Shown here piece after piece: positions 1 to 64,000 of a stretch of 64,000 nt of DNA; the first letter of the stretch is position 1, and every line of letters starts with the position of its first letter. Under the pieces are notes generated by a model, which was given only the letters and a program-made list of their open reading frames with translations, was not told the DNA's origin and did not search any database. The stretch is from contig NZ_JATM01000001.1 in the NCBI RefSeq assembly GCF_002003665.1, positions 186,001-250,000 of the forward strand, in the 5' to 3' direction. Source of the stretch: Bombella intestini. GTDB lineage: Bacteria > Pseudomonadota > Alphaproteobacteria > Acetobacterales > Acetobacteraceae. Both the position numbers and the translations under genes were made by a program.

Positions 1-1
1 C

Positions 2-1429
2 CAGCGGGCCTTCATGTTGCGGACGTGTACGGATAGCGTTTTCGAATCCCGCACACGACCTTGTCTGCTGCATCAGATCAAACGCTGTTCTGCCCCCTGT
101 GTGGACCGTATCAGCCCATCGGAATATCAGGCACTAGTAGAGCAGACGAGGGAATTCCTAGGTGGTGGCGGGCGGGAGTTACAACAGCGTTTGACCGTAG
201 AGATGGAAAAGGCTTCCGAAGAATTGGCTTTTGAGCGGGCAGCACTCATTCGGGACCGTATCCGAGGGTTTGCTAATCTTCGGGCTTCAGGGGCGATAAA
301 CCCTATTAGTATTCAGGAAGCGGATGTGGTGGCACTCTGGCAGCAAGCGGGGCAGAGCTGCATACAGGTCTTTTTCATCCGTGGGGGACGTAATAACGGG
401 AACAGGGCGTTCTATCCTCGGCATGAGGCTGATGCATCAGTTGAGGATGTTCTGGCTGCATTTCTGCTTCAGTTCTACGAGGATAAGCAGCCTCCTTTGC
501 AGATAATGACGAATAGCGAACCTTCTGAACAGCCTTTGCTTACTGAGGCTTTGAGCCTGCAACGGGGGCAGAAGGTGCAGCTGCTTCAGCCACAGCGGGG
601 CGAAAAGAAGGCGGTGTTGGACCATGCCATTCTTAATGCTCGTGAAGCTCTGGAACGGCGTTTGGCTGAAACTGCCGGGCAGGCGGTCCTGTTGGAAAAA
701 GTTGCTGATTTGTTCGACTTACTGGCACCACCGAAACGCATTGAAGTTTACGATAACTCCCATCTTATGGGGCAGGCTCCTTATGGGGCCATGGTGGTTG
801 GCGGGCCAGAAGGTTTTGTGAAGCGGGCTTATAGAAAGTTTTCCATTCGTGGGCCAGTGGCTCCGGGAGATGATTTCGGCATGATGAAGGAAGTCATGAC
901 TCGCCGTTTTGCCCAGTTGACGCCTGATGATGCAGGGAGTGAAAACTGGCCGGACCTTCTGCTGATTGATGGTGGTAAGGGGCAAGTGCGAGTCGTGCGG
1001 GAGATTCTAGCCGAGCGGGGGCTGTCCTCCATTCCGGTCGTTGGTATTGCCAAAGGGGTGGATCGCAACGCAGGGCGGGAATGGTTTTTTGTAGAGGGGA
1101 AAGAGCCATTTCAGCTACCGGTCAATGATGCTGTTCTGTATTACCTCCAGAGATTGCGGGATGAGGTGCATCGTTTTGTCATCACGACACACAGGGCAGG
1201 ACGCTCTAGGGCATTGACCCGTTCTGGGCTTGATGAAATTCCGGGTGTTGGGCCTGCCCGCAAGAAGGCGTTGCTGACCCGTTTTGGCTCTATTCGGCAG
1301 GTTGGGCAGGCGGCTCTGGAAGAGCTGGAACGTGTACCGGGAATTAATCGTGAAATGGCGCAGGTCATTTATGGATATTTCCATCCAGAATGGGTAAGAG
1401 AGCAGAGTGACGTCCTCGAAAATCCCTGA
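2..1429 (+). CDS. uvrC: UvrABC excinuclease subunit C, 5'-truncated by window edge
   Basis: UvrC makes the dual incisions in nucleotide excision repair after UvrAB damage recognition. The reading frame is open to the left edge, so this is the C-terminal three quarters; the N-terminal GIY-YIG nuclease lies outside the window. Visible features are the linker [15 protein letters not shown], a UVR motif (roughly residues 50-85 counted from the Met at base 14), the RNase H-like C-terminal nuclease with EVYDNSH and LLIDGGKGQ acidic motifs and a later VHRF histidine, and a terminal tandem helix-hairpin-helix ([22 protein letters not shown]). pgsA follows 44 bp downstream on the same strand, a common pairing in proteobacteria. 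Confidence 0.97.
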
Positions 1430-1473
1430 CTGAGCACTGTGTTGGGGATGGCTTTCCACATTAGGGATATCAG

Positions 1474-2037
1474 GTGATCAATCTTCCCAACCTTCTCACG
1501 CTGTGCCGTATACTTGTGATCCCAGTGCTGATTGCGTGTCTGGCGGGTGGCGGCCTATGGGCGGATCTGGCGTTTCTGCTGTATGTGGGCGCCTGTGTGA
1601 CTGACTATCTTGATGGCGCTCTTGCCCGTAGGCAGGGGCTGACGTCTGATCTCGGCCGGATGATGGACCCAATTGCAGATAAACTTCTTGTAGGTGGGCT
1701 TCTTCTAGCCCTTGCAGGAATGGGCGGGTTACGCTTCTGTTCGCTGTATGCGGCTATTCTCATCATGTTGCGGGAGATTATGATTAGCGGATTGCGGGAA
1801 TATATGGCTTCCCGGAATGAAATGATCCCTTCCACTCGTCTGGCTAAATGGAAAACAGGCGTGCAGATGGTGGCAATAGGGTTTCTTATTTTGGGGCAGG
1901 GGGATTCTAGCTCTTTTCATGACGTAACATGGTGTTTCGGTGTGATAGGGGCTGCGTTGCTCTGGCTGTCCGTTATTCCGACCCTCCTGACGGGGACGGA
2001 GTATCTCAGAGCGACCGTAGCGCAAATACGGAGGTAG
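1474..2037 (+). CDS. pgsA: CDP-diacylglycerol--glycerol-3-phosphate 3-phosphatidyltransferase
   Basis: It forms phosphatidylglycerol-phosphate from CDP-diacylglycerol and glycerol-3-phosphate in the inner membrane, the committed step to PG and cardiolipin. The CDP-alcohol phosphatidyltransferase signature D-x2-DG-x2-AR-x8-G-x3-D-x3-D is complete (DYLDGALARR, then GRMMDPIADK). The 187 residues contain several hydrophobic helices, and the N-terminal INLPNLLTLCRI is typical of PgsA. The start codon is GTG. It probably shares a transcript with uvrC upstream. Confidence 0.97.
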   Translation: MINLPNLLTLCRILVIPVLIACLAGGGLWADLAFLLYVGACVTDYLDGALARRQGLTSDLGRMMDPIADKLLVGGLLLALAGMGGLRFCSLYAAILIMLREIMISGLREYMASRNEMIPSTRLAKWKTGVQMVAIGFLILGQGDSSSFHDVTWCFGVIGAALLWLSVIPTLLTGTEYLRATVAQIRR

Positions 2038-2043
2038 GATGCT

Positions 2044-2136
2044 GTGAGGTATCTGGCGGCTCTGGAAGATGATGGCGGAAGGCGTGTTACGCTTTCTCGG
2101 TGGCGGGTTGTGATGATTGTAAAGGGTGAGGAATGA
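2044..2136 (+). CDS. possible 30-residue leader ORF
   Basis: A GTG-started 30-codon frame lies between pgsA and the proline-rich protein gene. A GGAGG about ten bases upstream, inside the end of pgsA, could serve as ribosome binding site. Its stop overlaps the next start codon as ATGA, the usual mark of translational coupling. No family is recognised, and a frame this short could easily be chance, so this is a weak call. Confidence 0.2.
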   Translation: MRYLAALEDDGGRRVTLSRWRVVMIVKGEE

Positions 2137-3413
2137 AAAGCAGAGAAGGCAAAATAAAGAGGGCAGGCGCTGTCATGTCCTTCTTTGCGGTGGGATGCAC
2201 CAGTTTCTCGGTCAGTTGTACGGGGCTGGACAGGCATCTGCACAATACGATCAACCCGTTTGGTAATCCGAATACGCCTGATGCTCGGAGTGAGACAGCG
2301 CAGCGCATTCAGGGGGCGAAGGCAACCAGTACGATGCCTCTCCTGCCTGAAGAAGGCGATGTCTGGCCGGGGCAGCCGGAGCCTGTGCCCAGCCTTCAGG
2401 ATGTTAGCCGGTCTGATGCTCATTTTGTTGCAAAATGGCAGAAGGCCCGCCCGCAGCTTGATGCCGACTTGCGCCAGCAGTTGAATGACGGGCAGGGCAT
2501 GAGTGTCGGGGAGGATGTTGGCAAGCGGTATGGTTCTGGTCGGGATGTAATGCCTATCGGTCAGCCCATTCCCTCCCATGTGAAGGATAATGCACCTCCT
2601 TATATCGAGCCTGCAAATAAGGGTGTCGTTACCATTCCTAATGGCGATGGAACCGATACGCTTATTGCCCCTGATGGTAGTGTTAAGATCGTCAGTGCGG
2701 GCAAGGCAGCTTTGTATCAGAATGCTAGAACCTTCGGGCATGTTCGTTCTTCTGATGAACAGACGCAGGAGGCTCAGGCAGAAACTGAAAAAACACCGGT
2801 GACGGTACCGCCGCCGCCTCCCCCAAGGGAACAGGTTGTCACAGAGGCTCCTCATCCACAGCCGAAGGTTGAGAGGCTACCAGAGCCAGAATCGCAACGC
2901 CTCGTGCGTGAGGTTCCACCTGTTAGGGAGGTACCACCTCCCCAGCCGAAGGCTGAGGTCCGGCATGAAGTGCAGCAACGCCCTGTGCATGAGGCTCCGC
3001 CCGTTAGGGCAGTACCGCCGCACTCTGAGGCCCATGTCGTAATCCCACCGCCTGCGCCTAAAGCACCGGTCGTGGCCGAGCCGCCTCCGCAGCAACCCGC
3101 CATGCCTGAAGCTGCGCCCCGGCACAGATATGACAGGATGGCTGTTGATGCTGCTCAGCCTGTGGCAGAGCCAGCTCACATTCATAAATCGCATCATAAG
3201 CAGCAGGCTCGGGACCATGAGGCTGTGGCGGTGTCTGGGCGGCATCACAAGACATCTGAGCGGCCTGTGGAGGCGCATGCAAAGAAGGAGCGGCATCATA
3301 CGCACCGGAAACGTAATGGTGAGTTTGTGGATGCGCTGGGTCTTGAAGCCTCTGCACGTTCCGCACGGGCTCATAAGAGTGATGGTGTGTACCAGTTTGA
3401 CTGGGATAAATGA
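2133..3413 (+). CDS. proline/histidine-rich envelope protein, lipoprotein-like N-terminus
   Basis: Function unknown. The N-terminus has a basic stretch then a hydrophobic segment ending AVGC, resembling a lipoprotein signal though not a canonical lipobox. Residues 30-210 look like a folded region. From about residue 215 to 345 the chain is dominated by Pro, Glu, Val and Gln with imperfect repeats (REVPPVREVPPPQP, HEAPPVRAVPP). The last 80 residues are rich in His, Lys and Arg and end in YQFDWDK. That layout suggests a periplasm-spanning or cell-wall-associated protein, but this is inference. A second ATG at 2175 is an alternative start. Confidence 0.75.
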   Translation: MKSREGKIKRAGAVMSFFAVGCTSFSVSCTGLDRHLHNTINPFGNPNTPDARSETAQRIQGAKATSTMPLLPEEGDVWPGQPEPVPSLQDVSRSDAHFVAKWQKARPQLDADLRQQLNDGQGMSVGEDVGKRYGSGRDVMPIGQPIPSHVKDNAPPYIEPANKGVVTIPNGDGTDTLIAPDGSVKIVSAGKAALYQNARTFGHVRSSDEQTQEAQAETEKTPVTVPPPPPPREQVVTEAPHPQPKVERLPEPESQRLVREVPPVREVPPPQPKAEVRHEVQQRPVHEAPPVRAVPPHSEAHVVIPPPAPKAPVVAEPPPQQPAMPEAAPRHRYDRMAVDAAQPVAEPAHIHKSHHKQQARDHEAVAVSGRHHKTSERPVEAHAKKERHHTHRKRNGEFVDALGLEASARSARAHKSDGVYQFDWDK

Positions 3414-3584
3414 GATTAGTCTTGCGAGAAAACGAACATAATCTGCCTCAATGAGGTATCCTGAGTCGGAAAGGACTTGACCTGAAAGGCTCAAGGTATC
3501 ATTGTCCGGCTCAGGTATAGGGGATGTGCTGCTCCGACACTGATGAAGCAGCGTCCCATCATGCGGCAGCAGTCCGAGGGTAAT

Positions 3585-3752
3585 ATGGCCAAAACAAACG
3601 TAATCATGATCCGTCTCGTTTCTTCTGCAGATACGGGTTATTTCTATGTCACGAAGAAGAATGCCCGTACGGCAACAGGGAAGATGGAAGTACGCAAGTA
3701 TGACCCGGTCGTGCGTAAGCACGTTGTCTTCCGTGAGGCAAAGATCAAGTAA
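3585..3752 (+). CDS. rpmG: 50S ribosomal protein L33
   Basis: Small large-subunit protein of 55 residues beginning [20 protein letters not shown]. The zinc-binding CXXC pairs of some L33 paralogues are absent, so this is the zinc-independent form usual in alphaproteobacteria. The frame is open further upstream to 3543, but the ATG at 3585 has GAGGG just before it and gives the standard family N-terminus. A strong intrinsic terminator follows, so it is probably monocistronic. Confidence 0.97.
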
Positions 3753-3780
3753 TCATCGGGTTATCTGATGAACAAGAAAG

Positions 3781-3807
3781 GCGGCCCTCTGGGCCGCTTT
3801 TTTTTTT
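3781..3807 (+). terminator. intrinsic terminator of rpmG
   Basis: A perfect 7-bp GC stem (GCGGCCC / GGGCCGC) with a TCT loop is followed by ten T residues. It lies 29 bp after the rpmG stop, between convergent genes. Confidence 0.93.
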
Positions 3808-3856
3808 ATGCGTGGTTAGGCAGAATTAGCATGGAGTAAGGGGAGGTTGCCTTCCC

Positions 3857-4180
3857 TCAGTAGAGAGAGTTTTTCTCGCCATAGGGAATAACCAGATCAC
3901 CCTTTCGGCTGCTGTTGAGCATCATACGGCTTCGCTCATCCAGCATATCCGGGTCCAAGGCTTTTTCATTTAAGGCTGTGACGCGTCGACGCCATATGTC
4001 CTGCTCTTTATGAGCATCTGACAAGGCAGATTGGGCTTCGAGCTGGAGTTTCTTTTGCCGCTGGTAGGCCTCAATACCAAGATTGCCATGTAGCGCATTC
4101 CAGCCAAAATAGATTGTCAGCAGCAGGAAGAGGAGCGGGGCAAATACGGCACCCACTCCACGCCGTAGCAGAGCGATCAT
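3857..4180 (-). CDS. septum formation initiator family protein (FtsB/DivIC-like)
   Basis: A 107-residue bitopic protein with one N-terminal membrane helix (about residues 10-27) and a periplasmic region (residues 35-75) with coiled-coil character. The C-terminus contains an LDERSRMML stretch like the FtsB/DivIC family. In the family it links FtsL and FtsQ in the divisome. Position downstream of eno on the same strand matches many alphaproteobacteria, where eno, this gene and pdhA are often neighbours; here pdhA is elsewhere. Start: ATG at 4180. Confidence 0.85.
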   Translation of the reverse strand: MIALLRRGVGAVFAPLLFLLLTIYFGWNALHGNLGIEAYQRQKKLQLEAQSALSDAHKEQDIWRRRVTALNEKALDPDMLDERSRMMLNSSRKGDLVIPYGEKNSLY

Positions 4181-4302
4181 GCTGTGGCTCCTCGGTTATG
4201 ATGGGTATTCAGTTGAATTGGACTATCATTTATAAGCGGTTCAGTCGGAGAGGCAAGTTATGTGTTTGGTCGGCTAGCAATAAAATCTAGAAAGAGAGCA
4301 TG

Positions 4303-4334
4303 AAAAAAGCCCCCATCTGGAAACAGACGGGGGC
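4303..4334 (-). terminator. intrinsic terminator of eno
   Basis: Read on the minus strand, an 11-position stem with one mismatch (GCCCCCGTCTG / CAGATGGGGGC) around a TTTC loop is followed by six T residues. It lies about 50 bp after the eno stop and separates eno from the FtsB-like gene. Confidence 0.92.
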
Positions 4335-4383
4335 CCCTTCCGTTGGCAGATCAGCCATTATCTGGCTGGTCCTACACCCGTAA

Positions 4384-5706
<1,323 letters not shown>

Positions 5707-5723
5707 CTATTATCAGATAATAG
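5707..5723. promoter_or_regulatory. perfect palindrome in the eno / DUF3429 divergent promoter region
   Basis: CTATTATC-A-GATAATAG is a 17-bp perfect inverted repeat in the 113-bp gap between divergent genes. It could be an operator or overlap a -10 element. No regulator can be named from it. Confidence 0.4.
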
Positions 5724-5780
5724 CCTGGATCCGCTTTCGCTCTATTTCAGTCTCAAAATACGCGCCTGAGGTCAATTACG

Positions 5781-6263
5781 ATGCGACAATTTCCTGTCAC
5801 AGCTGCCATGCTTATTGTGCTTGGCGGCGTTTTCCCCTTTCTGGTGGGGGGCTGGCTGTTTCTGGCTGGAGTGCTGACATCATTACCCCACCTCAGCCTT
5901 ATTCTACTTACCTATGGGGGATGTCTGCTGTCTTTCTATGGGGCTGTCCAATGGGGGTTGCTAGCTAGTAAGCCTACAATCATCCTGCCAAAGGGCGAGG
6001 GGCAGCGGGATGGACGCGCCCTTCTTCTGGGGGCATTCGCCTTTTTGTGGGGATGGTTGGCCCTTTGTGTCGGATTGTTGGGGAATCTGAGGATCGGCTT
6101 TGGGCTAGAAGTGATCGGTTTTGCAGGCATCTTTGCTCTGGAACGAATCGCCAACCGCTGTGGTGATCTGCCGCCCGGTTATTTTATGATGAGGGCGGTC
6201 AGCACCGGGTTATGTGTGATTGGTTTTCTACTTGCTCTGCTATCACCACAGGGTCAGTTTTAG
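5781..6263 (+). CDS. DUF3429 family membrane protein
   Basis: A 160-residue integral membrane protein with about five hydrophobic helices. The conserved central block YGAVQWG is typical of the DUF3429 family found across proteobacteria, whose role is unknown. GAGG precedes the ATG. It is divergent from eno and convergent with kdsA, only 19 bp from the kdsA stop, with no obvious terminator between. Confidence 0.8.
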   Translation: MRQFPVTAAMLIVLGGVFPFLVGGWLFLAGVLTSLPHLSLILLTYGGCLLSFYGAVQWGLLASKPTIILPKGEGQRDGRALLLGAFAFLWGWLALCVGLLGNLRIGFGLEVIGFAGIFALERIANRCGDLPPGYFMMRAVSTGLCVIGFLLALLSPQGQF

Positions 6264-6282
6264 AGCCGGGAAATGAGGCGAC

Positions 6283-8756
<2,474 letters not shown>

Positions 8757-8820
8757 TTATATAGTGAAGAGGGGGGGAAGGGGAAGCAGATTATGCGCTC
8801 CGCTTCCCATGAAAAATGGA

Positions 8821-9150
8821 TCAGGGATGCTGTGGTGTCTGCGGGGCGGCAGGAGTGGCCACATCAGCAGGCTGATTGACAGGCGGATGGGCCAGAATAT
8901 CACGGCCTGAACCCCCGCTAGAGGCTCCACGGTTCAGAACAGCCAGGCATAGGCAGAGAATCATGAAGATGGCAGCCAGCACAGCCGTACTGCGGGTCAG
9001 CAGGGTTGCTGTGCCACGGCCGGACATGAAGGAACCTAGCCCCTGACTGCTGCCAACGCCGAGACCACCGCCTTCGCTACGCTGGATCAGGATAACGCCG
9101 ATAAGGGCCAGGGCAACCAGAACAGTGAGGATAAGCAGAAATGTGGTCAT
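8821..9150 (-). CDS. secG: preprotein translocase subunit SecG
   Basis: Auxiliary SecYEG subunit with two membrane helices (about residues 3-22 and 53-72). The connecting loop has the family glycine-rich region IQRSEGGGLG and a SGRGTATLLTRST stretch. The tail is rich in Ala and Pro, as common in alphaproteobacteria. It lies 18 bp after tpiA on the same strand, a conserved pairing, and 73 bp before pyrG. Confidence 0.95.
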   Translation of the reverse strand: MTTFLLILTVLVALALIGVILIQRSEGGGLGVGSSQGLGSFMSGRGTATLLTRSTAVLAAIFMILCLCLAVLNRGASSGGSGRDILAHPPVNQPADVATPAAPQTPQHP

Positions 9151-9168
9151 GCAGTCAGGTCCAACAGG

Positions 9169-9963
9169 TTATGGGGAAGGCTGAGGCGCAGTTGCTTCAG
9201 CCGCAGCGCCAATGATGTCCAAGAAGCTTTGTGCCTCAAGGCTGGCACTGCCGACAAGCACCCCGTCCACTGCCTCGATGGACATGATGGAGGGAGCCTG
9301 AACGGAAGTTACAGACCCGCCATACAGGACCGGAACACGAATGTCATCCGTCATAAGCCTCATTGGTAGCAGGGCACGGATCAGCTGTAGCTTTCTCTGA
9401 AGCTCCTCCTGTGAAGGAGTGATGCCGCTACCAATGGCCCAGACAGGCTCATAAGCCAGAATTCCACGGAAGCCCCGTGTCAGTGAGCCTTCAATTTGGG
9501 TAGAAAGCACGCTGGCTGCCCGTCCTTCATTTCGCTCTGCCAGATGCTCGCCGATACAGACAATCGGCGTAATTCCGGCTGCTGTAGCTGCTTTAACTTT
9601 TTGGCGGATGATGGCATCGGTTTCGCCATGGTTCTGGCGTCGTTCCGAATGGCCGAGAATGACATAACGTGCCCCGAGGTCACGGATCATAGGGGCAGAA
9701 ATATCCCCAGTGAAGGGCCCGGAGGATGCTGGGTAACAGTCTTGCGCCCCCATGGCCAGTTGCTCATGCGGCAGACAGACCTCCCGCAACGCCTGATGGA
9801 CACCATCAAGCTGCGTGAAGGGGGGGCAGATAATAGTATGAAGGTGCGATGGCGGCGGTGTGTCCCGCATGGCGTGGGCGATGTCCCGTGCGAGCTGGAG
9901 GCCGTGCTCGTGGCGAGCCTGCATTTTCCAGTTCCCAATGACAAATTTGGGTACGGTGCTCAT
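9169..9963 (-). CDS. tpiA: triose-phosphate isomerase
   Basis: Interconverts dihydroxyacetone phosphate and glyceraldehyde-3-phosphate. The TIM-barrel signatures are intact: VIGNWKM with the catalytic Lys, VILGHSERR with the catalytic His, AYEPVWAIGSG with the catalytic Glu, and VLYGGSV for phosphate binding. The frame is open upstream to 10002, but the ATG at 9963 has GGGGAGAG five bases upstream and gives the normal N-terminus, about 264 residues. Confidence 0.97.
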   Translation of the reverse strand: MSTVPKFVIGNWKMQARHEHGLQLARDIAHAMRDTPPPSHLHTIICPPFTQLDGVHQALREVCLPHEQLAMGAQDCYPASSGPFTGDISAPMIRDLGARYVILGHSERRQNHGETDAIIRQKVKAATAAGITPIVCIGEHLAERNEGRAASVLSTQIEGSLTRGFRGILAYEPVWAIGSGITPSQEELQRKLQLIRALLPMRLMTDDIRVPVLYGGSVTSVQAPSIMSIEAVDGVLVGSASLEAQSFLDIIGAAAEATAPQPSP

Positions 9964-10121
9964 TCTGCTCTCCCCGGTCGGCACGATGTATCCACTGCAC
10001 ATGGGCAGAGAAGGGACACGCCGTGCTGGTCAATCTGTGTCGGCATCTCTATGCTGGGGCAGCTTAGCGGGTTTTCTCGGCTAATGCTATTCTGCCATCA
10101 GTAAAGTGATATGCGTCTTCG

Positions 10122-12089
10122 ATGATTACTGCCCTGCGTCATTTTCTGGTTGACTCCTGGCTCGGCCGGGTGATCGCCTTTGTGGTTTTTCTTTCCTTTG
10201 TCGTGCTGGGAGGCACTTTTTTCGGCATGGGCGGTGGGATGTCCGGTCTGGGCGGTGATACCGTGGTGCAGATCGGATCCCGCAAGATTACGCCTCTTGA
10301 GTTTCAGAAAGCCATTCAGAGGCAGGTTGCCTATGCCATTCAGCAGAATGGTGGTGCGGCTGAATTTTTGAAGACCCCGGAGGGACGTCAGGAAATCGGT
10401 CATGCCGCCCTGCGCAACCTCATTCTTGTGCATGAGGGGGAATTGGCCGGGAAACGCAATGGTCTTAACCCGGGCGATGAGACGATTCGTAAAATCGTTT
10501 TCGCTATGCCTGATTTTCAGGACCCTAGCGGCAGGTTCGATCCTAAGAAGATGGAAGAGGTGCTCAAGAGCAACAATCTCAGCCATCAGACTCTGACAGA
10601 AGAGACACGGCGTATGCTGTATGGCAGTGCGACCATGTTTGCTTTTGGTAAGTCTGTGCAGCCTCCAGTGCAGGAGCTGGACTGGCTGGCGAATTATGTC
10701 GGGCACGGTCAGGTGGTGGATATGGTGCGCCTGCCCTTCTCTTTGGGGGAGGTCTCTTCTCAGCCGACTGATGAGCAGTTGAAACGCTATTATCAGAATC
10801 ACCTTTGGCAGTTCCGTCAGCCTGAATATCGTCATGCCCGTATTGTGGTGATGACGGCAGGGAGTGTAGCAAAAACACTCCAGATTTCTGATGAAGACCT
10901 GCAGGCATCGTACAAAATGAAGATGCAGGACCCCACCGAGGCAACCCGGTATAATAGTCCGGAACTGCGCTCTGTTGAGGTTCTGGCTGTAACGGATGAA
11001 GCAACGGCCGGACGGATTGCCACAGCATGGCAGAAGGGGCAGTCTTGGGCAGAGTTGCAGAAGCAGTATCCTAAAGCCATTCCGGCTACATTGAGTGATG
11101 CCCGTATGACGGACCTACCGGATCCTGCTCTGGGCAAAGCGGCTTTTGATACGCAGGAAGGCCATGTGTCTGCTCCCGTCCGCACAGCAGCAGGCTGGAG
11201 CGTTGTGCATGTTCTGTCCGTCAAACCAGCAAAGCACGCTAGCTTTGAAAGTCTAAAAGACAGCATTCGGGAAGACCTGACGAATGAGCGGGCGACCGCA
11301 CTGTTGAAGGACCGGCAGAGAGCGTTCGAGGAAGCTGTAGCCGGGTCCGTGACGCTGGATAAGATTCCTGCGGATATCGGAGCCGTCCCTCTGGAAGGTA
11401 GCCTAGATGCCCATGGCAATCTGCCGGGTGGCGAGCCAGCCCCTCTGCCGGGGGATGGGACACTGCGTCAGGCTCTGATAGGGCAAGTTTTCAGCCAGAA
11501 GAAGGATGAGCCTCCGCATGTTGTGACAGAGCCGGATGGCAGTGCTTTCGCTGTGTTGGTGGATGACATCACACCGGGTAAGCAGGAGGCGTACGAGACT
11601 GTGCAGCAGGCCGTGAAGGATGCATGGCTGGCCGATGCTCGGAAGCATGTTACGGAACAGCGGGCAACGGCTTTGTATCAGCAGGCGAAGAAGGGGGGGC
11701 TGCGTCAGGCTCTGGCTGGCCAGAAAGAGGAAGCCATGCTTCAGAAGGATGAGCATTTCTCCCGTCTTCAGTTGCGCAATGATGTGCCGGCTCTCATTCT
11801 TCGGGCTGCTCTGGAGCAGAAACAGGGACAGACGGCCATGCTGCAAGAAGGAGATGGGTACTGGTTGGTCAATGTGACGGGTAATTACGAGGAGTCACCG
11901 ACTTTGATTCAGGCCATCCGTCAGCAGCAGGCAGCGCGTATGGCAGGGGCCTATCGCAATGACCTTCAGGAGACGTTGGGTATGTCCTATACCCGTGTGG
12001 CACCGCCACGCCACTTCAACGCTACCCTGTTCAATGATGTCAATGAGAGGGTGCTCAGCATGATTTCAGGAAGGCTAGGCCAGCAGTGA
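10122..12089 (+). CDS. ppiD: PpiD-like membrane-anchored peptidylprolyl isomerase / periplasmic chaperone
   Basis: A 655-residue protein with one N-terminal signal anchor (about residues 17-36), a SurA-like N-terminal chaperone region (VVQIGSRKITPLEFQKAI) and a degenerate parvulin (PPIC) domain roughly at residues 240-370. Such proteins assist folding of secreted proteins near the Sec translocon. The family commonly precedes trpE in alphaproteobacteria, as here, where its stop overlaps the trpE GTG start. Divergent from tpiA across a 158-bp promoter region. Confidence 0.9.
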   Translation: MITALRHFLVDSWLGRVIAFVVFLSFVVLGGTFFGMGGGMSGLGGDTVVQIGSRKITPLEFQKAIQRQVAYAIQQNGGAAEFLKTPEGRQEIGHAALRNLILVHEGELAGKRNGLNPGDETIRKIVFAMPDFQDPSGRFDPKKMEEVLKSNNLSHQTLTEETRRMLYGSATMFAFGKSVQPPVQELDWLANYVGHGQVVDMVRLPFSLGEVSSQPTDEQLKRYYQNHLWQFRQPEYRHARIVVMTAGSVAKTLQISDEDLQASYKMKMQDPTEATRYNSPELRSVEVLAVTDEATAGRIATAWQKGQSWAELQKQYPKAIPATLSDARMTDLPDPALGKAAFDTQEGHVSAPVRTAAGWSVVHVLSVKPAKHASFESLKDSIREDLTNERATALLKDRQRAFEEAVAGSVTLDKIPADIGAVPLEGSLDAHGNLPGGEPAPLPGDGTLRQALIGQVFSQKKDEPPHVVTEPDGSAFAVLVDDITPGKQEAYETVQQAVKDAWLADARKHVTEQRATALYQQAKKGGLRQALAGQKEEAMLQKDEHFSRLQLRNDVPALILRAALEQKQGQTAMLQEGDGYWLVNVTGNYEESPTLIQAIRQQQAARMAGAYRNDLQETLGMSYTRVAPPRHFNATLFNDVNERVLSMISGRLGQQ

Positions 12090-13600
12090 GTAGTATTTTA
12101 CACAGGGTAGAAGCAGGAGACCTGCTGACACCACTTTCCGTTTTTCTTCGTTTGTCTCGTCTGGCTGATGATCCGTACCGTCTCTTTTTCGAGAGTGTGG
12201 AGGGAGGAGAAGCCCGAGGGCGTTATTCCATTATTGCTCTGCTGCCGGATACGGTGTGGCGGTGTAAGGATGGTCAGGCCTTTCGTGATGGCCGCAAAGA
12301 AGATGCGGCTCCGCTGACCTCGCTAAAAACACTCCTTGATGAGAGTCGGATGGAGCTGCCAGAGGGCATGCCTCCGATGATTGGTGGGGTCTTTGGCGTG
12401 CTGGGCTATGACATGGTCCGGCAGATGGAAGACCTTCCCAACCCACCACCGAATGATTTGGACCTCCCCGAAGGGGTAATGATTCGTCCTCGGCTTTTTG
12501 CTGTGTTCGATATTGTGCGGGATGAGCTGATTCTTGCTACGCCATTACGTGATGGTATGTCTGAGGAGGAGGGTGAGGCCCTTTTGGATAAGGCTGTGGC
12601 GGCTCTGCGCCAGCCCGTGGAGGACCCAGCAGAAACAGTGCCAGAAGGCACGCAGCTGGAAGCACCTGTTTCTAACATCACTCATGCAGATTTCCTCCAG
12701 AAGGTGAAAACGGCGCAGGATTATATTGCCGCAGGTGATGCCTTCCAGATTGTGCCGAGCCAGCGTTTTACGACAGCGTTCCCGCTATCTTCGCTCGCTC
12801 TCTATCGTAGTCTGCGGCGCATCAATCCAGCACCGTTTTTGTTCTTAATGGAACTTGGTGAATTTACGCTGGTAGGCTCATCACCGGAAATTCTGGTGCG
12901 CGTGCGGGATGGTATCGTAACAGTCCGCCCACTAGCAGGCACCCGGCCCCGTGGGCGGGATCGTGAGCATGATCTGGCGTTGGAAAAAGAACTCTTGGCC
13001 GATGGCAAGGAACTTGCCGAACATCTCATGCTGATCGACCTTGGGCGGAACGATGTTGGGCGTGTCTCTCAGCTGGGAACGGTGGAAGTACCGGATCGTT
13101 TCGTAGTGGAGCGCTATAGCCACGTCATGCACATCTCATCCACCGTGACGGGGAAAGTAAAGCCCGAGTGCAGCGCTCTTGATGCTCTGTCTGCAGCCTT
13201 CCCGGCGGGCACGCTGACGGGAGCGCCCAAGATACGCACCATGGAGATCATTGACGAGCTGGAGCCAACCCGGCGTGGCCCTTATGCCGGGTGTGTCGGT
13301 TATTTTGGGGCTAATGGCGAGATGGATACTTGCATCGGATTGCGCATGGCCCTCCTGAAGGACGGCCAAATGTATGTGCAGGCTGGCTGTGGTGTCGTGG
13401 CTGAATCTGATCCTGAAGCCGAATATCAGGAGACGAGAGCTAAGGCCCGTGCACTTTTTACAGCGGCAGAAGCGGCCATTAAGCAGGCCATCCATAACGG
13501 TCAGCAGAGGGTTTCCACGGGGAGGGGGTGTAAATCTTCGTCCGGCGCATCATCTGAAAGAACAGCAATGACCTCTGAATGTGAGGAGATCGTCAGATGA
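12086..13600 (+). CDS. trpE: anthranilate synthase component I
   Basis: Converts chorismate to anthranilate with ammonia from TrpG. The chorismate-binding domain carries FQIVPSQRF, LVGSSPEILVR, the RPLAGTRPRG block, IDLGRNDVGRV and GTLTGAPKIR. The start is GTG overlapping the ppiD stop; the stop overlaps trpG as ATGA. The last 30 residues (after AAIKQAIHNG) are rich in Ser, Arg and Cys and extend past the usual end of TrpE; this looks like a low-complexity tail rather than a domain. Confidence 0.97.
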   Translation: MSSILHRVEAGDLLTPLSVFLRLSRLADDPYRLFFESVEGGEARGRYSIIALLPDTVWRCKDGQAFRDGRKEDAAPLTSLKTLLDESRMELPEGMPPMIGGVFGVLGYDMVRQMEDLPNPPPNDLDLPEGVMIRPRLFAVFDIVRDELILATPLRDGMSEEEGEALLDKAVAALRQPVEDPAETVPEGTQLEAPVSNITHADFLQKVKTAQDYIAAGDAFQIVPSQRFTTAFPLSSLALYRSLRRINPAPFLFLMELGEFTLVGSSPEILVRVRDGIVTVRPLAGTRPRGRDREHDLALEKELLADGKELAEHLMLIDLGRNDVGRVSQLGTVEVPDRFVVERYSHVMHISSTVTGKVKPECSALDALSAAFPAGTLTGAPKIRTMEIIDELEPTRRGPYAGCVGYFGANGEMDTCIGLRMALLKDGQMYVQAGCGVVAESDPEAEYQETRAKARALFTAAEAAIKQAIHNGQQRVSTGRGCKSSSGASSERTAMTSECEEIVR

Positions 13601-14196
13601 TTCTGCTGATTGATAATTATGACAGTTTCACCTTCAACCTAGTGCACCACTTCGGTGCGTTGGGTGTGGAATGTGCCGTTAAGCGAAACGATGCGCTGAC
13701 CGCTGACCGTGCATTGGAAATGAACCCCTCTGCCATCGTTCTGTCTCCCGGTCCGTGTTCCCCTGATGAAGCAGGTATCTGCTGTGAGCTGATTGAAAAG
13801 GCAGCGGGGAAAGTACCTGTTCTGGGGGTCTGTCTGGGGCATCAATCCATCGGGCAGGTCTTCGGTGCTCGTGTTGTCCGTGCCTCCGTGCCCATGCATG
13901 GCAAGATTAATGCTATTCATCACGATGGGAGCGGCGTCTTTGCTGGCTTGCCGGACCCGGTAGATATGGTGCGTTACCATAGCTTGACGCTGGACCCAGC
14001 CAGTATCCCGGATTCACTTATCGTTAATGCGAAAACGGAAGATGGCGTCATCATGGGTGTTCGTCATCGAGAGTACCCGATTCATGGTGTGCAGTTCCAT
14101 CCGGAGAGCATTGCATCCAACTCCGGGCGTGAGCTTCTGGCCAACTTCCTGCGACTGGCCAATGTGTTTCCGCAGAAAGAGGGTGCTGCTAGCTGA
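13597..14196 (+). CDS. trpG: anthranilate synthase component II (glutamine amidotransferase)
   Basis: Supplies ammonia to TrpE. It is a 199-residue class I amidotransferase with ILLIDNYDSFTFNLVHH at the N-terminus, the nucleophile Cys in GVCLGHQSIGQ and the His/Glu pair in QFHPESIAS. Overlaps trpE by ATGA and trpD by TGATG, so all three are translationally coupled. Confidence 0.97.
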   Translation: MILLIDNYDSFTFNLVHHFGALGVECAVKRNDALTADRALEMNPSAIVLSPGPCSPDEAGICCELIEKAAGKVPVLGVCLGHQSIGQVFGARVVRASVPMHGKINAIHHDGSGVFAGLPDPVDMVRYHSLTLDPASIPDSLIVNAKTEDGVIMGVRHREYPIHGVQFHPESIASNSGRELLANFLRLANVFPQKEGAAS

Positions 14197-15269
14197 TGGG
14201 CGTGCAGAAGACGCAGTTTCTGCCGTTTCTCAAGAAGGTCGCTGCCGGGCGGGAGCTGAGCGTTTCCGAAGCTGAGGCCGCCTTCATGCTCATCATGCAG
14301 GGGGAGGTCTCGGAGATAGAACTCTCTGCCTTTCTGACCGCCCTTCAGATGAGAGGGGAGACGGCAGAAGAGCTTTCAGGGGCTGTACGGGCTGTTCGTC
14401 AGAATATGCAGGCTCTCCGTAACGTGCCAGAAGATACAGTGGATGTCTGCGGGACAGGCGGCGATGGTTTGGGGACGCTGAATGTGTCCACAGCCACGGC
14501 CTTTGTGTTGGCTGGCTTGGGGGTTCCTGTTGCCAAGCACGGAGGGCGGGCCTGGTCTTCTCGGGCCGGGGCGACCGATGTTCTGGAAGCGCTGGGTATT
14601 CCTGCCGAAGCTGACCACGCCCGGCAGGAAGAACGCCTGAGGCAGGATCATCTCGCTTTCTTAGCGGCGCCCTTTCATCATCCAGCCATGCGGATTGCCG
14701 CTCCGGTTCGGAAACAGCTTGGCTTTCGGACATTGTTTAACCTTCTGGGGCCACTCTGTAACCCGGCACGGGTCCGGCGTCAGCTTGTTGGTGTGTTTGC
14801 CGAAGCATGGTGCCGCCCTGTAGCGCAGGTGCTCGGGGAGCTTGGGGCGGTTTCTGCATGGGTTGTGCATGGCCATACCGATGAAGGGGGAATTGATGAA
14901 CTGACCCTTTCTGGGCCTACACACAATGAGGTGTGGGAAAATGGACAGGTTGTTTCATTTGACCTGACGCCGGACATGGCAGGTCTGCCCCATTACGAGA
15001 TCGCTGCTCTTAGGGGGGCAGACCCCGTCAGTAATGCGCGACGTATGGAGGCTCTTTTTGCAGGAGAAACAGGCTGTTATCGTGATACAGTCCTGCTGAA
15101 TACTGCTGTTGGTCTGCATGTTGCCGGGCGGGGAAAGCTGCTTGAGAATGGCTGTCTTTCCGTCCCGGCTTTGCGGCGTAATATTGCCGAAGCGGCCCGG
15201 TCCCTCGATGAGGGGTTGGCCCAGAAGGCTTTAATCCGGGCTCAAACGGGTGTAAGTGCTCAGAACTGA
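14196..15269 (+). CDS. trpD: anthranilate phosphoribosyltransferase
   Basis: Transfers phosphoribose from PRPP to anthranilate. The PRPP-binding CGTGGDGLGTLNVST motif, the KHGGRAWSS block (KHGNR in most homologues) and the GPLCNPA motif are present. Length 357 is usual. The start shares one base with the trpG stop; trpC follows after 48 bp. Confidence 0.96.
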   Translation: MGVQKTQFLPFLKKVAAGRELSVSEAEAAFMLIMQGEVSEIELSAFLTALQMRGETAEELSGAVRAVRQNMQALRNVPEDTVDVCGTGGDGLGTLNVSTATAFVLAGLGVPVAKHGGRAWSSRAGATDVLEALGIPAEADHARQEERLRQDHLAFLAAPFHHPAMRIAAPVRKQLGFRTLFNLLGPLCNPARVRRQLVGVFAEAWCRPVAQVLGELGAVSAWVVHGHTDEGGIDELTLSGPTHNEVWENGQVVSFDLTPDMAGLPHYEIAALRGADPVSNARRMEALFAGETGCYRDTVLLNTAVGLHVAGRGKLLENGCLSVPALRRNIAEAARSLDEGLAQKALIRAQTGVSAQN

Positions 15270-15317
15270 ACGCTAGAACCGTTCCTTAATGTTCCAAGGT
15301 AAAGATTCAGGACGATC

Positions 15318-16265
15318 ATGATTTTTTCGCCACAGCGGTCGATGGCTGCTTTTGCCCCTGCAGAGGATGGTGGACAGGTTCCGGCTTCTGATGTCTCTGC
15401 AAATAATGATGCCCAGCAGACAGCCCAGCCGGAGGCTACCCCGCCTGCCGCAGCAGGAGGGGGGGAGAGCGGTAGTGATGTGCTGGAGCGCATCTGCACG
15501 AGGACCCGCCTTGATGTCGAACAGCGCATGCAGGTCATGCCGCTGAAGGAGATTGCCGCCAAGGCAAAAGAAGTCTCCATGCCGACCCGTGGATTTGGTC
15601 AGGCGTTGCAGCATATTACGGCTGATAGGCGTGTGGGCCTTATCGCAGAGGTGAAGAAGGCCTCTCCCTCTGCAGGTATTCTGCGTCCTGATTATGATCC
15701 GGCTCAGATTGCCCGTTCTTATCAGAATGCTGGAGCAAGCTGTATCTCCGTTCTGACAGAAGGGTCCTGCTTCCATGGAAGTGTGGAAGACCTTCAGGCC
15801 GTGCGGGCTGCGTGTAGCCTTCCGATTCTGCGGAAAGACTTCATTCTTGATCCGTGGCAGGTGCATGAGAGCCGCCTGATTGGAGCGGACTGTATCCTGC
15901 TCATTATGGCAGCCCTGAAGGATGATGAGGCAGCCGAACTGATCGCTCTTGCCCGTGGGCTGGATATGGACGTGCTGATTGAAGTGCATAACGAGGAGGA
16001 GCTAACCCGAGCACTCGCTTATGACAGCTTCTTGATCGGCATTAACAACCGCAATCTGAAAACACTGAAGACTGACATTCAGACAACGCTAGATCTTGCC
16101 CCGCAGGTTCCGCCGGATCGTCTCGTGGTGTCGGAAAGTGGTATCGCCACGACAGAAGACCTGACCAAGGTTGGCGAAGCTGGATGCAGTGCTGTTCTGG
16201 TCGGGGAATCTCTGCTGCGGGAAGAAGATCCCGGTCTGGCAGCCCGGCGTCTACTCGGTTTCTGA
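15318..16265 (+). CDS. trpC: indole-3-glycerol phosphate synthase with N-terminal extension
   Basis: Cyclises CdRP to indole-3-glycerol phosphate. The TIM barrel is complete: IAEVKKASPSAG, SVLTEGSCFHGS, LRKDFILDPWQ, GINNRNLKTL, VSESGI and AVLVGESLLR. At 315 residues it is about 50 longer than most bacterial TrpC. The extra N-terminus is rich in Ala, Pro and Gly and probably disordered. The ATG at 15318 has a weak AGGA; an in-frame GTG at 15480 gives a standard-length protein. There is no trpF, trpB or trpA in the window. Confidence 0.95.
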   Translation: MIFSPQRSMAAFAPAEDGGQVPASDVSANNDAQQTAQPEATPPAAAGGGESGSDVLERICTRTRLDVEQRMQVMPLKEIAAKAKEVSMPTRGFGQALQHITADRRVGLIAEVKKASPSAGILRPDYDPAQIARSYQNAGASCISVLTEGSCFHGSVEDLQAVRAACSLPILRKDFILDPWQVHESRLIGADCILLIMAALKDDEAAELIALARGLDMDVLIEVHNEEELTRALAYDSFLIGINNRNLKTLKTDIQTTLDLAPQVPPDRLVVSESGIATTEDLTKVGEAGCSAVLVGESLLREEDPGLAARRLLGF

Positions 16266-16381
16266 AAAGAGTACTAATTTAGTATAAAAAATGGGTGGCG
16301 GGTCTTTAGACAGCTAGCTTTCAACAAAGACTGTTGTTACAAGGCCGCCCTATGCAAAGTTGTGAACCGCGGGAGAGTGTC

Positions 16382-17386
16382 ATGGGTTCTATGACGGATG
16401 CGCCGAACCGGCAGAATGGCCCGGCGCTATCACGGGAAGAAATGGAACGCGCCTACAGAGAAATGCTGCTGGTGCGCCGTTTTGAAGAAAAAGCTGGCCA
16501 ATTGTACGGTATGGGGCTGATTGGTGGCTTCTGCCACCTGTATATTGGTCAGGAAGCTGTTGTGGCCGGTATCGGTCTTGCTATGAAGAAGGGTGATCGC
16601 TCCATCACGTCATACCGTGATCATGGGCAAATGCTCGTTGCTGGCATGACCGCTCGTGGTGTTATGGCTGAGCTGACAGGCCGTTCTGGTGGTTATTCCC
16701 ACGGTAAGGGCGGTTCCATGCATATGTTCTCTAAAGAACAGGAATTCTATGGCGGGCATGGTATCGTTGGCGCACAGGTGGCCATCGGCACAGGGCTGGC
16801 CCTGACAAGTGCCTATAAGAATGATGGTGCTGTTTCCATCGTCTATTTTGGTGAGGGTGCTTCCAATCAGGGGCAGGTTTATGAGAGCTTCAATCTCGCT
16901 GCTCTGCACAAACTGCCCTGCCTCTATGTGATTGAGAATAACCGGTACGGCATGGGAACCTCCATTGAGCGGTCTTCTGCCTCCAAGGACCTGTCCAAAA
17001 ATGCTGCTCCGTGGGGGATTCCGTCCCGCAAGGTTGACGGTATGGATGTTGCCGCTGTCTATCAGGCCGCTAAGGAAGCAATGGAGCATTGCCGCTCTGG
17101 CAAGGGACCGTTCCTGTTGGAGATGGAAACCTACCGTTACCGTGGTCACTCCATGTCCGACCCGGCAAAATACCGTCAGCGTTCAGAGGTAGACGAGATG
17201 CGCCGGACCCGTGACCCGATTGAAACGCTGAAAGCAGAAATGATCAAGCACGGCATTGATGAATCCTTTTTCAAAACAGTGGAGCAGGATGTGAAGGCCA
17301 CTGTGAAGGATGCTGCCGAATTTGCAGAAACTAGCCCCGAGCCCGATGCATCCGAGCTCTGGACAGACGTTCTGGTGGGGGAATAA
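16382..17386 (+). CDS. pdhA: pyruvate dehydrogenase E1 component alpha subunit
   Basis: Thiamine-diphosphate half of E1, decarboxylating pyruvate. Visible are MLLVRRFEEKAGQLY, the HGQ of SYRDHGQML, and the ThDP/Mg motif starting GEGASNQG and ending ENN, followed by the serine loop region YRYRGHSMSDPAKYR. The frame opens earlier (16334), but GGGAGAG sits four bases before the ATG at 16382. First gene of pdhA-pdhB-pdhC-lpdA-lipA-ratA. Confidence 0.97.
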   Translation: MGSMTDAPNRQNGPALSREEMERAYREMLLVRRFEEKAGQLYGMGLIGGFCHLYIGQEAVVAGIGLAMKKGDRSITSYRDHGQMLVAGMTARGVMAELTGRSGGYSHGKGGSMHMFSKEQEFYGGHGIVGAQVAIGTGLALTSAYKNDGAVSIVYFGEGASNQGQVYESFNLAALHKLPCLYVIENNRYGMGTSIERSSASKDLSKNAAPWGIPSRKVDGMDVAAVYQAAKEAMEHCRSGKGPFLLEMETYRYRGHSMSDPAKYRQRSEVDEMRRTRDPIETLKAEMIKHGIDESFFKTVEQDVKATVKDAAEFAETSPEPDASELWTDVLVGE

Positions 17387-17389
17387 CTC

Positions 17390-18763
17390 ATGGCCTCTCC
17401 TATTCTCATGCCCGCTCTTTCTCCGACTATGGAGGAGGGCACGTTGGCCCGCTGGGTCAAGAAAGAAGGTGATGTGGTCAAGCCCGGCGAGGTCATTGCC
17501 GAGATTGAGACCGATAAGGCAACCATGGAGATGGAAGCCGTTGAGGAAGGCGTTCTGGGGCGCATTCTGATCACCGAAGGTACAGACCATGTTGCGGTGA
17601 ACACACCCATCGCTGTTCTGCTGGAGGAAGGTGAAGACGCTTCCGCTGCGGATGCGTTGGACCTCGGCCCTAAGACTGAGCCGACCGCCAAGGTAGAAAA
17701 GAATATTCCGGCTCCGGCCTCTGCACCGCAGGCTCCTACCAGCAGCGCCACCACCGACATCGTGGAACCTGAATGGGGTGAAACGGCAGAGGTCACGGTG
17801 CGTGAAGCTCTGCGTGATGCGATGGCTGCTGAGATGCGCCGTGATGAGGACGTGTTCCTGCTCGGCGAGGAAGTCGCCCAGTATCAGGGTGCCTACAAGG
17901 TCAGTCAGGGTCTGTTGGATGAGTTCGGTGATAAGCGTGTCATGGACATGCCGATCACGGAGCATGGCTTTACGGGTATGGCCGTTGGTGCGGCTCTTTC
18001 TGGAGTGAAGCCGATCGTCGAGTTCATGACCATGAACTTCTCCCTTCAGGCTGTGGATCACATCATTAATTCGGCTGCCAAGACACGTTATATGTCCGGT
18101 GGTCAGATGTCCTGTCCGATCGTTTTCCGTGGTCCCAATGGGGCAGCGGCTCGTGTCGGCGCACAGCATTCCCAGTGCTTCGGTAGCTGGTACGCCCATA
18201 TTCCGGGGCTGAAGGTTGTGGCCCCGTGGTCTGCAGCAGATGCCAAGGGCTTGCTGCGTGCAGCCATCCGTGATCCGAACCCGGTTGTGGTGTTGGAAAA
18301 CGAAATTCTGTACGGCAAGAAGTTCCCATGCCCGGTGGATGAGGATTTCATCCTGCCGATTGGCAAGGCCAAGATCGAACGTGAAGGTAAGGATGTGACG
18401 CTGGTCGCTTTCTCCATCATGGTTGGCGTGGCTCTGGAGGCCGCCGAGCTGCTGGCCGAGCAGGGTATCGAGGCTGAGGTGATAAACTTGCGGACTCTGC
18501 GGCCGTTGGATACGGAAACGATTATTAAAAGCGTGAAGAAGACAAGCCGCATCGTTTCTGTGGAAGAAGGCTGGCCGGTCGCAGGTATCGGGTCCGAAAT
18601 CTGCACTGTGGCAGTCGAGCAGGCGTTTGACTGGCTGGATGCTCCGCCAGCTCGTGTCTGTGGGCTGGATATTCCTCTCCCTTATGCAGCAAATCTGGAA
18701 AAGCTGGCTCTGCCCAAGCCGGAGTGGATTGTTGAAGCTGTGCGTAAGCAGTTTGGAGACTGA
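17390..18763 (+). CDS. pdhB: pyruvate dehydrogenase E1 beta subunit with N-terminal lipoyl domain
   Basis: Beta half of E1. Residues 1-80 form a lipoyl domain with the lipoylated Lys43 in [11 protein letters not shown], followed by an Ala/Pro linker (to about residue 130) and the transketolase-like domain ([46 protein letters not shown]). A lipoyl domain on E1 beta is known from Zymomonas, rhizobia and acetic acid bacteria; most bacteria lack it. It sits 3 bp after pdhA and 5 bp before pdhC. Confidence 0.97.
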
Positions 18764-18768
18764 AACCA

Positions 18769-20019
18769 ATGGCAATCAATATCTTAATGCCGGCTCTGTC
18801 TCCGACCATGACAGAAGGCACGGTCGCCCGCTGGCTTAAAAAAGAGGGTGACATGGTCCAGTCTGGCGATGTGATCGCTGAGATTGAAACCGACAAGGCA
18901 ACCATGGAAGTGGAAGCTGCGGACGAGGGAATCCTTGGGAAAATCCTCATCCCGGAAGGGACGGACCATGTGGCCGTGAAGACCCCGATCGCCATTTTGG
19001 TGGAAGAGGGCGAGGATGTCCCATCCGCTCCGGCCGCTGAGGCGAAACCGGAGCCGGAGAAGAAAGTCGAGGCCAAGGATGAAAAACCGGCCCCGATCGA
19101 AATTTCTTCTTTCGATCCTGACAAAAAGTCTGTTGCGGCTGACGCAGGCAAAGGTGAGCGTATCTTCATTTCTCCGCTGGCTCGCCGCATTGCTAAAGAG
19201 CATGGGGTCGATATTGCCAGCCTGACTGGGACAGGCCCTAATGGTCGCATTCTGCGCCGTGATGTGGACAAGGCAAAGGATCAGAAGCCTGCTGCTGCTT
19301 CCACCGCTCCTGCCGCAGTACCGGCAGCGGGTCATGTCGAGCATGTGAAGCATTCCGGTATGCGGAAGGTCATCGCCCGCCGCCTGACGGAGTCTAAAAC
19401 GCAGGTTCCGCATTTCTATGTGTCGGTTGATATCGAGCTTGATGCTCTGCTGGCTCTACGTAGCAAGCTGAACAAGGCTCTGGAGGCTGAAGGCTGCAAG
19501 ATCTCTGTCAATGACATGATGATCAAAGCTGTGGCTCTGGCCCTGAAGAAACTGCCGGGTCTGAACGTCCAGTTCACTGAGAGCGAAATGCTGCATTTTG
19601 AGGATGTGGACATTTCCATGGCTGTCTCTGTACCGGATGGGCTGGTGACACCGGTTATCCGTCAGGCCGACCGTAAGAGCCTCAAGGAGATCAGTCAGGA
19701 GGCCCGCAGCCTTGCAACCCGTGCTCGTGACGGTAAGCTCTCCCCAGAGGATTATCAGGGCGGGACATTCTCCATCTCTAACATGGGCATGTTCGGCGTG
19801 AAGGACTTTGCCGCCATCATCAATCCGCCGCAGGCTGCTATTCTGGCAGTTGCTTCGGGCGAGAAACGCCCTGTGGTGCGGGATGGAGAGCTGGCTGTGG
19901 CAACCGTCATGACGGCCACGCTCTCGGTGGATCATCGTGCCGTGGATGGTGCTCTCGGCGCGCAGTGGCTCAATGTGCTGCGTGACCTCATTCAGAACCC
20001 TTACTCTCTGGTGCTGTGA
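18769..20019 (+). CDS. pdhC: dihydrolipoamide acetyltransferase (PDH E2)
   Basis: Core of the PDH complex, transferring acetyl groups to CoA. It has one lipoyl domain (Lys43 in [11 protein letters not shown]), a linker, a peripheral-subunit-binding domain near residues 130-168 ([15 protein letters not shown]), and the catalytic domain ending in the HxxxDG signature ([11 protein letters not shown], His389). The lipoyl domain is nearly identical to that on pdhB, suggesting duplication or gene conversion between neighbours. Confidence 0.97.
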
Positions 20020-20021
20020 TC

Positions 20022-21428
20022 ATGTCTGACCTTTTTGATCTTATTGTGATCGGTGGCGGTCCGGGGGGCTATGTGGCTGCCCTGCGGGCCAGCCAGCTTG
20101 GTATGAATGTGGCTCTGGTAGAGAGCACCCATATGGGCGGTGTGTGCCTTAACTGGGGGTGTATCCCCACAAAGGCCCTACTGCGTTCTGCAGAGGTGTA
20201 TCATACGCTGGGCCACCTTCAGGAGTATGGCTTGTCTGCTAGTCAGCCTTCCTTTGATCTCGCTGCCATCGTGAAGCGCTCTCGTGGCGTGGCGGAGAGA
20301 ATGGGTAAGGGTGTTGCTCATCTTCTGAAAAAGGCCAAGGTCAAGACTTTTGATGGCCGTGGCAAGCTGGCCGGTCGTGCTGGTGAGGCCCACAAGGTCT
20401 CTATCACGAAGGATGGCAAGGAAACGGGGCAGATTCGTGCGCCTCATGTCATTCTGGCAACAGGTGCACGGGGGCGTCAGCTCCCCGGTCTGGAGACGGA
20501 TGGCAAGCTCATCTGGGGTGCCCGTGAAGCCATGACGCCGGATACGCTGCCTAAGCGTCTGCTGGTGATTGGTTCCGGTGCGATCGGTATCGAGTTTGCA
20601 TCTTTTTACCGTGATCTGGGTTGTGAGGTCACGATCGCCGAAGTGGCCGATCGCATCCTCATGACAGAAGATGCCGAGATCAGCGCGCAGGCTCATAAAG
20701 CCTTTGAGAAGCGTGGCATGACCATCCACACAGGTGCGAAAGTTGGCCCGCTGAAGAAAGGTGCTAACGAGGTTTCCACCACCATCGAGACAGCCAAGGG
20801 CAAGGTTGAGCTGACGGTAGATCGTGTGATCTGCGCCGTTGGTATTGTCGGTAATGTGGAAGACCTCGGTCTTGAAGGGACAAAGGTTCAGGTTGACCGC
20901 TCCCATATCAAGACGGACGAGTTCTGTCGGACCGGTGAGCCGGGTATCTATGCCATTGGTGATGTGGCGGCTCCGCCGTGGCTGGCGCATAAGGCAAGCC
21001 ATGAGGGCGTGATCTGTGTCGAGAAGATCAGTGGCCGCTCTCCGGAGCCTCTCCATGCTCGTAATATTCCGGGCTGCATCTATGCCCGGCCGCAGGTGGC
21101 ATCTGTGGGGCTAAGCGAAGAGAAGGCCAAGGCAGAGGGCTATAAGGTCCGTGTCGGGCGTTTCCCCTTCCTAGCCAATGGTAAGGCTGTTGCCATGGGT
21201 GAGCCTGAAGGCATGACGAAGACGGTCTTCGATGCTGAAACAGGTGAGTTGCTTGGTGCTCATATGATCGGCTCCGAAGTCACGGAGATGATTCAGGGTT
21301 ATGTCATCGCTCGTACGGGTGAACTGACCGATGCCGAGCTGATGGAAACAGTCTTCCCGCATCCGACCATCTCCGAGACGATGCATGAGGCTGTCCTTGC
21401 AGCTTATGAGGGTGCTCTGCACATCTGA
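20022..21428 (+). CDS. lpdA: dihydrolipoyl dehydrogenase (PDH E3)
   Basis: FAD enzyme that reoxidises dihydrolipoyl groups with NAD+. It contains the N-terminal FAD motif VIGGGPGGYVAA, the redox-active disulfide GGVCLNWGCIPT, the NAD motif VIGSGAIGIEFASFY, GIYAIGDVA, and the C-terminal catalytic HPTISE. The ATG at 20022, 3 bp after the pdhC stop, gives the family N-terminus; a GTG at 20016 is the alternative. Confidence 0.97.
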   Translation: MSDLFDLIVIGGGPGGYVAALRASQLGMNVALVESTHMGGVCLNWGCIPTKALLRSAEVYHTLGHLQEYGLSASQPSFDLAAIVKRSRGVAERMGKGVAHLLKKAKVKTFDGRGKLAGRAGEAHKVSITKDGKETGQIRAPHVILATGARGRQLPGLETDGKLIWGAREAMTPDTLPKRLLVIGSGAIGIEFASFYRDLGCEVTIAEVADRILMTEDAEISAQAHKAFEKRGMTIHTGAKVGPLKKGANEVSTTIETAKGKVELTVDRVICAVGIVGNVEDLGLEGTKVQVDRSHIKTDEFCRTGEPGIYAIGDVAAPPWLAHKASHEGVICVEKISGRSPEPLHARNIPGCIYARPQVASVGLSEEKAKAEGYKVRVGRFPFLANGKAVAMGEPEGMTKTVFDAETGELLGAHMIGSEVTEMIQGYVIARTGELTDAELMETVFPHPTISETMHEAVLAAYEGALHI

Positions 21429-21470
21429 TTCATGGTTCAGCGTATTGTTATCAACCATCAGCGGGAACGT

Positions 21471-22412
21471 ATGGCGGCCATACGGCATCCAGAAAAAGCC
21501 CATCGGCCGGATAACCCGATTCAGAAGAAACCTTCATGGATACGGGTGAAGGCACCGGGCAATAATCCTGCCTATGATGAAACAAGAGAGCTGATGCGCA
21601 AGCATGGTCTGGCGACCGTCTGCGAGGAAGCAGCCTGCCCGAATATCGGGGAGTGCTGGTCCCAGCGCCATGCGACCATGATGATCATGGGCGAGATATG
21701 CACGAGGGCCTGTGCCTTCTGTAATGTTACGACCGGTCTACCTAATAAGCTGGACCCGGACGAACCTGCCCATGTAGCCGAGGCTGTTGCCAAACTGGGG
21801 CTAAAACATGTGGTCATCACGTCAGTAGATCGTGATGACCTGCCCGATGGTGGAGCGCAGCATTTCGCTGATGTGATTGCGGCGGTTCGTGCCGCTTCTC
21901 CCGGGACGACTATTGAAATCCTGACGCCTGACTTCCTACGGAAGCCGGGGGCGTTGGAGGTAGTGGTGGAAGCCCGGCCGGATGTCTTCAACCATAATAT
22001 CGAGACTGTACCCCGGTTATATCCGGGTATCCGCCCGGGAGCCCGTTATTATCAGTCTGTCCGTCTTCTTGATGACGCCAAAAAACTTGATCCTTCCATT
22101 TTCACAAAGTCTGGCATGATGCTGGGGCTGGGAGAAGAAAAGATGGAGGTTGCACAGGTGATGGATGATTTCCGGATTGCGGATGTCGATTTTCTGACAC
22201 TGGGTCAGTATTTACAGCCAACGGTTAAACATGCGGCTGTGAAGTCCTTTGTCACGCCGGATGAGTTTGCCGAATATGGGGCGATGGCTCGTGCAAAGGG
22301 TTTCCTTCAGGTCAGTTCTTCCCCTCTGACTCGATCATCCTACCATGCAGATAGGGACTTTGCCGAACTGCGTGAGGCACGGGCGCACCGTCTGGAAAAA
22401 GGTCAGAACTGA
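21471..22412 (+). CDS. lipA: lipoyl synthase
   Basis: Radical SAM enzyme inserting sulfur into octanoyl groups on the lipoyl domains encoded just upstream. The auxiliary cluster motif [12 protein letters not shown] (C-x4-C-x5-C) and the radical SAM motif CTRACAFC (C-x3-C-x2-C) are intact. The frame is open from an ATG at 21432, but GGGAACGT before the ATG at 21471 and the family-like start [13 protein letters not shown] favour the shorter form. The stop overlaps ratA by one base. Confidence 0.94.
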
Positions 22413-22864
22413 TGCCGACACATGCTGAACAGCGAGTCATTCCTTATTCTGCCGAACAGCTGTTCGATCTCGTTGCGGATGTGGGTAAATATCCCGAGTT
22501 TCTGCCGTGGTGTGTACGGTCTGTTGTTCGCTCTCGGACAGAAGATGAGCTACTGGCGGACCTGACCATCGGGTTTGGTCCCTTCCGGGAGAGCTATACT
22601 AGCCGTGTTCGGTTGGAGCGTCCTCATCGTATTATTGTGGGCTATGAGCGTGGACCTTTTAAACATCTTAAGAATGTTTGGACCTTCACGCCGGAAGGGC
22701 AGGGATGCCGTGTCGATTTCTTCGTGGATTTTGAGTTTCGGTCCCGTCTGTTGAGGAATGCTATCGGCATGGTTTTTAATGAGGGTGTTCGGCTGATGGT
22801 GAAGGCCTTCATTACACGTGCCGGGAAAATTTATGGTCCGCCCAAGGGAGAAATAGGTAGGTAG
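22412..22864 (+). CDS. ratA: RatA/COQ10-family START-domain protein
   Basis: A 150-residue polyketide-cyclase/START-like protein with YSAEQLFDLVADVGKYPEFLPWC and a central GPFKHLKNVWTF block. The family includes E. coli RatA and mitochondrial COQ10, which binds ubiquinone; in an alphaproteobacterium with respiratory metabolism a quinone-related role is more likely than a toxin role, but this is inference. The gene follows lipA in many alphaproteobacteria; here the ATG shares one base with the lipA stop. Confidence 0.88.
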   Translation: MPTHAEQRVIPYSAEQLFDLVADVGKYPEFLPWCVRSVVRSRTEDELLADLTIGFGPFRESYTSRVRLERPHRIIVGYERGPFKHLKNVWTFTPEGQGCRVDFFVDFEFRSRLLRNAIGMVFNEGVRLMVKAFITRAGKIYGPPKGEIGR

Positions 22865-23020
22865 CTCTCATAAAACGTTCTTATCGCCTGATGATGGGAT
22901 GGATACGTACGAAGCTGTTTTTTATGTAATATTTCTTTTATGGATGTGTGATTGTCTTGAAGAATTATTCGTCCTACACTGTCCACGTCATCACATGGAA
23001 GGATGATTGAGGAGGATTTT

Positions 23021-23308
23021 ATGAAGAAGCTTTCCCTTTCTGCTATTGCTCTGATCGGCCTGACGGCTGCTGCTGCTCCGGCTTTCGCTGCTGATGCTCA
23101 CACAGGTGCAGCTCATCATCACGGCCACCATCATCATGGTAAGAAGTGCAACATGAAGCACGGCCAGAAGAAGGAAGACGGCAAGGCTCCGCAGGCTGCT
23201 GATGATCTGAACGCATCTTCCCTGCAGAAGTCCCAGCCGGCTACCCCGGCCCCGGCAGCTCCGGCTCAGCCTGCTGCTCCGGCACCGGAAGCAGCTCCGG
23301 CTAACTGA
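23021..23308 (+). CDS. small secreted histidine-rich protein
   Basis: A 95-residue protein with a clear signal peptide (cleavage predicted after APAFA). A His cluster (HHHGHHHHGKKCNMKHG) follows, then an Ala/Pro-rich tail. His plus Cys/Met residues suggest periplasmic metal binding; no named family was recognised. The start is fixed by GAGGAGG five bases before the ATG at 23021. It stands alone behind a 155-bp upstream gap and ahead of a strong terminator. Confidence 0.85.
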   Translation: MKKLSLSAIALIGLTAAAAPAFAADAHTGAAHHHGHHHHGKKCNMKHGQKKEDGKAPQAADDLNASSLQKSQPATPAPAAPAQPAAPAPEAAPAN

Positions 23309-23335
23309 TCCAGACCTGTTTCTGGCAGTGAAGAA

Positions 23336-23362
23336 GCGGTCCCTTATGGGGCCGCTTTTTTT
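23336..23362 (+). terminator. intrinsic terminator of the His-rich protein gene
   Basis: Eight-bp stem GCGGTCCC / GGGGCCGC with one wobble pair, TTAT loop, then seven T residues. Confidence 0.92.
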
Positions 23363-23379
23363 ATATGCTGTTTTGGAGG

Positions 23380-25350
23380 TCAGTGATCCAAAAGAACGGT
23401 ATAAAGGGACATATCCGTCACAATATGCTCGATGTAGAGCCTCGTCTCTTTATAGGGGATGAGCAGAATCCAGCGTAACAGCTTGTCTTCGTCAGCAAGG
23501 GTAGGAGAAGTGGGGCTGTTCATTTGCTCCTGCCACTGTTTGGAACGGCCTGGCCCGGCATTATAGGCGGCGAGTGTATAAGGGAGAACCTGCCCAAAAC
23601 GATTATGGAGGTCCTCCATAAAGAGGCTGCCAAGTACCGTATTGATGTTCGGGTCTAGCAGGTCGGCAGATGATGTTAGACGGTACGAGAGGGAGTGATG
23701 CTTTGCTGTCTGTATGGCTGTAGGGAGGAGAAGCTGGGTAAGCCCCAATGCGTGGCGGGGGCTGATGGCTTGTTCGTCCATGCTGCTTTCCTGACGGATC
23801 AGAGCAGGTATGAGACTCCGGGGTAAAGATGTGGGGAATATGACACTGGGTGAGGGATAGCCGCCCGGATAAAAGGCGATACCCTGTCGTGCGAGTTGCC
23901 GGGCCGCCAGAATAGAAGGTTTGGGTAGGCTAAGTGTAACGGCCAGTCGGGCAATGGTAGGTTGCACCGTTTTATCGTTTTGTGTTCTTCCCAGAAGATA
24001 GCTCAGGAACAGGGTGGCATTTTTGCGATCACCGGCTTGTTGGAGCTGTGTTGCTGCGTCCACTAGATCAGGGCGCGGCAGGCGTTTGTTGCCGGTTGGT
24101 ATGGGGGGAAGGGCCGCTAATTGTTGTTTGAATGGTGTAAGGAAACGCATGTCCCGGTTAGTGGTTGATAGCAACGCCGTGTGTGCCCGCCGTGCAAGGG
24201 CCATTTGCCCATAAAAGGTTGTCGGGAGTGCTGCTGCTTTTTTGTAAAGAGATGTAGCTTGATCGGGGTGCTGATTTTCCACGCTGCGAGCGAGCCAATA
24301 GAGGCCGGTGGCACGATGGTTTAAGTCTGTTTCTGCTGCCAAAGCTTGGAAATGTGGAATGGCCTGATTCGGGGTATGTAGCAGAGTGAGGGCAATGTAC
24401 CCGGCCATGAGGTGGCTATCTGGCGTTTGTTCTGAGGCGGGAAGAGCGTTCAGTAGGGCAAATCCCGTCTGTGCTGCATCGCTTCTGTCTGTACGAAGTA
24501 GGGTACGGACAAAACTTGTCCGTTCATCCTGCCATTGCACCGTTGTAGGGACGGAGAGGTAGCCTGTGGATGTTTTGGGAGGTGGCTGCTGCCAGAGCCG
24601 AGTAGCTTCATCCAGACGGTCATGGAGGCGGAGATATTTCACTCTGTAATAAAGCAACATGGCATCATTGTTAGATGCGATGTTCTGGAAGGTAGTATCT
24701 GCCTCTGCTGTAGCAAAGCGATTAGCCAGCCGTGCCGTTAGAATAGGCCGTAAGGCAGGAGGGGTCCGTTGTAGCTGCTGTCGGGCTAGCGAGACTGGCC
24801 CTGTACGCTCTAGCCGTTCGTAGCGTTTCAGATCATCAGCGGGAGTGAGATAGGATGAAAAGCGGGAGAGAAAAAGGGCCGTTTCCCCGGAAGTCATATC
24901 CGCTTCTCGCCAGAGCCGCCTAACCTGTGAGGGAAGGTTTGAAAGGTAGGAAGCGCAGGCGGTAAGAAGGTCGCTGCGTGTTATAGGAAAAGCAGAACAT
25001 AGATTCTGCCGGGTTTGTGCTGAATTATCGGCCAGCAGGGCGTGTTCATACCGACTTTCGATGCGTTTTTGTAAAGGCCAAGCGGGTTGTTGGCGGAGAA
25101 AATCTGCATAACGCTGTGCCGGATAGGCCCCCCCGTTTGGGGCTGTCAAAGCTTTCCATTCAGTGAGTCGAGACAAAGATGATGATGGATGACTGGTAGT
25201 GCTTACCCCAAGCTCATCTTCCAGCGATCTAGCACTATCTCCCCATGCGCTTGTGGTTGGGCAGAATAGGGCGGCCGCCATTAGGAAGGTGGCGGCAATC
25301 CAGCGAGACCTCTCAGATGGGTTAGTTGGCAATGGGGAAGCGGATATCAT
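23380..25350 (-). CDS. soluble lytic murein transglycosylase (Slt-like)
   Basis: A 656-residue periplasmic enzyme cleaving the MurNAc-GlcNAc bond with 1,6-anhydro product. It has a signal peptide (about residues 1-38), a long alpha-helical superhelical region, and a C-terminal GEWL-like SLT domain with the catalytic Glu in LIRQESSMDEQA, the GLTQLLLPTA block (GLMQ-type) and YTLAAYNAGPGR. It overlaps the end of the TerC-like gene upstream on the same strand by 29 bp. Confidence 0.93.
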   Translation of the reverse strand: MISASPLPTNPSERSRWIAATFLMAAALFCPTTSAWGDSARSLEDELGVSTTSHPSSSLSRLTEWKALTAPNGGAYPAQRYADFLRQQPAWPLQKRIESRYEHALLADNSAQTRQNLCSAFPITRSDLLTACASYLSNLPSQVRRLWREADMTSGETALFLSRFSSYLTPADDLKRYERLERTGPVSLARQQLQRTPPALRPILTARLANRFATAEADTTFQNIASNNDAMLLYYRVKYLRLHDRLDEATRLWQQPPPKTSTGYLSVPTTVQWQDERTSFVRTLLRTDRSDAAQTGFALLNALPASEQTPDSHLMAGYIALTLLHTPNQAIPHFQALAAETDLNHRATGLYWLARSVENQHPDQATSLYKKAAALPTTFYGQMALARRAHTALLSTTNRDMRFLTPFKQQLAALPPIPTGNKRLPRPDLVDAATQLQQAGDRKNATLFLSYLLGRTQNDKTVQPTIARLAVTLSLPKPSILAARQLARQGIAFYPGGYPSPSVIFPTSLPRSLIPALIRQESSMDEQAISPRHALGLTQLLLPTAIQTAKHHSLSYRLTSSADLLDPNINTVLGSLFMEDLHNRFGQVLPYTLAAYNAGPGRSKQWQEQMNSPTSPTLADEDKLLRWILLIPYKETRLYIEHIVTDMSLYTVLLDH

Positions 25351-25960
25351 GGTAGCCCTGATAGAGAAGATGCACGCTTAGGCCGATCATGATCACAAGC
25401 CCCACCCATCCAAGCCAACGCATACGAAGCAGGAGAGTCGGTGTGTGTATGACACCAACGGTGATGAATAGGATGGAGATGACCAGCCCGATAATGAGGA
25501 TGGTGTGGTGATGAATCGAGACGCAGGCAACGGCAAGAATATTGTCCAGCCCGAGGGCCAGATCAGCAATGATAATCTTGGGTATGGCCTCGGCTAGGCT
25601 GGTTAAGTGGCTGCTCGCCTCCTCTGGGGCGGAGGTGGTGAGAGCACGGTATAGGGTCCAGCTCGTCCATAGCAGCAGGATGCCAGCTACAACCTTGGTA
25701 TAGGAAAAGACGAGAAGATCGCTCAGGATCAGTGTTAGCCCGATCCTGAGGAATGCAGCCAGAGCCGTGCCAAACAGCAGGGCTTGTCGCCGGTAGTGCT
25801 GTATCTCTGTTTGCGTTTCTTGAGAATGGAGCGTCTCATCAGTGCCGGTTGGCCTGATGCTATCTATGATCTTTTTGAGAATGACCACATTGTAGCCGCT
25901 GAGGGCTAGATTCAGGAGAATGGTCAGACAGACCATTAGGATGAAATAGGAAAAAGACAT
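25322..25960 (-). CDS. TerC/YjbE-family integral membrane protein
   Basis: Probable metal-ion (manganese) exporter-type protein with about six to seven membrane helices. The second family motif is present (ALGLDNILAVA). In the first motif, where family members have an acidic GDN, this protein has LALSGYNVV, so one intramembrane Asp is replaced by Tyr. The frame opens at 26050, but the ATG at 25960 starts directly at the first helix as in homologues; no clear ribosome binding site supports any start. Confidence 0.8.
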   Translation of the reverse strand: MSFSYFILMVCLTILLNLALSGYNVVILKKIIDSIRPTGTDETLHSQETQTEIQHYRRQALLFGTALAAFLRIGLTLILSDLLVFSYTKVVAGILLLWTSWTLYRALTTSAPEEASSHLTSLAEAIPKIIIADLALGLDNILAVACVSIHHHTILIIGLVISILFITVGVIHTPTLLLRMRWLGWVGLVIMIGLSVHLLYQGYHDIRFPIAN

Positions 25961-26184
25961 GATCGCACTTATCGTGTTGCAGTGTCCGGCCTGTATCGTT
26001 CGATCCGCCATTATAGACAGAAATGGTTCCTGATGTGGAAAAATGATCATTTCTGTAGAGGATCGTGAAAGCTATCCTGTGTCTTACTCCTGCAAAAGCT
26101 GCCTCTTTTCCCCGTTAGCTCTGGGCAAAGAGGGGGTATTTGGGGTAATCAGGGCAGGATTGCTTTTCCTGCAGGAGTTACGTC

Positions 26185-27516
26185 ATGGTTCCCCGCTATT
26201 CCCGTCCTCGGATGACGGCCATCTGGTCCCCGGTCAATCGTTACCGCATCTGGTTCGAGATTGAGGCTCTGGCCTGTGAGGCCCTTGCCCGTAGAGGGGA
26301 GATACCGGAGGAAGCCGCCAAAATTATCCGCACAAAGGGTGATGAGGCCATGGCGGCGTTTTCTGATGCCGATGTGGCACGCATTGACGAGATCGAGGCC
26401 GAGACCCGCCACGATGTCATCGCCTTCCTGACATGGCTGGCAGAGAAAGTCGGGCCGGAAAGCCGTTTTGTCCATATGGGCATGACGTCTTCTGATGTTC
26501 TGGATACGTGCCTTGCCGTACAGCTGACACAGGCGACCGATCTGCTACTGGAGGATATGGACATCCTCCTCGCTGCGCTGAAAAAGCGTGCCTATGAGCA
26601 TAAGCAGACTGTTACCATCGGCCGTAGCCACGGGATTCACGCCGAGCCGATGAGCTTCGGCCAGAAGCTGGCTGGGCATTATGCCGAGTTCGCCCGTAAT
26701 CGCCGCCGTCTTGAGGTGGCACGTGAAGAAATTGCCGTTTGTGCGATTTCCGGTGCCGTGGGGACATATGCCCACATTGCACCAGAGGTTGAGGAATATG
26801 TGGCCGAGCGTCTGGGGCTGAAGGCAGAATCCGTTTCCACGCAGGTGATTCCTCGGGACCGTCACGCAGCATTCTTCTGTGCTTTGGGTGTCATTGCTAG
26901 CGGGATTGAACGGCTGGCAACAGAAGTTCGTCATCTTCAGCGGTCTGAAGTGCGTGAGGCTGAAGAGTTCTTCCATGCGGGGCAGAAGGGTAGCTCGGCC
27001 ATGCCGCATAAGCGGAATCCGGTGCTTTCCGAAAATCTGACTGGTTTGGCCCGTCTAATCCGTTCTTATGTCACCCCGGCATTGGAGAATGTGGCCCTTT
27101 GGCATGAGCGTGACATCAGCCATTCTTCTGTGGAACGGAACATCTGCCCGGATGGCACAATTACGTTGGACTTCGCTTTGGCCCGTCTCTCCGGGATGAT
27201 GGAGAAACTGGTAGTTTATCCGGATCAGATGATCGCCAATGTGGAAAGCCTGGGTGGTGTGGTCCATTCCGGCGAGGTTCTTCTGGTATTGGCCCGTGCA
27301 GGTATTTCCCGTGAGGATGCCTACCGTATTGTCCAGCGTGCTGCCATGGCAACATGGACGAAACTCGGCACACCAGAAGGCCGGACCTTCCGTGAAAATC
27401 TGGAAGCAGACCCGGAAGTGGCTCAGCGGGTTGAAAAGGCCGTGCTTGATGATGCACTGGACCCAGCACGGCATCTTCGTGCCGTGGACCAGATATTTAC
27501 CCGCGTTTTCGGCTGA
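26185..27516 (+). CDS. purB: adenylosuccinate lyase
   Basis: Acts twice in purine synthesis, splitting SAICAR and adenylosuccinate with release of fumarate. Recognised from YSRPRMTAIWSP at the N-terminus, the catalytic-His region GRSHGIHAEPMSFG and the fumarase-superfamily signature GSSAMPHKRNPV. AGGAG precedes the ATG. It stands 107 bp before purC; the gap holds a GC hairpin (GGCCGG / CCGGCC, 27523-27539) without a T tract. Confidence 0.97.
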   Translation: MVPRYSRPRMTAIWSPVNRYRIWFEIEALACEALARRGEIPEEAAKIIRTKGDEAMAAFSDADVARIDEIEAETRHDVIAFLTWLAEKVGPESRFVHMGMTSSDVLDTCLAVQLTQATDLLLEDMDILLAALKKRAYEHKQTVTIGRSHGIHAEPMSFGQKLAGHYAEFARNRRRLEVAREEIAVCAISGAVGTYAHIAPEVEEYVAERLGLKAESVSTQVIPRDRHAAFFCALGVIASGIERLATEVRHLQRSEVREAEEFFHAGQKGSSAMPHKRNPVLSENLTGLARLIRSYVTPALENVALWHERDISHSSVERNICPDGTITLDFALARLSGMMEKLVVYPDQMIANVESLGGVVHSGEVLLVLARAGISREDAYRIVQRAAMATWTKLGTPEGRTFRENLEADPEVAQRVEKAVLDDALDPARHLRAVDQIFTRVFG

Positions 27517-27623
27517 ATAATGTGGCCGGGTCCTCCGGCCTGATCACAGGCTCGTCTAAGGGTATTTAGCTGTGCTAAGGTACCCGGACAGCCTGTAGGT
27601 GCATCGAGTAAGGATTAAATGAC

Positions 27624-28385
27624 ATGGCTCGCCGTCGTCAGATTTATGAGGGAAAAGCCAAGATCATTTTTGAAGGACCAGAACCGGGAACGGTTGTTCA
27701 GTACTTCAAGGATGATGCAACGGCTGGTAATGGGGCCAAGAGCGGCGTTATTACCGGTAAGGGTGTCCTCAATAACCGGATCAGTGAATATCTGATGCAG
27801 CGTTTGGGGGAGATGGGTATCCCCACGCACTTCATCCGTAGCCTGAACATGCGTGAGCAGCTGGTGCGGGAAGTGGAGATTATTCCGCTAGAGGTCGTGG
27901 TCCGTAATGTCGTGGCGGGCTCTCTTTCCAAACGGTTTGGTCTGCCGGAAGGCGAGCGTCTGCCCCGCACTCTTGTGGAATATTACTACAAGAATGACGA
28001 GCTGAATGACCCGCTAATTTCTGAAGAACACATCGCCACCTTCGGTTGGGCGCATCCGCAGGAGCTTGAGGAGATTCAGAGCCTCGCACTACGGGTGAAT
28101 GATTTTCTGTGTGGTCTATTTACGGGTGTTGGCATCACGCTGGTTGATTTCAAGCTGGAGTTCGGCCGTCTCTGGCAGGGTGATGAAATGCGCATCGTGT
28201 TGGCTGATGAGATTTCGCCAGACAATTGCCGCCTGTGGGATAGCCGAACACAGGAGAAAATGGACAAAGACCGGTTCCGTCGGGATATGGGGGGGGTAGG
28301 CGAGGCTTATCAGGAAGTAGCTCGTCGCCTTGGTATTCTTCCGGAACATGGACAAGGTGAGAACGTAGCTGCGGAGGGCGTGTAA
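27624..28385 (+). CDS. purC: phosphoribosylaminoimidazole-succinocarboxamide (SAICAR) synthase
   Basis: Ligates aspartate to CAIR using ATP. Family motifs are YEGKAKIIF, the [12 protein letters not shown] segment, [11 protein letters not shown] and LVDFKLEFG with [11 protein letters not shown]. Length 253 is usual. The stop shares a base with the purS start (TAATG). Confidence 0.97.
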
Positions 28386-28627
28386 TGAAGATCAGGGTTT
28401 TTGTTTCTCTGAAGGATGGTGTGCTGGACCCACAGGGCAAAGCGGTAGAACACGCACTGCATTCTCTCGGTTTCGAGGGAGCTGCTGATGTGCGGATCAG
28501 CCGTGTTGTGGATCTGCAGGTGAAGGCCGATAATGCCGAAGAAGCCAAGGTGAAGGGGGCTGAAATGGCCCGTGCCCTTCTGGCGAACGAGGTTATCGAG
28601 GATTTCCACGTAGAGGTAGCCGGATGA
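28385..28627 (+). CDS. purS: FGAM synthase subunit PurS
   Basis: An 80-residue subunit that bridges PurQ and PurL in the split formylglycinamidine ribonucleotide synthetase. Begins KIRVFVSLKDGVLDPQG, with ALHSLGF in the middle, as in the family. The start overlaps purC and the stop overlaps the next gene as ATGA. Unusually, purQ does not follow directly. Confidence 0.96.
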   Translation: MKIRVFVSLKDGVLDPQGKAVEHALHSLGFEGAADVRISRVVDLQVKADNAEEAKVKGAEMARALLANEVIEDFHVEVAG

Positions 28628-29394
28628 AGAAGCCTATTCGACAAACAGGGTTTGCCCTGCTTTTTAGCGTGGCCTGCGTGTTTTTAGGGACAGCGGCTCA
28701 TGCGCAGCGTATTTCCGCCCTTTCAGGTGAAGACCTGAGCAGCCTCTGCCACAAAGAGTCCAAGCGTGCGGCTTGTGGTGCCTATCTGGCCGGTGTGGTA
28801 GATGGTGCTGCTTGGTCTCAGAGCTTCGGAGCTCTGGTTGGCTCCCGTCCTGCAACGGCTTTCTGCCTCCCAGCGGGGATCAAGGGAATTCAGGTGCGGT
28901 CTGTCGTGGTCGGTTGGCTGGCCGGACATGATAGTTCAGCTAGCCAGCCTGCTGGCCGTGCTGTCTATCAGGCTCTTCATGACAACTATACCTGCCCTAC
29001 AGGGATGGCTGGCATGTATGTTGAGCAGCGTGCCGAGGCTCAGAATATTTCGTCTCTGCCGGGGCGTGGTCTCGTCTCCATGTGTACGCATGATAGTGGT
29101 CTGCTAGCCTGTGACGGTTATCTGGCCGGCACAATGGACAGTGAAGTCTGGGCCCGCAATTATTCCACGGTTGAGGGTGTTCATGCACCGGTGGCTTTCT
29201 GCGTGCCGAAGGAGATTCGGGGGGCACAGCTTCGGGCTCTGGTTGTTGGCTGGTATGCAGGTCATGACGATGCCATGAGCGAGCCAGCTGGGCGTGGTAT
29301 TTACCGGGCTCTGCATGACAATTATCCGTGTTCTTCCACGATACGGCCTATCGTATCGGCACCAGTGGGTCAGTCAGGGGACGGTAAACAGTAA
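28624..29394 (+). CDS. secreted protein with two Rap1a/Tai-like domains
   Basis: A 256-residue protein with a signal peptide (cleavage near AHAQ) and two repeats of about 100 residues. Each repeat has a Leu-x-x-x-Cys start (DLSSLCHKES; GLVSMCTHDS), a C-x-x-YLAG core, an FC-x-P motif, a V-V-GW-x-AGHD block and an AL-HDNY-x-C end. This spacing resembles the Rap1a/Tai family of periplasmic immunity proteins against type VI amidase effectors. It sits in the purine operon, overlapping purS and abutting purQ with no gap. An immunity role is only a family inference. Confidence 0.78.
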   Translation: MKKPIRQTGFALLFSVACVFLGTAAHAQRISALSGEDLSSLCHKESKRAACGAYLAGVVDGAAWSQSFGALVGSRPATAFCLPAGIKGIQVRSVVVGWLAGHDSSASQPAGRAVYQALHDNYTCPTGMAGMYVEQRAEAQNISSLPGRGLVSMCTHDSGLLACDGYLAGTMDSEVWARNYSTVEGVHAPVAFCVPKEIRGAQLRALVVGWYAGHDDAMSEPAGRGIYRALHDNYPCSSTIRPIVSAPVGQSGDGKQ

Positions 29395-30093
29395 ATGAAA
29401 ACAGGTATCGTCGTTTTTCCGGGTACTAATCGGGAGCGTGACATGGCTCAGGCCTTCCGGGTGGTATCCGGCAAGGCCCCGCGGATGCTTTGGCATCAAC
29501 AGGACAATGTCGATGGGCTTGATCTGATCGTTCTTCCGGGTGGCTTCAGCTTTGGTGACTATCTGCGGAGTGGGGCCATGGCGGCTCACTCACCCATTAT
29601 GCAGGCCGTACGTCGGTTTGCGGAAAAGGGGGGGTATGTCCTCGGCGTGTGCAACGGCTTCCAGATTTTGACGGAAGCTCAGATGTTGCCGGGAGCCCTC
29701 CTGCGTAATGCGGGTATGCGTTTTCTGTCGCAGGATTGTCATCTCAAAGTCGAAGGGCGTGACAGTATTTTCACATCCGGTTGGAAGCACGGTGATGTTT
29801 TCCGTGCGCCTATGGCTCATGGGGATGGCAACTATACGGCCGCTCCTGACATGCTGGATCGTCTGGAAGGTGAGGGGCGTGTTGCGTTCCGTTACTGCAC
29901 GGCAGAGGGGCATGTAAAAGACAGTGACGAGCATGTGAACATGAACGGCAGTGCCCGTTCTATTGCCGGTGTTTTAAGCGAGAATCGCCGTGTCTGTGGT
30001 CTGATGCCGCATCCTGAAAATCTGACGGAAGAGATCCTCGGCGGTACGGACGGTCTACCGCTCTTTACTGGGATCATGGAGGCACTGGGCTGA
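29395..30093 (+). CDS. purQ: FGAM synthase glutaminase subunit PurQ
   Basis: Class I glutamine amidotransferase feeding PurL. It has [13 protein letters not shown], the nucleophile Cys in GVCNGFQIL and the HPE of LMPHPENL. The start is one base after the stop of the Rap1a-like gene; the stop overlaps the purL start by one base. Confidence 0.97.
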
Positions 30094-32336
30094 TGACAAC
30101 AGCACCTGTTGATATTGAGCTTGCACGCTCTTTCGGTCTGAAAGATGATGAATACGAGACCGTTCTGAACATCATGGGGCGGACACCAAGCCTGACAGAG
30201 CTTGGTATTTTCTCCGTTATGTGGTCGGAGCATTGTTCTTATAAGTCATCTCGCCTTCATTTGAAGACACTGCCGACCAAGGCACCGTGGGTCATTCATG
30301 GTCCGGGTGAAAATGCTGGCGTGATTGATATTGGGGAAGGTCTGGCAGCCGTCTTTAAGATGGAGAGCCACAATCACCCATCATTCATCGAACCTTATCA
30401 GGGGGCAGCCACAGGTGTAGGCGGCATCCTGCGCGATGTATTCACGATGGGTGCCCGGCCCATCGCCAACCTAAACGCTCTGCGTTTTGGTGACCCTGCC
30501 CATAAAGACACAAAGCGTGTTGTGGATGGAGTCGTCCGTGGGATTGGCGGATATGGCAACTGCATGGGTGTGCCAACCGTTGGTGGAGAGGTGAACTTCC
30601 ACTCTTCTTACAACTGTAATCCGCTGGTTAATGCGATGACGGTCGGGATTGCCCGTCAGGACCGTATTTTCCTCTCGGCTGCTGCCGGTGTGGGTAACCC
30701 TGTTGTCTATGTCGGTTCCAAGACGGGCCGTGATGGTATTCACGGGGCGACAATGTCTTCGGCTGAGTTCGATTCCGAATCTAGCTCCAAGCGGCCCACT
30801 GTGCAGGTGGGAGACCCCTTCACCGAAAAGCTGCTGCTGGAAGCCTGCCTTGAGCTGATGGCAACCGATGCGGTGATTTCTATTCAGGATATGGGTGCCG
30901 CCGGGCTGACCTCATCCGCCGTAGAAATGGCTAGCAAGGGTGGCGTCGGGATTGATCTGGACCTTGACCACGTCCCGCAGCGTGAAGCCAACATGCACGC
31001 CTATGAAATGATGCTCTCGGAGAGCCAGGAGCGTATGCTCATGGTGCTTCGTCCAGACCGGACAGAAGAGGCTCGCAAGATCTTCGAGAAGTGGGAACTG
31101 GATTTCGCTATTGTCGGTAAACTGACAGATAGCGGGCGGATTACAGTACGGCATAACGGGACGGTCGAGGCGGACATTCCGCTTGGTCCGCTGGCTGATG
31201 AAGCCCCCATTTATGACCGTCCGACTGTGCCGTATGAGCGTCAGCCTGCTCTGGTTCCTCCGGTCGATCCGTGTGGTATCGAGAAGGGGCTGAGCCGCCT
31301 TCTGGCGGGTGCCAATGGGGCATCTCGTGCATGGATATGGAACCAGTACGATAGCGGTGTTGGCGGGCAGACCGTACAACGCCCCGGTGGTGCTGATTCA
31401 GCTATTGTCCGGGTCGAGGGAACAAATCGTGGCCTCGCTATGACAACGGACTGCACGCCACGTTATGGTCAGGCTGACCCTTACATTGGTGGTGCACAGG
31501 CCGTGCTGGAAGTATGGCGTAATCTGACAGCTACAGGTGCCAAGCCTCTGGCCATGACAGATAACCTCAACTTTGCCAGCCCGGAAAATCCGCGCATCAT
31601 GACTCAGTTCGTTGAAGCCGTAAAAGGTATTGGCGATGCAGGTCGCGCGCTGGATTTCCCGGTCGTCAGTGGTAACGTCTCTCTGTATAACGAGACCCGT
31701 GGTGATGATGGCTCAGTAACGGCTATCCAGCCGGCCCCCGTGATTGGTGGTGTGGGTGTTCTGGATGATGTGCAGAAAGCCGTTGGTCTGGCGATGCCGC
31801 AGGATGGTGAGCTTCTCCTTGTTGGTGAGACGAAGGGGGAACTCGGTCAGTCCATGTGGCTGAAGGAGATCCTCGGTCGTGAGGAGGGTGCTCCGCCTTC
31901 AGTTGATTTTGCCGTAGAACGCCGGAACGGTGATTTTGTGCGCGAGCAGATTCAGCATGGTGCTGTTGAGGCTTGTCACGATGTGGCAGATGGCGGCTTG
32001 ATTGTTGCAGTGGCCGAGATGGCCATGGCTGGCAATACAGGATGTGTTCTAGAGAAGGGTCCAGCCGGGCTGCCAGAACATGTTTACTGGTTTGCTGAAG
32101 ATCAGGCTCGGTATGTGCTGGCCACAAAGCAGGCTGATGCGGTGATGAAGGCTGCGAAAGTGGCTGGTGTGCCGGTGTCTCGTCTGGGGCGTATCGGCGG
32201 GGATGCGTTGGCGCTTGATGGTGTCATGACTGTGTCAGTTCAGCATCTTCGTCAGCAGCATGGTTCTTTCTTCCCCCGTTTTATTGGGCAAGAAGAAGAC
32301 GCTGCTTCGGTCGTGCATCTGGATGAAATATCCTGA
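30093..32336 (+). CDS. purL: FGAM synthase subunit PurL
   Basis: ATP-dependent conversion of FGAR to FGAM. The 747-residue small PurL type is typical of genomes with PurS and PurQ. Marks include [27 protein letters not shown], the [12 protein letters not shown] glycine loop and [10 protein letters not shown]. Confidence 0.98.
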
Positions 32337-32363
32337 GGAAACGCAGATAGGGAGGTTTCGACC

Positions 32364-32594
32364 ATGATGACGGCAGAAGAGATTGAAAAGACCCTTCGTA
32401 CGGCTTTTCCTGATGCAGAGATTGTGGTTGAAGACCTCGCAGGTGATGGCGATCATTTCGCCTGTGAGGTCGTCAGCGAAACGTTTCGTGGTGTGCCACG
32501 GGTAAAACAGCATAAGCTGGTTTATGAGGCTTTCGGGGATCGTGTCGGGACGGAGCTACACGCTTTGGCCGTGAAGACACGCATCCCTGGTTGA
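32364..32594 (+). CDS. bolA: BolA-family protein
   Basis: A 76-residue BolA-like protein with the helix-turn pattern ending FRGVPRVKQHKLVYEAF and the conserved His in KQHK. BolA proteins pair with monothiol glutaredoxins to bind [2Fe-2S] clusters in iron homeostasis, and the partner gene follows immediately. GGAGG precedes the start; a second ATG at 32367 is equally possible. Confidence 0.93.
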   Translation: MMTAEEIEKTLRTAFPDAEIVVEDLAGDGDHFACEVVSETFRGVPRVKQHKLVYEAFGDRVGTELHALAVKTRIPG

Positions 32595-32612
32595 TCGAGA
32601 GGACATGATCAA

Positions 32613-32948
32613 ATGAACGAGGCTGTTTTTCAGACCATCCAGTCTTTGGTGGACAAAAACCCTGTAATGCTCTTCATGAAGGGTGACAAGCAGTTCCCGC
32701 AATGTGGGTTCTCCGCTCGTGTCGTGCAGATTCTTACCCATGTAGGTGTGGATTTTGAGACAGAGAACGTGCTTGAGAGCCCGGAAATGCGTCAGGGAAT
32801 CAAGGATTTCTCCCAGTGGCCGACGATCCCGCAGCTTTATGTGAAGGGTGAGTTCATTGGCGGGTGCGATATCGTCACTGATATGTATCAGAGTGGCGAG
32901 CTTGAGAGCCTGCTGTCCGAAAAGGGCCTGTTGAAGAACGAAGGCTAA
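32613..32948 (+). CDS. grxD: monothiol glutaredoxin, Grx4 type
   Basis: Carries the CGFS active site in FPQCGFSARVVQ, plus KGDKQFP, the WPTIPQLYVKGEFIGGCDI block and a final helix. It delivers or senses [2Fe-2S] clusters together with BolA. Length 111. It lies 18 bp after bolA. Confidence 0.96.
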   Translation: MNEAVFQTIQSLVDKNPVMLFMKGDKQFPQCGFSARVVQILTHVGVDFETENVLESPEMRQGIKDFSQWPTIPQLYVKGEFIGGCDIVTDMYQSGELESLLSEKGLLKNEG

Positions 32949-33102
32949 TTTCGGAGGGGAATAGTCCTCATTAAATAAAAGTTGGCCTAGAGTTCGGGCG
33001 TTGCTTTCTCCGTCCTTCTATGGTTAGACTTGACGACTATTTGTAAGATGAGGGCTGTTCCCGTTGTGACGAGGCAATGGGAAAAGGTGGAGGGTTGAAG
33101 AC

Positions 33103-33420
33103 ATGGTGAAATCCCTTAAGGGAGGGGTTCTTTTTGGGCTTCTGGGGTGTGCAGGGTTAGCATCCGCTCCCGCAGCCCATGCGGATCGTATTCTGACGGA
33201 ACATGAAGCAAGTAAACTGACCTTCAGTGCTCTTATTGCTCCGCCGTCAGCTTTTCATCATGTAACGGTGGCTCATCGTTCAGCCTCCCATACACATTCT
33301 GGTGCAGCGATGCGCTTTGCTGCTTCGCATTATCACCGGGGTGTTGCCGTTCGTACTGTGGCCTTCCGTGGGCACGTGGTTAGCAAGCATCGGCGGAATA
33401 CACATCATCGCCGCGGGTGA
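33103..33420 (+). CDS. small secreted His/Arg-rich protein
   Basis: A 105-residue protein with a signal peptide (about 27 residues, ending AAHA) and a mature part rich in His, Arg, Ser and Ala that ends KHRRNTHHRRG. GGAGGG precedes the ATG. No family is recognised. A strong terminator follows, so it is probably its own transcript. Confidence 0.7.
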   Translation: MVKSLKGGVLFGLLGCAGLASAPAAHADRILTEHEASKLTFSALIAPPSAFHHVTVAHRSASHTHSGAAMRFAASHYHRGVAVRTVAFRGHVVSKHRRNTHHRRG

Positions 33421-33453
33421 GCTCGTCTCCTTGTGAGAATGAAATAGAAAATC

Positions 33454-33485
33454 CCACGGGTCTGCATTAGACTCGTGGTTTTTTT
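33454..33485 (+). terminator. intrinsic terminator
   Basis: Ten-pair stem CCACGGGTCT / AGACTCGTGG with one G-T pair and a GCATT loop, then seven T residues. Confidence 0.92.
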
Positions 33486-33496
33486 GTGCCTGTGTC

Positions 33497-36418
<2,922 letters not shown>

Positions 36419-36468
36419 GCACTTTGCTCCACGATGTTGCAGTGTCGTCTGGAAAAGGGGGCCGCCGT

Positions 36469-37911
36469 TCAGTCGTCCGCCCTGAGATGACTGTGCCGTA
36501 TGCTATAAGTGAAATAAATGATGGCACCAATGGCTAACCAGAGAATTAGGCGTCCCCATGTGATGAGGCTCATGGAGAGCATGACGCTGCCGCAAGAAAT
36601 AATGCCCAAAGATGGAATAAGCAGAGGGCCACCTGGCAGGCGGAAAGTACGGGGAGCATCGGGCGCTGTGAAGCGCAGGGCAATGACGCCTGCGCAGACG
36701 ATTACGAAGGCCGTTAGTGTGCCGATGGAGGCCATATTGGCCAGAATATCAATAGGCAGGCAGCAGGCCAGTAGACCGCTTGCAAGGAAGCTGAGCATAT
36801 GGCTCGGGACTGGCGTGTGGCTCTTGGGGTGCATCCGGCGGAAAAAGGCAGGTAGCAGGCCATCTTGAGACATGCTCATTAGAATACGGCTCTGCCCCAT
36901 CAGTAGGCCGTAAACGACCGAGACATACCCCAGACAGATACCCCCTTTGATGAGCAAGCTGAGCCACGGCAGATTGACGACATCCATGACGGTAGCAACC
37001 GGGCTCGGATCATGCGCAAAATGGTGATAATCCACCACGCCAACCAACACGGCAGACACGACAACATAGACGATGGCACAGATGATCTGACTGCCCAGAA
37101 TGGCAATAGGCATCGATCGCTGAGGGTTTTTTGTATCGTGAGCTGCCGTAGAGACGATATCGAAGCCGATATAGGCCAGAAAGGCCATTCCCGCCGCCCG
37201 CATGACGCCACTAAAACCGAACTCCCCGTAATGACCTTCATTGGGGGGGATGAAGGGGTGGAAATGGGCCATCTGAATGTGCGGAAGACAAGCCACGACC
37301 AGACCGACCAGCACGCAGACCTTGATACCGACAATAAGGCCGTTCATCCGGGAAGATTCTTTTGTGCCCCGTGTCAGCATGGTGGTGACGAGCCAGAGAA
37401 TAAACAGACAAGGCGCATTAAACCATGCATGGGCCATATGACCGTCAGGCAGTTCTACCAGTGTCATGGGCGGGTGTAATAGCCTCGGGTCTATGACGAT
37501 GCCCCAATCCTTGAGGAAAGAGGTCATATAACCGGACCAACTGGAAGCCACGGCAGCCGTGCTAACAGTATATTCAAGGATCAGATCCCAGCCGATGACC
37601 CACGCTACAAACTCACCTAAGGCAGCGTAGGCGTAGGAATAGGCCGACCCTCCAGAAGGGATCATCCCAGCCAGTTCAGCATAGCAGAGACCAGCAAAGC
37701 TGGCGGCTATGGCAGCAATGAGGAAAGCAAGAGGAATGGCTGGACCGGCATAGAGGCCGGAGGCCACACCTGTAAGGGAGAAGAGACCGGCCCCAATGGT
37801 CACGCCTACACCGATGGCAATAAGCTGCCATGTGCCGAAAATGCGTTTCAGCCCCGTTTGGGTAGAAGTTGAGGAGGTGATGGCTTTCTTGCGCCAGAGG
37901 GATGACATCAT
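36469..37911 (-). CDS. APC-superfamily amino acid permease (second of tandem array)
   Basis: Also 480 residues, with GVGVTIGAGLFSLTGVASG, CYAELAGMIPSGGSAYSYAY and LAYIGFDIVSTAAHD. It aligns along its whole length with both neighbours, including the external loop between helices 3 and 4 with a PDGH motif. Start ATG at 37911 or the adjacent ATG at 37908; neither has a clear ribosome binding site. Confidence 0.92.
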   Translation of the reverse strand: MMSSLWRKKAITSSTSTQTGLKRIFGTWQLIAIGVGVTIGAGLFSLTGVASGLYAGPAIPLAFLIAAIAASFAGLCYAELAGMIPSGGSAYSYAYAALGEFVAWVIGWDLILEYTVSTAAVASSWSGYMTSFLKDWGIVIDPRLLHPPMTLVELPDGHMAHAWFNAPCLFILWLVTTMLTRGTKESSRMNGLIVGIKVCVLVGLVVACLPHIQMAHFHPFIPPNEGHYGEFGFSGVMRAAGMAFLAYIGFDIVSTAAHDTKNPQRSMPIAILGSQIICAIVYVVVSAVLVGVVDYHHFAHDPSPVATVMDVVNLPWLSLLIKGGICLGYVSVVYGLLMGQSRILMSMSQDGLLPAFFRRMHPKSHTPVPSHMLSFLASGLLACCLPIDILANMASIGTLTAFVIVCAGVIALRFTAPDAPRTFRLPGGPLLIPSLGIISCGSVMLSMSLITWGRLILWLAIGAIIYFTYSIRHSHLRADD

Positions 37912-38042
37912 GGTGAAGAAGATTCCATGTCAGGTCGGTTCTGATCTGTTCTGGTTGTTATTTCAGACAGAGGCGGCACCCTAAGAGGGCATCACATCTA
38001 TAGTGAGCCCTCTTCTATGGAATAATATTATAAATTTCTACC

Positions 38043-39491
38043 CTAATTGATAGAGTTATTGCGTAACCGGCTTTTTCTGATGCCATAAGCGAAATAGACA
38101 CAGAACCCTAGAACCAACCAGACCAGTAGGCGGACCCATGTTAGACCGCTCATGGACCCCATAACGATGCCGCAGGAGATAATGCCCAGCAGGGGAACCA
38201 CAAACGGCCCACCCGGTACACGGAAACTACGTGGTGCATCCGGGGCCCGGAGACGTAGAGCCGTAACGCCAGCCGAGACGATGACGAAGGCTAGTAGCGT
38301 TCCAATGGAGGTCATTTCTCCCAGAGTAGCGATGGGGACGCAGCCGGCCAGCAAAGCAGCAGCCACGGCGGTGACGATGTGTGCCGTCCATGGGGTGCGG
38401 GTACCCTCATGAAGGCGGGCAATGAAGGAGGGAAGCAACCCGTCTTCAGCCATGTTCATAGCAATGCGGCTTTGTCCGATGAGCAAACCAAACAGGACGG
38501 AGATAAAGCCAAACGTAATGCCGATTTTCACCAGAACCGCCATCCAAGGCATATTGATCTTGTCCATGGCTGTGGCAACGGGGCTGGGGTCATGGGCGAG
38601 GGTGTGATAGTCCACCACGCCAACAAGAATGGTGGAAAAGACGACATAGATAACGGCACAGGTCAGCAGGCTGCCCAGAATGCCAATCGGCATGTTACGC
38701 TGGGGATTTTTTGTGTCTTGCGCCGCTGTGGAGACAATATCAATACCGACGTAGGCAAAGAAGGCCATCCCGGCGGCACGCATGATCCCGCTGATACCAA
38801 ACTGCCCGAATTCTCCCGTATTAGCAGGGATGAAGGGGTGGAAGTGGCTGGTATCAACAAAAGGCGTGCAGACGATGATCAAGCCGGCAATGACAAGAAT
38901 CTTGATCAACACAACCAATGAGTTAAGACGAACGGAGAAGTTGGTCCCCCGCATCAGCATGAGGGTGATGATGAAGAGGAGGAGCATCCCCGGAGCATTG
39001 CACCATGCCTGCACTGTATGGCCATCTGGCATAGTGACGGTGGTTCCCGGTGGGTTGAGTAATCGTGGATCAATAATGATGTTCCATCCCTTGAGGAGGG
39101 AAGCGATATAACCTGAAGCGCTGGAAGCCACGGCAGCGGCCCCGACCGTATATTCAAGGATCAGGTCCCAGCCGATGATCCACGCTACAATCTCACCAAG
39201 TCCGGCATAAGCGTAGGCATAGGCCGAGCCACCGGCAGGCAGCATCCCGGCTAGCTCGGCATAGCAAAGCCCAGCAAAACTGGCCGCAATGGCTGCGATG
39301 AGGAAGGAGATAACCACTGCTGGCCCTGCATTTTGGCCAGCGGCAACACCCGTGAGGGAGAAAAGACCTGTCCCGACGGTAACACCAACGCCCATGGCGA
39401 TGAGACGCCACGGGCCGAACACACGTTTCAGCCCGTTATTTTGGCTCTCTGGAGGGGGAACTTGTTTGGTTTGCCAGAAGGGCAAGGTCAT
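38043..39491 (-). CDS. APC-superfamily amino acid permease (first of tandem array)
   Basis: About 482 residues, with GVGVTVGTGLFSLTGVAAG, CYAELAGMLPAGGSAYAYAY and FAYVGIDIVSTAAQD. It is promoter-proximal and divergent from glyA. The ATG at 39491 is favoured over 39509 because GAGAG lies upstream. Residue choice differs among the three copies mostly in the loop after helix 3 and in helix 5, where substrate preference may have diverged (inference). A 131-bp gap separates it from the second copy. Confidence 0.92.
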   Translation of the reverse strand: MTLPFWQTKQVPPPESQNNGLKRVFGPWRLIAMGVGVTVGTGLFSLTGVAAGQNAGPAVVISFLIAAIAASFAGLCYAELAGMLPAGGSAYAYAYAGLGEIVAWIIGWDLILEYTVGAAAVASSASGYIASLLKGWNIIIDPRLLNPPGTTVTMPDGHTVQAWCNAPGMLLLFIITLMLMRGTNFSVRLNSLVVLIKILVIAGLIIVCTPFVDTSHFHPFIPANTGEFGQFGISGIMRAAGMAFFAYVGIDIVSTAAQDTKNPQRNMPIGILGSLLTCAVIYVVFSTILVGVVDYHTLAHDPSPVATAMDKINMPWMAVLVKIGITFGFISVLFGLLIGQSRIAMNMAEDGLLPSFIARLHEGTRTPWTAHIVTAVAAALLAGCVPIATLGEMTSIGTLLAFVIVSAGVTALRLRAPDAPRSFRVPGGPFVVPLLGIISCGIVMGSMSGLTWVRLLVWLVLGFCVYFAYGIRKSRLRNNSIN

Positions 39492-39595
39492 TGAAGGACA
39501 CTCTCGCATTTTTTAAACGTAATTAACGTGCAACGATAGACGCGCTTGGCTCTCGCGCCTATAGAAAGAAAAGAGTTTTTTTGCGGGGAGTATGG

Positions 39596-40897
39596 ATGAC
39601 AATGTCCAAAAGCACCAACCAGGCCGGTCTGCACTCTTTTTTTCATGCCGCTCTTAAAGAGCGTGATCATGAGGTCAGTGCAATTCTGAATGCCGAGCTT
39701 GAACGTCAGCAGGATGGCATCGAGCTGATCGCTTCTGAGAACATGGCGTCCTTCGCCGTAATGGAAGCTCAGGGTTCCGTCCTGACCAACAAATACGCCG
39801 AGGGTCTGCCGGGCCGCCGCTATTATGGTGGCTGCGTTGATGTGGACAAGGTCGAGAACCTTGCCATTGATCGTCTGAAGAAGCTTTTCGGTGCTGAATT
39901 CGTCAATGTTCAGCCGCATTCTGGTGCCAATGCCAATCAGGCAGCCTTTATGGCACTGGCAAAGCCGGGTGATACCATCCTTGGCATGAGCCTTGCCGCT
40001 GGTGGTCACCTGACCCATGGTGCAGCCCCGAACTATTCCGGTAAGTGGTTCAATGCTGTGCAGTACGGCGTGCGTGGTGAAGACGGTCTGCTCGACTATG
40101 AGGAGATGGAACGTCTGGCCCGTGAGCATAAGCCTCGCATCATCGTGGCTGGTAGCTCTGCCTATCCCCGCGTGATCGACTTCCCCCGTTTCCGCAAGAT
40201 TGCTGATGAGGTCGGTGCTTACCTGATGGTGGACATGGCCCATTTCGCCGGGCTGGTGGCTGCCGGTATTTATCCGAGCCCGGTTCCTTATGCTGATATC
40301 ACGACTTCCACGACACATAAGACGCTGCGTGGCCCCCGTGGTGGTATCATCATGACCAACGATGCGGATATTGCTAAGAAGATCAACTCCGCGGTGTTCC
40401 CTGGTCTTCAGGGTGGCCCATTGATGCACGTCATCGCTGGTAAGGCTGTAGCCTTTGGTGAGGCCCTGCAGGGTGAGTTCAAGGAGTATCAGCAGCGTGT
40501 GCAGGCCAATGCCCGTGCGCTGGCTGATGAGCTTCTGAAATGTGGGTTCGACATCGTGACGGGTGGTACGGATACTCATCTCGTGCTGGTGGACCTGCGC
40601 CCCAAGAAGGTGACCGGCAAGAAGGCCGAAGCCCTTATGGAGCGTGCTGGCATTACCGCTAACAAGAATGCTGTGCCGTTCGATCCTGAAAAGCCGTTCG
40701 TGACCTCCGGCGTGCGTCTGGGTAGCCCGGCTGCTACGGCCCGTGGCTTCGGTGAGGCAGAGTTCCGTCAGGTGGCTCGCATGATTGATGCCGTGTTGAG
40801 CGCTGATGAGAATGATGACGCTACTTTCGAGCGTATCCGCAAGGATGTGAAGGAGCTGTGCGCTCGCTTCCCGATCTATGATCGTGCCTCTGCCTGA
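39596..40897 (+). CDS. glyA: serine hydroxymethyltransferase
   Basis: PLP enzyme converting serine and tetrahydrofolate to glycine and methylene-THF. Marks are the IELIASEN block, [28 protein letters not shown] and the PLP-lysine region [21 protein letters not shown] stands five bases before the ATG at 39596; an ATG at 39602 is the alternative. Divergent from the permeases, whose substrate may include an amino acid linked to this reaction, but that is a guess. Confidence 0.97.
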
Positions 40898-40913
40898 TTA
40901 AGGCTGAAGCAGA

Positions 40914-40941
40914 GGTGGCATGACGTAACAGTCATGCCACC
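40914..40941. terminator. perfect hairpin between convergent glyA and helicase genes
   Basis: An 11-bp perfect stem GGTGGCATGAC / GTCATGCCACC with a six-base loop lies 17 bp after glyA and 16 bp after the helicase stop. There is no T tract on either side, so it may be a weak or factor-assisted bidirectional terminator or an mRNA 3'-end stabiliser. Confidence 0.55.
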
Positions 40942-40956
40942 CCGGAAAAGCTATTC

Positions 40957-42114
40957 CTATAGTGTTTCCGCTGTAATGATGCGGATACGGTATTGGATGT
41001 GCTTTTCGATATCTCGCAGGCGGGTCCGTTCATCTAGCGTAGCGAAGGTAACGGCCCGGCCCTGTTTTCCTGCACGGGCTGTTCGGCCGATGCGGTGAAT
41101 GTAGAGTTCTGGCGTCTGTGGTAGGTCCATGTTCACGACCAGCTGGATATCATCAATATCCAAGCCCCGGGCGGCAATGTCCGTTGTCACGAGAATGGAA
41201 TTAGCCTGCGTCTGATAACGCTCAAGCGTTTTCTTCCGGTCGCCCTGTGTTTGGCCACCGTGAAGAGCGATAGCTTTATACCCGGCTTTTCTTAGCAGCT
41301 TTGCAACAGAATCGGCTTTCTGCTTCGTTTTCGTGAAAATGATGACCCGGCCCGTTTTGGAGCCAGTCTGTATCTTTGACCGCTCTAGTACTGTCAGAAG
41401 GAGCGGTTCTTTCTGTGATTCTGTGATGAATAGGGCTTGCTGGCGGATGCGCCGTGGCGTGACTTCCTCTTCACCGGGTTCGACACGAACGGGGTCTTTC
41501 GTAACCCGTTTCGCTAACGCCATGACAGGCTCCGGCAAGGTGGCCGAACAGAAGATAGTCTGGGGGCGGTCAGCAATATAGGGCACAAGAGCTGTCATGC
41601 TGGCCGAAAATTCTTCATCAAGAAGGCGGTCTGCTTCATCCAGTACTAGATAGACGATATGTTCTAGCGACAGCTCGCCTTTTTCCACAAAATCTAGAAG
41701 CCGCCCATGCGTGGCAACGATGATGTCGGCTCCCTGCGCCAGAGAAAGGGCCTGCTGCTCACGAGGCACGCCACCGCAGATCACTCGTGTGCGGAGGGGA
41801 AGCTGGCGGCCAAGTTGACGGCAGACGCTAGCTGTCTGCATGGCGAGGTCCCGGGTAGGTTCTAGTATCAGAACTCGAGGAATAGAATCGGCTGTTTCTT
41901 CTTGTTTGAGGCTGGCCAGCTTCTGGAGAGCAGGGAGGACAAAGGCGGCAGTTTTTCCTGTGCCGGTCTGTCCGGGCAGAAGAACGTCACGGCCTGCCAG
42001 AAGGGGAGGGATACCTTGCTGCTGGATAGGCGTTGGCCTTGTCATGCCTGCTTTATGAGCAGCCTGAATAAGTAGGCCGGAAAGGCCAAGGTCCGTGAAA
42101 TCTGTTTGTGTCAT
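40957..42114 (-). CDS. DEAD-box ATP-dependent RNA helicase
   Basis: A 385-residue RhlE/DeaD-like helicase core with nearly no C-terminal tail. Motifs in order: Q motif (TRPTPIQQQGIP), Walker A GQTGTGKT, PTRDLAMQ, DEAD box VLDEADRLL, SAT, and the C-lobe VTTDIAARGLDID and HRIGRTARAG. It probably unwinds structured RNA in ribosome assembly or decay. Convergent with glyA. Confidence 0.95.
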   Translation of the reverse strand: MTQTDFTDLGLSGLLIQAAHKAGMTRPTPIQQQGIPPLLAGRDVLLPGQTGTGKTAAFVLPALQKLASLKQEETADSIPRVLILEPTRDLAMQTASVCRQLGRQLPLRTRVICGGVPREQQALSLAQGADIIVATHGRLLDFVEKGELSLEHIVYLVLDEADRLLDEEFSASMTALVPYIADRPQTIFCSATLPEPVMALAKRVTKDPVRVEPGEEEVTPRRIRQQALFITESQKEPLLLTVLERSKIQTGSKTGRVIIFTKTKQKADSVAKLLRKAGYKAIALHGGQTQGDRKKTLERYQTQANSILVTTDIAARGLDIDDIQLVVNMDLPQTPELYIHRIGRTARAGKQGRAVTFATLDERTRLRDIEKHIQYRIRIITAETL

Positions 42115-42182
42115 GAAGATCAGTCTTGCCAGAAGAAGGATGTTGGTGTGATGGACGGGACCATACCCGGAGGAGATTAGGA

Positions 42183-43133
42183 ATGCACGCAGCCATCATA
42201 GCCGAAGATTTTGCCGGGATGAGGTCGCAGGGGCGAGGTTTGGCAGAGCGGGCGGGGTTTTCGTGGGCGTTTCATCCTGTTGTTATTAACAAGGAAAAAT
42301 TGGTCTCACGTTTGCCCGTCCGTTTTTGGCCGCATGCTCTGGGTCTATTTGCCCCATTCAACCTTGCCCCTTCAACCCGTCTCATCATTAGTGTGGGGGG
42401 GAAAGGTGCTGTTGCCGGGGCAGCTTTGGGTAAACACTATGGATTGCCTGTAGTGCAGATACAGCATCCACGGGCAAAACTCTCTCCCTTTGCCCTTGTT
42501 GTGGCTAGTCAGCATGACCGCCTTGTAGGGCCGAATGTGCTGTCAGTCCGTACGGCCATGCATGACGCCACACCGGCCCGTTTGGATCAAGCTGTCGGGC
42601 AATGGCAAGAGTGCATCCGTGCAGGGGCGCAGCAGGTTCTTGGTGTGCTGATTGGCGGTTCGAATGGGCGTTATAGGTTGGAAGAAGCTGAAGCTGTTGC
42701 TTTATCGGATGAACTGGCTGCTTTCATGAGATTGACGAATGCCCGTTGTGTGTTGACACCTTCCCGGCGTACGTCCCGTCGGGCTTTAGCTGTTTTTCAA
42801 GAGCGTTTGGCGCCTCTGGGTGCTGTCGTGATGGAAGGGGACGGAGGAGAAAACCCCTATATGGGGGTATTGGCTTGTTCTGATGTGCTGGCAGTTACGC
42901 AGGATAGTGTTTCCATGATGTCAGAGGCGGTGGCGACGGAAAAGCCCGTATGTATTCTCCCTCTAAAGGGGCGGTCATCCCGGATAGAACGCTTCGTAAC
43001 CATACTTGAAAAAGCGGGACGTGTTCAGTCTTCTTTAAGGAACATATCATTTATGCCCTGCGAAAGACTTGACGATACTACATTGGCGGCTGATGAAATA
43101 CATCATCGTATCCAATTCAGTCAGGAAGGATAA
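42183..43133 (+). CDS. ELM1/GtrOC1-family protein
   Basis: About 316 residues. The pattern SVGGKGAVAGAALGKHYGLPVVQIQHP, a VLIGGSNGRYRL block in the middle and a late TQDSVSMMSEAVATEKPV motif match the ELM1 family (mitochondrial fission ELM1-like, formerly DUF1022), widespread in alphaproteobacteria and resembling nucleotide-sugar transferase folds. A role in envelope glycan synthesis is inferred. GGAGGAG precedes the ATG at 42183. A large unknown gene follows 4 bp later. Confidence 0.82.
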   Translation: MHAAIIAEDFAGMRSQGRGLAERAGFSWAFHPVVINKEKLVSRLPVRFWPHALGLFAPFNLAPSTRLIISVGGKGAVAGAALGKHYGLPVVQIQHPRAKLSPFALVVASQHDRLVGPNVLSVRTAMHDATPARLDQAVGQWQECIRAGAQQVLGVLIGGSNGRYRLEEAEAVALSDELAAFMRLTNARCVLTPSRRTSRRALAVFQERLAPLGAVVMEGDGGENPYMGVLACSDVLAVTQDSVSMMSEAVATEKPVCILPLKGRSSRIERFVTILEKAGRVQSSLRNISFMPCERLDDTTLAADEIHHRIQFSQEG

Positions 43134-43137
43134 CCTT

Positions 43138-45027
43138 ATGCTGGATATAGAGACATTTGGCCCGCAGGGGGGTAATGTCCTTTACAAGGCCCTGTCCCAT
43201 CCTTTGGCTGTTGATGCGATGAAGGCACTTGAGCAGAGGCTTACGGGCAAGACGCTTGCTGTCTATGACCCGGATAATTATCTGCAGACAGTCCATGGAT
43301 TATATCCGGCTATCCAGCCGGCTGTTATGCTGACCCATGATAGCGAGCAGGTCGGGCAGCCTGATGGATTGGGCGGTCAGAAAAGAGCCATCGTGCATCT
43401 GGCTGAGATCAAGGTGGATGCCGTACTGGCTCTTTCATTTGATGATGCCAGAATGAGGGCCCGTCTTGAGGGTGTTCTAGGGGGGAAGCCTCTTTACACG
43501 TTGGGCGAAGCAAAGCTACCGGATGACTTTTTGCCATATCAGCGGCCTTATCTGGATAAATGCAATTTTGCGACTAATTTTGCGTTCTTCCGGGAGACGG
43601 AGCATTTCAGCACAAGATTGGTTACGGCGAATTATTGGTCGAGTTACGGCGCAACAGAGATCCGCTATTGGCTTCGATTGTTTGATGGCTCTGGTCACAT
43701 CATGGCGGAATGGTACCAAGAGGTGGAAGACCCCAATGGGGGCGTGATCATCGATAGTCGTAAGGTGAAGGAGGAGTTCGGTCTACCGCACTTTACGGGA
43801 CAGCTTTTCATCCATGTGATCGGGGCGAAGGGGCATGATGTTGTAAAATATGCTCTGGATAGTTTTGGCCGGAATGGAGACCCCAGTCTCTCTGTGACGC
43901 ATGATGCTAATGCGTGGCCTTCCATGCGTTTTGCAACATTGCCTGCACCGGATAAGGGGGAGACGGTGCTTCTCTGGGTGCAGAATAGCCACGGTACGGC
44001 CATTCCTGATGGGGCAATCACGCTGAACCCAATGGGGGAAGACCATCATCGGGCGGTGGAACAGGCTGTCGGACCGTATGAGACCGTTGCAGTTGATGTT
44101 GGGGCGTTATTTCCGACCCTACAGTGGCCGGCGCAGTTGGAGCTTCGTTCAGGGCGGCATCTGGTGCGGCCACGTTATGAAGTTGTGCAGAGGGGGCGGA
44201 CCCGCATTGCACATATGAATGTAGAACGTGCCAATCTACTGCCTGACCCGGCTATTCGTAGCATGTCGCCGTTGCTAGGGCGTGGTTTTGTATTGCCTTT
44301 CCCGGTACCTGATCCGGCATCCTACACTAGTTTTGTACAACCCAATCCTATGTCCGAGGCACTTACGAGTATGCCGATGAGGCTTGATCTGTTTGATGAA
44401 TCAGGACGGGAGTGTGGTAGTCATTTTCTAGGGAATTTGCCGCGTAATCATAGGGGAGCCATTGCATTGCATGAGCTTCTGGATCAACCGGGGCATGCGG
44501 AACTAGTGTATGATTTCCGAGACGGTGGAGATGGAGATGGTTGGCCCCATGCCTTGATGCGGTACCGGCATATCCAGACAGATCATGCCGCAGAGACAAG
44601 TTTTGGCGGGCATATCTTCAACACCATGATGACATGGCGAAATGAGCCGCAATCTTACGCTGGGCCACCGCCCGGTTTGACGACCAGGCTATTTCTGAAG
44701 TTGGGTCAGCGGCTTGATGGTGGGGTGTTGCGGAGTTTTTGTTACTTGATTTACCCCACGTCTTTGCGTGAGGGGCGTCAACCTTCACAGACATGTTTGT
44801 ATCTTTATGGTGTCGATGGTCATGAGTTGGCGCAGAAGACCATTACCATTCAGCCTTCCGGCTCTTATCTGGTGAAGCCTGATGATCTGTTTGATTCGGA
44901 ATTGTTACATCAGGCCGGAGAGGGTGGTTACGTTCTGATACGGGATTTGACCTGTCGTCTCTTTGGTTATCATGGGCTGGAGAATGGAGCAGGGGGCTTT
45001 TCTCTGGACCATATGTTTGGTTTTTGA
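43138..45027 (+). CDS. large conserved-looking protein of unknown function
   Basis: About 629 residues, no signal peptide and no membrane helix visible. The N-terminal 150 residues resemble a regulatory or nucleotide-sugar domain (YDPDNYLQTVHGLYPA; LSFDDARMRARLEGVLGG). The remainder is rich in beta-type sequence with repeated acidic and aromatic blocks. No family is recognised. AAGGA precedes the ATG at 43138, 4 bp after the ELM1-like gene, so the two likely form one operon and may act on the same surface glycan (inference). Confidence 0.75.
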   Translation: MLDIETFGPQGGNVLYKALSHPLAVDAMKALEQRLTGKTLAVYDPDNYLQTVHGLYPAIQPAVMLTHDSEQVGQPDGLGGQKRAIVHLAEIKVDAVLALSFDDARMRARLEGVLGGKPLYTLGEAKLPDDFLPYQRPYLDKCNFATNFAFFRETEHFSTRLVTANYWSSYGATEIRYWLRLFDGSGHIMAEWYQEVEDPNGGVIIDSRKVKEEFGLPHFTGQLFIHVIGAKGHDVVKYALDSFGRNGDPSLSVTHDANAWPSMRFATLPAPDKGETVLLWVQNSHGTAIPDGAITLNPMGEDHHRAVEQAVGPYETVAVDVGALFPTLQWPAQLELRSGRHLVRPRYEVVQRGRTRIAHMNVERANLLPDPAIRSMSPLLGRGFVLPFPVPDPASYTSFVQPNPMSEALTSMPMRLDLFDESGRECGSHFLGNLPRNHRGAIALHELLDQPGHAELVYDFRDGGDGDGWPHALMRYRHIQTDHAAETSFGGHIFNTMMTWRNEPQSYAGPPPGLTTRLFLKLGQRLDGGVLRSFCYLIYPTSLREGRQPSQTCLYLYGVDGHELAQKTITIQPSGSYLVKPDDLFDSELLHQAGEGGYVLIRDLTCRLFGYHGLENGAGGFSLDHMFGF

Positions 45028-45117
45028 AGGATAATGTTAAAATAATCTGTATGTTATCCTGTATCTCCTCTTGCCAGAGGTAAAGGGTAGGGGTATAAGA
45101 CGGCCATCCAAAGAGAT

Positions 45118-45192
45118 GGATGCGTAGCTCAGCGGTAGAGCACTGCCTTCACACGGCAGGGGTCACAGGTTCAATCCCTGTCGCATCCACCA
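45118..45192 (+). tRNA. tRNA-Val (anticodon CAC)
   Basis: A full cloverleaf can be drawn: acceptor GGATGCG / CGCATCC, anticodon stem CTGCC / GGCAG with loop TTCACAC (anticodon CAC, reading GUG), T-arm with GGTTCAATC and an encoded CCA end. Phage sequence begins directly after it. Confidence 0.97.
45158..45181 (+). repeat. 24-bp repeat in tRNA-Val(CAC), candidate phage attachment core
   Basis: AGGGGTCACAGGTTCAATCC followed by CTGT is identical in the tRNA-Val(GAC) gene at 53934-53957. Phage lysis-module DNA begins within about 100 bp downstream of both copies, so this T-arm region is a likely integrase target. Confidence 0.5.
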
Positions 45193-45341
45193 TGGATTTT
45201 CCTAAAAAATGGCTGAAAACTGCCGGTCGTACTGGGGACCACTTCTGCTCCTGTCATCCCTTATTTTCCCTTTTCGTCCCGTTTCTTGCCACGATTCTCC
45301 GTAGTTTCTTGCCCACCCATTTTGAGTGGTGGGCAACGGTT

Positions 45342-45605
45342 TTAGTGGTCGTTTTTCCCCCAGCAAGCCGCATTCTCTCGCAGGGCATAATCCAGATCAG
45401 CCGCCTGGATACGGACGTTCTTCAATTCTGGGTGGGCCACCATCTCTGCATAGGCACCCTGCTGCTGCTCTACTGTAGGCGTCCGCAGGTTGAGGCATTG
45501 CTGGCGGATGCGGATCTCGCTGCACCCACCTAGTAGGGCGATGCCACAGGCCAGAACCAGAGCGCATGGGATGAAAAGCCAGAGCGGACTTTCCTTCTTC
45601 ATCAC
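45342..45605 (-). CDS. phage small lipoprotein, o-spanin (Rz1) candidate, remnant copy
   Basis: An 87-residue protein with a signal helix and lipobox LLGGC, then RIRQQCLNLRTPTVEQQQGAY. It is nearly identical to the intact copy at 54141-54404; differences are conservative. Its upstream partner is broken, so it is probably a passenger. Confidence 0.72.
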   Translation of the reverse strand: MMKKESPLWLFIPCALVLACGIALLGGCSEIRIRQQCLNLRTPTVEQQQGAYAEMVAHPELKNVRIQAADLDYALRENAACWGKNDH

Positions 45606-45728
45606 TGGTCCTCCTTTCCATCTCGCAGCTTGGCCAGCACTTCATCATCTGTCTGTGGCGCACTGGCAGCGGCCTCGTTCATGCGGGCCATGGTGGCATT
45701 CTGGGCATTGGCCTCAGTTACGTTCTGC
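45602..45728 (-). pseudogene. i-spanin-like gene, only the C-terminal half left
   Basis: From QNVTEANAQNATMAR to the stop this matches the intact gene at 54401-54637. The N-terminal membrane helix of that gene is missing; an unrelated frame is joined at the recombination point near 45728, giving a hybrid open frame to 45841 that is not a real phage protein. Confidence 0.75.
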
Positions 45729-45928
45729 CAGCCCACGAGCAGCGGGACGTTCATCGGAAACAGCTGCGGCAGTTCTATGACATGGAGGATAAGGCAGCTG
45801 GGAACCGACCCAATGGCATAGTGGAAGCAGGTAATTTCCATCCAGCCATTCAGAAATTGCTTGATAGTAAAACAGCTGCCGTCTTGCTGTCAGAACAACC
45901 CGAAAGAAGGACACCAATTTTATCATGA
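45728..45928 (+). pseudogene. C-terminal fragment of a phage head-module gene
   Basis: Immediately after the joint the plus strand is open for about 66 codons (AHEQRDVHRKQLRQFYDMED to the stop). The stop overlaps a following ATG as ATGA, as expected inside a phage operon. Its position upstream of a gpG-like gene suggests a Mu-type head gene (portal or gpF class), but no family motif is visible. Confidence 0.4.
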
Positions 45929-46073
45929 GCGTTATCCGGCAGTCTCTAAAAGACTTGCCCCAGCTGCTGAGAAATAAGGCCGTGCTGTACGAGAAAAAAT
46001 AGTGCGTGGGTGGGCCTACCAGGAACCCACATATCGCCGAGTGACCCGCAAGGGCCACAGCTACGGCAGGTAG
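45925..46073 (+). pseudogene. small phage gene with frameshift at an A6 tract
   Basis: Begins with the ATGA-coupled ATG and reads SVIRQSLKDLPQLLRNKAV up to a stop just after six A residues (45994-45999). Shifting frame there continues as VRGWAYQEPTYRRVTRKG and ends at 46073. One missing A would explain it; ribosomal slippage is possible but less likely in a remnant. Confidence 0.4.
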
Positions 46074-46122
46074 ATTTATCACCGTGTCGCCACGCACTAC
46101 GCTGCAAATGATAGGAAGCTCC

Positions 46123-46623
46123 ATGGCGTTAAGCAAGATCACCGGAACCACAAATAAGATTTCAGGCGCATTGTCCCGGCTGCAGACGCTGGGAAAGGAA
46201 CCGCAGGAGTTTCTGGCGGCTCTCGGTCTGGAGATGGTGGACCGTACCAGGCAGCGTATTGATGATGGTGTAATGCCAGAGGGCACTCCCTTTGCTCCCC
46301 TCAATCCGTTATATGCGTCTGGTAAGCCGTCTGGTGACCCGATCCTGAAGAGGAGTGGCAGCCTGCGCAACGAGCTGACCTCTACCATTCAGGGAAACAG
46401 TCTTGTCTGGGGTTCAAACCGCATATATGCGGCAGTGCATCAGTTCGGAGCGATCATTAAGCCGGTGAAAGCCCCCGCTCTTGTCTTCAGGATGGGCAGG
46501 GATCTGTTCAAACGACAGTCAGTCACCATCCCGGCCCGTCCTTATCTAGGGTTTAATCATGAAGACAGGCAGGCGGTAGTGGACACCTTGGAGACATTTT
46601 TCAGGCGGTGCATGGGCGGGTGA
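46123..46623 (+). CDS. phage virion morphogenesis protein (Mu gpG-like)
   Basis: About 166 residues matching the virion morphogenesis/tail-completion family: EMVDRTRQRIDDGVMPEGTPFAPLNP, LKRSGSLRNELTSTIQGNSLVWGSNRIYAAVHQFGAI in sections, and the end block IPARPYLGFN. AGGAAG precedes the ATG at 46123. It looks intact although it is isolated from a working head operon. Confidence 0.85.
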   Translation: MALSKITGTTNKISGALSRLQTLGKEPQEFLAALGLEMVDRTRQRIDDGVMPEGTPFAPLNPLYASGKPSGDPILKRSGSLRNELTSTIQGNSLVWGSNRIYAAVHQFGAIIKPVKAPALVFRMGRDLFKRQSVTIPARPYLGFNHEDRQAVVDTLETFFRRCMGG

Positions 46624-46818
46624 CGCTATTCACATCCCCACACTGTTTTTTTAAACAGCAATTAAACAACGTTAAACAGGGTTGTGGGCGTTCTGTGGCC
46701 TATTGTGGGTGGATTGGTGCGGCCAGTATGGTAAGGCCCATGTGCAGGCAAATATGAGGGTTCCCATTTTTCAGCCCTTAAACCCTGTTCCGGGGTAAAG
46801 GTTTGAACCCTGAAAGAA

Positions 46819-47085
46819 ATGCCCTGGCCCGGCCATCTTGGTGGCGTGAGTGAATTAGCCTACATGCCGCTGTCTGCTGGGTCATTCAAGGCCGCAGGCG
46901 GTAAGAAGACCTATCATGTAGTGAACCCAGATTCTGTCATAAAGGCATCTCTGGAATCCGGCAAAATCGTTCTGGATGAGAACCATAGCACTGATCTCAG
47001 TGCCCGAATTGGTCATCCGTCTCCAGCAGCGGGCTGGATCATGGAAATGGAAAGTCGGGCTGACGGAAGGTGGCCGGTGAGGAAT
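46819..47085 (+). pseudogene. N-terminal part of a Mu gpI-like prohead protease/scaffold protein
   Basis: The frame has VLDENHSTDLSARIGHPSPA followed by AGWI, matching the Mu I protein region with an acidic-His motif and the PAAGW signature. Family similarity ends at ADGRWPV near 47080, after which the sequence belongs to another fragment; the formal open frame runs to 47457 but overlaps minus-strand coding DNA. There is a 195-bp noncoding gap upstream holding a CTGTTT / AAACAG hairpin. Confidence 0.6.
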
Positions 47086-47567
47086 GGAGTGATATCCCTG
47101 TTCATTGGCAATTCGGGTTCAATTCCTATGCTCCGGTGGATAGGGCTGTGCCTCATGCGATTCAGAATGGGCGTGTGTCGGCCATTGATGCGACAGAGGG
47201 TATGGTCATCAACCAGAAAGACAAGTCCATCCACAGAGAGGGCGGCATCACGCTCCCTAGTTTGCTTCCCAGCGAGAATACCTTCCAGAGAGGCTGCTTC
47301 ATCACTAGCTACGATGCGGCGGCGCAGTTCGGCCCGGACGATGAGGTTTTTCTTGCGGGCATTAGCCTCGATGATACCGGCCAGACGTTCCTCATCGGCC
47401 ATGCGGGCACCGGCTTTCTCCAGTGCTTCCCGTGGGGACAGGCCTTGTTTCATGTAGCGTCCGGCTTCTTTCTCCAGCCGCCCGAACATCTCATCAAGTT
47501 CTGCCTTGGACATTTCACGGCCAGCGGCTTTCTCTGCCTCGTTGTAGCAGGGGTTCTCATGGGTCAT
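47013..47567 (-). CDS. phage protein, C-terminus altered at a recombination joint
   Basis: A 184-residue minus-strand frame coupled by ATGA to the end of the polyvalent gene. The first roughly 115 residues look authentic (KAAGREMSKAELDEMFGRLE; SLEGILAGKQTRERDAALSVD), resembling helical segments associated with phage polyvalent proteins. Past about 47200 the frame reads across the joint into gpI-side DNA, so the last third is not original. Confidence 0.5.
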   Translation of the reverse strand: MTHENPCYNEAEKAAGREMSKAELDEMFGRLEKEAGRYMKQGLSPREALEKAGARMADEERLAGIIEANARKKNLIVRAELRRRIVASDEAASLEGILAGKQTRERDAALSVDGLVFLVDDHTLCRINGRHTPILNRMRHSPIHRSIGIEPELPMNRDITPFLTGHLPSARLSISMIQPAAGDG

Positions 47568-50338
47568 GGGGCTTTCCTTGTTAGGCAGGCAGCAGCGGAG
47601 GTAAGGGCATCTACATTGCCATCGGAGAAGGTTTTCTCACGTTGGACCTCTGCCAGTTCTTCAGGGCTTATCTGATCTCCTAGGGCGGCAAGCTGACGGT
47701 CTATCTGGTCGGAATAGGTTTGTGCTTCGATAATGGCTTGACTTTGGGAAGAGTGATTCCCATTATCCAGAATGTCGCTGTGACGGATACCGTCATCACG
47801 GCCATGCCCGTCAGCCTTTGGAGGCATGGGTCCGGTGGGTCCGGCATCTCTGCTGTGGGGATGCGGTGGGGTGTGGTCCCCACTAAGCAGCGATTTTCCT
47901 TCGATGTATTTTCTCTCAAACATTCCTGCCGTGGCAATGCGGTAATAACCATCCTCTTTCATGAGATGGAGGACAGCCACTTTGTGCAGGCTTTTTTCGT
48001 CGGTATTTCCCCCCCATATTGGCGATAACGTAAGAGCCGGTGGAGTTATTCCGTTTGGGACGGTCCTGCCTTATTTCTGTTGCGTTCCCTAGAACATGCC
48101 GAACAAAGTCATCAACACTGGTGAAACCAAGCGCTCTTATCTCGTTTCCATGTCTGGCTTCGATATGAAGTCTTCCATGACCCCCACCAATATCTATGCC
48201 TTCCTTGTTAAGCCTGACGGTATGCTTCCCATCGGCAATGATAGTTGGCCACGCTGGCGTATCTTTCATGCCAGCTGGCATATGCCAAATCATATCAGGA
48301 TGATTCCCAGCCGCCGACAGATCAAGATGCTCAATGCCGCCAGTTGGGAGTGGGGAAACGTCCTGTCCTGTTTCCGGGCTGGGAGCGGCCTCTTTATGGG
48401 CAGATAGGCCTGCACGGCTCTGCGTTACTTCATGGTCTTCATACCCATGCAGGTTCCGCATGATGGCTTCGGCTGCACCCTGTTGCAGCTCATCGAGACG
48501 CTGATGCGCTGCCTGATAGGCTTCCTGCACAGTTTCCTGCCAGGAAGAAGCATCATGGCCTTTTCCTTTGCCATTCTCGATGAGACGTAGGGCGTGTTCT
48601 ACGGCGTCATCTGAACTATCATGTTTCAGAATTGATTCGGCCAGATCGTATAGGCTGAGATTATCAATGTCAGAATCAAGATGTTTGGCATAAAGACCAA
48701 GACGCTGGCGGGCGATAGAATGAAGGAGCATCTGCTTTGTGCCGATGCGCTCCATATGGAATGCCCTGCCTTCATCCATCATGTCGGCATAGCGGTCCCA
48801 TGTGGAATGACGATGGGACATCATCGCTTCTTCTATGGCGGCATCTGGATGAATACCAGAGAGGATGGCTTCAATAGCGTGTCTATGTTCTTCTGGTGTC
48901 AGTGATATGCCAGCGTTGTAAGAGGCTTCATCGGCATCATCAGCGGCAATCTCACGGTAGTGGTCATCTAATGCAGCGAAGTCACGTTCTTTTTCAAAAA
49001 TCTGCCCATCGGGGAACACCTTCCGACCGTGGCTTTCTTCGACCATTGCATTTATCAGGTCGTTTATGTCGGCATCAGGCTTTAAGTAGCCATGCTGAAT
49101 GGCTAGGCTTCGAGCATCATCCAGCGGCATACCCCCACGGCGTCTGATAAGCCCGATGCGCTGGCGATGGATGTCTTGTCCTCTTAGGTCTCCACCTTGG
49201 TCAATCACCCCGCCATAACGGTTAAGAAAAGTAAAAAGTGATGGAGGGTTTTTAGTTTTTTTGATCCTTACTGGTTCAGCAGATACGACATTATTTTGTG
49301 TATCGTTTGGCTTTTCATAAAGCGCAGACTCATCAAGCGTTTCAGCATGGCTTTTTTTGATGTCGGAGAGGTCCGAGGATATCCTATCACGCAGGGGAGG
49401 GTATTGTTGTGCCTCGGGCGCACCGTCTTCGTTTCCCTCAGAAGCAGAAGAATTTTCATCACTACCGGTACCGATGTCGGGCGTATCGCCATGCTCTGAC
49501 ATGGCACGGTCAAGGTCTTCTCTAGTCTTCTGTACTTCATGGATGTTTAGCAGGCTTTCGGCATTGCTAGGGCTGTCGCTAGCCATTGATGACATGCCAT
49601 CAGCCAGAACCTGCCCCTTGGCATCGGTGCCTGCACGGTCCAGACGCTTCCCGAGCGCATAGCCAAGACCATGCAGAGAACCGCCCATGAAACCACCAAA
49701 GGCGATGTTCCCCAGAGCCTGCCCCATGCTCCAATCGTTATGTTCGTCACGATCAAGATAGAAATTAAGCGGTTCCAAAGCCGCCATGCCAGCAGCACCT
49801 TGACTAGCACCTTGGATCACACGACCAGGAAGATTGCTGGATAAAGCTGCCCCGACACGGCGATTTAGCCCTTCGGCACTGAGAAGACCATCAGCCACAC
49901 TCTCTAGGCCAAAGCCCTCGGCACGGGCAGCGGCACGGCCTAAAACCATGGCGATGCGGCTTTCACCTAGGCCGGGAATAAAGGCCGCAGCATAATTTAT
50001 GGGGTCCAGAAAGGAAGGAGCCGCACCGGCAACTGCTGTTAATGTGCGATTGATGACACCACCAGGACCGTTCCGAATGGTGTTCTGCCTGATGAGTTGC
50101 TGTTGTTTATCCTCATTGAGGGTCTGGGCAACCGAGGAAGAAATAGGCTTGTCGAAATTGAGAACATCCGTGATGCCATAGCGGGCATTGGCATCTTCTG
50201 GAGTTAGAATATCTCCTTCGCTTCCCTCATTCTTACGCTGTAGCCAGCTCCCAATGCGAATGGTGGGCATGTCATTGATGCCATCAACAATGGAAGCACC
50301 TAAAGACTGGTCAAAAGATGACTGAATGGTTGAGGCGT
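47564..50338 (-). pseudogene. phage polyvalent protein with C-terminal PBECR-like nuclease domain, frameshifted and 5'-truncated
   Basis: The largest piece (ATG at 50270) encodes 784 residues; the frame is open and looks coding for a further 22 codons upstream to a stop at about 50338, so the true N-terminus is lost. The N-terminal third has hydrophobic Gly/Ala-rich segments as in phage internal/ejection proteins; the middle is acidic and helical. The end (IEARHGNEIRALGFTSVDDF, then VAVLHLMKEDGYYRIATAG) matches the phage Barnase-EndoU-ColicinE5/D-RelE-like (PBECR) type. A G7 tract (plus-strand C7, 48009-48015) breaks this domain: one more G restores a continuous frame into the 138-residue piece ending at 47564. 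Confidence 0.65.
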
Positions 50339-50340
50339 GT

Positions 50341-50919
50341 CAGTCGAACGCCAGATATAGGTCCGGTGAAGGTAACGTAAGAGGAGGAACTCGTTCAGAA
50401 GGTTCCTTTTCTGGTATAAACCTCTTTGAGTGCGCCTAGCAGGGAAGGAGTGAATGGGACCACTATCTTCCATAATCAAGGTGCATTTGTTCGCTGCCGT
50501 TCATCAACGACTGTCAAGATGTATACAATGTTATGGGAATTGATACAGCGTTTAGGGAACTTTTCGGCGGGACGTATTTTTTCGCAGGATTGGTCTCCTT
50601 CCTAGTGCTCTTCCATGCTTTGGTACATCGGAATGTGAGCATGATAATTCTCTCGTGGAAGAAATTATCCAATGGTTTTTGTAACCTCTATGTAAGTAGT
50701 AGATAGGAATTATTTATAAATCTATCGTAGAGTTAGTTTTTTCTCAGATAATATGAAAAAATCATTTGTTTTCAGATGGATATGTTTAAATTATTTTTTA
50801 TTGATAATAATTATCATTATGATGAATTTTCAATATTTTTTAAATGTACATCCGGTAAGCAAAGTTTTGCCCGTTCCGTTACTTTGGAATTGAGGTAAAA
50901 TACTTTGGAGTTATAAAAG
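50341..50919. other. gene-free stretch upstream of the bacteriocin-like gene
   Basis: The left half (to about 50640) shows no convincing gene; short frames on both strands have no family features. The right half is strongly AT-rich and unlike the host DNA around it. It holds the Fur-box-like palindrome at 50803-50821 and presumably the promoter of the peptide gene. Confidence 0.6.
50803..50821. promoter_or_regulatory. Fur-box-like operator
   Basis: GATAATAATTATCATTATG matches the classical 19-bp Fur consensus GATAATGATAATCATTATC at 16 of 19 positions. It lies about 100 bp before the bacteriocin-like ATG. The surrounding DNA is AT-rich, which raises the chance of a random match. Confidence 0.45.
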
Positions 50920-51258
50920 ATGACTGCTTCTTATGTTGCCTCTCGTGGGATTACTGTCCTGTCTGATCGTGAAATTAACATGGTCGCTGGGGGATGGGGT
51001 GATTTCGATGTGTTCAATTACAATGATGCCGTAGAAACATGCAAATTTGTGACTACTGGTATAGGCCAATTGGCAGGTGAAGCAGCCTTCCCTGAAGGTG
51101 GGAAGGTGGGTGCATTCATCGGTGGAGCGATCGGCAATTATGTTGGTAATAAATTTTGTGCTCCTGCTATAAATGCAGCAAGGAATTATTATCACGAACA
51201 TAGATCTCATCATCATGACCATCATAATCATGATCACCACCATCACCATCATCGTTGA
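50920..51258 (+). CDS. class II bacteriocin/microcin-like precursor with double-glycine leader and His-rich tail
   Basis: A 112-residue precursor. Residues 13-25 (VLSDREINMVAGG) match the double-glycine leader consensus (L-S-x2-E-h-x2-V-x-GG), with predicted cleavage after Gly25 by a peptidase-containing ABC exporter. The 87-residue mature part is Gly/Ala-rich with a helix-packing stretch GGKVGAFIGGAIGNYVG as in pore-forming class II bacteriocins and microcins, and two Cys (41 and 80) that could pair. The last 21 residues hold 14 His mixed with Asp and Asn, a likely metal-binding tail. GGAG lies nine bases upstream. No exporter gene is in the window, so it may use one elsewhere. Confidence 0.72.
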   Translation: MTASYVASRGITVLSDREINMVAGGWGDFDVFNYNDAVETCKFVTTGIGQLAGEAAFPEGGKVGAFIGGAIGNYVGNKFCAPAINAARNYYHEHRSHHHDHHNHDHHHHHHR

Positions 51259-51279
51259 TTCTATTGTGTTCCATTATGT

Positions 51280-51300
51280 GCGGCTCCTTGGTGGGGCCGC
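51280..51300 (+). terminator. hairpin between peptide and immunity candidate
   Basis: Eight-pair stem GCGGCTCC / GGGGCCGC (one G-T pair) with a five-base loop, 22 bp after the peptide stop, followed by only a short T-rich stretch. It could attenuate or stabilise the message so the downstream gene is expressed at a lower level. Confidence 0.5.
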
Positions 51301-51323
51301 ATTTCCTTGCGAGGGGGCCTCTA

Positions 51324-51524
51324 ATGTCTCGATTAATAAGAAATTCGATGTTTTTAATAATATTTTTTACTTTATTGTTTGTGTGTGGGTATATAATAGA
51401 GCGTTTTGTTAGATATTTAAATCTTCCTCATTCAAATATAATAAATGCAGTGTCTGCAATGGTTGTTTCTCTATTTCTAATAAATTCACTAAATAAGTAT
51501 TTTAATTTTTTAAATAAAAAATAA
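51324..51524 (+). CDS. small two-helix membrane protein, bacteriocin immunity candidate
   Basis: A 66-residue basic protein with two membrane helices (about residues 9-24 and 40-56) and a Lys-rich end (NKYFNFLNKK). GAGGGGG six bases before the ATG at 51324 is a strong ribosome binding site and argues against the longer frame from 51255. Size, topology and position directly after the peptide gene match immunity proteins of class II bacteriocins and microcins. No sequence family is recognised, so function is inferred from context. Confidence 0.6.
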   Translation: MSRLIRNSMFLIIFFTLLFVCGYIIERFVRYLNLPHSNIINAVSAMVVSLFLINSLNKYFNFLNKK

Positions 51525-52060
51525 TTATAATTATTTGTATCATACTTTTTCGGATTTCTGGATACCTATCAATTTGGATTTATTCTCTGATAATAGTGGC
51601 AAGCGTCAAGATAATATTTTGCGGGATCGGTCACTGATAGGACTGGTAATGGCGTAAAAGTTTCATTCAAACAGCCGCCATTAATGATGATATACGCTTC
51701 CTTGCCGGTGCTGAGAACGTAGGGGGCACGTTCTCCTGTGGACTATTGCGTCATTGCAGACTGGCTTGAAGGGAAGGTGCAGACCATATTTTGCTCCCGG
51801 ATTTCGTAAAGCGTGGAGCCGATTGTTTGGTGAGCATGACGTAGGATCTGATGCGGAGCCCCCTTATAAAAGGAAGTGCTGAACATTGGAGCGCAGCAGC
51901 GGCCTTTACATGTTGCCAATTTTGTCTCGTTACAGAGGGTTTCCTGATATTGTGAGGCCGGAACGTAATTTTAAGTTTTCCATAGAACATTGAACTCTTC
52001 TTCCATCCCCCCCATGTTTAGATCTGTTTGAGGTGTCTATTAGGTGGACGGAGAGTGTGT
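51525..52060. other. 535-bp stretch without a recognisable gene
   Basis: The first 100 bp is AT-rich and belongs to the bacteriocin island. The rest returns to host-like composition. A 79-codon minus-strand frame (51751-51990) and fragments in other frames show no family features; this may be decayed coding DNA. Confidence 0.5.
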
Positions 52061-52438
52061 ATGCTGTATACGCATGTTGTTCTCGGAACGAACGATTTGG
52101 CTCGGGCCAAGGCGTTTTATGATGCCCTTTTTGAGGTTATCGGAGGGAAAGCCCTCGGTGAGCTAAAAGGTAAACTTCTTTACGAGAAGGATGGCCAGAT
52201 GCTTATGATCGGTCATCCTATTGATGGTCATCCTGCTACCGTTTCTAATGGTTTCACTCTAGGCTTCTCGTTGCCGAGTGCTGAGGCTGTGGAAGCATGG
52301 CACAAAGTCGGGATTGAGCATGGCGGCCAAGCCATAGAGGACGCTCCAGGTGTGCGGACCGTTGGGGGCAGTAAGTATTTCTTGGCTTATCTGCGAGATC
52401 CAGATGGTAACAAACTCTGTGCCCGGCATGATATGTGA
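52061..52438 (+). CDS. VOC (glyoxalase/bleomycin resistance) family protein
   Basis: About 125 residues with the paired beta-alpha-beta-beta-beta fold: THVVLGTNDLARAKAFYDAL at the N-terminus and the final YLRDPDGNKLCARH metal-ligand region. Such small stand-alone VOC proteins are usually lyases or dioxygenase-like proteins of unknown substrate. GGAGAG before the ATG at 52061 decides the start over the longer frame at 52028. Confidence 0.9.
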   Translation: MLYTHVVLGTNDLARAKAFYDALFEVIGGKALGELKGKLLYEKDGQMLMIGHPIDGHPATVSNGFTLGFSLPSAEAVEAWHKVGIEHGGQAIEDAPGVRTVGGSKYFLAYLRDPDGNKLCARHDM

Positions 52439-52578
52439 GAGTAGGATAAGTGCAGGGCTGGTAGAGTTGTTCTCTCTTTCGTAGGTAGGTGCCTGTGTGC
52501 TTCTACGTCCTGCTTGTGTAAAAGTGCTTTTCTGGTTTTTCAGTTTGTTCTGATTGTGGCCGGGAAAGGGAGGTGGTT

Positions 52579-52935
52579 ATGTCTTTAACATCGATGATGG
52601 CACGTACGTTATTGCTGAGCGGCGTGGTCCTTGGGATTTGTAGTTCTTCTATGGGGTTTGCTGCTGCGCATGGTGTAGCGGCTTCCAAAGGAGAGCTGAA
52701 GCAGCTTACAGCTCCCTTTTCTGGCTCTGTAAGCCCGGCAGGGGCTGTAGAGAATAACAAGACGGGGAAAATCATCGGGGAAATCGACCGGGCCGGTGTT
52801 GTGTATGACAATACGGGGACAGTCGTAGGGTCGATTGATGCGAAGGGCGTGGTCCACAATGCGAAGGGCGTGGCCGTGGCGCAGGTTGCGCAGAGTAACC
52901 GCCTTGCTGGAGTGGCTTTCCTACTAGGGGAATAA
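52579..52935 (+). CDS. small secreted protein with Gly/Val repeats
   Basis: A 118-residue protein with a signal peptide (about residues 1-30, ending FAAA). The mature part has a repeating pattern of about 17 residues (GEIDRAGVVYDNTGTVVG; GSIDAKGVVHNAKGVAV), likely short beta hairpins. GGGAGG five bases before the ATG at 52579 sets the start. No function is recognised; an envelope or surface role is plausible. Confidence 0.75.
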   Translation: MSLTSMMARTLLLSGVVLGICSSSMGFAAAHGVAASKGELKQLTAPFSGSVSPAGAVENNKTGKIIGEIDRAGVVYDNTGTVVGSIDAKGVVHNAKGVAVAQVAQSNRLAGVAFLLGE

Positions 52936-52964
52936 GGCTTTATGTGCAGCTTCCGCCCTGTCTA

Positions 52965-53879
52965 TTATAGGGCAGAGTGGGAGCGTGCCATTTGGGACAA
53001 AATGTCCGTGATGTCTTGTTGTAATTTTGAGAAATGACGGTTGGGTTGCAGCGTTTGCATATTTAGATAGCAGGCGCGATTGATCTCCACTTGTAGACTC
53101 TGCTGATTCTGATCCATACGTCCGTATCTGCCCGTTATGTAGCCACCTGAATAAGGTGTGTTGCGTTGAACGTGGTATCCCCTTTCGGTAAACAGCTGTT
53201 CGACTGTGTTGATCAGTTCACTGGAGCAGGTCTTTCCATGCCTGTTCCCTAGCACGATATCGCAGGGGCGTGACTGTGCCAGCGGTGGCATAGAATGAAT
53301 ATCCAGTAGAATGGAAGCCCCAAATTGTTCGTGCAGCGTTTTTTGCGTCTCCTCGAGGGCTGCGTGATACGGCTCCCAATATTGCGAAAGACGGCGTCCA
53401 GCTTCTTCCAAAGGCAGGCAGTAGCGGTAAATGCTCTTCCCGGGCGATGTGCAGCGTGGAATGACACCATATCCCGCACTGACCTTTGTACTGAGGATGA
53501 GGTCTTTTTCTAGCAAGGGAGGAGAAAACATGGTGGCGTCTAGTTCTCTCCAGTCCCGATTCACATCACAGAAGCTGCGGGGAAAAAGTGCCTGTACGAG
53601 GCTCCAGCCATTTTCGGGGGCGTATTGCAGAAGCTGATCGGTAAAACGATCTTCCATGCGTTCCAGCTCAGCCATAGGCAGAACCGTCATATCGAGGAAG
53701 TCCTGCGGATAATTACGCCCTGAATGAGGCGAGGACAGGAGGAGGGGTGTCCGGTTTCGGCATGAAGGGAGGTGTATTCCAACGGCGGAAGACGGGCGTG
53801 CAGTGCTAGTGCATGGATGTTTTTGAATTTTTTTCACAATAAGGGCTTGCCACAATTCATAGGCTGAGGTAAATACCAT
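52965..53879 (-). CDS. N-formylglutamate amidohydrolase family protein
   Basis: About 304 residues with LLLSSPHSGRNYPQDFL, FCDVNRDWRELD, ILLDIHSMPP and the late QVEINRACYL block, all typical of the FGase family (zinc-dependent release of glutamate from formylglutamate at the end of histidine breakdown). No other hut gene is nearby. The upstream 35 residues before RTPLLLSS are poorly conserved, so the true start may be internal. It is divergent from the tRNA-Val gene 14 bp away. Confidence 0.9.
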   Translation of the reverse strand: MVFTSAYELWQALIVKKIQKHPCTSTARPSSAVGIHLPSCRNRTPLLLSSPHSGRNYPQDFLDMTVLPMAELERMEDRFTDQLLQYAPENGWSLVQALFPRSFCDVNRDWRELDATMFSPPLLEKDLILSTKVSAGYGVIPRCTSPGKSIYRYCLPLEEAGRRLSQYWEPYHAALEETQKTLHEQFGASILLDIHSMPPLAQSRPCDIVLGNRHGKTCSSELINTVEQLFTERGYHVQRNTPYSGGYITGRYGRMDQNQQSLQVEINRACYLNMQTLQPNRHFSKLQQDITDILSQMARSHSAL

Positions 53880-53893
53880 TTCACACCAGACGG

Positions 53894-53968
53894 GGGCGCA
53901 TAGCTCAGCGGTAGAGCACTACCTTGACATGGTAGGGGTCACAGGTTCAATCCCTGTTGCGCCCACCA
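53894..53968 (+). tRNA. tRNA-Val (anticodon GAC)
   Basis: Cloverleaf with acceptor GGGCGCA / TGCGCCC, anticodon stem CTACC / GGTAG and loop TTGACAT (anticodon GAC, reading GUC and GUU), T-arm GGTTCAATC, and an encoded CCA. Prophage DNA follows it directly. Confidence 0.97.
53934..53957 (+). repeat. 24-bp repeat in tRNA-Val(GAC), candidate phage attachment core
   Basis: Identical to 45158-45181 in tRNA-Val(CAC). If it is the integration site, the left junction of the second prophage is here and the integrase gene should be at the far end, beyond the window. Confidence 0.5.
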
Positions 53969-54048
53969 CCCCTCTGGTGATTATCTCCTTGAAAAATAAG
54001 ATATTTTCTTCCAGATTGGAAGGTATGATCAGGGAAATTCGTGCTTCC

Positions 54049-54527
54049 TATTTTCCCTTTTCGTCCCGTTTCTTCCTACGATTTTCCGTAGTTTCTTGCC
54101 CAATTCTTGCCCACCCATTTTGAGGGGTGAGATAGGGTTTTCAGGGAACGCTTTCCCCCCAGCAGGCCGCATTTTCCCGCAGGGCATAATCCAGATCAGC
54201 CGCCTGGATACGGACGTTCTTCAGCTCAGGATGGGCCACCATCTCTGCATAGGCACCCTGTTGCTGCTCTACTGTAGGAGTCCGCAGGTTGAGGCATTGC
54301 TGGCGGATGCGGACCTCACTGCACCCACCTAGTAGGGCGATGCCACAGGCCAGCACTAGAGCGCAGGGGATGTATAGCCAGAGCGGGCTTTCCTGCTTCA
54401 TCACTGGCCCTCCTTTCCATCTCGCAGTTTGGCCAGCACTTCATCATCTGTCTGTGGCGCACTGGCTGAGGCCTCGTTCATGCGGGCCATGGTGGCGTTC
54501 TGGGCATTGGCCTCAGTTACGTTTTGC
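54049..54527. repeat. lysis-module duplicate, copy 2
   Basis: Counterpart of 45262-45728. It carries an extra 12-13 bp near 54096 arising from a short CTTGCCCA tandem duplication. The intact i-spanin-like gene continues past the end of similarity. Confidence 0.85.
54141..54404 (-). CDS. phage small lipoprotein, o-spanin (Rz1) candidate
   Basis: An 87-residue protein with an N-terminal helix ending in lipobox LLGGC and a soluble part ending LRENAACWG. It overlaps the preceding membrane-anchored gene by 4 bp, the arrangement expected of a two-component spanin that fuses inner and outer membranes at lysis. Sequence alone does not prove this; the protein lacks the Pro-rich character of many Rz1 proteins. 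Confidence 0.65.
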   Translation of the reverse strand: MMKQESPLWLYIPCALVLACGIALLGGCSEVRIRQQCLNLRTPTVEQQQGAYAEMVAHPELKNVRIQAADLDYALRENAACWGESVP

Positions 54528-54637
54528 TGTTCAGATAGAACACGGGCGGCGTTTCGTCCGGCCCGGTACAGAACCCAGCCAAACAGGGTGAGGGCGGCGA
54601 TTGTCGCCACCCCCAAACCAGCATAGACATACATCAC
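54401..54637 (-). CDS. phage membrane-anchored helical protein, i-spanin (Rz) candidate
   Basis: A 78-residue protein with one N-terminal membrane helix (about residues 3-22) and a helical, Ala/Asn/Gln-rich remainder. It overlaps the lipoprotein gene. Size is short for Rz, so the assignment rests mainly on the paired context. Confidence 0.6.
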   Translation of the reverse strand: MMYVYAGLGVATIAALTLFGWVLYRAGRNAARVLSEQQNVTEANAQNATMARMNEASASAPQTDDEVLAKLRDGKEGQ

Positions 54638-54948
54638 GCTGCAGAACTGACCTGCGCTGCATTCAGCACAGGTTTCTTCTCCTTCAGAGCAGCCAGCACA
54701 TCATGGATGCCCCCTTCCACTTCGGATAGCCCACCCTCAACACGGCTGATGCCAGCAAAGAGGGCAGGGGTATCAAAACGGTCAGCTAGAAGAGAGGCCG
54801 CTTCATCGGAGATGCCGCCGAGAATGGTGGACGCCAGATGCAGGCGTGTTTTGGTTTTCACGCTCTCGCTGTCGCCCATTGCTCCCTCAATGAGGGAGAA
54901 CAGACCGTCAATGACGGAAGAGGCAGTATTGGTGTCAGTGTCAGACAT
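54634..54948 (-). CDS. phage protein of unknown function
   Basis: A 104-residue acidic, soluble, mostly helical protein (VIDGLFSLIEGAMGD; heptad-like GGLSEVEGGIHDVLAAL). ATGA overlap with the i-spanin-like gene puts it in the lysis operon. No family recognised. Confidence 0.65.
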   Translation of the reverse strand: MSDTDTNTASSVIDGLFSLIEGAMGDSESVKTKTRLHLASTILGGISDEAASLLADRFDTPALFAGISRVEGGLSEVEGGIHDVLAALKEKKPVLNAAQVSSAA

Positions 54949-54990
54949 GGTGATTTCCTTTTCTAGGAGGGATGAAAGAGCCGGGTTTAG

Positions 54991-55242
54991 TCAACCTGGT
55001 TTGCTGGGTTCCTTCCCGGCTGTGGCGTTCTTTTCCAGAACTTCGACAACCGGAGGGATGGCAGCGGAGGCCACAGTGCGAGCCGTGCTGTTGTCAGGTA
55101 GGAGAAGGGGGACGGCGGCGATGAGTAGGGTGGAGGCGAGATTGGCATCAATCCCGCCCGTTACAGCACCGGCCAGACCTGCAATAATCAGAGAAAGACC
55201 CTGCAACGTCGTTGGCTGCCTAAGCCAGTGCAGAGGCTTCAT
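54991..55242 (-). CDS. holin candidate
   Basis: An 83-residue protein with two hydrophobic segments (about residues 13-30 and 34-50) separated by a short polar turn (GGIDANL) and a charged C-terminal tail with Lys residues. It overlaps the endolysin-like gene as ATGA. Topology and position fit a holin, which forms the inner-membrane lesion at lysis. Confidence 0.6.
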   Translation of the reverse strand: MKPLHWLRQPTTLQGLSLIIAGLAGAVTGGIDANLASTLLIAAVPLLLPDNSTARTVASAAIPPVVEVLEKNATAGKEPSKPG

Positions 55243-55646
55243 GCTGCCGCCTCCTGAACACCAGCCACCTTATCGACCAGCTGGCCATAGGGATTTTTCC
55301 CATTTTCCATGAGGATGATGGCCCGCATCAGTCCCGCCATAAGCTGTGGCGTAAAAGGACCGAGCTTCTGGTCTGGTGTGACACCGAGGGCATGGGACAC
55401 GCCTTCAATATAACTGGCCGTATCGTTCTCAGTTGGGGGTGCCCATTTGCTGATGATGCCCTTCACCGTATCAATGCCATCACGCTGATTGTAGCGTAGT
55501 AGCTGGCCTCTCAGGGCCATCAGTCCAGCTTCTGGTGTAGCGAACACGGCAAAGCGTGGATGAACGCCTTTTTCGAGATGCGCCCCGGCCTGTCCGACAT
55601 AGTTCAGATTGCCCGGATTGTTGTTGCGGATACCCCGTACTTCCAT
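55239..55646 (-). CDS. phage peptidoglycan-hydrolase-like protein (RNNNPGN family)
   Basis: About 135 residues starting EVRGIRNNNPGNLNY, with RFAVFATPEAGLMALRGQL and WAPPTENDTASYI blocks typical of phage lysozyme-like or structural muralytic proteins. It is the endolysin candidate of this cassette. GGAGGG seven bases before the ATG at 55646 decides the start over the open frame to 55739. Confidence 0.75.
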   Translation of the reverse strand: MEVRGIRNNNPGNLNYVGQAGAHLEKGVHPRFAVFATPEAGLMALRGQLLRYNQRDGIDTVKGIISKWAPPTENDTASYIEGVSHALGVTPDQKLGPFTPQLMAGLMRAIILMENGKNPYGQLVDKVAGVQEAAA

Positions 55647-55651
55647 GGGTT

Positions 55652-55891
55652 TTACCCTCCGATGTGGAAAATTTTCAGGATGATGGCAATGATTGATCCG
55701 CCCGCACCGGCTCCACCGGCGATGAACATGGAGCGCCATGAATTGCCCTGACGGACCTGAGAAAGGATCTGTTCGAGTGTCTGCTGTTGGGCTGCTTGCC
55801 TGTCCTTGATGACGGCAATGTCCATTTCAGCCGCCCGAATATCCTGTTTAATCTCCAGCCCCTCGGCACGGGTCAGGTACTGATCGCTCAT
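55652..55891 (-). CDS. phage coiled-coil protein with C-terminal membrane helix
   Basis: About 79 residues: a helical region with heptads (EIKQDIRAAEMDIAVIKDRQ) and one C-terminal membrane helix (MFIAGGAGAGGSIIAIILKI). The pattern resembles small haemolysin XhlA-like or accessory holin proteins of lysis cassettes. Start ATG at 55891 overlaps the stop of the preceding gene. Confidence 0.65.
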   Translation of the reverse strand: MSDQYLTRAEGLEIKQDIRAAEMDIAVIKDRQAAQQQTLEQILSQVRQGNSWRSMFIAGGAGAGGSIIAIILKIFHIGG

Positions 55892-56196
55892 GGATTTTTC
55901 ACTCCAGCCCCGTAAGCATCCACCCATGCACTGCCATTGAAGAAAACGGGCTGACCCGTTCTGGCACAGTCCGTGCAGAAGAAAGCCGTGCCAACTGGGG
56001 CAGAAAGGGGCAGGGCGGAATAGGGAAGGGCTTTCAGGCTTACCCCACCAGATGCCCCAAAGGTCATAATGCCCTGAGCTGATGGAGGAAGCTGTCCTCC
56101 ATCAAAAATCCCATGCTGGGCAGGAGGAACGGTAATGCTATCGGCGAGAGCTGTGCCGCCCATTAGGGATGCAAGAAGTGCGAGTGTGAAGCGCAT
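55888..56196 (-). CDS. phage-encoded secreted protein of unknown function
   Basis: A 102-residue protein with a signal peptide (cleavage near ALAD). The mature part ends in a beta-rich block with CTDCARTGQPVFFNGSAWVD, a pattern often seen in C-terminal tips of phage fibres. First gene of the minus-strand lysis operon; divergent from the toxin-antitoxin pair. Confidence 0.6.
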   Translation of the reverse strand: MRFTLALLASLMGGTALADSITVPPAQHGIFDGGQLPPSAQGIMTFGASGGVSLKALPYSALPLSAPVGTAFFCTDCARTGQPVFFNGSAWVDAYGAGVKNP

Positions 56197-56289
56197 GATC
56201 TGTCCGTTTCCATCATCAGGACGGACAGATCATCATGCGTTTGTAATTTTGGTGTGTCTTTATGGAATGATATTGAAAAGGCGGCGTAT

Positions 56290-56305
56290 GTAATCTATAG
56301 TTTAC
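56290..56305. promoter_or_regulatory. palindromic operator before the toxin-antitoxin pair
   Basis: GTAATCTATAGTTTAC pairs as GTAA-n-CTATAG-n-TTAC and ends 2 bp before the toxin ATG. It is well placed for autorepression by the antitoxin. Confidence 0.55.
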
Positions 56306-56307
56306 AC

Positions 56308-56610
56308 ATGTTGGAGATCAAGCAGACATCATCGTTCCGGGACTGGCTGGCAAAACTGAAGGACCAGCGGGCTATAGCGAAGATCGAGGCTCGCCTCACA
56401 CTCATGCAGGCCGGTTCATTCGGGGATGTAAAACCGTGCGGCGGCGGTGTCTCTGAAAGCCGGATTCATTATGGACCTGGGTATCGTCTCTACTTCGTAC
56501 AGAAGGGGAGTGTGTTGGTGATCATGCTGGGTGGCGGGACGAAACGGACACAATCCAATGATATTCAGCAGGCAAAGGCCATTGCCGTGCAGTTGGAGGG
56601 GCAGTTATGA
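56308..56610 (+). CDS. RelE/HigB-family toxin (type II toxin-antitoxin)
   Basis: About 100 residues: FRDWLAKLKDQRAIAKIEAR, GDVKPCGGGVSESRIHYGPG and YRLYFVQKG match the HigB-like addiction-module killer family (ribosome-dependent mRNA interferase fold). It lies toxin-first, and its stop overlaps the antitoxin start as ATGA. The ATG at 56308 gives the family N-terminus; the open frame reaches 56254. Confidence 0.88.
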   Translation: MLEIKQTSSFRDWLAKLKDQRAIAKIEARLTLMQAGSFGDVKPCGGGVSESRIHYGPGYRLYFVQKGSVLVIMLGGGTKRTQSNDIQQAKAIAVQLEGQL

Positions 56611-56897
56611 GCAACAAAATAGAACTCACTACATTTGATGCTGTCGAAGCTGCAAAAGACCCCGCCGTGCAGATCGAACTGCTCAACATGGCGTGGGAAG
56701 ATGGAAACAGCGAAGCCATCACACATGCGCTTTCTGTCATTGCAAAGGCCCGTGGTATGTCAGCTACTGCTGAGGAAGCAGGCATTACCCGCCCTGCGCT
56801 CTATAAGGCTCTCTCTGAAAAGGGTAATCCGAGCCTTTCCAGCCTGCTTGGCATCATGCGCGCGTTGGGCGTGAAGGCTGACTTTCATCTGGCGTAG
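56607..56897 (+). CDS. HigA-family antitoxin
   Basis: A 96-residue addiction-module antidote protein: TTFDAVEAAKDPAVQIELLN, then a helix-turn-helix (MSATAEEAGITRPALYKALS) and NPSLSSLLGIMRALG. It neutralises the upstream toxin and probably binds the palindrome at 56290. Confidence 0.9.
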   Translation: MSNKIELTTFDAVEAAKDPAVQIELLNMAWEDGNSEAITHALSVIAKARGMSATAEEAGITRPALYKALSEKGNPSLSSLLGIMRALGVKADFHLA

Positions 56898-57022
56898 GAA
56901 TGGGCATATGCTAAGGTTCCGCTTCCTACGCTAGGGCGTGGACCACTCTTCCAGTCTAGTCCTGTTTCCTCAAACTGGGGAAGAAGAGGGTATGCCCAGA
57001 TTTGGACAGACCCTCAGAATAG

Positions 57023-57277
57023 TCAGGCCGCGTCCCCCGCTGCCCGTCTGATTTCAGAGGCAAAATCGCTGTATTCTTCGCTTTGATGTGTGATAAGCAG
57101 GCGTACGAGACCAGCCAAAGGAACACCGGCGTTTTCTCTGTCTGGGATGCTGTCTTCCACGACAGAGAGTGCGGATAGTAGGTTGTCCCAATTTTGCTGC
57201 ACATAGCGACAGGTGGAAAGAAGTCGCTCAAGACGATCCTCTGGTGTGGAGGCTGTAAAAGCGTTGGTCTTGCTCAT
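57023..57277 (-). CDS. phage protein of unknown function
   Basis: An 84-residue acidic helical protein (LERLLSTCRYVQQNWDNLLS). It overlaps the antirepressor stop by 4 bp, so the two are co-expressed. No family recognised. Confidence 0.6.
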   Translation of the reverse strand: MSKTNAFTASTPEDRLERLLSTCRYVQQNWDNLLSALSVVEDSIPDRENAGVPLAGLVRLLITHQSEEYSDFASEIRRAAGDAA

Positions 57278-58062
57278 GCCTTGCTCTCCTTCTTTCTAGA
57301 AGACTTGACGTTCTCATTGGTCGGGAATGGGGGAAGGATGGTCTTCAGTCGTGACAAGCCCTTCTGCGTGATGACCGGCTGAGCTACGCCCTCGATCTCG
57401 CCTGAGTTATGATGAATCTGCACGTTCTTGACCGATAGATACCCGGCCTTGATCTTGTCAGAATAGGCGCATTTCCGTCCCGTAATCGGGCTGGCATACA
57501 GCCATTTCAGTTCCATGAGCCTCTGGATGAAGCGTCGTTCCGGCCATCCACACTGCTTGGCGCTGTCCCGCAGGTTGTGCTCGCCAGACAGGTTGGCCAG
57601 TTCATCAAAGGCGAGAGCCTTGGGCATGGCGGTTTCCAATTCTGCCTTCTGCCGGTCAACCGTGGCTTGCAGAACGGCCATTGCCCGCATGGCAAGCTGC
57701 TCCGGCGTTTCCTCCGGGGTTGCCATCATGTAACCGCCGGTCTTGCGGATGGCGGGGATGACCTCCGAGGTTAGCCACTTTTTGAACCGCTTCGCCTCCG
57801 GTTTGCGGCTTGTAAGGACGAGAGACCACAAGCCGGACTCATTGATGATGGTATAGGTCTGCGCTCCGTTTCCAGCCCGACTATCGGTATTACCGACAGT
57901 CATCTTTTCATCGTCATCCAGCCGTTTTGCAGCATCTGGCGCATTACGGATATCCAACACATTGCATACGTCTGTTAGAACCCAATGGGGCGCATCGCCC
58001 TGTTTTATGACGCGGACAGATTTTCCTTCAAAAGAGAAGGGGATTAGGTTAGTATCAGTCAT
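57274..58062 (-). CDS. BRO-family phage antirepressor
   Basis: A 262-residue protein with an N-terminal BRO domain (FEGKSVRVI, WVLTDVCNVLDIRNA, RKPEAKRFKKWLTSEVIPAIRKTG in sections) and a C-terminal KilAC/ANT-type domain (LRDSAKQCGWPERRFIQRLM, YSDKIKAGYLSVKN). Such proteins inactivate phage repressors and promote induction. GAAAGG precedes the ATG. A plus-strand terminator lies just upstream, which may belong to an antisense RNA. Confidence 0.9.
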   Translation of the reverse strand: MTDTNLIPFSFEGKSVRVIKQGDAPHWVLTDVCNVLDIRNAPDAAKRLDDDEKMTVGNTDSRAGNGAQTYTIINESGLWSLVLTSRKPEAKRFKKWLTSEVIPAIRKTGGYMMATPEETPEQLAMRAMAVLQATVDRQKAELETAMPKALAFDELANLSGEHNLRDSAKQCGWPERRFIQRLMELKWLYASPITGRKCAYSDKIKAGYLSVKNVQIHHNSGEIEGVAQPVITQKGLSRLKTILPPFPTNENVKSSRKKESKA

Positions 58063-58092
58063 AGAGTGTTCCTTTCGAGGTTCATTGTTCAG

Positions 58093-58134
58093 AGGCGTTG
58101 GGATTGGCTTTGTGGCTTTCCAACGCCTTTTTTT
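58093..58134 (+). terminator. plus-strand terminator upstream of the antirepressor
   Basis: Nine-bp stem AGGCGTTGG / CCAACGCCT with an 18-base loop followed by seven T residues. Both flanking genes are on the minus strand, so it would end a plus-strand transcript crossing the antirepressor start region. Confidence 0.6.
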
Positions 58135-58143
58135 GTTAACTGG

Positions 58144-58308
58144 TTACGATGCTGCATGTGCTGCGGTCTTTTGCTCGTAGGTTTCTCGCAAAATAACATT
58201 CAGTTCCGCGGTGAATGTCCGCCTAGCATCAAACGCCCGCTTTCTAATCCACTCGTGGATATCGGCATCAATACGTGTGCTGGTAGGACGGGATGATTGG
58301 TCTTTCAT
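58144..58308 (-). CDS. Arc-like ribbon-helix-helix regulator
   Basis: A 54-residue protein: the beta strand STRIDADIHEWIRKRA, then a helical region TFTAELNVILRETYEQ, matching Arc/MetJ-type small DNA binders of phages. AAGGA seven bases before the ATG at 58308 fixes the start. It is divergent from the other regulator across a 139-bp gap with a perfect palindrome. Confidence 0.8.
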   Translation of the reverse strand: MKDQSSRPTSTRIDADIHEWIRKRAFDARRTFTAELNVILRETYEQKTAAHAAS

Positions 58309-58330
58309 ATCGCAATCCTTTTTATTTCTC

Positions 58331-58345
58331 TGCACATCATGTGCA
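58331..58345. promoter_or_regulatory. perfect palindromic operator in the phage regulatory region
   Basis: TGCACAT-C-ATGTGCA is a 15-bp perfect palindrome 22 bp upstream of the Arc-like start. A half copy GCACATG occurs at 58357-58363. Likely a binding site for one of the two flanking regulators. Confidence 0.65.
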
Positions 58346-58447
58346 ATACATTATTCGCACATGAGATTCTTGGCGGTCAATAGAAAATTGCAATTATTTT
58401 TCTGTGCTTGTATGTGTTGAAGACAACAAGATAGTTGGAGTAGCCAG

Positions 58448-58993
58448 ATGGCGGTTGAGCGCAAAAAAAAGAAGATCCCCAAGACAGAGTCTCTAACCAT
58501 CAGGCTCGATCCCAAAATGAGGTTTGCTTTGGAGTTTGTTGCGCGCATTAGAGAGCAAACAATTACGAAGGTAATTGAAAGAGCCATCGTTGACCGCGCG
58601 GATAATGAGAAAATCAGCAAAGCTTCAGAAGTAGATTGGAACGCGCCAAGTCTCACATGGAAAGATTATTGGGACGTAAACGAGGGTATTCGGGCAATAA
58701 ATTTAGCCCGAGACGATGATACCCATCCAAATTTTGACGAAGAAGAAATGTGGGATTTTGTAAAAAACCACGCTGCTTACTTTTATGAGGATACAAATCT
58801 TTCACGCCCCCAAAGGGCTAATTTTGATGTTCTCTGGCCTAGAATATCTGAACTGTTGGCCCTTTGGGACGAAACAAAGGCTACAGACCGAAAAAAAGTC
58901 ATAGCAATTATGAATGAAGCTTTGATAAAAGCTGGTTTGAGCGTACCGCCCGATAGCTTAGATGATGACCTAGATGAAGAAATCCCCTTCTAG
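58448..58993 (+). CDS. phage regulator-like protein with RHH-type N-terminus
   Basis: A 181-residue acidic protein. Residues 1-45 are Lys-rich then SLTIRLDPKMRFALEFVARI, compatible with a ribbon-helix-helix DNA-binding domain. The rest is Asp/Glu-rich and helical, ending DDDLDEEIPF. Its codon use is more AT-rich than the phage genes around it. Position opposite the Arc-like gene suggests a lysogeny or immunity regulator (inference). Confidence 0.65.
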   Translation: MAVERKKKKIPKTESLTIRLDPKMRFALEFVARIREQTITKVIERAIVDRADNEKISKASEVDWNAPSLTWKDYWDVNEGIRAINLARDDDTHPNFDEEEMWDFVKNHAAYFYEDTNLSRPQRANFDVLWPRISELLALWDETKATDRKKVIAIMNEALIKAGLSVPPDSLDDDLDEEIPF

Positions 58994-59002
58994 GAGCCTT
59001 TC

Positions 59003-59065
59003 ATGAAACACCTACTACTCACCGCCGCCGTGCTGGGGCTGGCGGAGGAAGAAACAACAGATTAG
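59003..59065 (+). pseudogene. 20-residue signal-peptide remnant
   Basis: AGGAG precedes an ATG followed by KHLLLTAAVLGLAEEETTD and a stop. It looks like the signal peptide of a secreted or lipoprotein gene cut short, possibly where the tail module was joined. It could also be a short leader. Confidence 0.35.
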
Positions 59066-59067
59066 CT

Positions 59068-61344
59068 TTAATTCCCCAACTCCACATCAACACTGATGCT
59101 CGTTATGGTCGCAGGCAACGGCTGGTCTGTTTGGAGGATGAATCTGCCCTTCTGTGTCCAGTTTGGCGTGGTTATCCGCATGGTCAGGCCGGAGATGAGC
59201 GTAGGGCCGGTGTCTTTCTTTTGGTAGGGATTGGGAGCTGATGGGCCAGCAGCGGCCCCCTGATTGTCCAGATCATGGAATGTCTGGCCCTCATTGGTGG
59301 AAACACTTAAGCTAGACGTGTTGTAGAGCGAGGCATAAACCTTGCTGATGCGCTTGCGTCGGGCAAACTGCGGTGGGTTCCCTAGATCCAACGGGAGGGT
59401 GACGGCCCGTGCATGGATGGGCAGTCCTACCGTAACCACGCTACCGGAACGGGGCAGGGCGAGGGTGCCATCATTACCCACCATCAGCCCCGTGAAACCT
59501 CGGCCATCAATGCAGGCCGACACGCTGGCACCCGCCAGATGTCCTAGCCCTGAGACGGTGCTGGTCGGCTTTCCTTCATAGCGTAGGCCACAGTCCACGA
59601 ACCATGAGCGGGTAATGTCATCATTCTCTGCCCCCAGCTGGCGGGACTGGATGCGCTCTATCGTGTAGCTCTGTCGCCCTGCAATGGTGCGCTTAACCAC
59701 GACATAGGGCGTATCTTCAATGGCCCCGTATCCATTCTCCTCTGGCACGACTGCAACCGACTGGAAGGCCCCGCCCTCCGTCTTGTGCTGGTGCCAGGCC
59801 ATGACGTTTTGCTCTTTTAAATATGTCATGCTGAGCATGGCGCCATCCGATCGAACAGCCCAGATTAGGTTGAAAGGGAATTGAGCAAAGGACCAGTCTG
59901 ATATCGTGTAGCCATAGAAGAGATGGTCAGCCAGGACGGAGAGGTCATTGCCCTGATAGATCTGTGCGTACCAGTCATATTGCAGGTCACGGATATGGCT
60001 TCCCTTGTTTTCGATGAACAGCACGTCAGTATTGATGGGCAGCGGCTGGACATCTGAGCTGCCAACGAACATCTGCGGTATGGCGGTGAAATTGCTTGGT
60101 GTTATGGGAGTGCCAGTTTGGCCGCCGGAGATCTTCCAGATGCCCGTTCCGGTAAAAGCCAGAAGGTCCGCCATCGGCACTAGATGCTTGATGGTGTTGA
60201 CCTGCTGGCTGGCAATGGTAGCCGTTATGGCATCATCGGAGACGACCGGCGTGTGAATGTCGAAATTGGTATAGTTAGCCGAGCGGCTCATCCATACCGT
60301 CTGGGGATAGGCGAGAGACCCGGCAAAGACCCGCCTTTGCTGGAAATAGGTGACGGAAACCGGGTTGTTATTGCCATCAAAGGGGTTGCGATGGGCGGGC
60401 GGCCCGTTCTCGGTATCAGGAGCGTAATTCACATCGTCAAAGCTGAGGGACGTGGTGTTGCCGATCAGCCCCCACTGGCCTGCAAATCTACGATAGACGT
60501 TGTAATAATCAGCCCCAGACACGGCAGGCCATGAGAGCGTGTTATAGTTCCCGTAGTTCGTGTAGTAGCCGATATTGTAATTCGTCACGAACCGCCCGAC
60601 CTCGACCGGGACCTGGGACGTGACTGTGCTTGTCTTGCCAGTCAAAGGGTCTGTGATCGTCTGTGTCTGGGTAGTCATCTCCGTCTGGGATGGGGCCAGC
60701 GTGGCGTTGCTCTCCGTGTTCTTCTCATTGGAGACGGATGTGACGGCATATTCATACGTCACCTTTGATACGCCCGGTGTCGTTCCCGTATTGGCGGCGT
60801 TTCCTTCCACAGCAGAGGCCGCAAGTGAAGAAGGGGCATCAATGCCAGAGCTGTATGAGATGACATCAAGCGTCCAGTCAACTTCCCCACGGCGGGATAG
60901 GTTCATGGCGGGATAGCTGGAATGGGTCAGGGTCATCACGTCAGCAGACTGGGCATGGCGCAACCAGAAGGCATCCGCAATGCTGTAAGGCGTGGCAAGC
61001 TCGTAGGGGCTGCCATCAGCATTGGCAAGATAAGCCCCGTTGCTGATGAAGCGGAGATAGTGGTCGCCAAACTCCAGCACATATGACTGACTGTTGTTGT
61101 AGATGAAAGCGATAAGTTTCGGTGGCGGACCAGAAGAATTGGCCTTTGACGTGCCGATATACTGTGTACCAGGGCGGTTTGAGATACCGCCCTGCACATG
61201 CACGAAAAAGTTGGTCAGTTCAGCAGCACCGGAGTGCCATTTCTCCATGTCGGACCGATAGCCAATCAGGGGAGCCATGATGCCCCCGCTGAAAGAGCTG
61301 TACCATGTCAGCCCGACATTAGGGCCAGAAGGAGCCTGAGCCAT
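59068..61344 (-). CDS. phage tail protein (tail-tubular-B / stabilisation-like)
   Basis: A 758-residue structural protein. The N-terminus (GGIMAPLIGYRSDMEKWHSG) followed by FFVHVQGGISNRPGTQYIG is typical of the podovirus-type tail tube or stabilisation proteins related to T7 gp12, as is the beta-rich body with YNVYRRFAGQWGLIG and PVSVTYFQQRRVFAG blocks. It probably joins the portal-proximal tail to the fibres. Confidence 0.78.
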   Translation of the reverse strand: MAQAPSGPNVGLTWYSSFSGGIMAPLIGYRSDMEKWHSGAAELTNFFVHVQGGISNRPGTQYIGTSKANSSGPPPKLIAFIYNNSQSYVLEFGDHYLRFISNGAYLANADGSPYELATPYSIADAFWLRHAQSADVMTLTHSSYPAMNLSRRGEVDWTLDVISYSSGIDAPSSLAASAVEGNAANTGTTPGVSKVTYEYAVTSVSNEKNTESNATLAPSQTEMTTQTQTITDPLTGKTSTVTSQVPVEVGRFVTNYNIGYYTNYGNYNTLSWPAVSGADYYNVYRRFAGQWGLIGNTTSLSFDDVNYAPDTENGPPAHRNPFDGNNNPVSVTYFQQRRVFAGSLAYPQTVWMSRSANYTNFDIHTPVVSDDAITATIASQQVNTIKHLVPMADLLAFTGTGIWKISGGQTGTPITPSNFTAIPQMFVGSSDVQPLPINTDVLFIENKGSHIRDLQYDWYAQIYQGNDLSVLADHLFYGYTISDWSFAQFPFNLIWAVRSDGAMLSMTYLKEQNVMAWHQHKTEGGAFQSVAVVPEENGYGAIEDTPYVVVKRTIAGRQSYTIERIQSRQLGAENDDITRSWFVDCGLRYEGKPTSTVSGLGHLAGASVSACIDGRGFTGLMVGNDGTLALPRSGSVVTVGLPIHARAVTLPLDLGNPPQFARRKRISKVYASLYNTSSLSVSTNEGQTFHDLDNQGAAAGPSAPNPYQKKDTGPTLISGLTMRITTPNWTQKGRFILQTDQPLPATITSISVDVELGN

Positions 61345-61356
61345 AACGGAAAATCC

Positions 61357-61800
61357 TTAAGCAGTCGGATCAGTCGGAGCTGTGGGCAATGTGGTGCTAG
61401 TGGTGTCCGTTCCGTTAATGATGGCGTTGAGTGCCCGCATATAGCCCTGCATCTGTGGCCCGAATGTCTGTCCCATCATCTGGAGGTTGGTAAACTGCTG
61501 ACGTGCCTGCTGAAACGCCGTTTGAGCCTGTTCCTTCAGAGGAACAACCGGCGGCGGGGCTGCCGTTAGGCTGCCTTTTTCATCGACCTGCCAGCTCTGC
61601 TGCCAACGGGCAGCGTTGTTCCACCAGGCAGCGTCCTTGTCTGGCAGAGGAATCAGTGTGAAGCGTGGGTCAGCAGGTGGTGGCTCTGTCGTGACCTGCT
61701 GGGTACCATCAGCATTATTGACGGTTTTCTGACGGTCATAATCCCATCCGATGACGGAGGCAGGGAAGGATGAACCAGAAGAAATGGCGGCGTAATACAT
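61357..61800 (-). CDS. phage tail-region protein of unknown function
   Basis: A 147-residue protein with a beta-rich N-terminus (FPASVIGWDYDRQ; FTLIPLPDKDAAWWNNAARW) and a helical Gln-rich C-terminus (AFQQARQQFTNLQMM). Its placement between a fibre-like gene and the tail tube suggests a chaperone or adaptor. No family is certain. Confidence 0.6.
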   Translation of the reverse strand: MYYAAISSGSSFPASVIGWDYDRQKTVNNADGTQQVTTEPPPADPRFTLIPLPDKDAAWWNNAARWQQSWQVDEKGSLTAAPPPVVPLKEQAQTAFQQARQQFTNLQMMGQTFGPQMQGYMRALNAIINGTDTTSTTLPTAPTDPTA

Positions 61801-61813
61801 GGAGATTTTCCTA

Positions 61814-62458
61814 TCAGACGGTAGAGGGCGCAGGGCCGATAGCCAGTAAGTCGATGCGGAAGTTCACATTCTCCCAGTTACGGGCAATCAGATCGTAACA
61901 GGAGAGACGGCAACCGTAGCGTGTGGCTGGCTCCAGCAGCTCAACGCACCTGAAATGAGGGGTTCCGTTGATTGTTTCAGCGTAAGTCGAGATAAAAACC
62001 AGCACGTTATCCCCAGCGAACGGCACTGGAAATGATACTGTGGCCGGGTTCTGGCCTGCGATACTGAACCGCTGAATCATGAGAGGTCCGGCTTCACCCA
62101 CAATCTGCGCCACGGAGTTGCCGTTGGCGCAGAGGTAATTGCCCTTCTGGTTCGTGCCGAGTAGATGGGAATAGAGGGACGGATCAGTCCCGCCGGTTCC
62201 GCCATAGTCCAGACGTGGCGCACCTATTGCGCCAGCCCATTTCACCCCTACAGCCCTGAGATCGTTGGCTCCCAGCTGTAACGTGCCAGCCACCATCTGG
62301 GCCAGATCGGCAGTCGTTACCAGATTGTCGGGCAGGGTGACGGATGGGCCAGGAGGGGCATCGAAGTTATCATTGATGATGTTGCCGTTTTCGTCTTTCA
62401 CCACCAGGGTGACGGTGGACGGTTTGCCCGCAATAACGGAAGTCTGCTGAAGTTTCAT
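61814..62458 (-). CDS. phage tail fibre distal protein
   Basis: About 214 residues. It has a Pro/Gly-rich shaft-like part (VGVKWAGAIGAPRLDYGGTG) and a C-terminal beta domain with FPVPFAGDNVLVFIS, a pattern shared with receptor-binding fibre tips. The ATG at 62458 lies 2 bp after the stop of the GH32 gene upstream, so both are expressed together. Confidence 0.7.
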   Translation of the reverse strand: MKLQQTSVIAGKPSTVTLVVKDENGNIINDNFDAPPGPSVTLPDNLVTTADLAQMVAGTLQLGANDLRAVGVKWAGAIGAPRLDYGGTGGTDPSLYSHLLGTNQKGNYLCANGNSVAQIVGEAGPLMIQRFSIAGQNPATVSFPVPFAGDNVLVFISTYAETINGTPHFRCVELLEPATRYGCRLSCYDLIARNWENVNFRIDLLAIGPAPSTV

Positions 62459-62459
62459 G

Positions 62460-64000
62460 TCAGTAACTCTGCTTGAAGTAGAGAAGTCTGGCTGTTCCAT
62501 TTCCCGAAACAGTCACGTCTGAAGAAAATGCGTCTTCTGGCGGGAAGAACAGGCTGGAGATGTACACCTCATCGTTGATGATGATTTCGATAGTGGAGAC
62601 ATCAACAATGATGGAGATGAAATACCGTGCCCGATTAGGCAGGGTTGCTACCTGATCGGCGTTCCAGATCGCCCATTTCTTCGTATCAGCTGTATCCAGA
62701 GGGCCGCCGCCGCTCTGGGCCCGTAACAGGGTGACGGTCCCGGCCTGCGGGTTCAGTGTCAGGGTTGTGCGGTTTTTGGGGCCGACACAGAAATTGATGC
62801 TGATGGCGTCTGGCCACGGGTCTGGCGCATCACGATACAACTGGAGATCAAGCCGCCATGAGACGCCCATATTCTGCACCGGAGGCTGCCACTGGCTCGT
62901 GCCAGAGCTGGACAGGGGCAGGGACAGGATAGCGTCCGTGAACTCGGCGTAGCAGTTCAGCTGGTCAGGCATGAACTGCATTCGCAAGCCCAGAGAGCCA
63001 TCTACGTCCTGAGCCAGAGAGAGCCGGGTTATCAGGGAATGGTTGCCGCCGAAGCCCTGCTGCGGAAGCTCCATATAATTCCAGTTGCCCATCCAGCCCC
63101 AGCAATAGGTGTTGCCTTCGTGCTGGCTGATCGCCTGAGCGTAATAGTCGCTACCCCAGTTTAGGCGTTTGGGCGTGGTGAAGTCAGGCTTAAAGGTCGT
63201 TCCATCCCAGTCACCGATCAGATAGGCCACGCTGGAGGCTGCCTGCCCATTCCACTGTTTGATGGAGAAGGCCAGAAGCCATTTTTCAGAACCGTCCGGG
63301 GCTTCCATGGGTACAAGGTCCGGCGTCTCAATCTGCTGCCAGTCGGAGAGATCAATCAGGGAGAGGAAGGACCAGTTTAGGCCGTCCGTAGAGCTGTAGA
63401 AGGCGATACCTCGACCGATGGTCAGCTTCATGACGAACCGACTACGGGCATCATCCCAGCTCACCCTTGGATCTCGGAAATCCATACCGGGAGCGTAAAC
63501 GATCGCACCAACGCCCGGATTTTCCAGCACGATACCGTGATAGACTGGGGCCAGACCGAGGGCCGGGGCGATCCAAAGGGAGACGCACTGAAGCGAGCTG
63601 GTGTCGCTGCCGGGAACTGAGATGTAGTAGAGGACGGCCCCAGCCCCATACCCCGCTGCATTGTGCTGGTCGATCAGGAATGAACCGCCCCAGAGTGCAG
63701 GATAGGGCAGGTTATCCAGATAGAACGGGCTGCGGTTGTTAATGAAGGTGACAAGGTCTGGCGTGATGATTTCCATCCATGTCTGCTGGTCACCACCCTG
63801 GCTGTCGGGGTTGCTCTGGGAGATGGAAAACCCCCTGTAAATCTGGTTTTTCTCATCCCACACTAGGCAAGAAGGGTCATTGAACCACGGCTTAACCCAG
63901 CGTTGCGGCTGTGTTTTCTCGAACGCAGCCACGTCAGCCGGAAATTTCCCGGCGTGCTGAGAGGCATACGCACGGGTGTGGTACGGGGTCGGTGCTGGAT
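62460..64000 (-). CDS. prophage GH32 (levanase/invertase-like) protein, 5'-truncated by window edge
   Basis: Glycoside hydrolase family 32 cleaves beta-fructosidic bonds (levan, inulin, sucrose). Counting from a GTG at 63932, the triad motifs are WFNDPS (nucleophile Asp19), FRDPRV (Asp154) and IETPDL (general acid Glu202, family EC/EPD motif). The C-terminal beta-sandwich block IIVDVSTIEIIINDEVYIS matches the GH32 C-domain. The frame continues upstream to the window end with a coding look (TPYHTRAYASQHAG), so an N-terminal attachment part probably exists. It is 2 bp from a fibre gene, so it is a phage gene and likely a fructan depolymerase. Confidence 0.82.
   Translation of the reverse strand, partial: PAPTPYHTRAYASQHAGKFPADVAAFEKTQPQRWVKPWFNDPSCLVWDEKNQIYRGFSISQSNPDSQGGDQQTWMEIITPDLVTFINNRSPFYLDNLPYPALWGGSFLIDQHNAAGYGAGAVLYYISVPGSDTSSLQCVSLWIAPALGLAPVYHGIVLENPGVGAIVYAPGMDFRDPRVSWDDARSRFVMKLTIGRGIAFYSSTDGLNWSFLSLIDLSDWQQIETPDLVPMEAPDGSEKWLLAFSIKQWNGQAASSVAYLIGDWDGTTFKPDFTTPKRLNWGSDYYAQAISQHEGNTYCWGWMGNWNYMELPQQGFGGNHSLITRLSLAQDVDGSLGLRMQFMPDQLNCYAEFTDAILSLPLSSSGTSQWQPPVQNMGVSWRLDLQLYRDAPDPWPDAISINFCVGPKNRTTLTLNPQAGTVTLLRAQSGGGPLDTADTKKWAIWNADQVATLPNRARYFISIIVDVSTIEIIINDEVYISSLFFPPEDAFSSDVTVSGNGTARLLYFKQSY

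Follow-up and report, generated by a model that had tools for sequence, protein, structure and literature searches.

A GH32 protein encoded between the adaptor and fibre-tip genes of a Bombella prophage, probably a virion-associated beta-fructosidase in a mobile tail cassette

By sequence-based methods, we analysed a stretch of 64,000 nucleotides (the window; contig C6, positions 186001-250000) within the 2.02 Mb genome of Bombella intestini. At its right edge, the following genes of a prophage tail module were found (window coordinates):

62460..64091 (L003:460-2091), minus strand: GH32 gene, a complete ORF of 543 aa with Pfam GH32N and GH32C domains and a matching fold
61814..62458, minus strand: fibre-tip gene, 214 aa from the ATG at 62458, kept after GH32 in related cassettes
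61357..61800, minus strand: gene for a presumed tail-fibre assembly protein, 147 aa, with homologues after the tip in related cassettes

The GH32 gene had previously been seen only as 62460..63998, running off the right edge; on the extended contig the ORF is complete, with its ATG at 64091, 91 bp beyond the window. Upstream and on the same strand, matches to tail-sheath, baseplate-hub and baseplate-J proteins are followed by a gene for a 207-aa phage protein (phrog_8212) and then, directly before GH32, by a gene for a 240-aa protein which we call the adaptor; its first ~150 residues match tail-fibre N-termini. These matches bear out the tail context that a sequence-only reading of the window had proposed. 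The GH32 start overlaps the end of the adaptor gene by 4 bp (ATGA), an arrangement seen in all six cassettes checked. By its position, the gene thus belongs to a tail and receptor-binding module, as expected for a virion-associated depolymerase.

On the other side, GH32 does adjoin the fibre-tip gene, but the gap of 2 bp given earlier has to be corrected: a longer tip ORF from 62500 is possible, while alignment makes the ATG at 62458, 1 bp past the GH32 stop codon, the most likely start. The C-terminal ~90 residues of the tip resemble a lectin-type fibre foot, with Gp53-like_C matches in four homologues, all of them sub-threshold. Foldseek matches of the tip to R-pyocin fibre ends and snail lectins were weak (all E above 0.001) and are a hint only, and its structure model was mostly of low confidence. 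The presumed assembly protein itself gave no match in Pfam or PHROGs; in L063 and L064, its homologues stand behind different fibre genes. A gene for a 758-aa phrog_376 tail protein (59068-61344) separates the assembly gene from a downstream lysozyme-type gene. Since the related prophages L006 and L027 lack it at that place, the Bombella prophage looks mosaic.

Capsid-like, protease-like, sheath, baseplate and endolysin genes were recognised in this prophage. No terminase was matched on contig C6, and as the only terminase match of the genome lies on contig C7, the copy is probably incomplete. Copies on contig C21 of Acetobacteraceae bacterium B3987 and on contig C10 of Saccharibacter may be more complete, because in each of them a terminase was matched on the GH32 strand, at a distance of about 31 kb from the enzyme gene. 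The surroundings hold several further features. A second prophage has left a remnant at 46084-50270 of the window, in which a neck-type protein (46084-46623) and pieces of virion structural proteins were recognised; the same flanking gene suggests that it may share its insertion site with the podovirus-like prophage of Bombella favorum (L026). Beyond the window, an endolysin-like gene (375 and 364 aa) and a gene for a 190-aa protein with a leader-like start are duplicated in tandem (L127:7400-11157, C6:271400-275157), and within it three similar genes for ~480-aa membrane transporters, amino-acid permease-like, stand in tandem at 34976-39509.

A chance assignment of the 543-aa protein to family GH32 is excluded. 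Glyco_hydro_32N was matched at residues 67-361 (E=3.4e-34, 119.2 bits against a curated cut-off of 22.1) and Glyco_hydro_32C at residues 439-533 (E=3.3e-8, 34.1 bits against 21.9). The N-terminal propeller and the C-terminal sandwich domain are accompanied by the Asp/Asp (RDP)/Glu triad of the family, at N-D72-P, R-D207-P and E255-T-P, the last reading E-T-P where most GH32s read E-C-P; all three catalytic motifs and the sandwich motif noted earlier were thus recovered. The AlphaFold2 model (mean pLDDT 78, pTM 0.84) matched GH32 crystal structures in Foldseek with a best E of 8e-32. Modelling against levanases had been suggested in the sequence-only reading, and the nearest solved structures were indeed the LevB1 endo-levanase and a levan fructotransferase, both levan-acting; LevB1 was also the closest by sequence (E 9.5e-32).

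Deviations from the family consensus raise the question of whether the tail proteins might be catalytically dead folds which only bind a fructose-containing receptor. Some secondary active-site motifs of the tail GH32s are non-canonical (NDPS/C/T, W-x-E for WGH, ETP for ECP), and a chromosomal relative, G149, reads NEPQN at the expected position of the nucleophile Asp. We consider loss of catalysis quite improbable, as the three catalytic acids are invariant across the aligned tail and cellular GH32s, down to 23-30% identity among the tail proteins. Values of dN/dS for the tail GH32s (~0.14 to 0.28, NG86) suggest that the protein is maintained, with the reservation that dS is high.

Relatives of the gene were then compared across genomes. 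A genome search with the single GH32 protein found none, and relatives were found when an alignment served as query. The recurring unit comprises the last ~60 residues of the adaptor, GH32, the tip and the assembly protein, and was found in prophages of Bombella, Saccharibacter and Neokomagataea on at least three virion backbones, two with myovirus baseplates and one podovirus-like:

type A myovirus: the Bombella prophage described here; IMG/VR L006; L027, B3987 contig C21
type B myovirus: L028, L074; Saccharibacter 17.LH.SD, B3987 contig C26 (in C26, no match to an assembly gene followed the tip)
podovirus-like: L026, Bombella favorum prophage

Remnant or variant cassettes occur in Neokomagataea anthophila (frameshifted), Bombella mellum, G103 and G099, so that the named carrier genomes are those of B. 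favorum, B. mellum, Acetobacteraceae bacterium B3987, Saccharibacter sp. 17.LH.SD and N. anthophila. In G099, which belongs to another genus, the GH32 chain ends in a collagen-like repeat; a second GH32 copy there (L066, oriented 8152-10084) is split by a frameshift, its C-terminal half lying in another frame.

The adaptor proved to be a hybrid, its N-terminal part tracking the type of virion and the final 60 residues tracking GH32. Between the Bombella prophage and L027, adaptors are 85% identical outside the last 60 residues and 40% identical within them. For L026 and L027, the adaptors are unrelated outside this segment and 87% identical within it, with 72% identity in GH32 and 69% in the tip. 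DNA identity switches about 180 bp before the GH32 start, marking a recombination joint. In several prophages with a homologous anchor and no GH32, long fibres and assembly proteins occupy the same place. These comparisons indicate that the cassette of enzyme and fibre tip has moved between unrelated phage types. The hybrid pattern is what would be expected if the C-terminus of the adaptor contacts the enzyme, a contact that we infer from the alignments. It had been supposed that the missing N-terminus of GH32 might hold a phage attachment domain; the completed chain contains no recognisable virion domain, and its N-terminus is a short conserved segment (L.D....QG....Y.P..H) with a low-confidence prediction. 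The last ~60 residues of the upstream adaptor would be a likelier attachment point than the GH32 N-terminus.

In the phylogeny, one group with 100/100 support united ten tail GH32s with two relatives encoded on chromosomes (G063 and G149); the host invertase, LevP and further bacterial GH32s fell outside it. Branches inside the tail group are long, so that the branching order within it, and where G099 and G063/G149 belong, is uncertain. The genes of G063 (L117) and G149 (L118) have no phage neighbours and are possibly domesticated prophage genes.

These results bear on two other origins of the gene. As for the first, it might be metabolic cargo (a moron) or a captured host invertase serving sugar use by the lysogen. 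PHROGs places the levanase family of this GH32 under moron/auxiliary genes, and the host lives on sugars and has a GH32 of its own. The latter (L004:6042-7940) starts with a Tat-like leader, MTVNRRMVLGSFLAAGALWG, and occurs in every one of the 11 genomes of its genus; it agrees with an extracellular invertase, exported via Tat, that has been described for Bombella (PMC9147383). Tail GH32, however, belongs to another clade and is transferred together with the tip and the adaptor C-terminus instead of being placed independently; the leader of a secreted bacterial invertase or levanase is absent, no signal peptide having been found by inspection and hydrophobicity, and the context is that of a prophage. 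We regard this origin as very unlikely. Insertion of a host gene beside the prophage was ruled out by gene order and phylogeny, so that neither this nor a Sec signal on a chain free of virion domains, the two outcomes named earlier as speaking against a phage depolymerase, was encountered.

As for the second, the protein might be a soluble levanase of LevP type, made late and released by lysis to clear fructan around the lysed cell outside the virion. Its closest phage relatives are indeed the Bacillus LevP-type enzymes, which were the credible GH32 matches in the phage collection; according to a review, LevP is no tailspike (PMC6966330), and release by lysis requires no signal peptide. In the three Bacillus neighbourhoods inspected, though, these are standalone accessory genes outside tail modules, while the gene described here is co-inherited in a cassette with adaptor, tip and assembly genes and falls in another clade, which makes a soluble enzyme unlikely.

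We therefore turned to the possible substrate. The sequence-only reading envisaged a phage digesting the fructan coat of its host. That the GH32 lies in the tail module and is probably virion-borne agrees with this; a levan coat made by the host does not. GH68 levansucrase was absent from the B. intestini genome, from 11 of 11 genomes of the genus and from seven of the eight genomes carrying tail GH32 (N. anthophila being the exception), while across the family the same search was positive for 30 of 299 genomes. Lacking a levansucrase gene, the host probably makes no levan. By homology, the enzyme would act on a beta-fructofuranosyl glycan with levan as its nearest counterpart, although such levan would probably not come from the host itself. 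A capsule with fructose branches, or fructans that other microbes produce, may be the target instead. A candidate for the former lies about 9 kb past the right side of the prophage and occurs in only part of the genomes of the genus:

L128:1521-7987 (C6:284521-290987): Kps-type capsule locus with Poly_export, two glycosyltransferases and two Capsule_synth genes

The tail-borne enzyme could then act on a beta-fructofuranosyl branch of a Kps-type capsule and not on levan. This would agree with the vicinity of the locus, the lack of levansucrase in the genus and the fructose-branched capsules reported for Escherichia coli K4 and Campylobacter jejuni HS1. Yet Capsule_synth was found in five of eight carriers against two of seven non-carriers examined, numbers too few for an association, three genomes (B. 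favorum, B3987 and N. anthophila) have the cassette and lack Capsule_synth, and the nearest structures are levan-acting. A capsule branch as target is thus possible, if rather doubtful. Because it is a sub-case of a virion-borne enzyme, the confidences given to the two overlap.

Taken together, gene position, cassette inheritance and the retained catalytic triad argue that the GH32 protein is a virion-associated beta-fructosidase of the host-recognition apparatus of the phage, a reading to which we assign a probability of roughly 0.7. In this apparatus, the N-terminal ~180 residues of the adaptor would dock to the virion and its C-terminal ~60 residues would hold the enzyme, possibly with the help of the short N-terminal segment of GH32. 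The tip would bind the cell surface, and the enzyme would strip fructosyl residues or cut fructan at the cell envelope, allowing the tail to reach its receptor. A more far-reaching version can be put forward tentatively: a GH32 propeller attached via a small adaptor beside a lectin-like tip, in a cassette that passes between myoviruses and podoviruses of acetic acid bacteria associated with insects and flowers, might defructosylate capsule and not levan, and so represent a new class of receptor-binding enzyme.

Levanases are counted among phage depolymerases in a review, hence phages are already known to encode this class of enzyme. The placement of GH32 in a tail cassette is another matter, as no earlier description was found in the open-access literature, searched by title and abstract, and in the collections searched. 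Two GH32 records from human-fecal 'Bacteriophage sp.' (L124 and L125) were inspected as precedent and rejected, their neighbours looking bacterial. If true, a GH32 carried on the virion would extend the known phage depolymerases by one enzyme family and by a mounting architecture, and bee-associated Acetobacteraceae would be predicted to bear a surface glycan that contains fructose; such a glycan was not found in the literature searched. As strains with hosts and prophages of this kind are in culture, the prediction is testable.

Several known systems share parts of this arrangement. LevP of Bacillus phage phiNIT1 and its SPO1-like relatives is likewise a phage-encoded, levanase-type GH32, with 26-32% identity over the matched part, but it is described as soluble (PMC6966330). 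The LevB1 endo-levanase of B. licheniformis (9h8i) and the levan fructotransferase of Arthrobacter (4fff) share fold and catalytic triad with the tail protein, of which they are the best matches; unlike it, they are bacterial and have no phage tail context, and identity in structural alignments is about 24%. The Bombella invertase is a GH32 of the same genome, set apart by its leader, its presence throughout the genus and its clade. In Klebsiella prophages, virion-associated depolymerases and SGNH esterase receptor-binding proteins (PMC13123978) also place an enzyme in the variable receptor-binding locus of temperate phages; there, beta-helix or SGNH domains form part of the fibre or spike proteins, whereas here GH32 is a separate chain between adaptor and tip. 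Finally, Alteromonas phages A5 and V22, according to the abstract (PMC10579305), have a fibre and chaperone module swapped between morphologically distinct phages, as proposed here for the cassette; the abstract reports no enzyme, whereas the module described here includes GH32.
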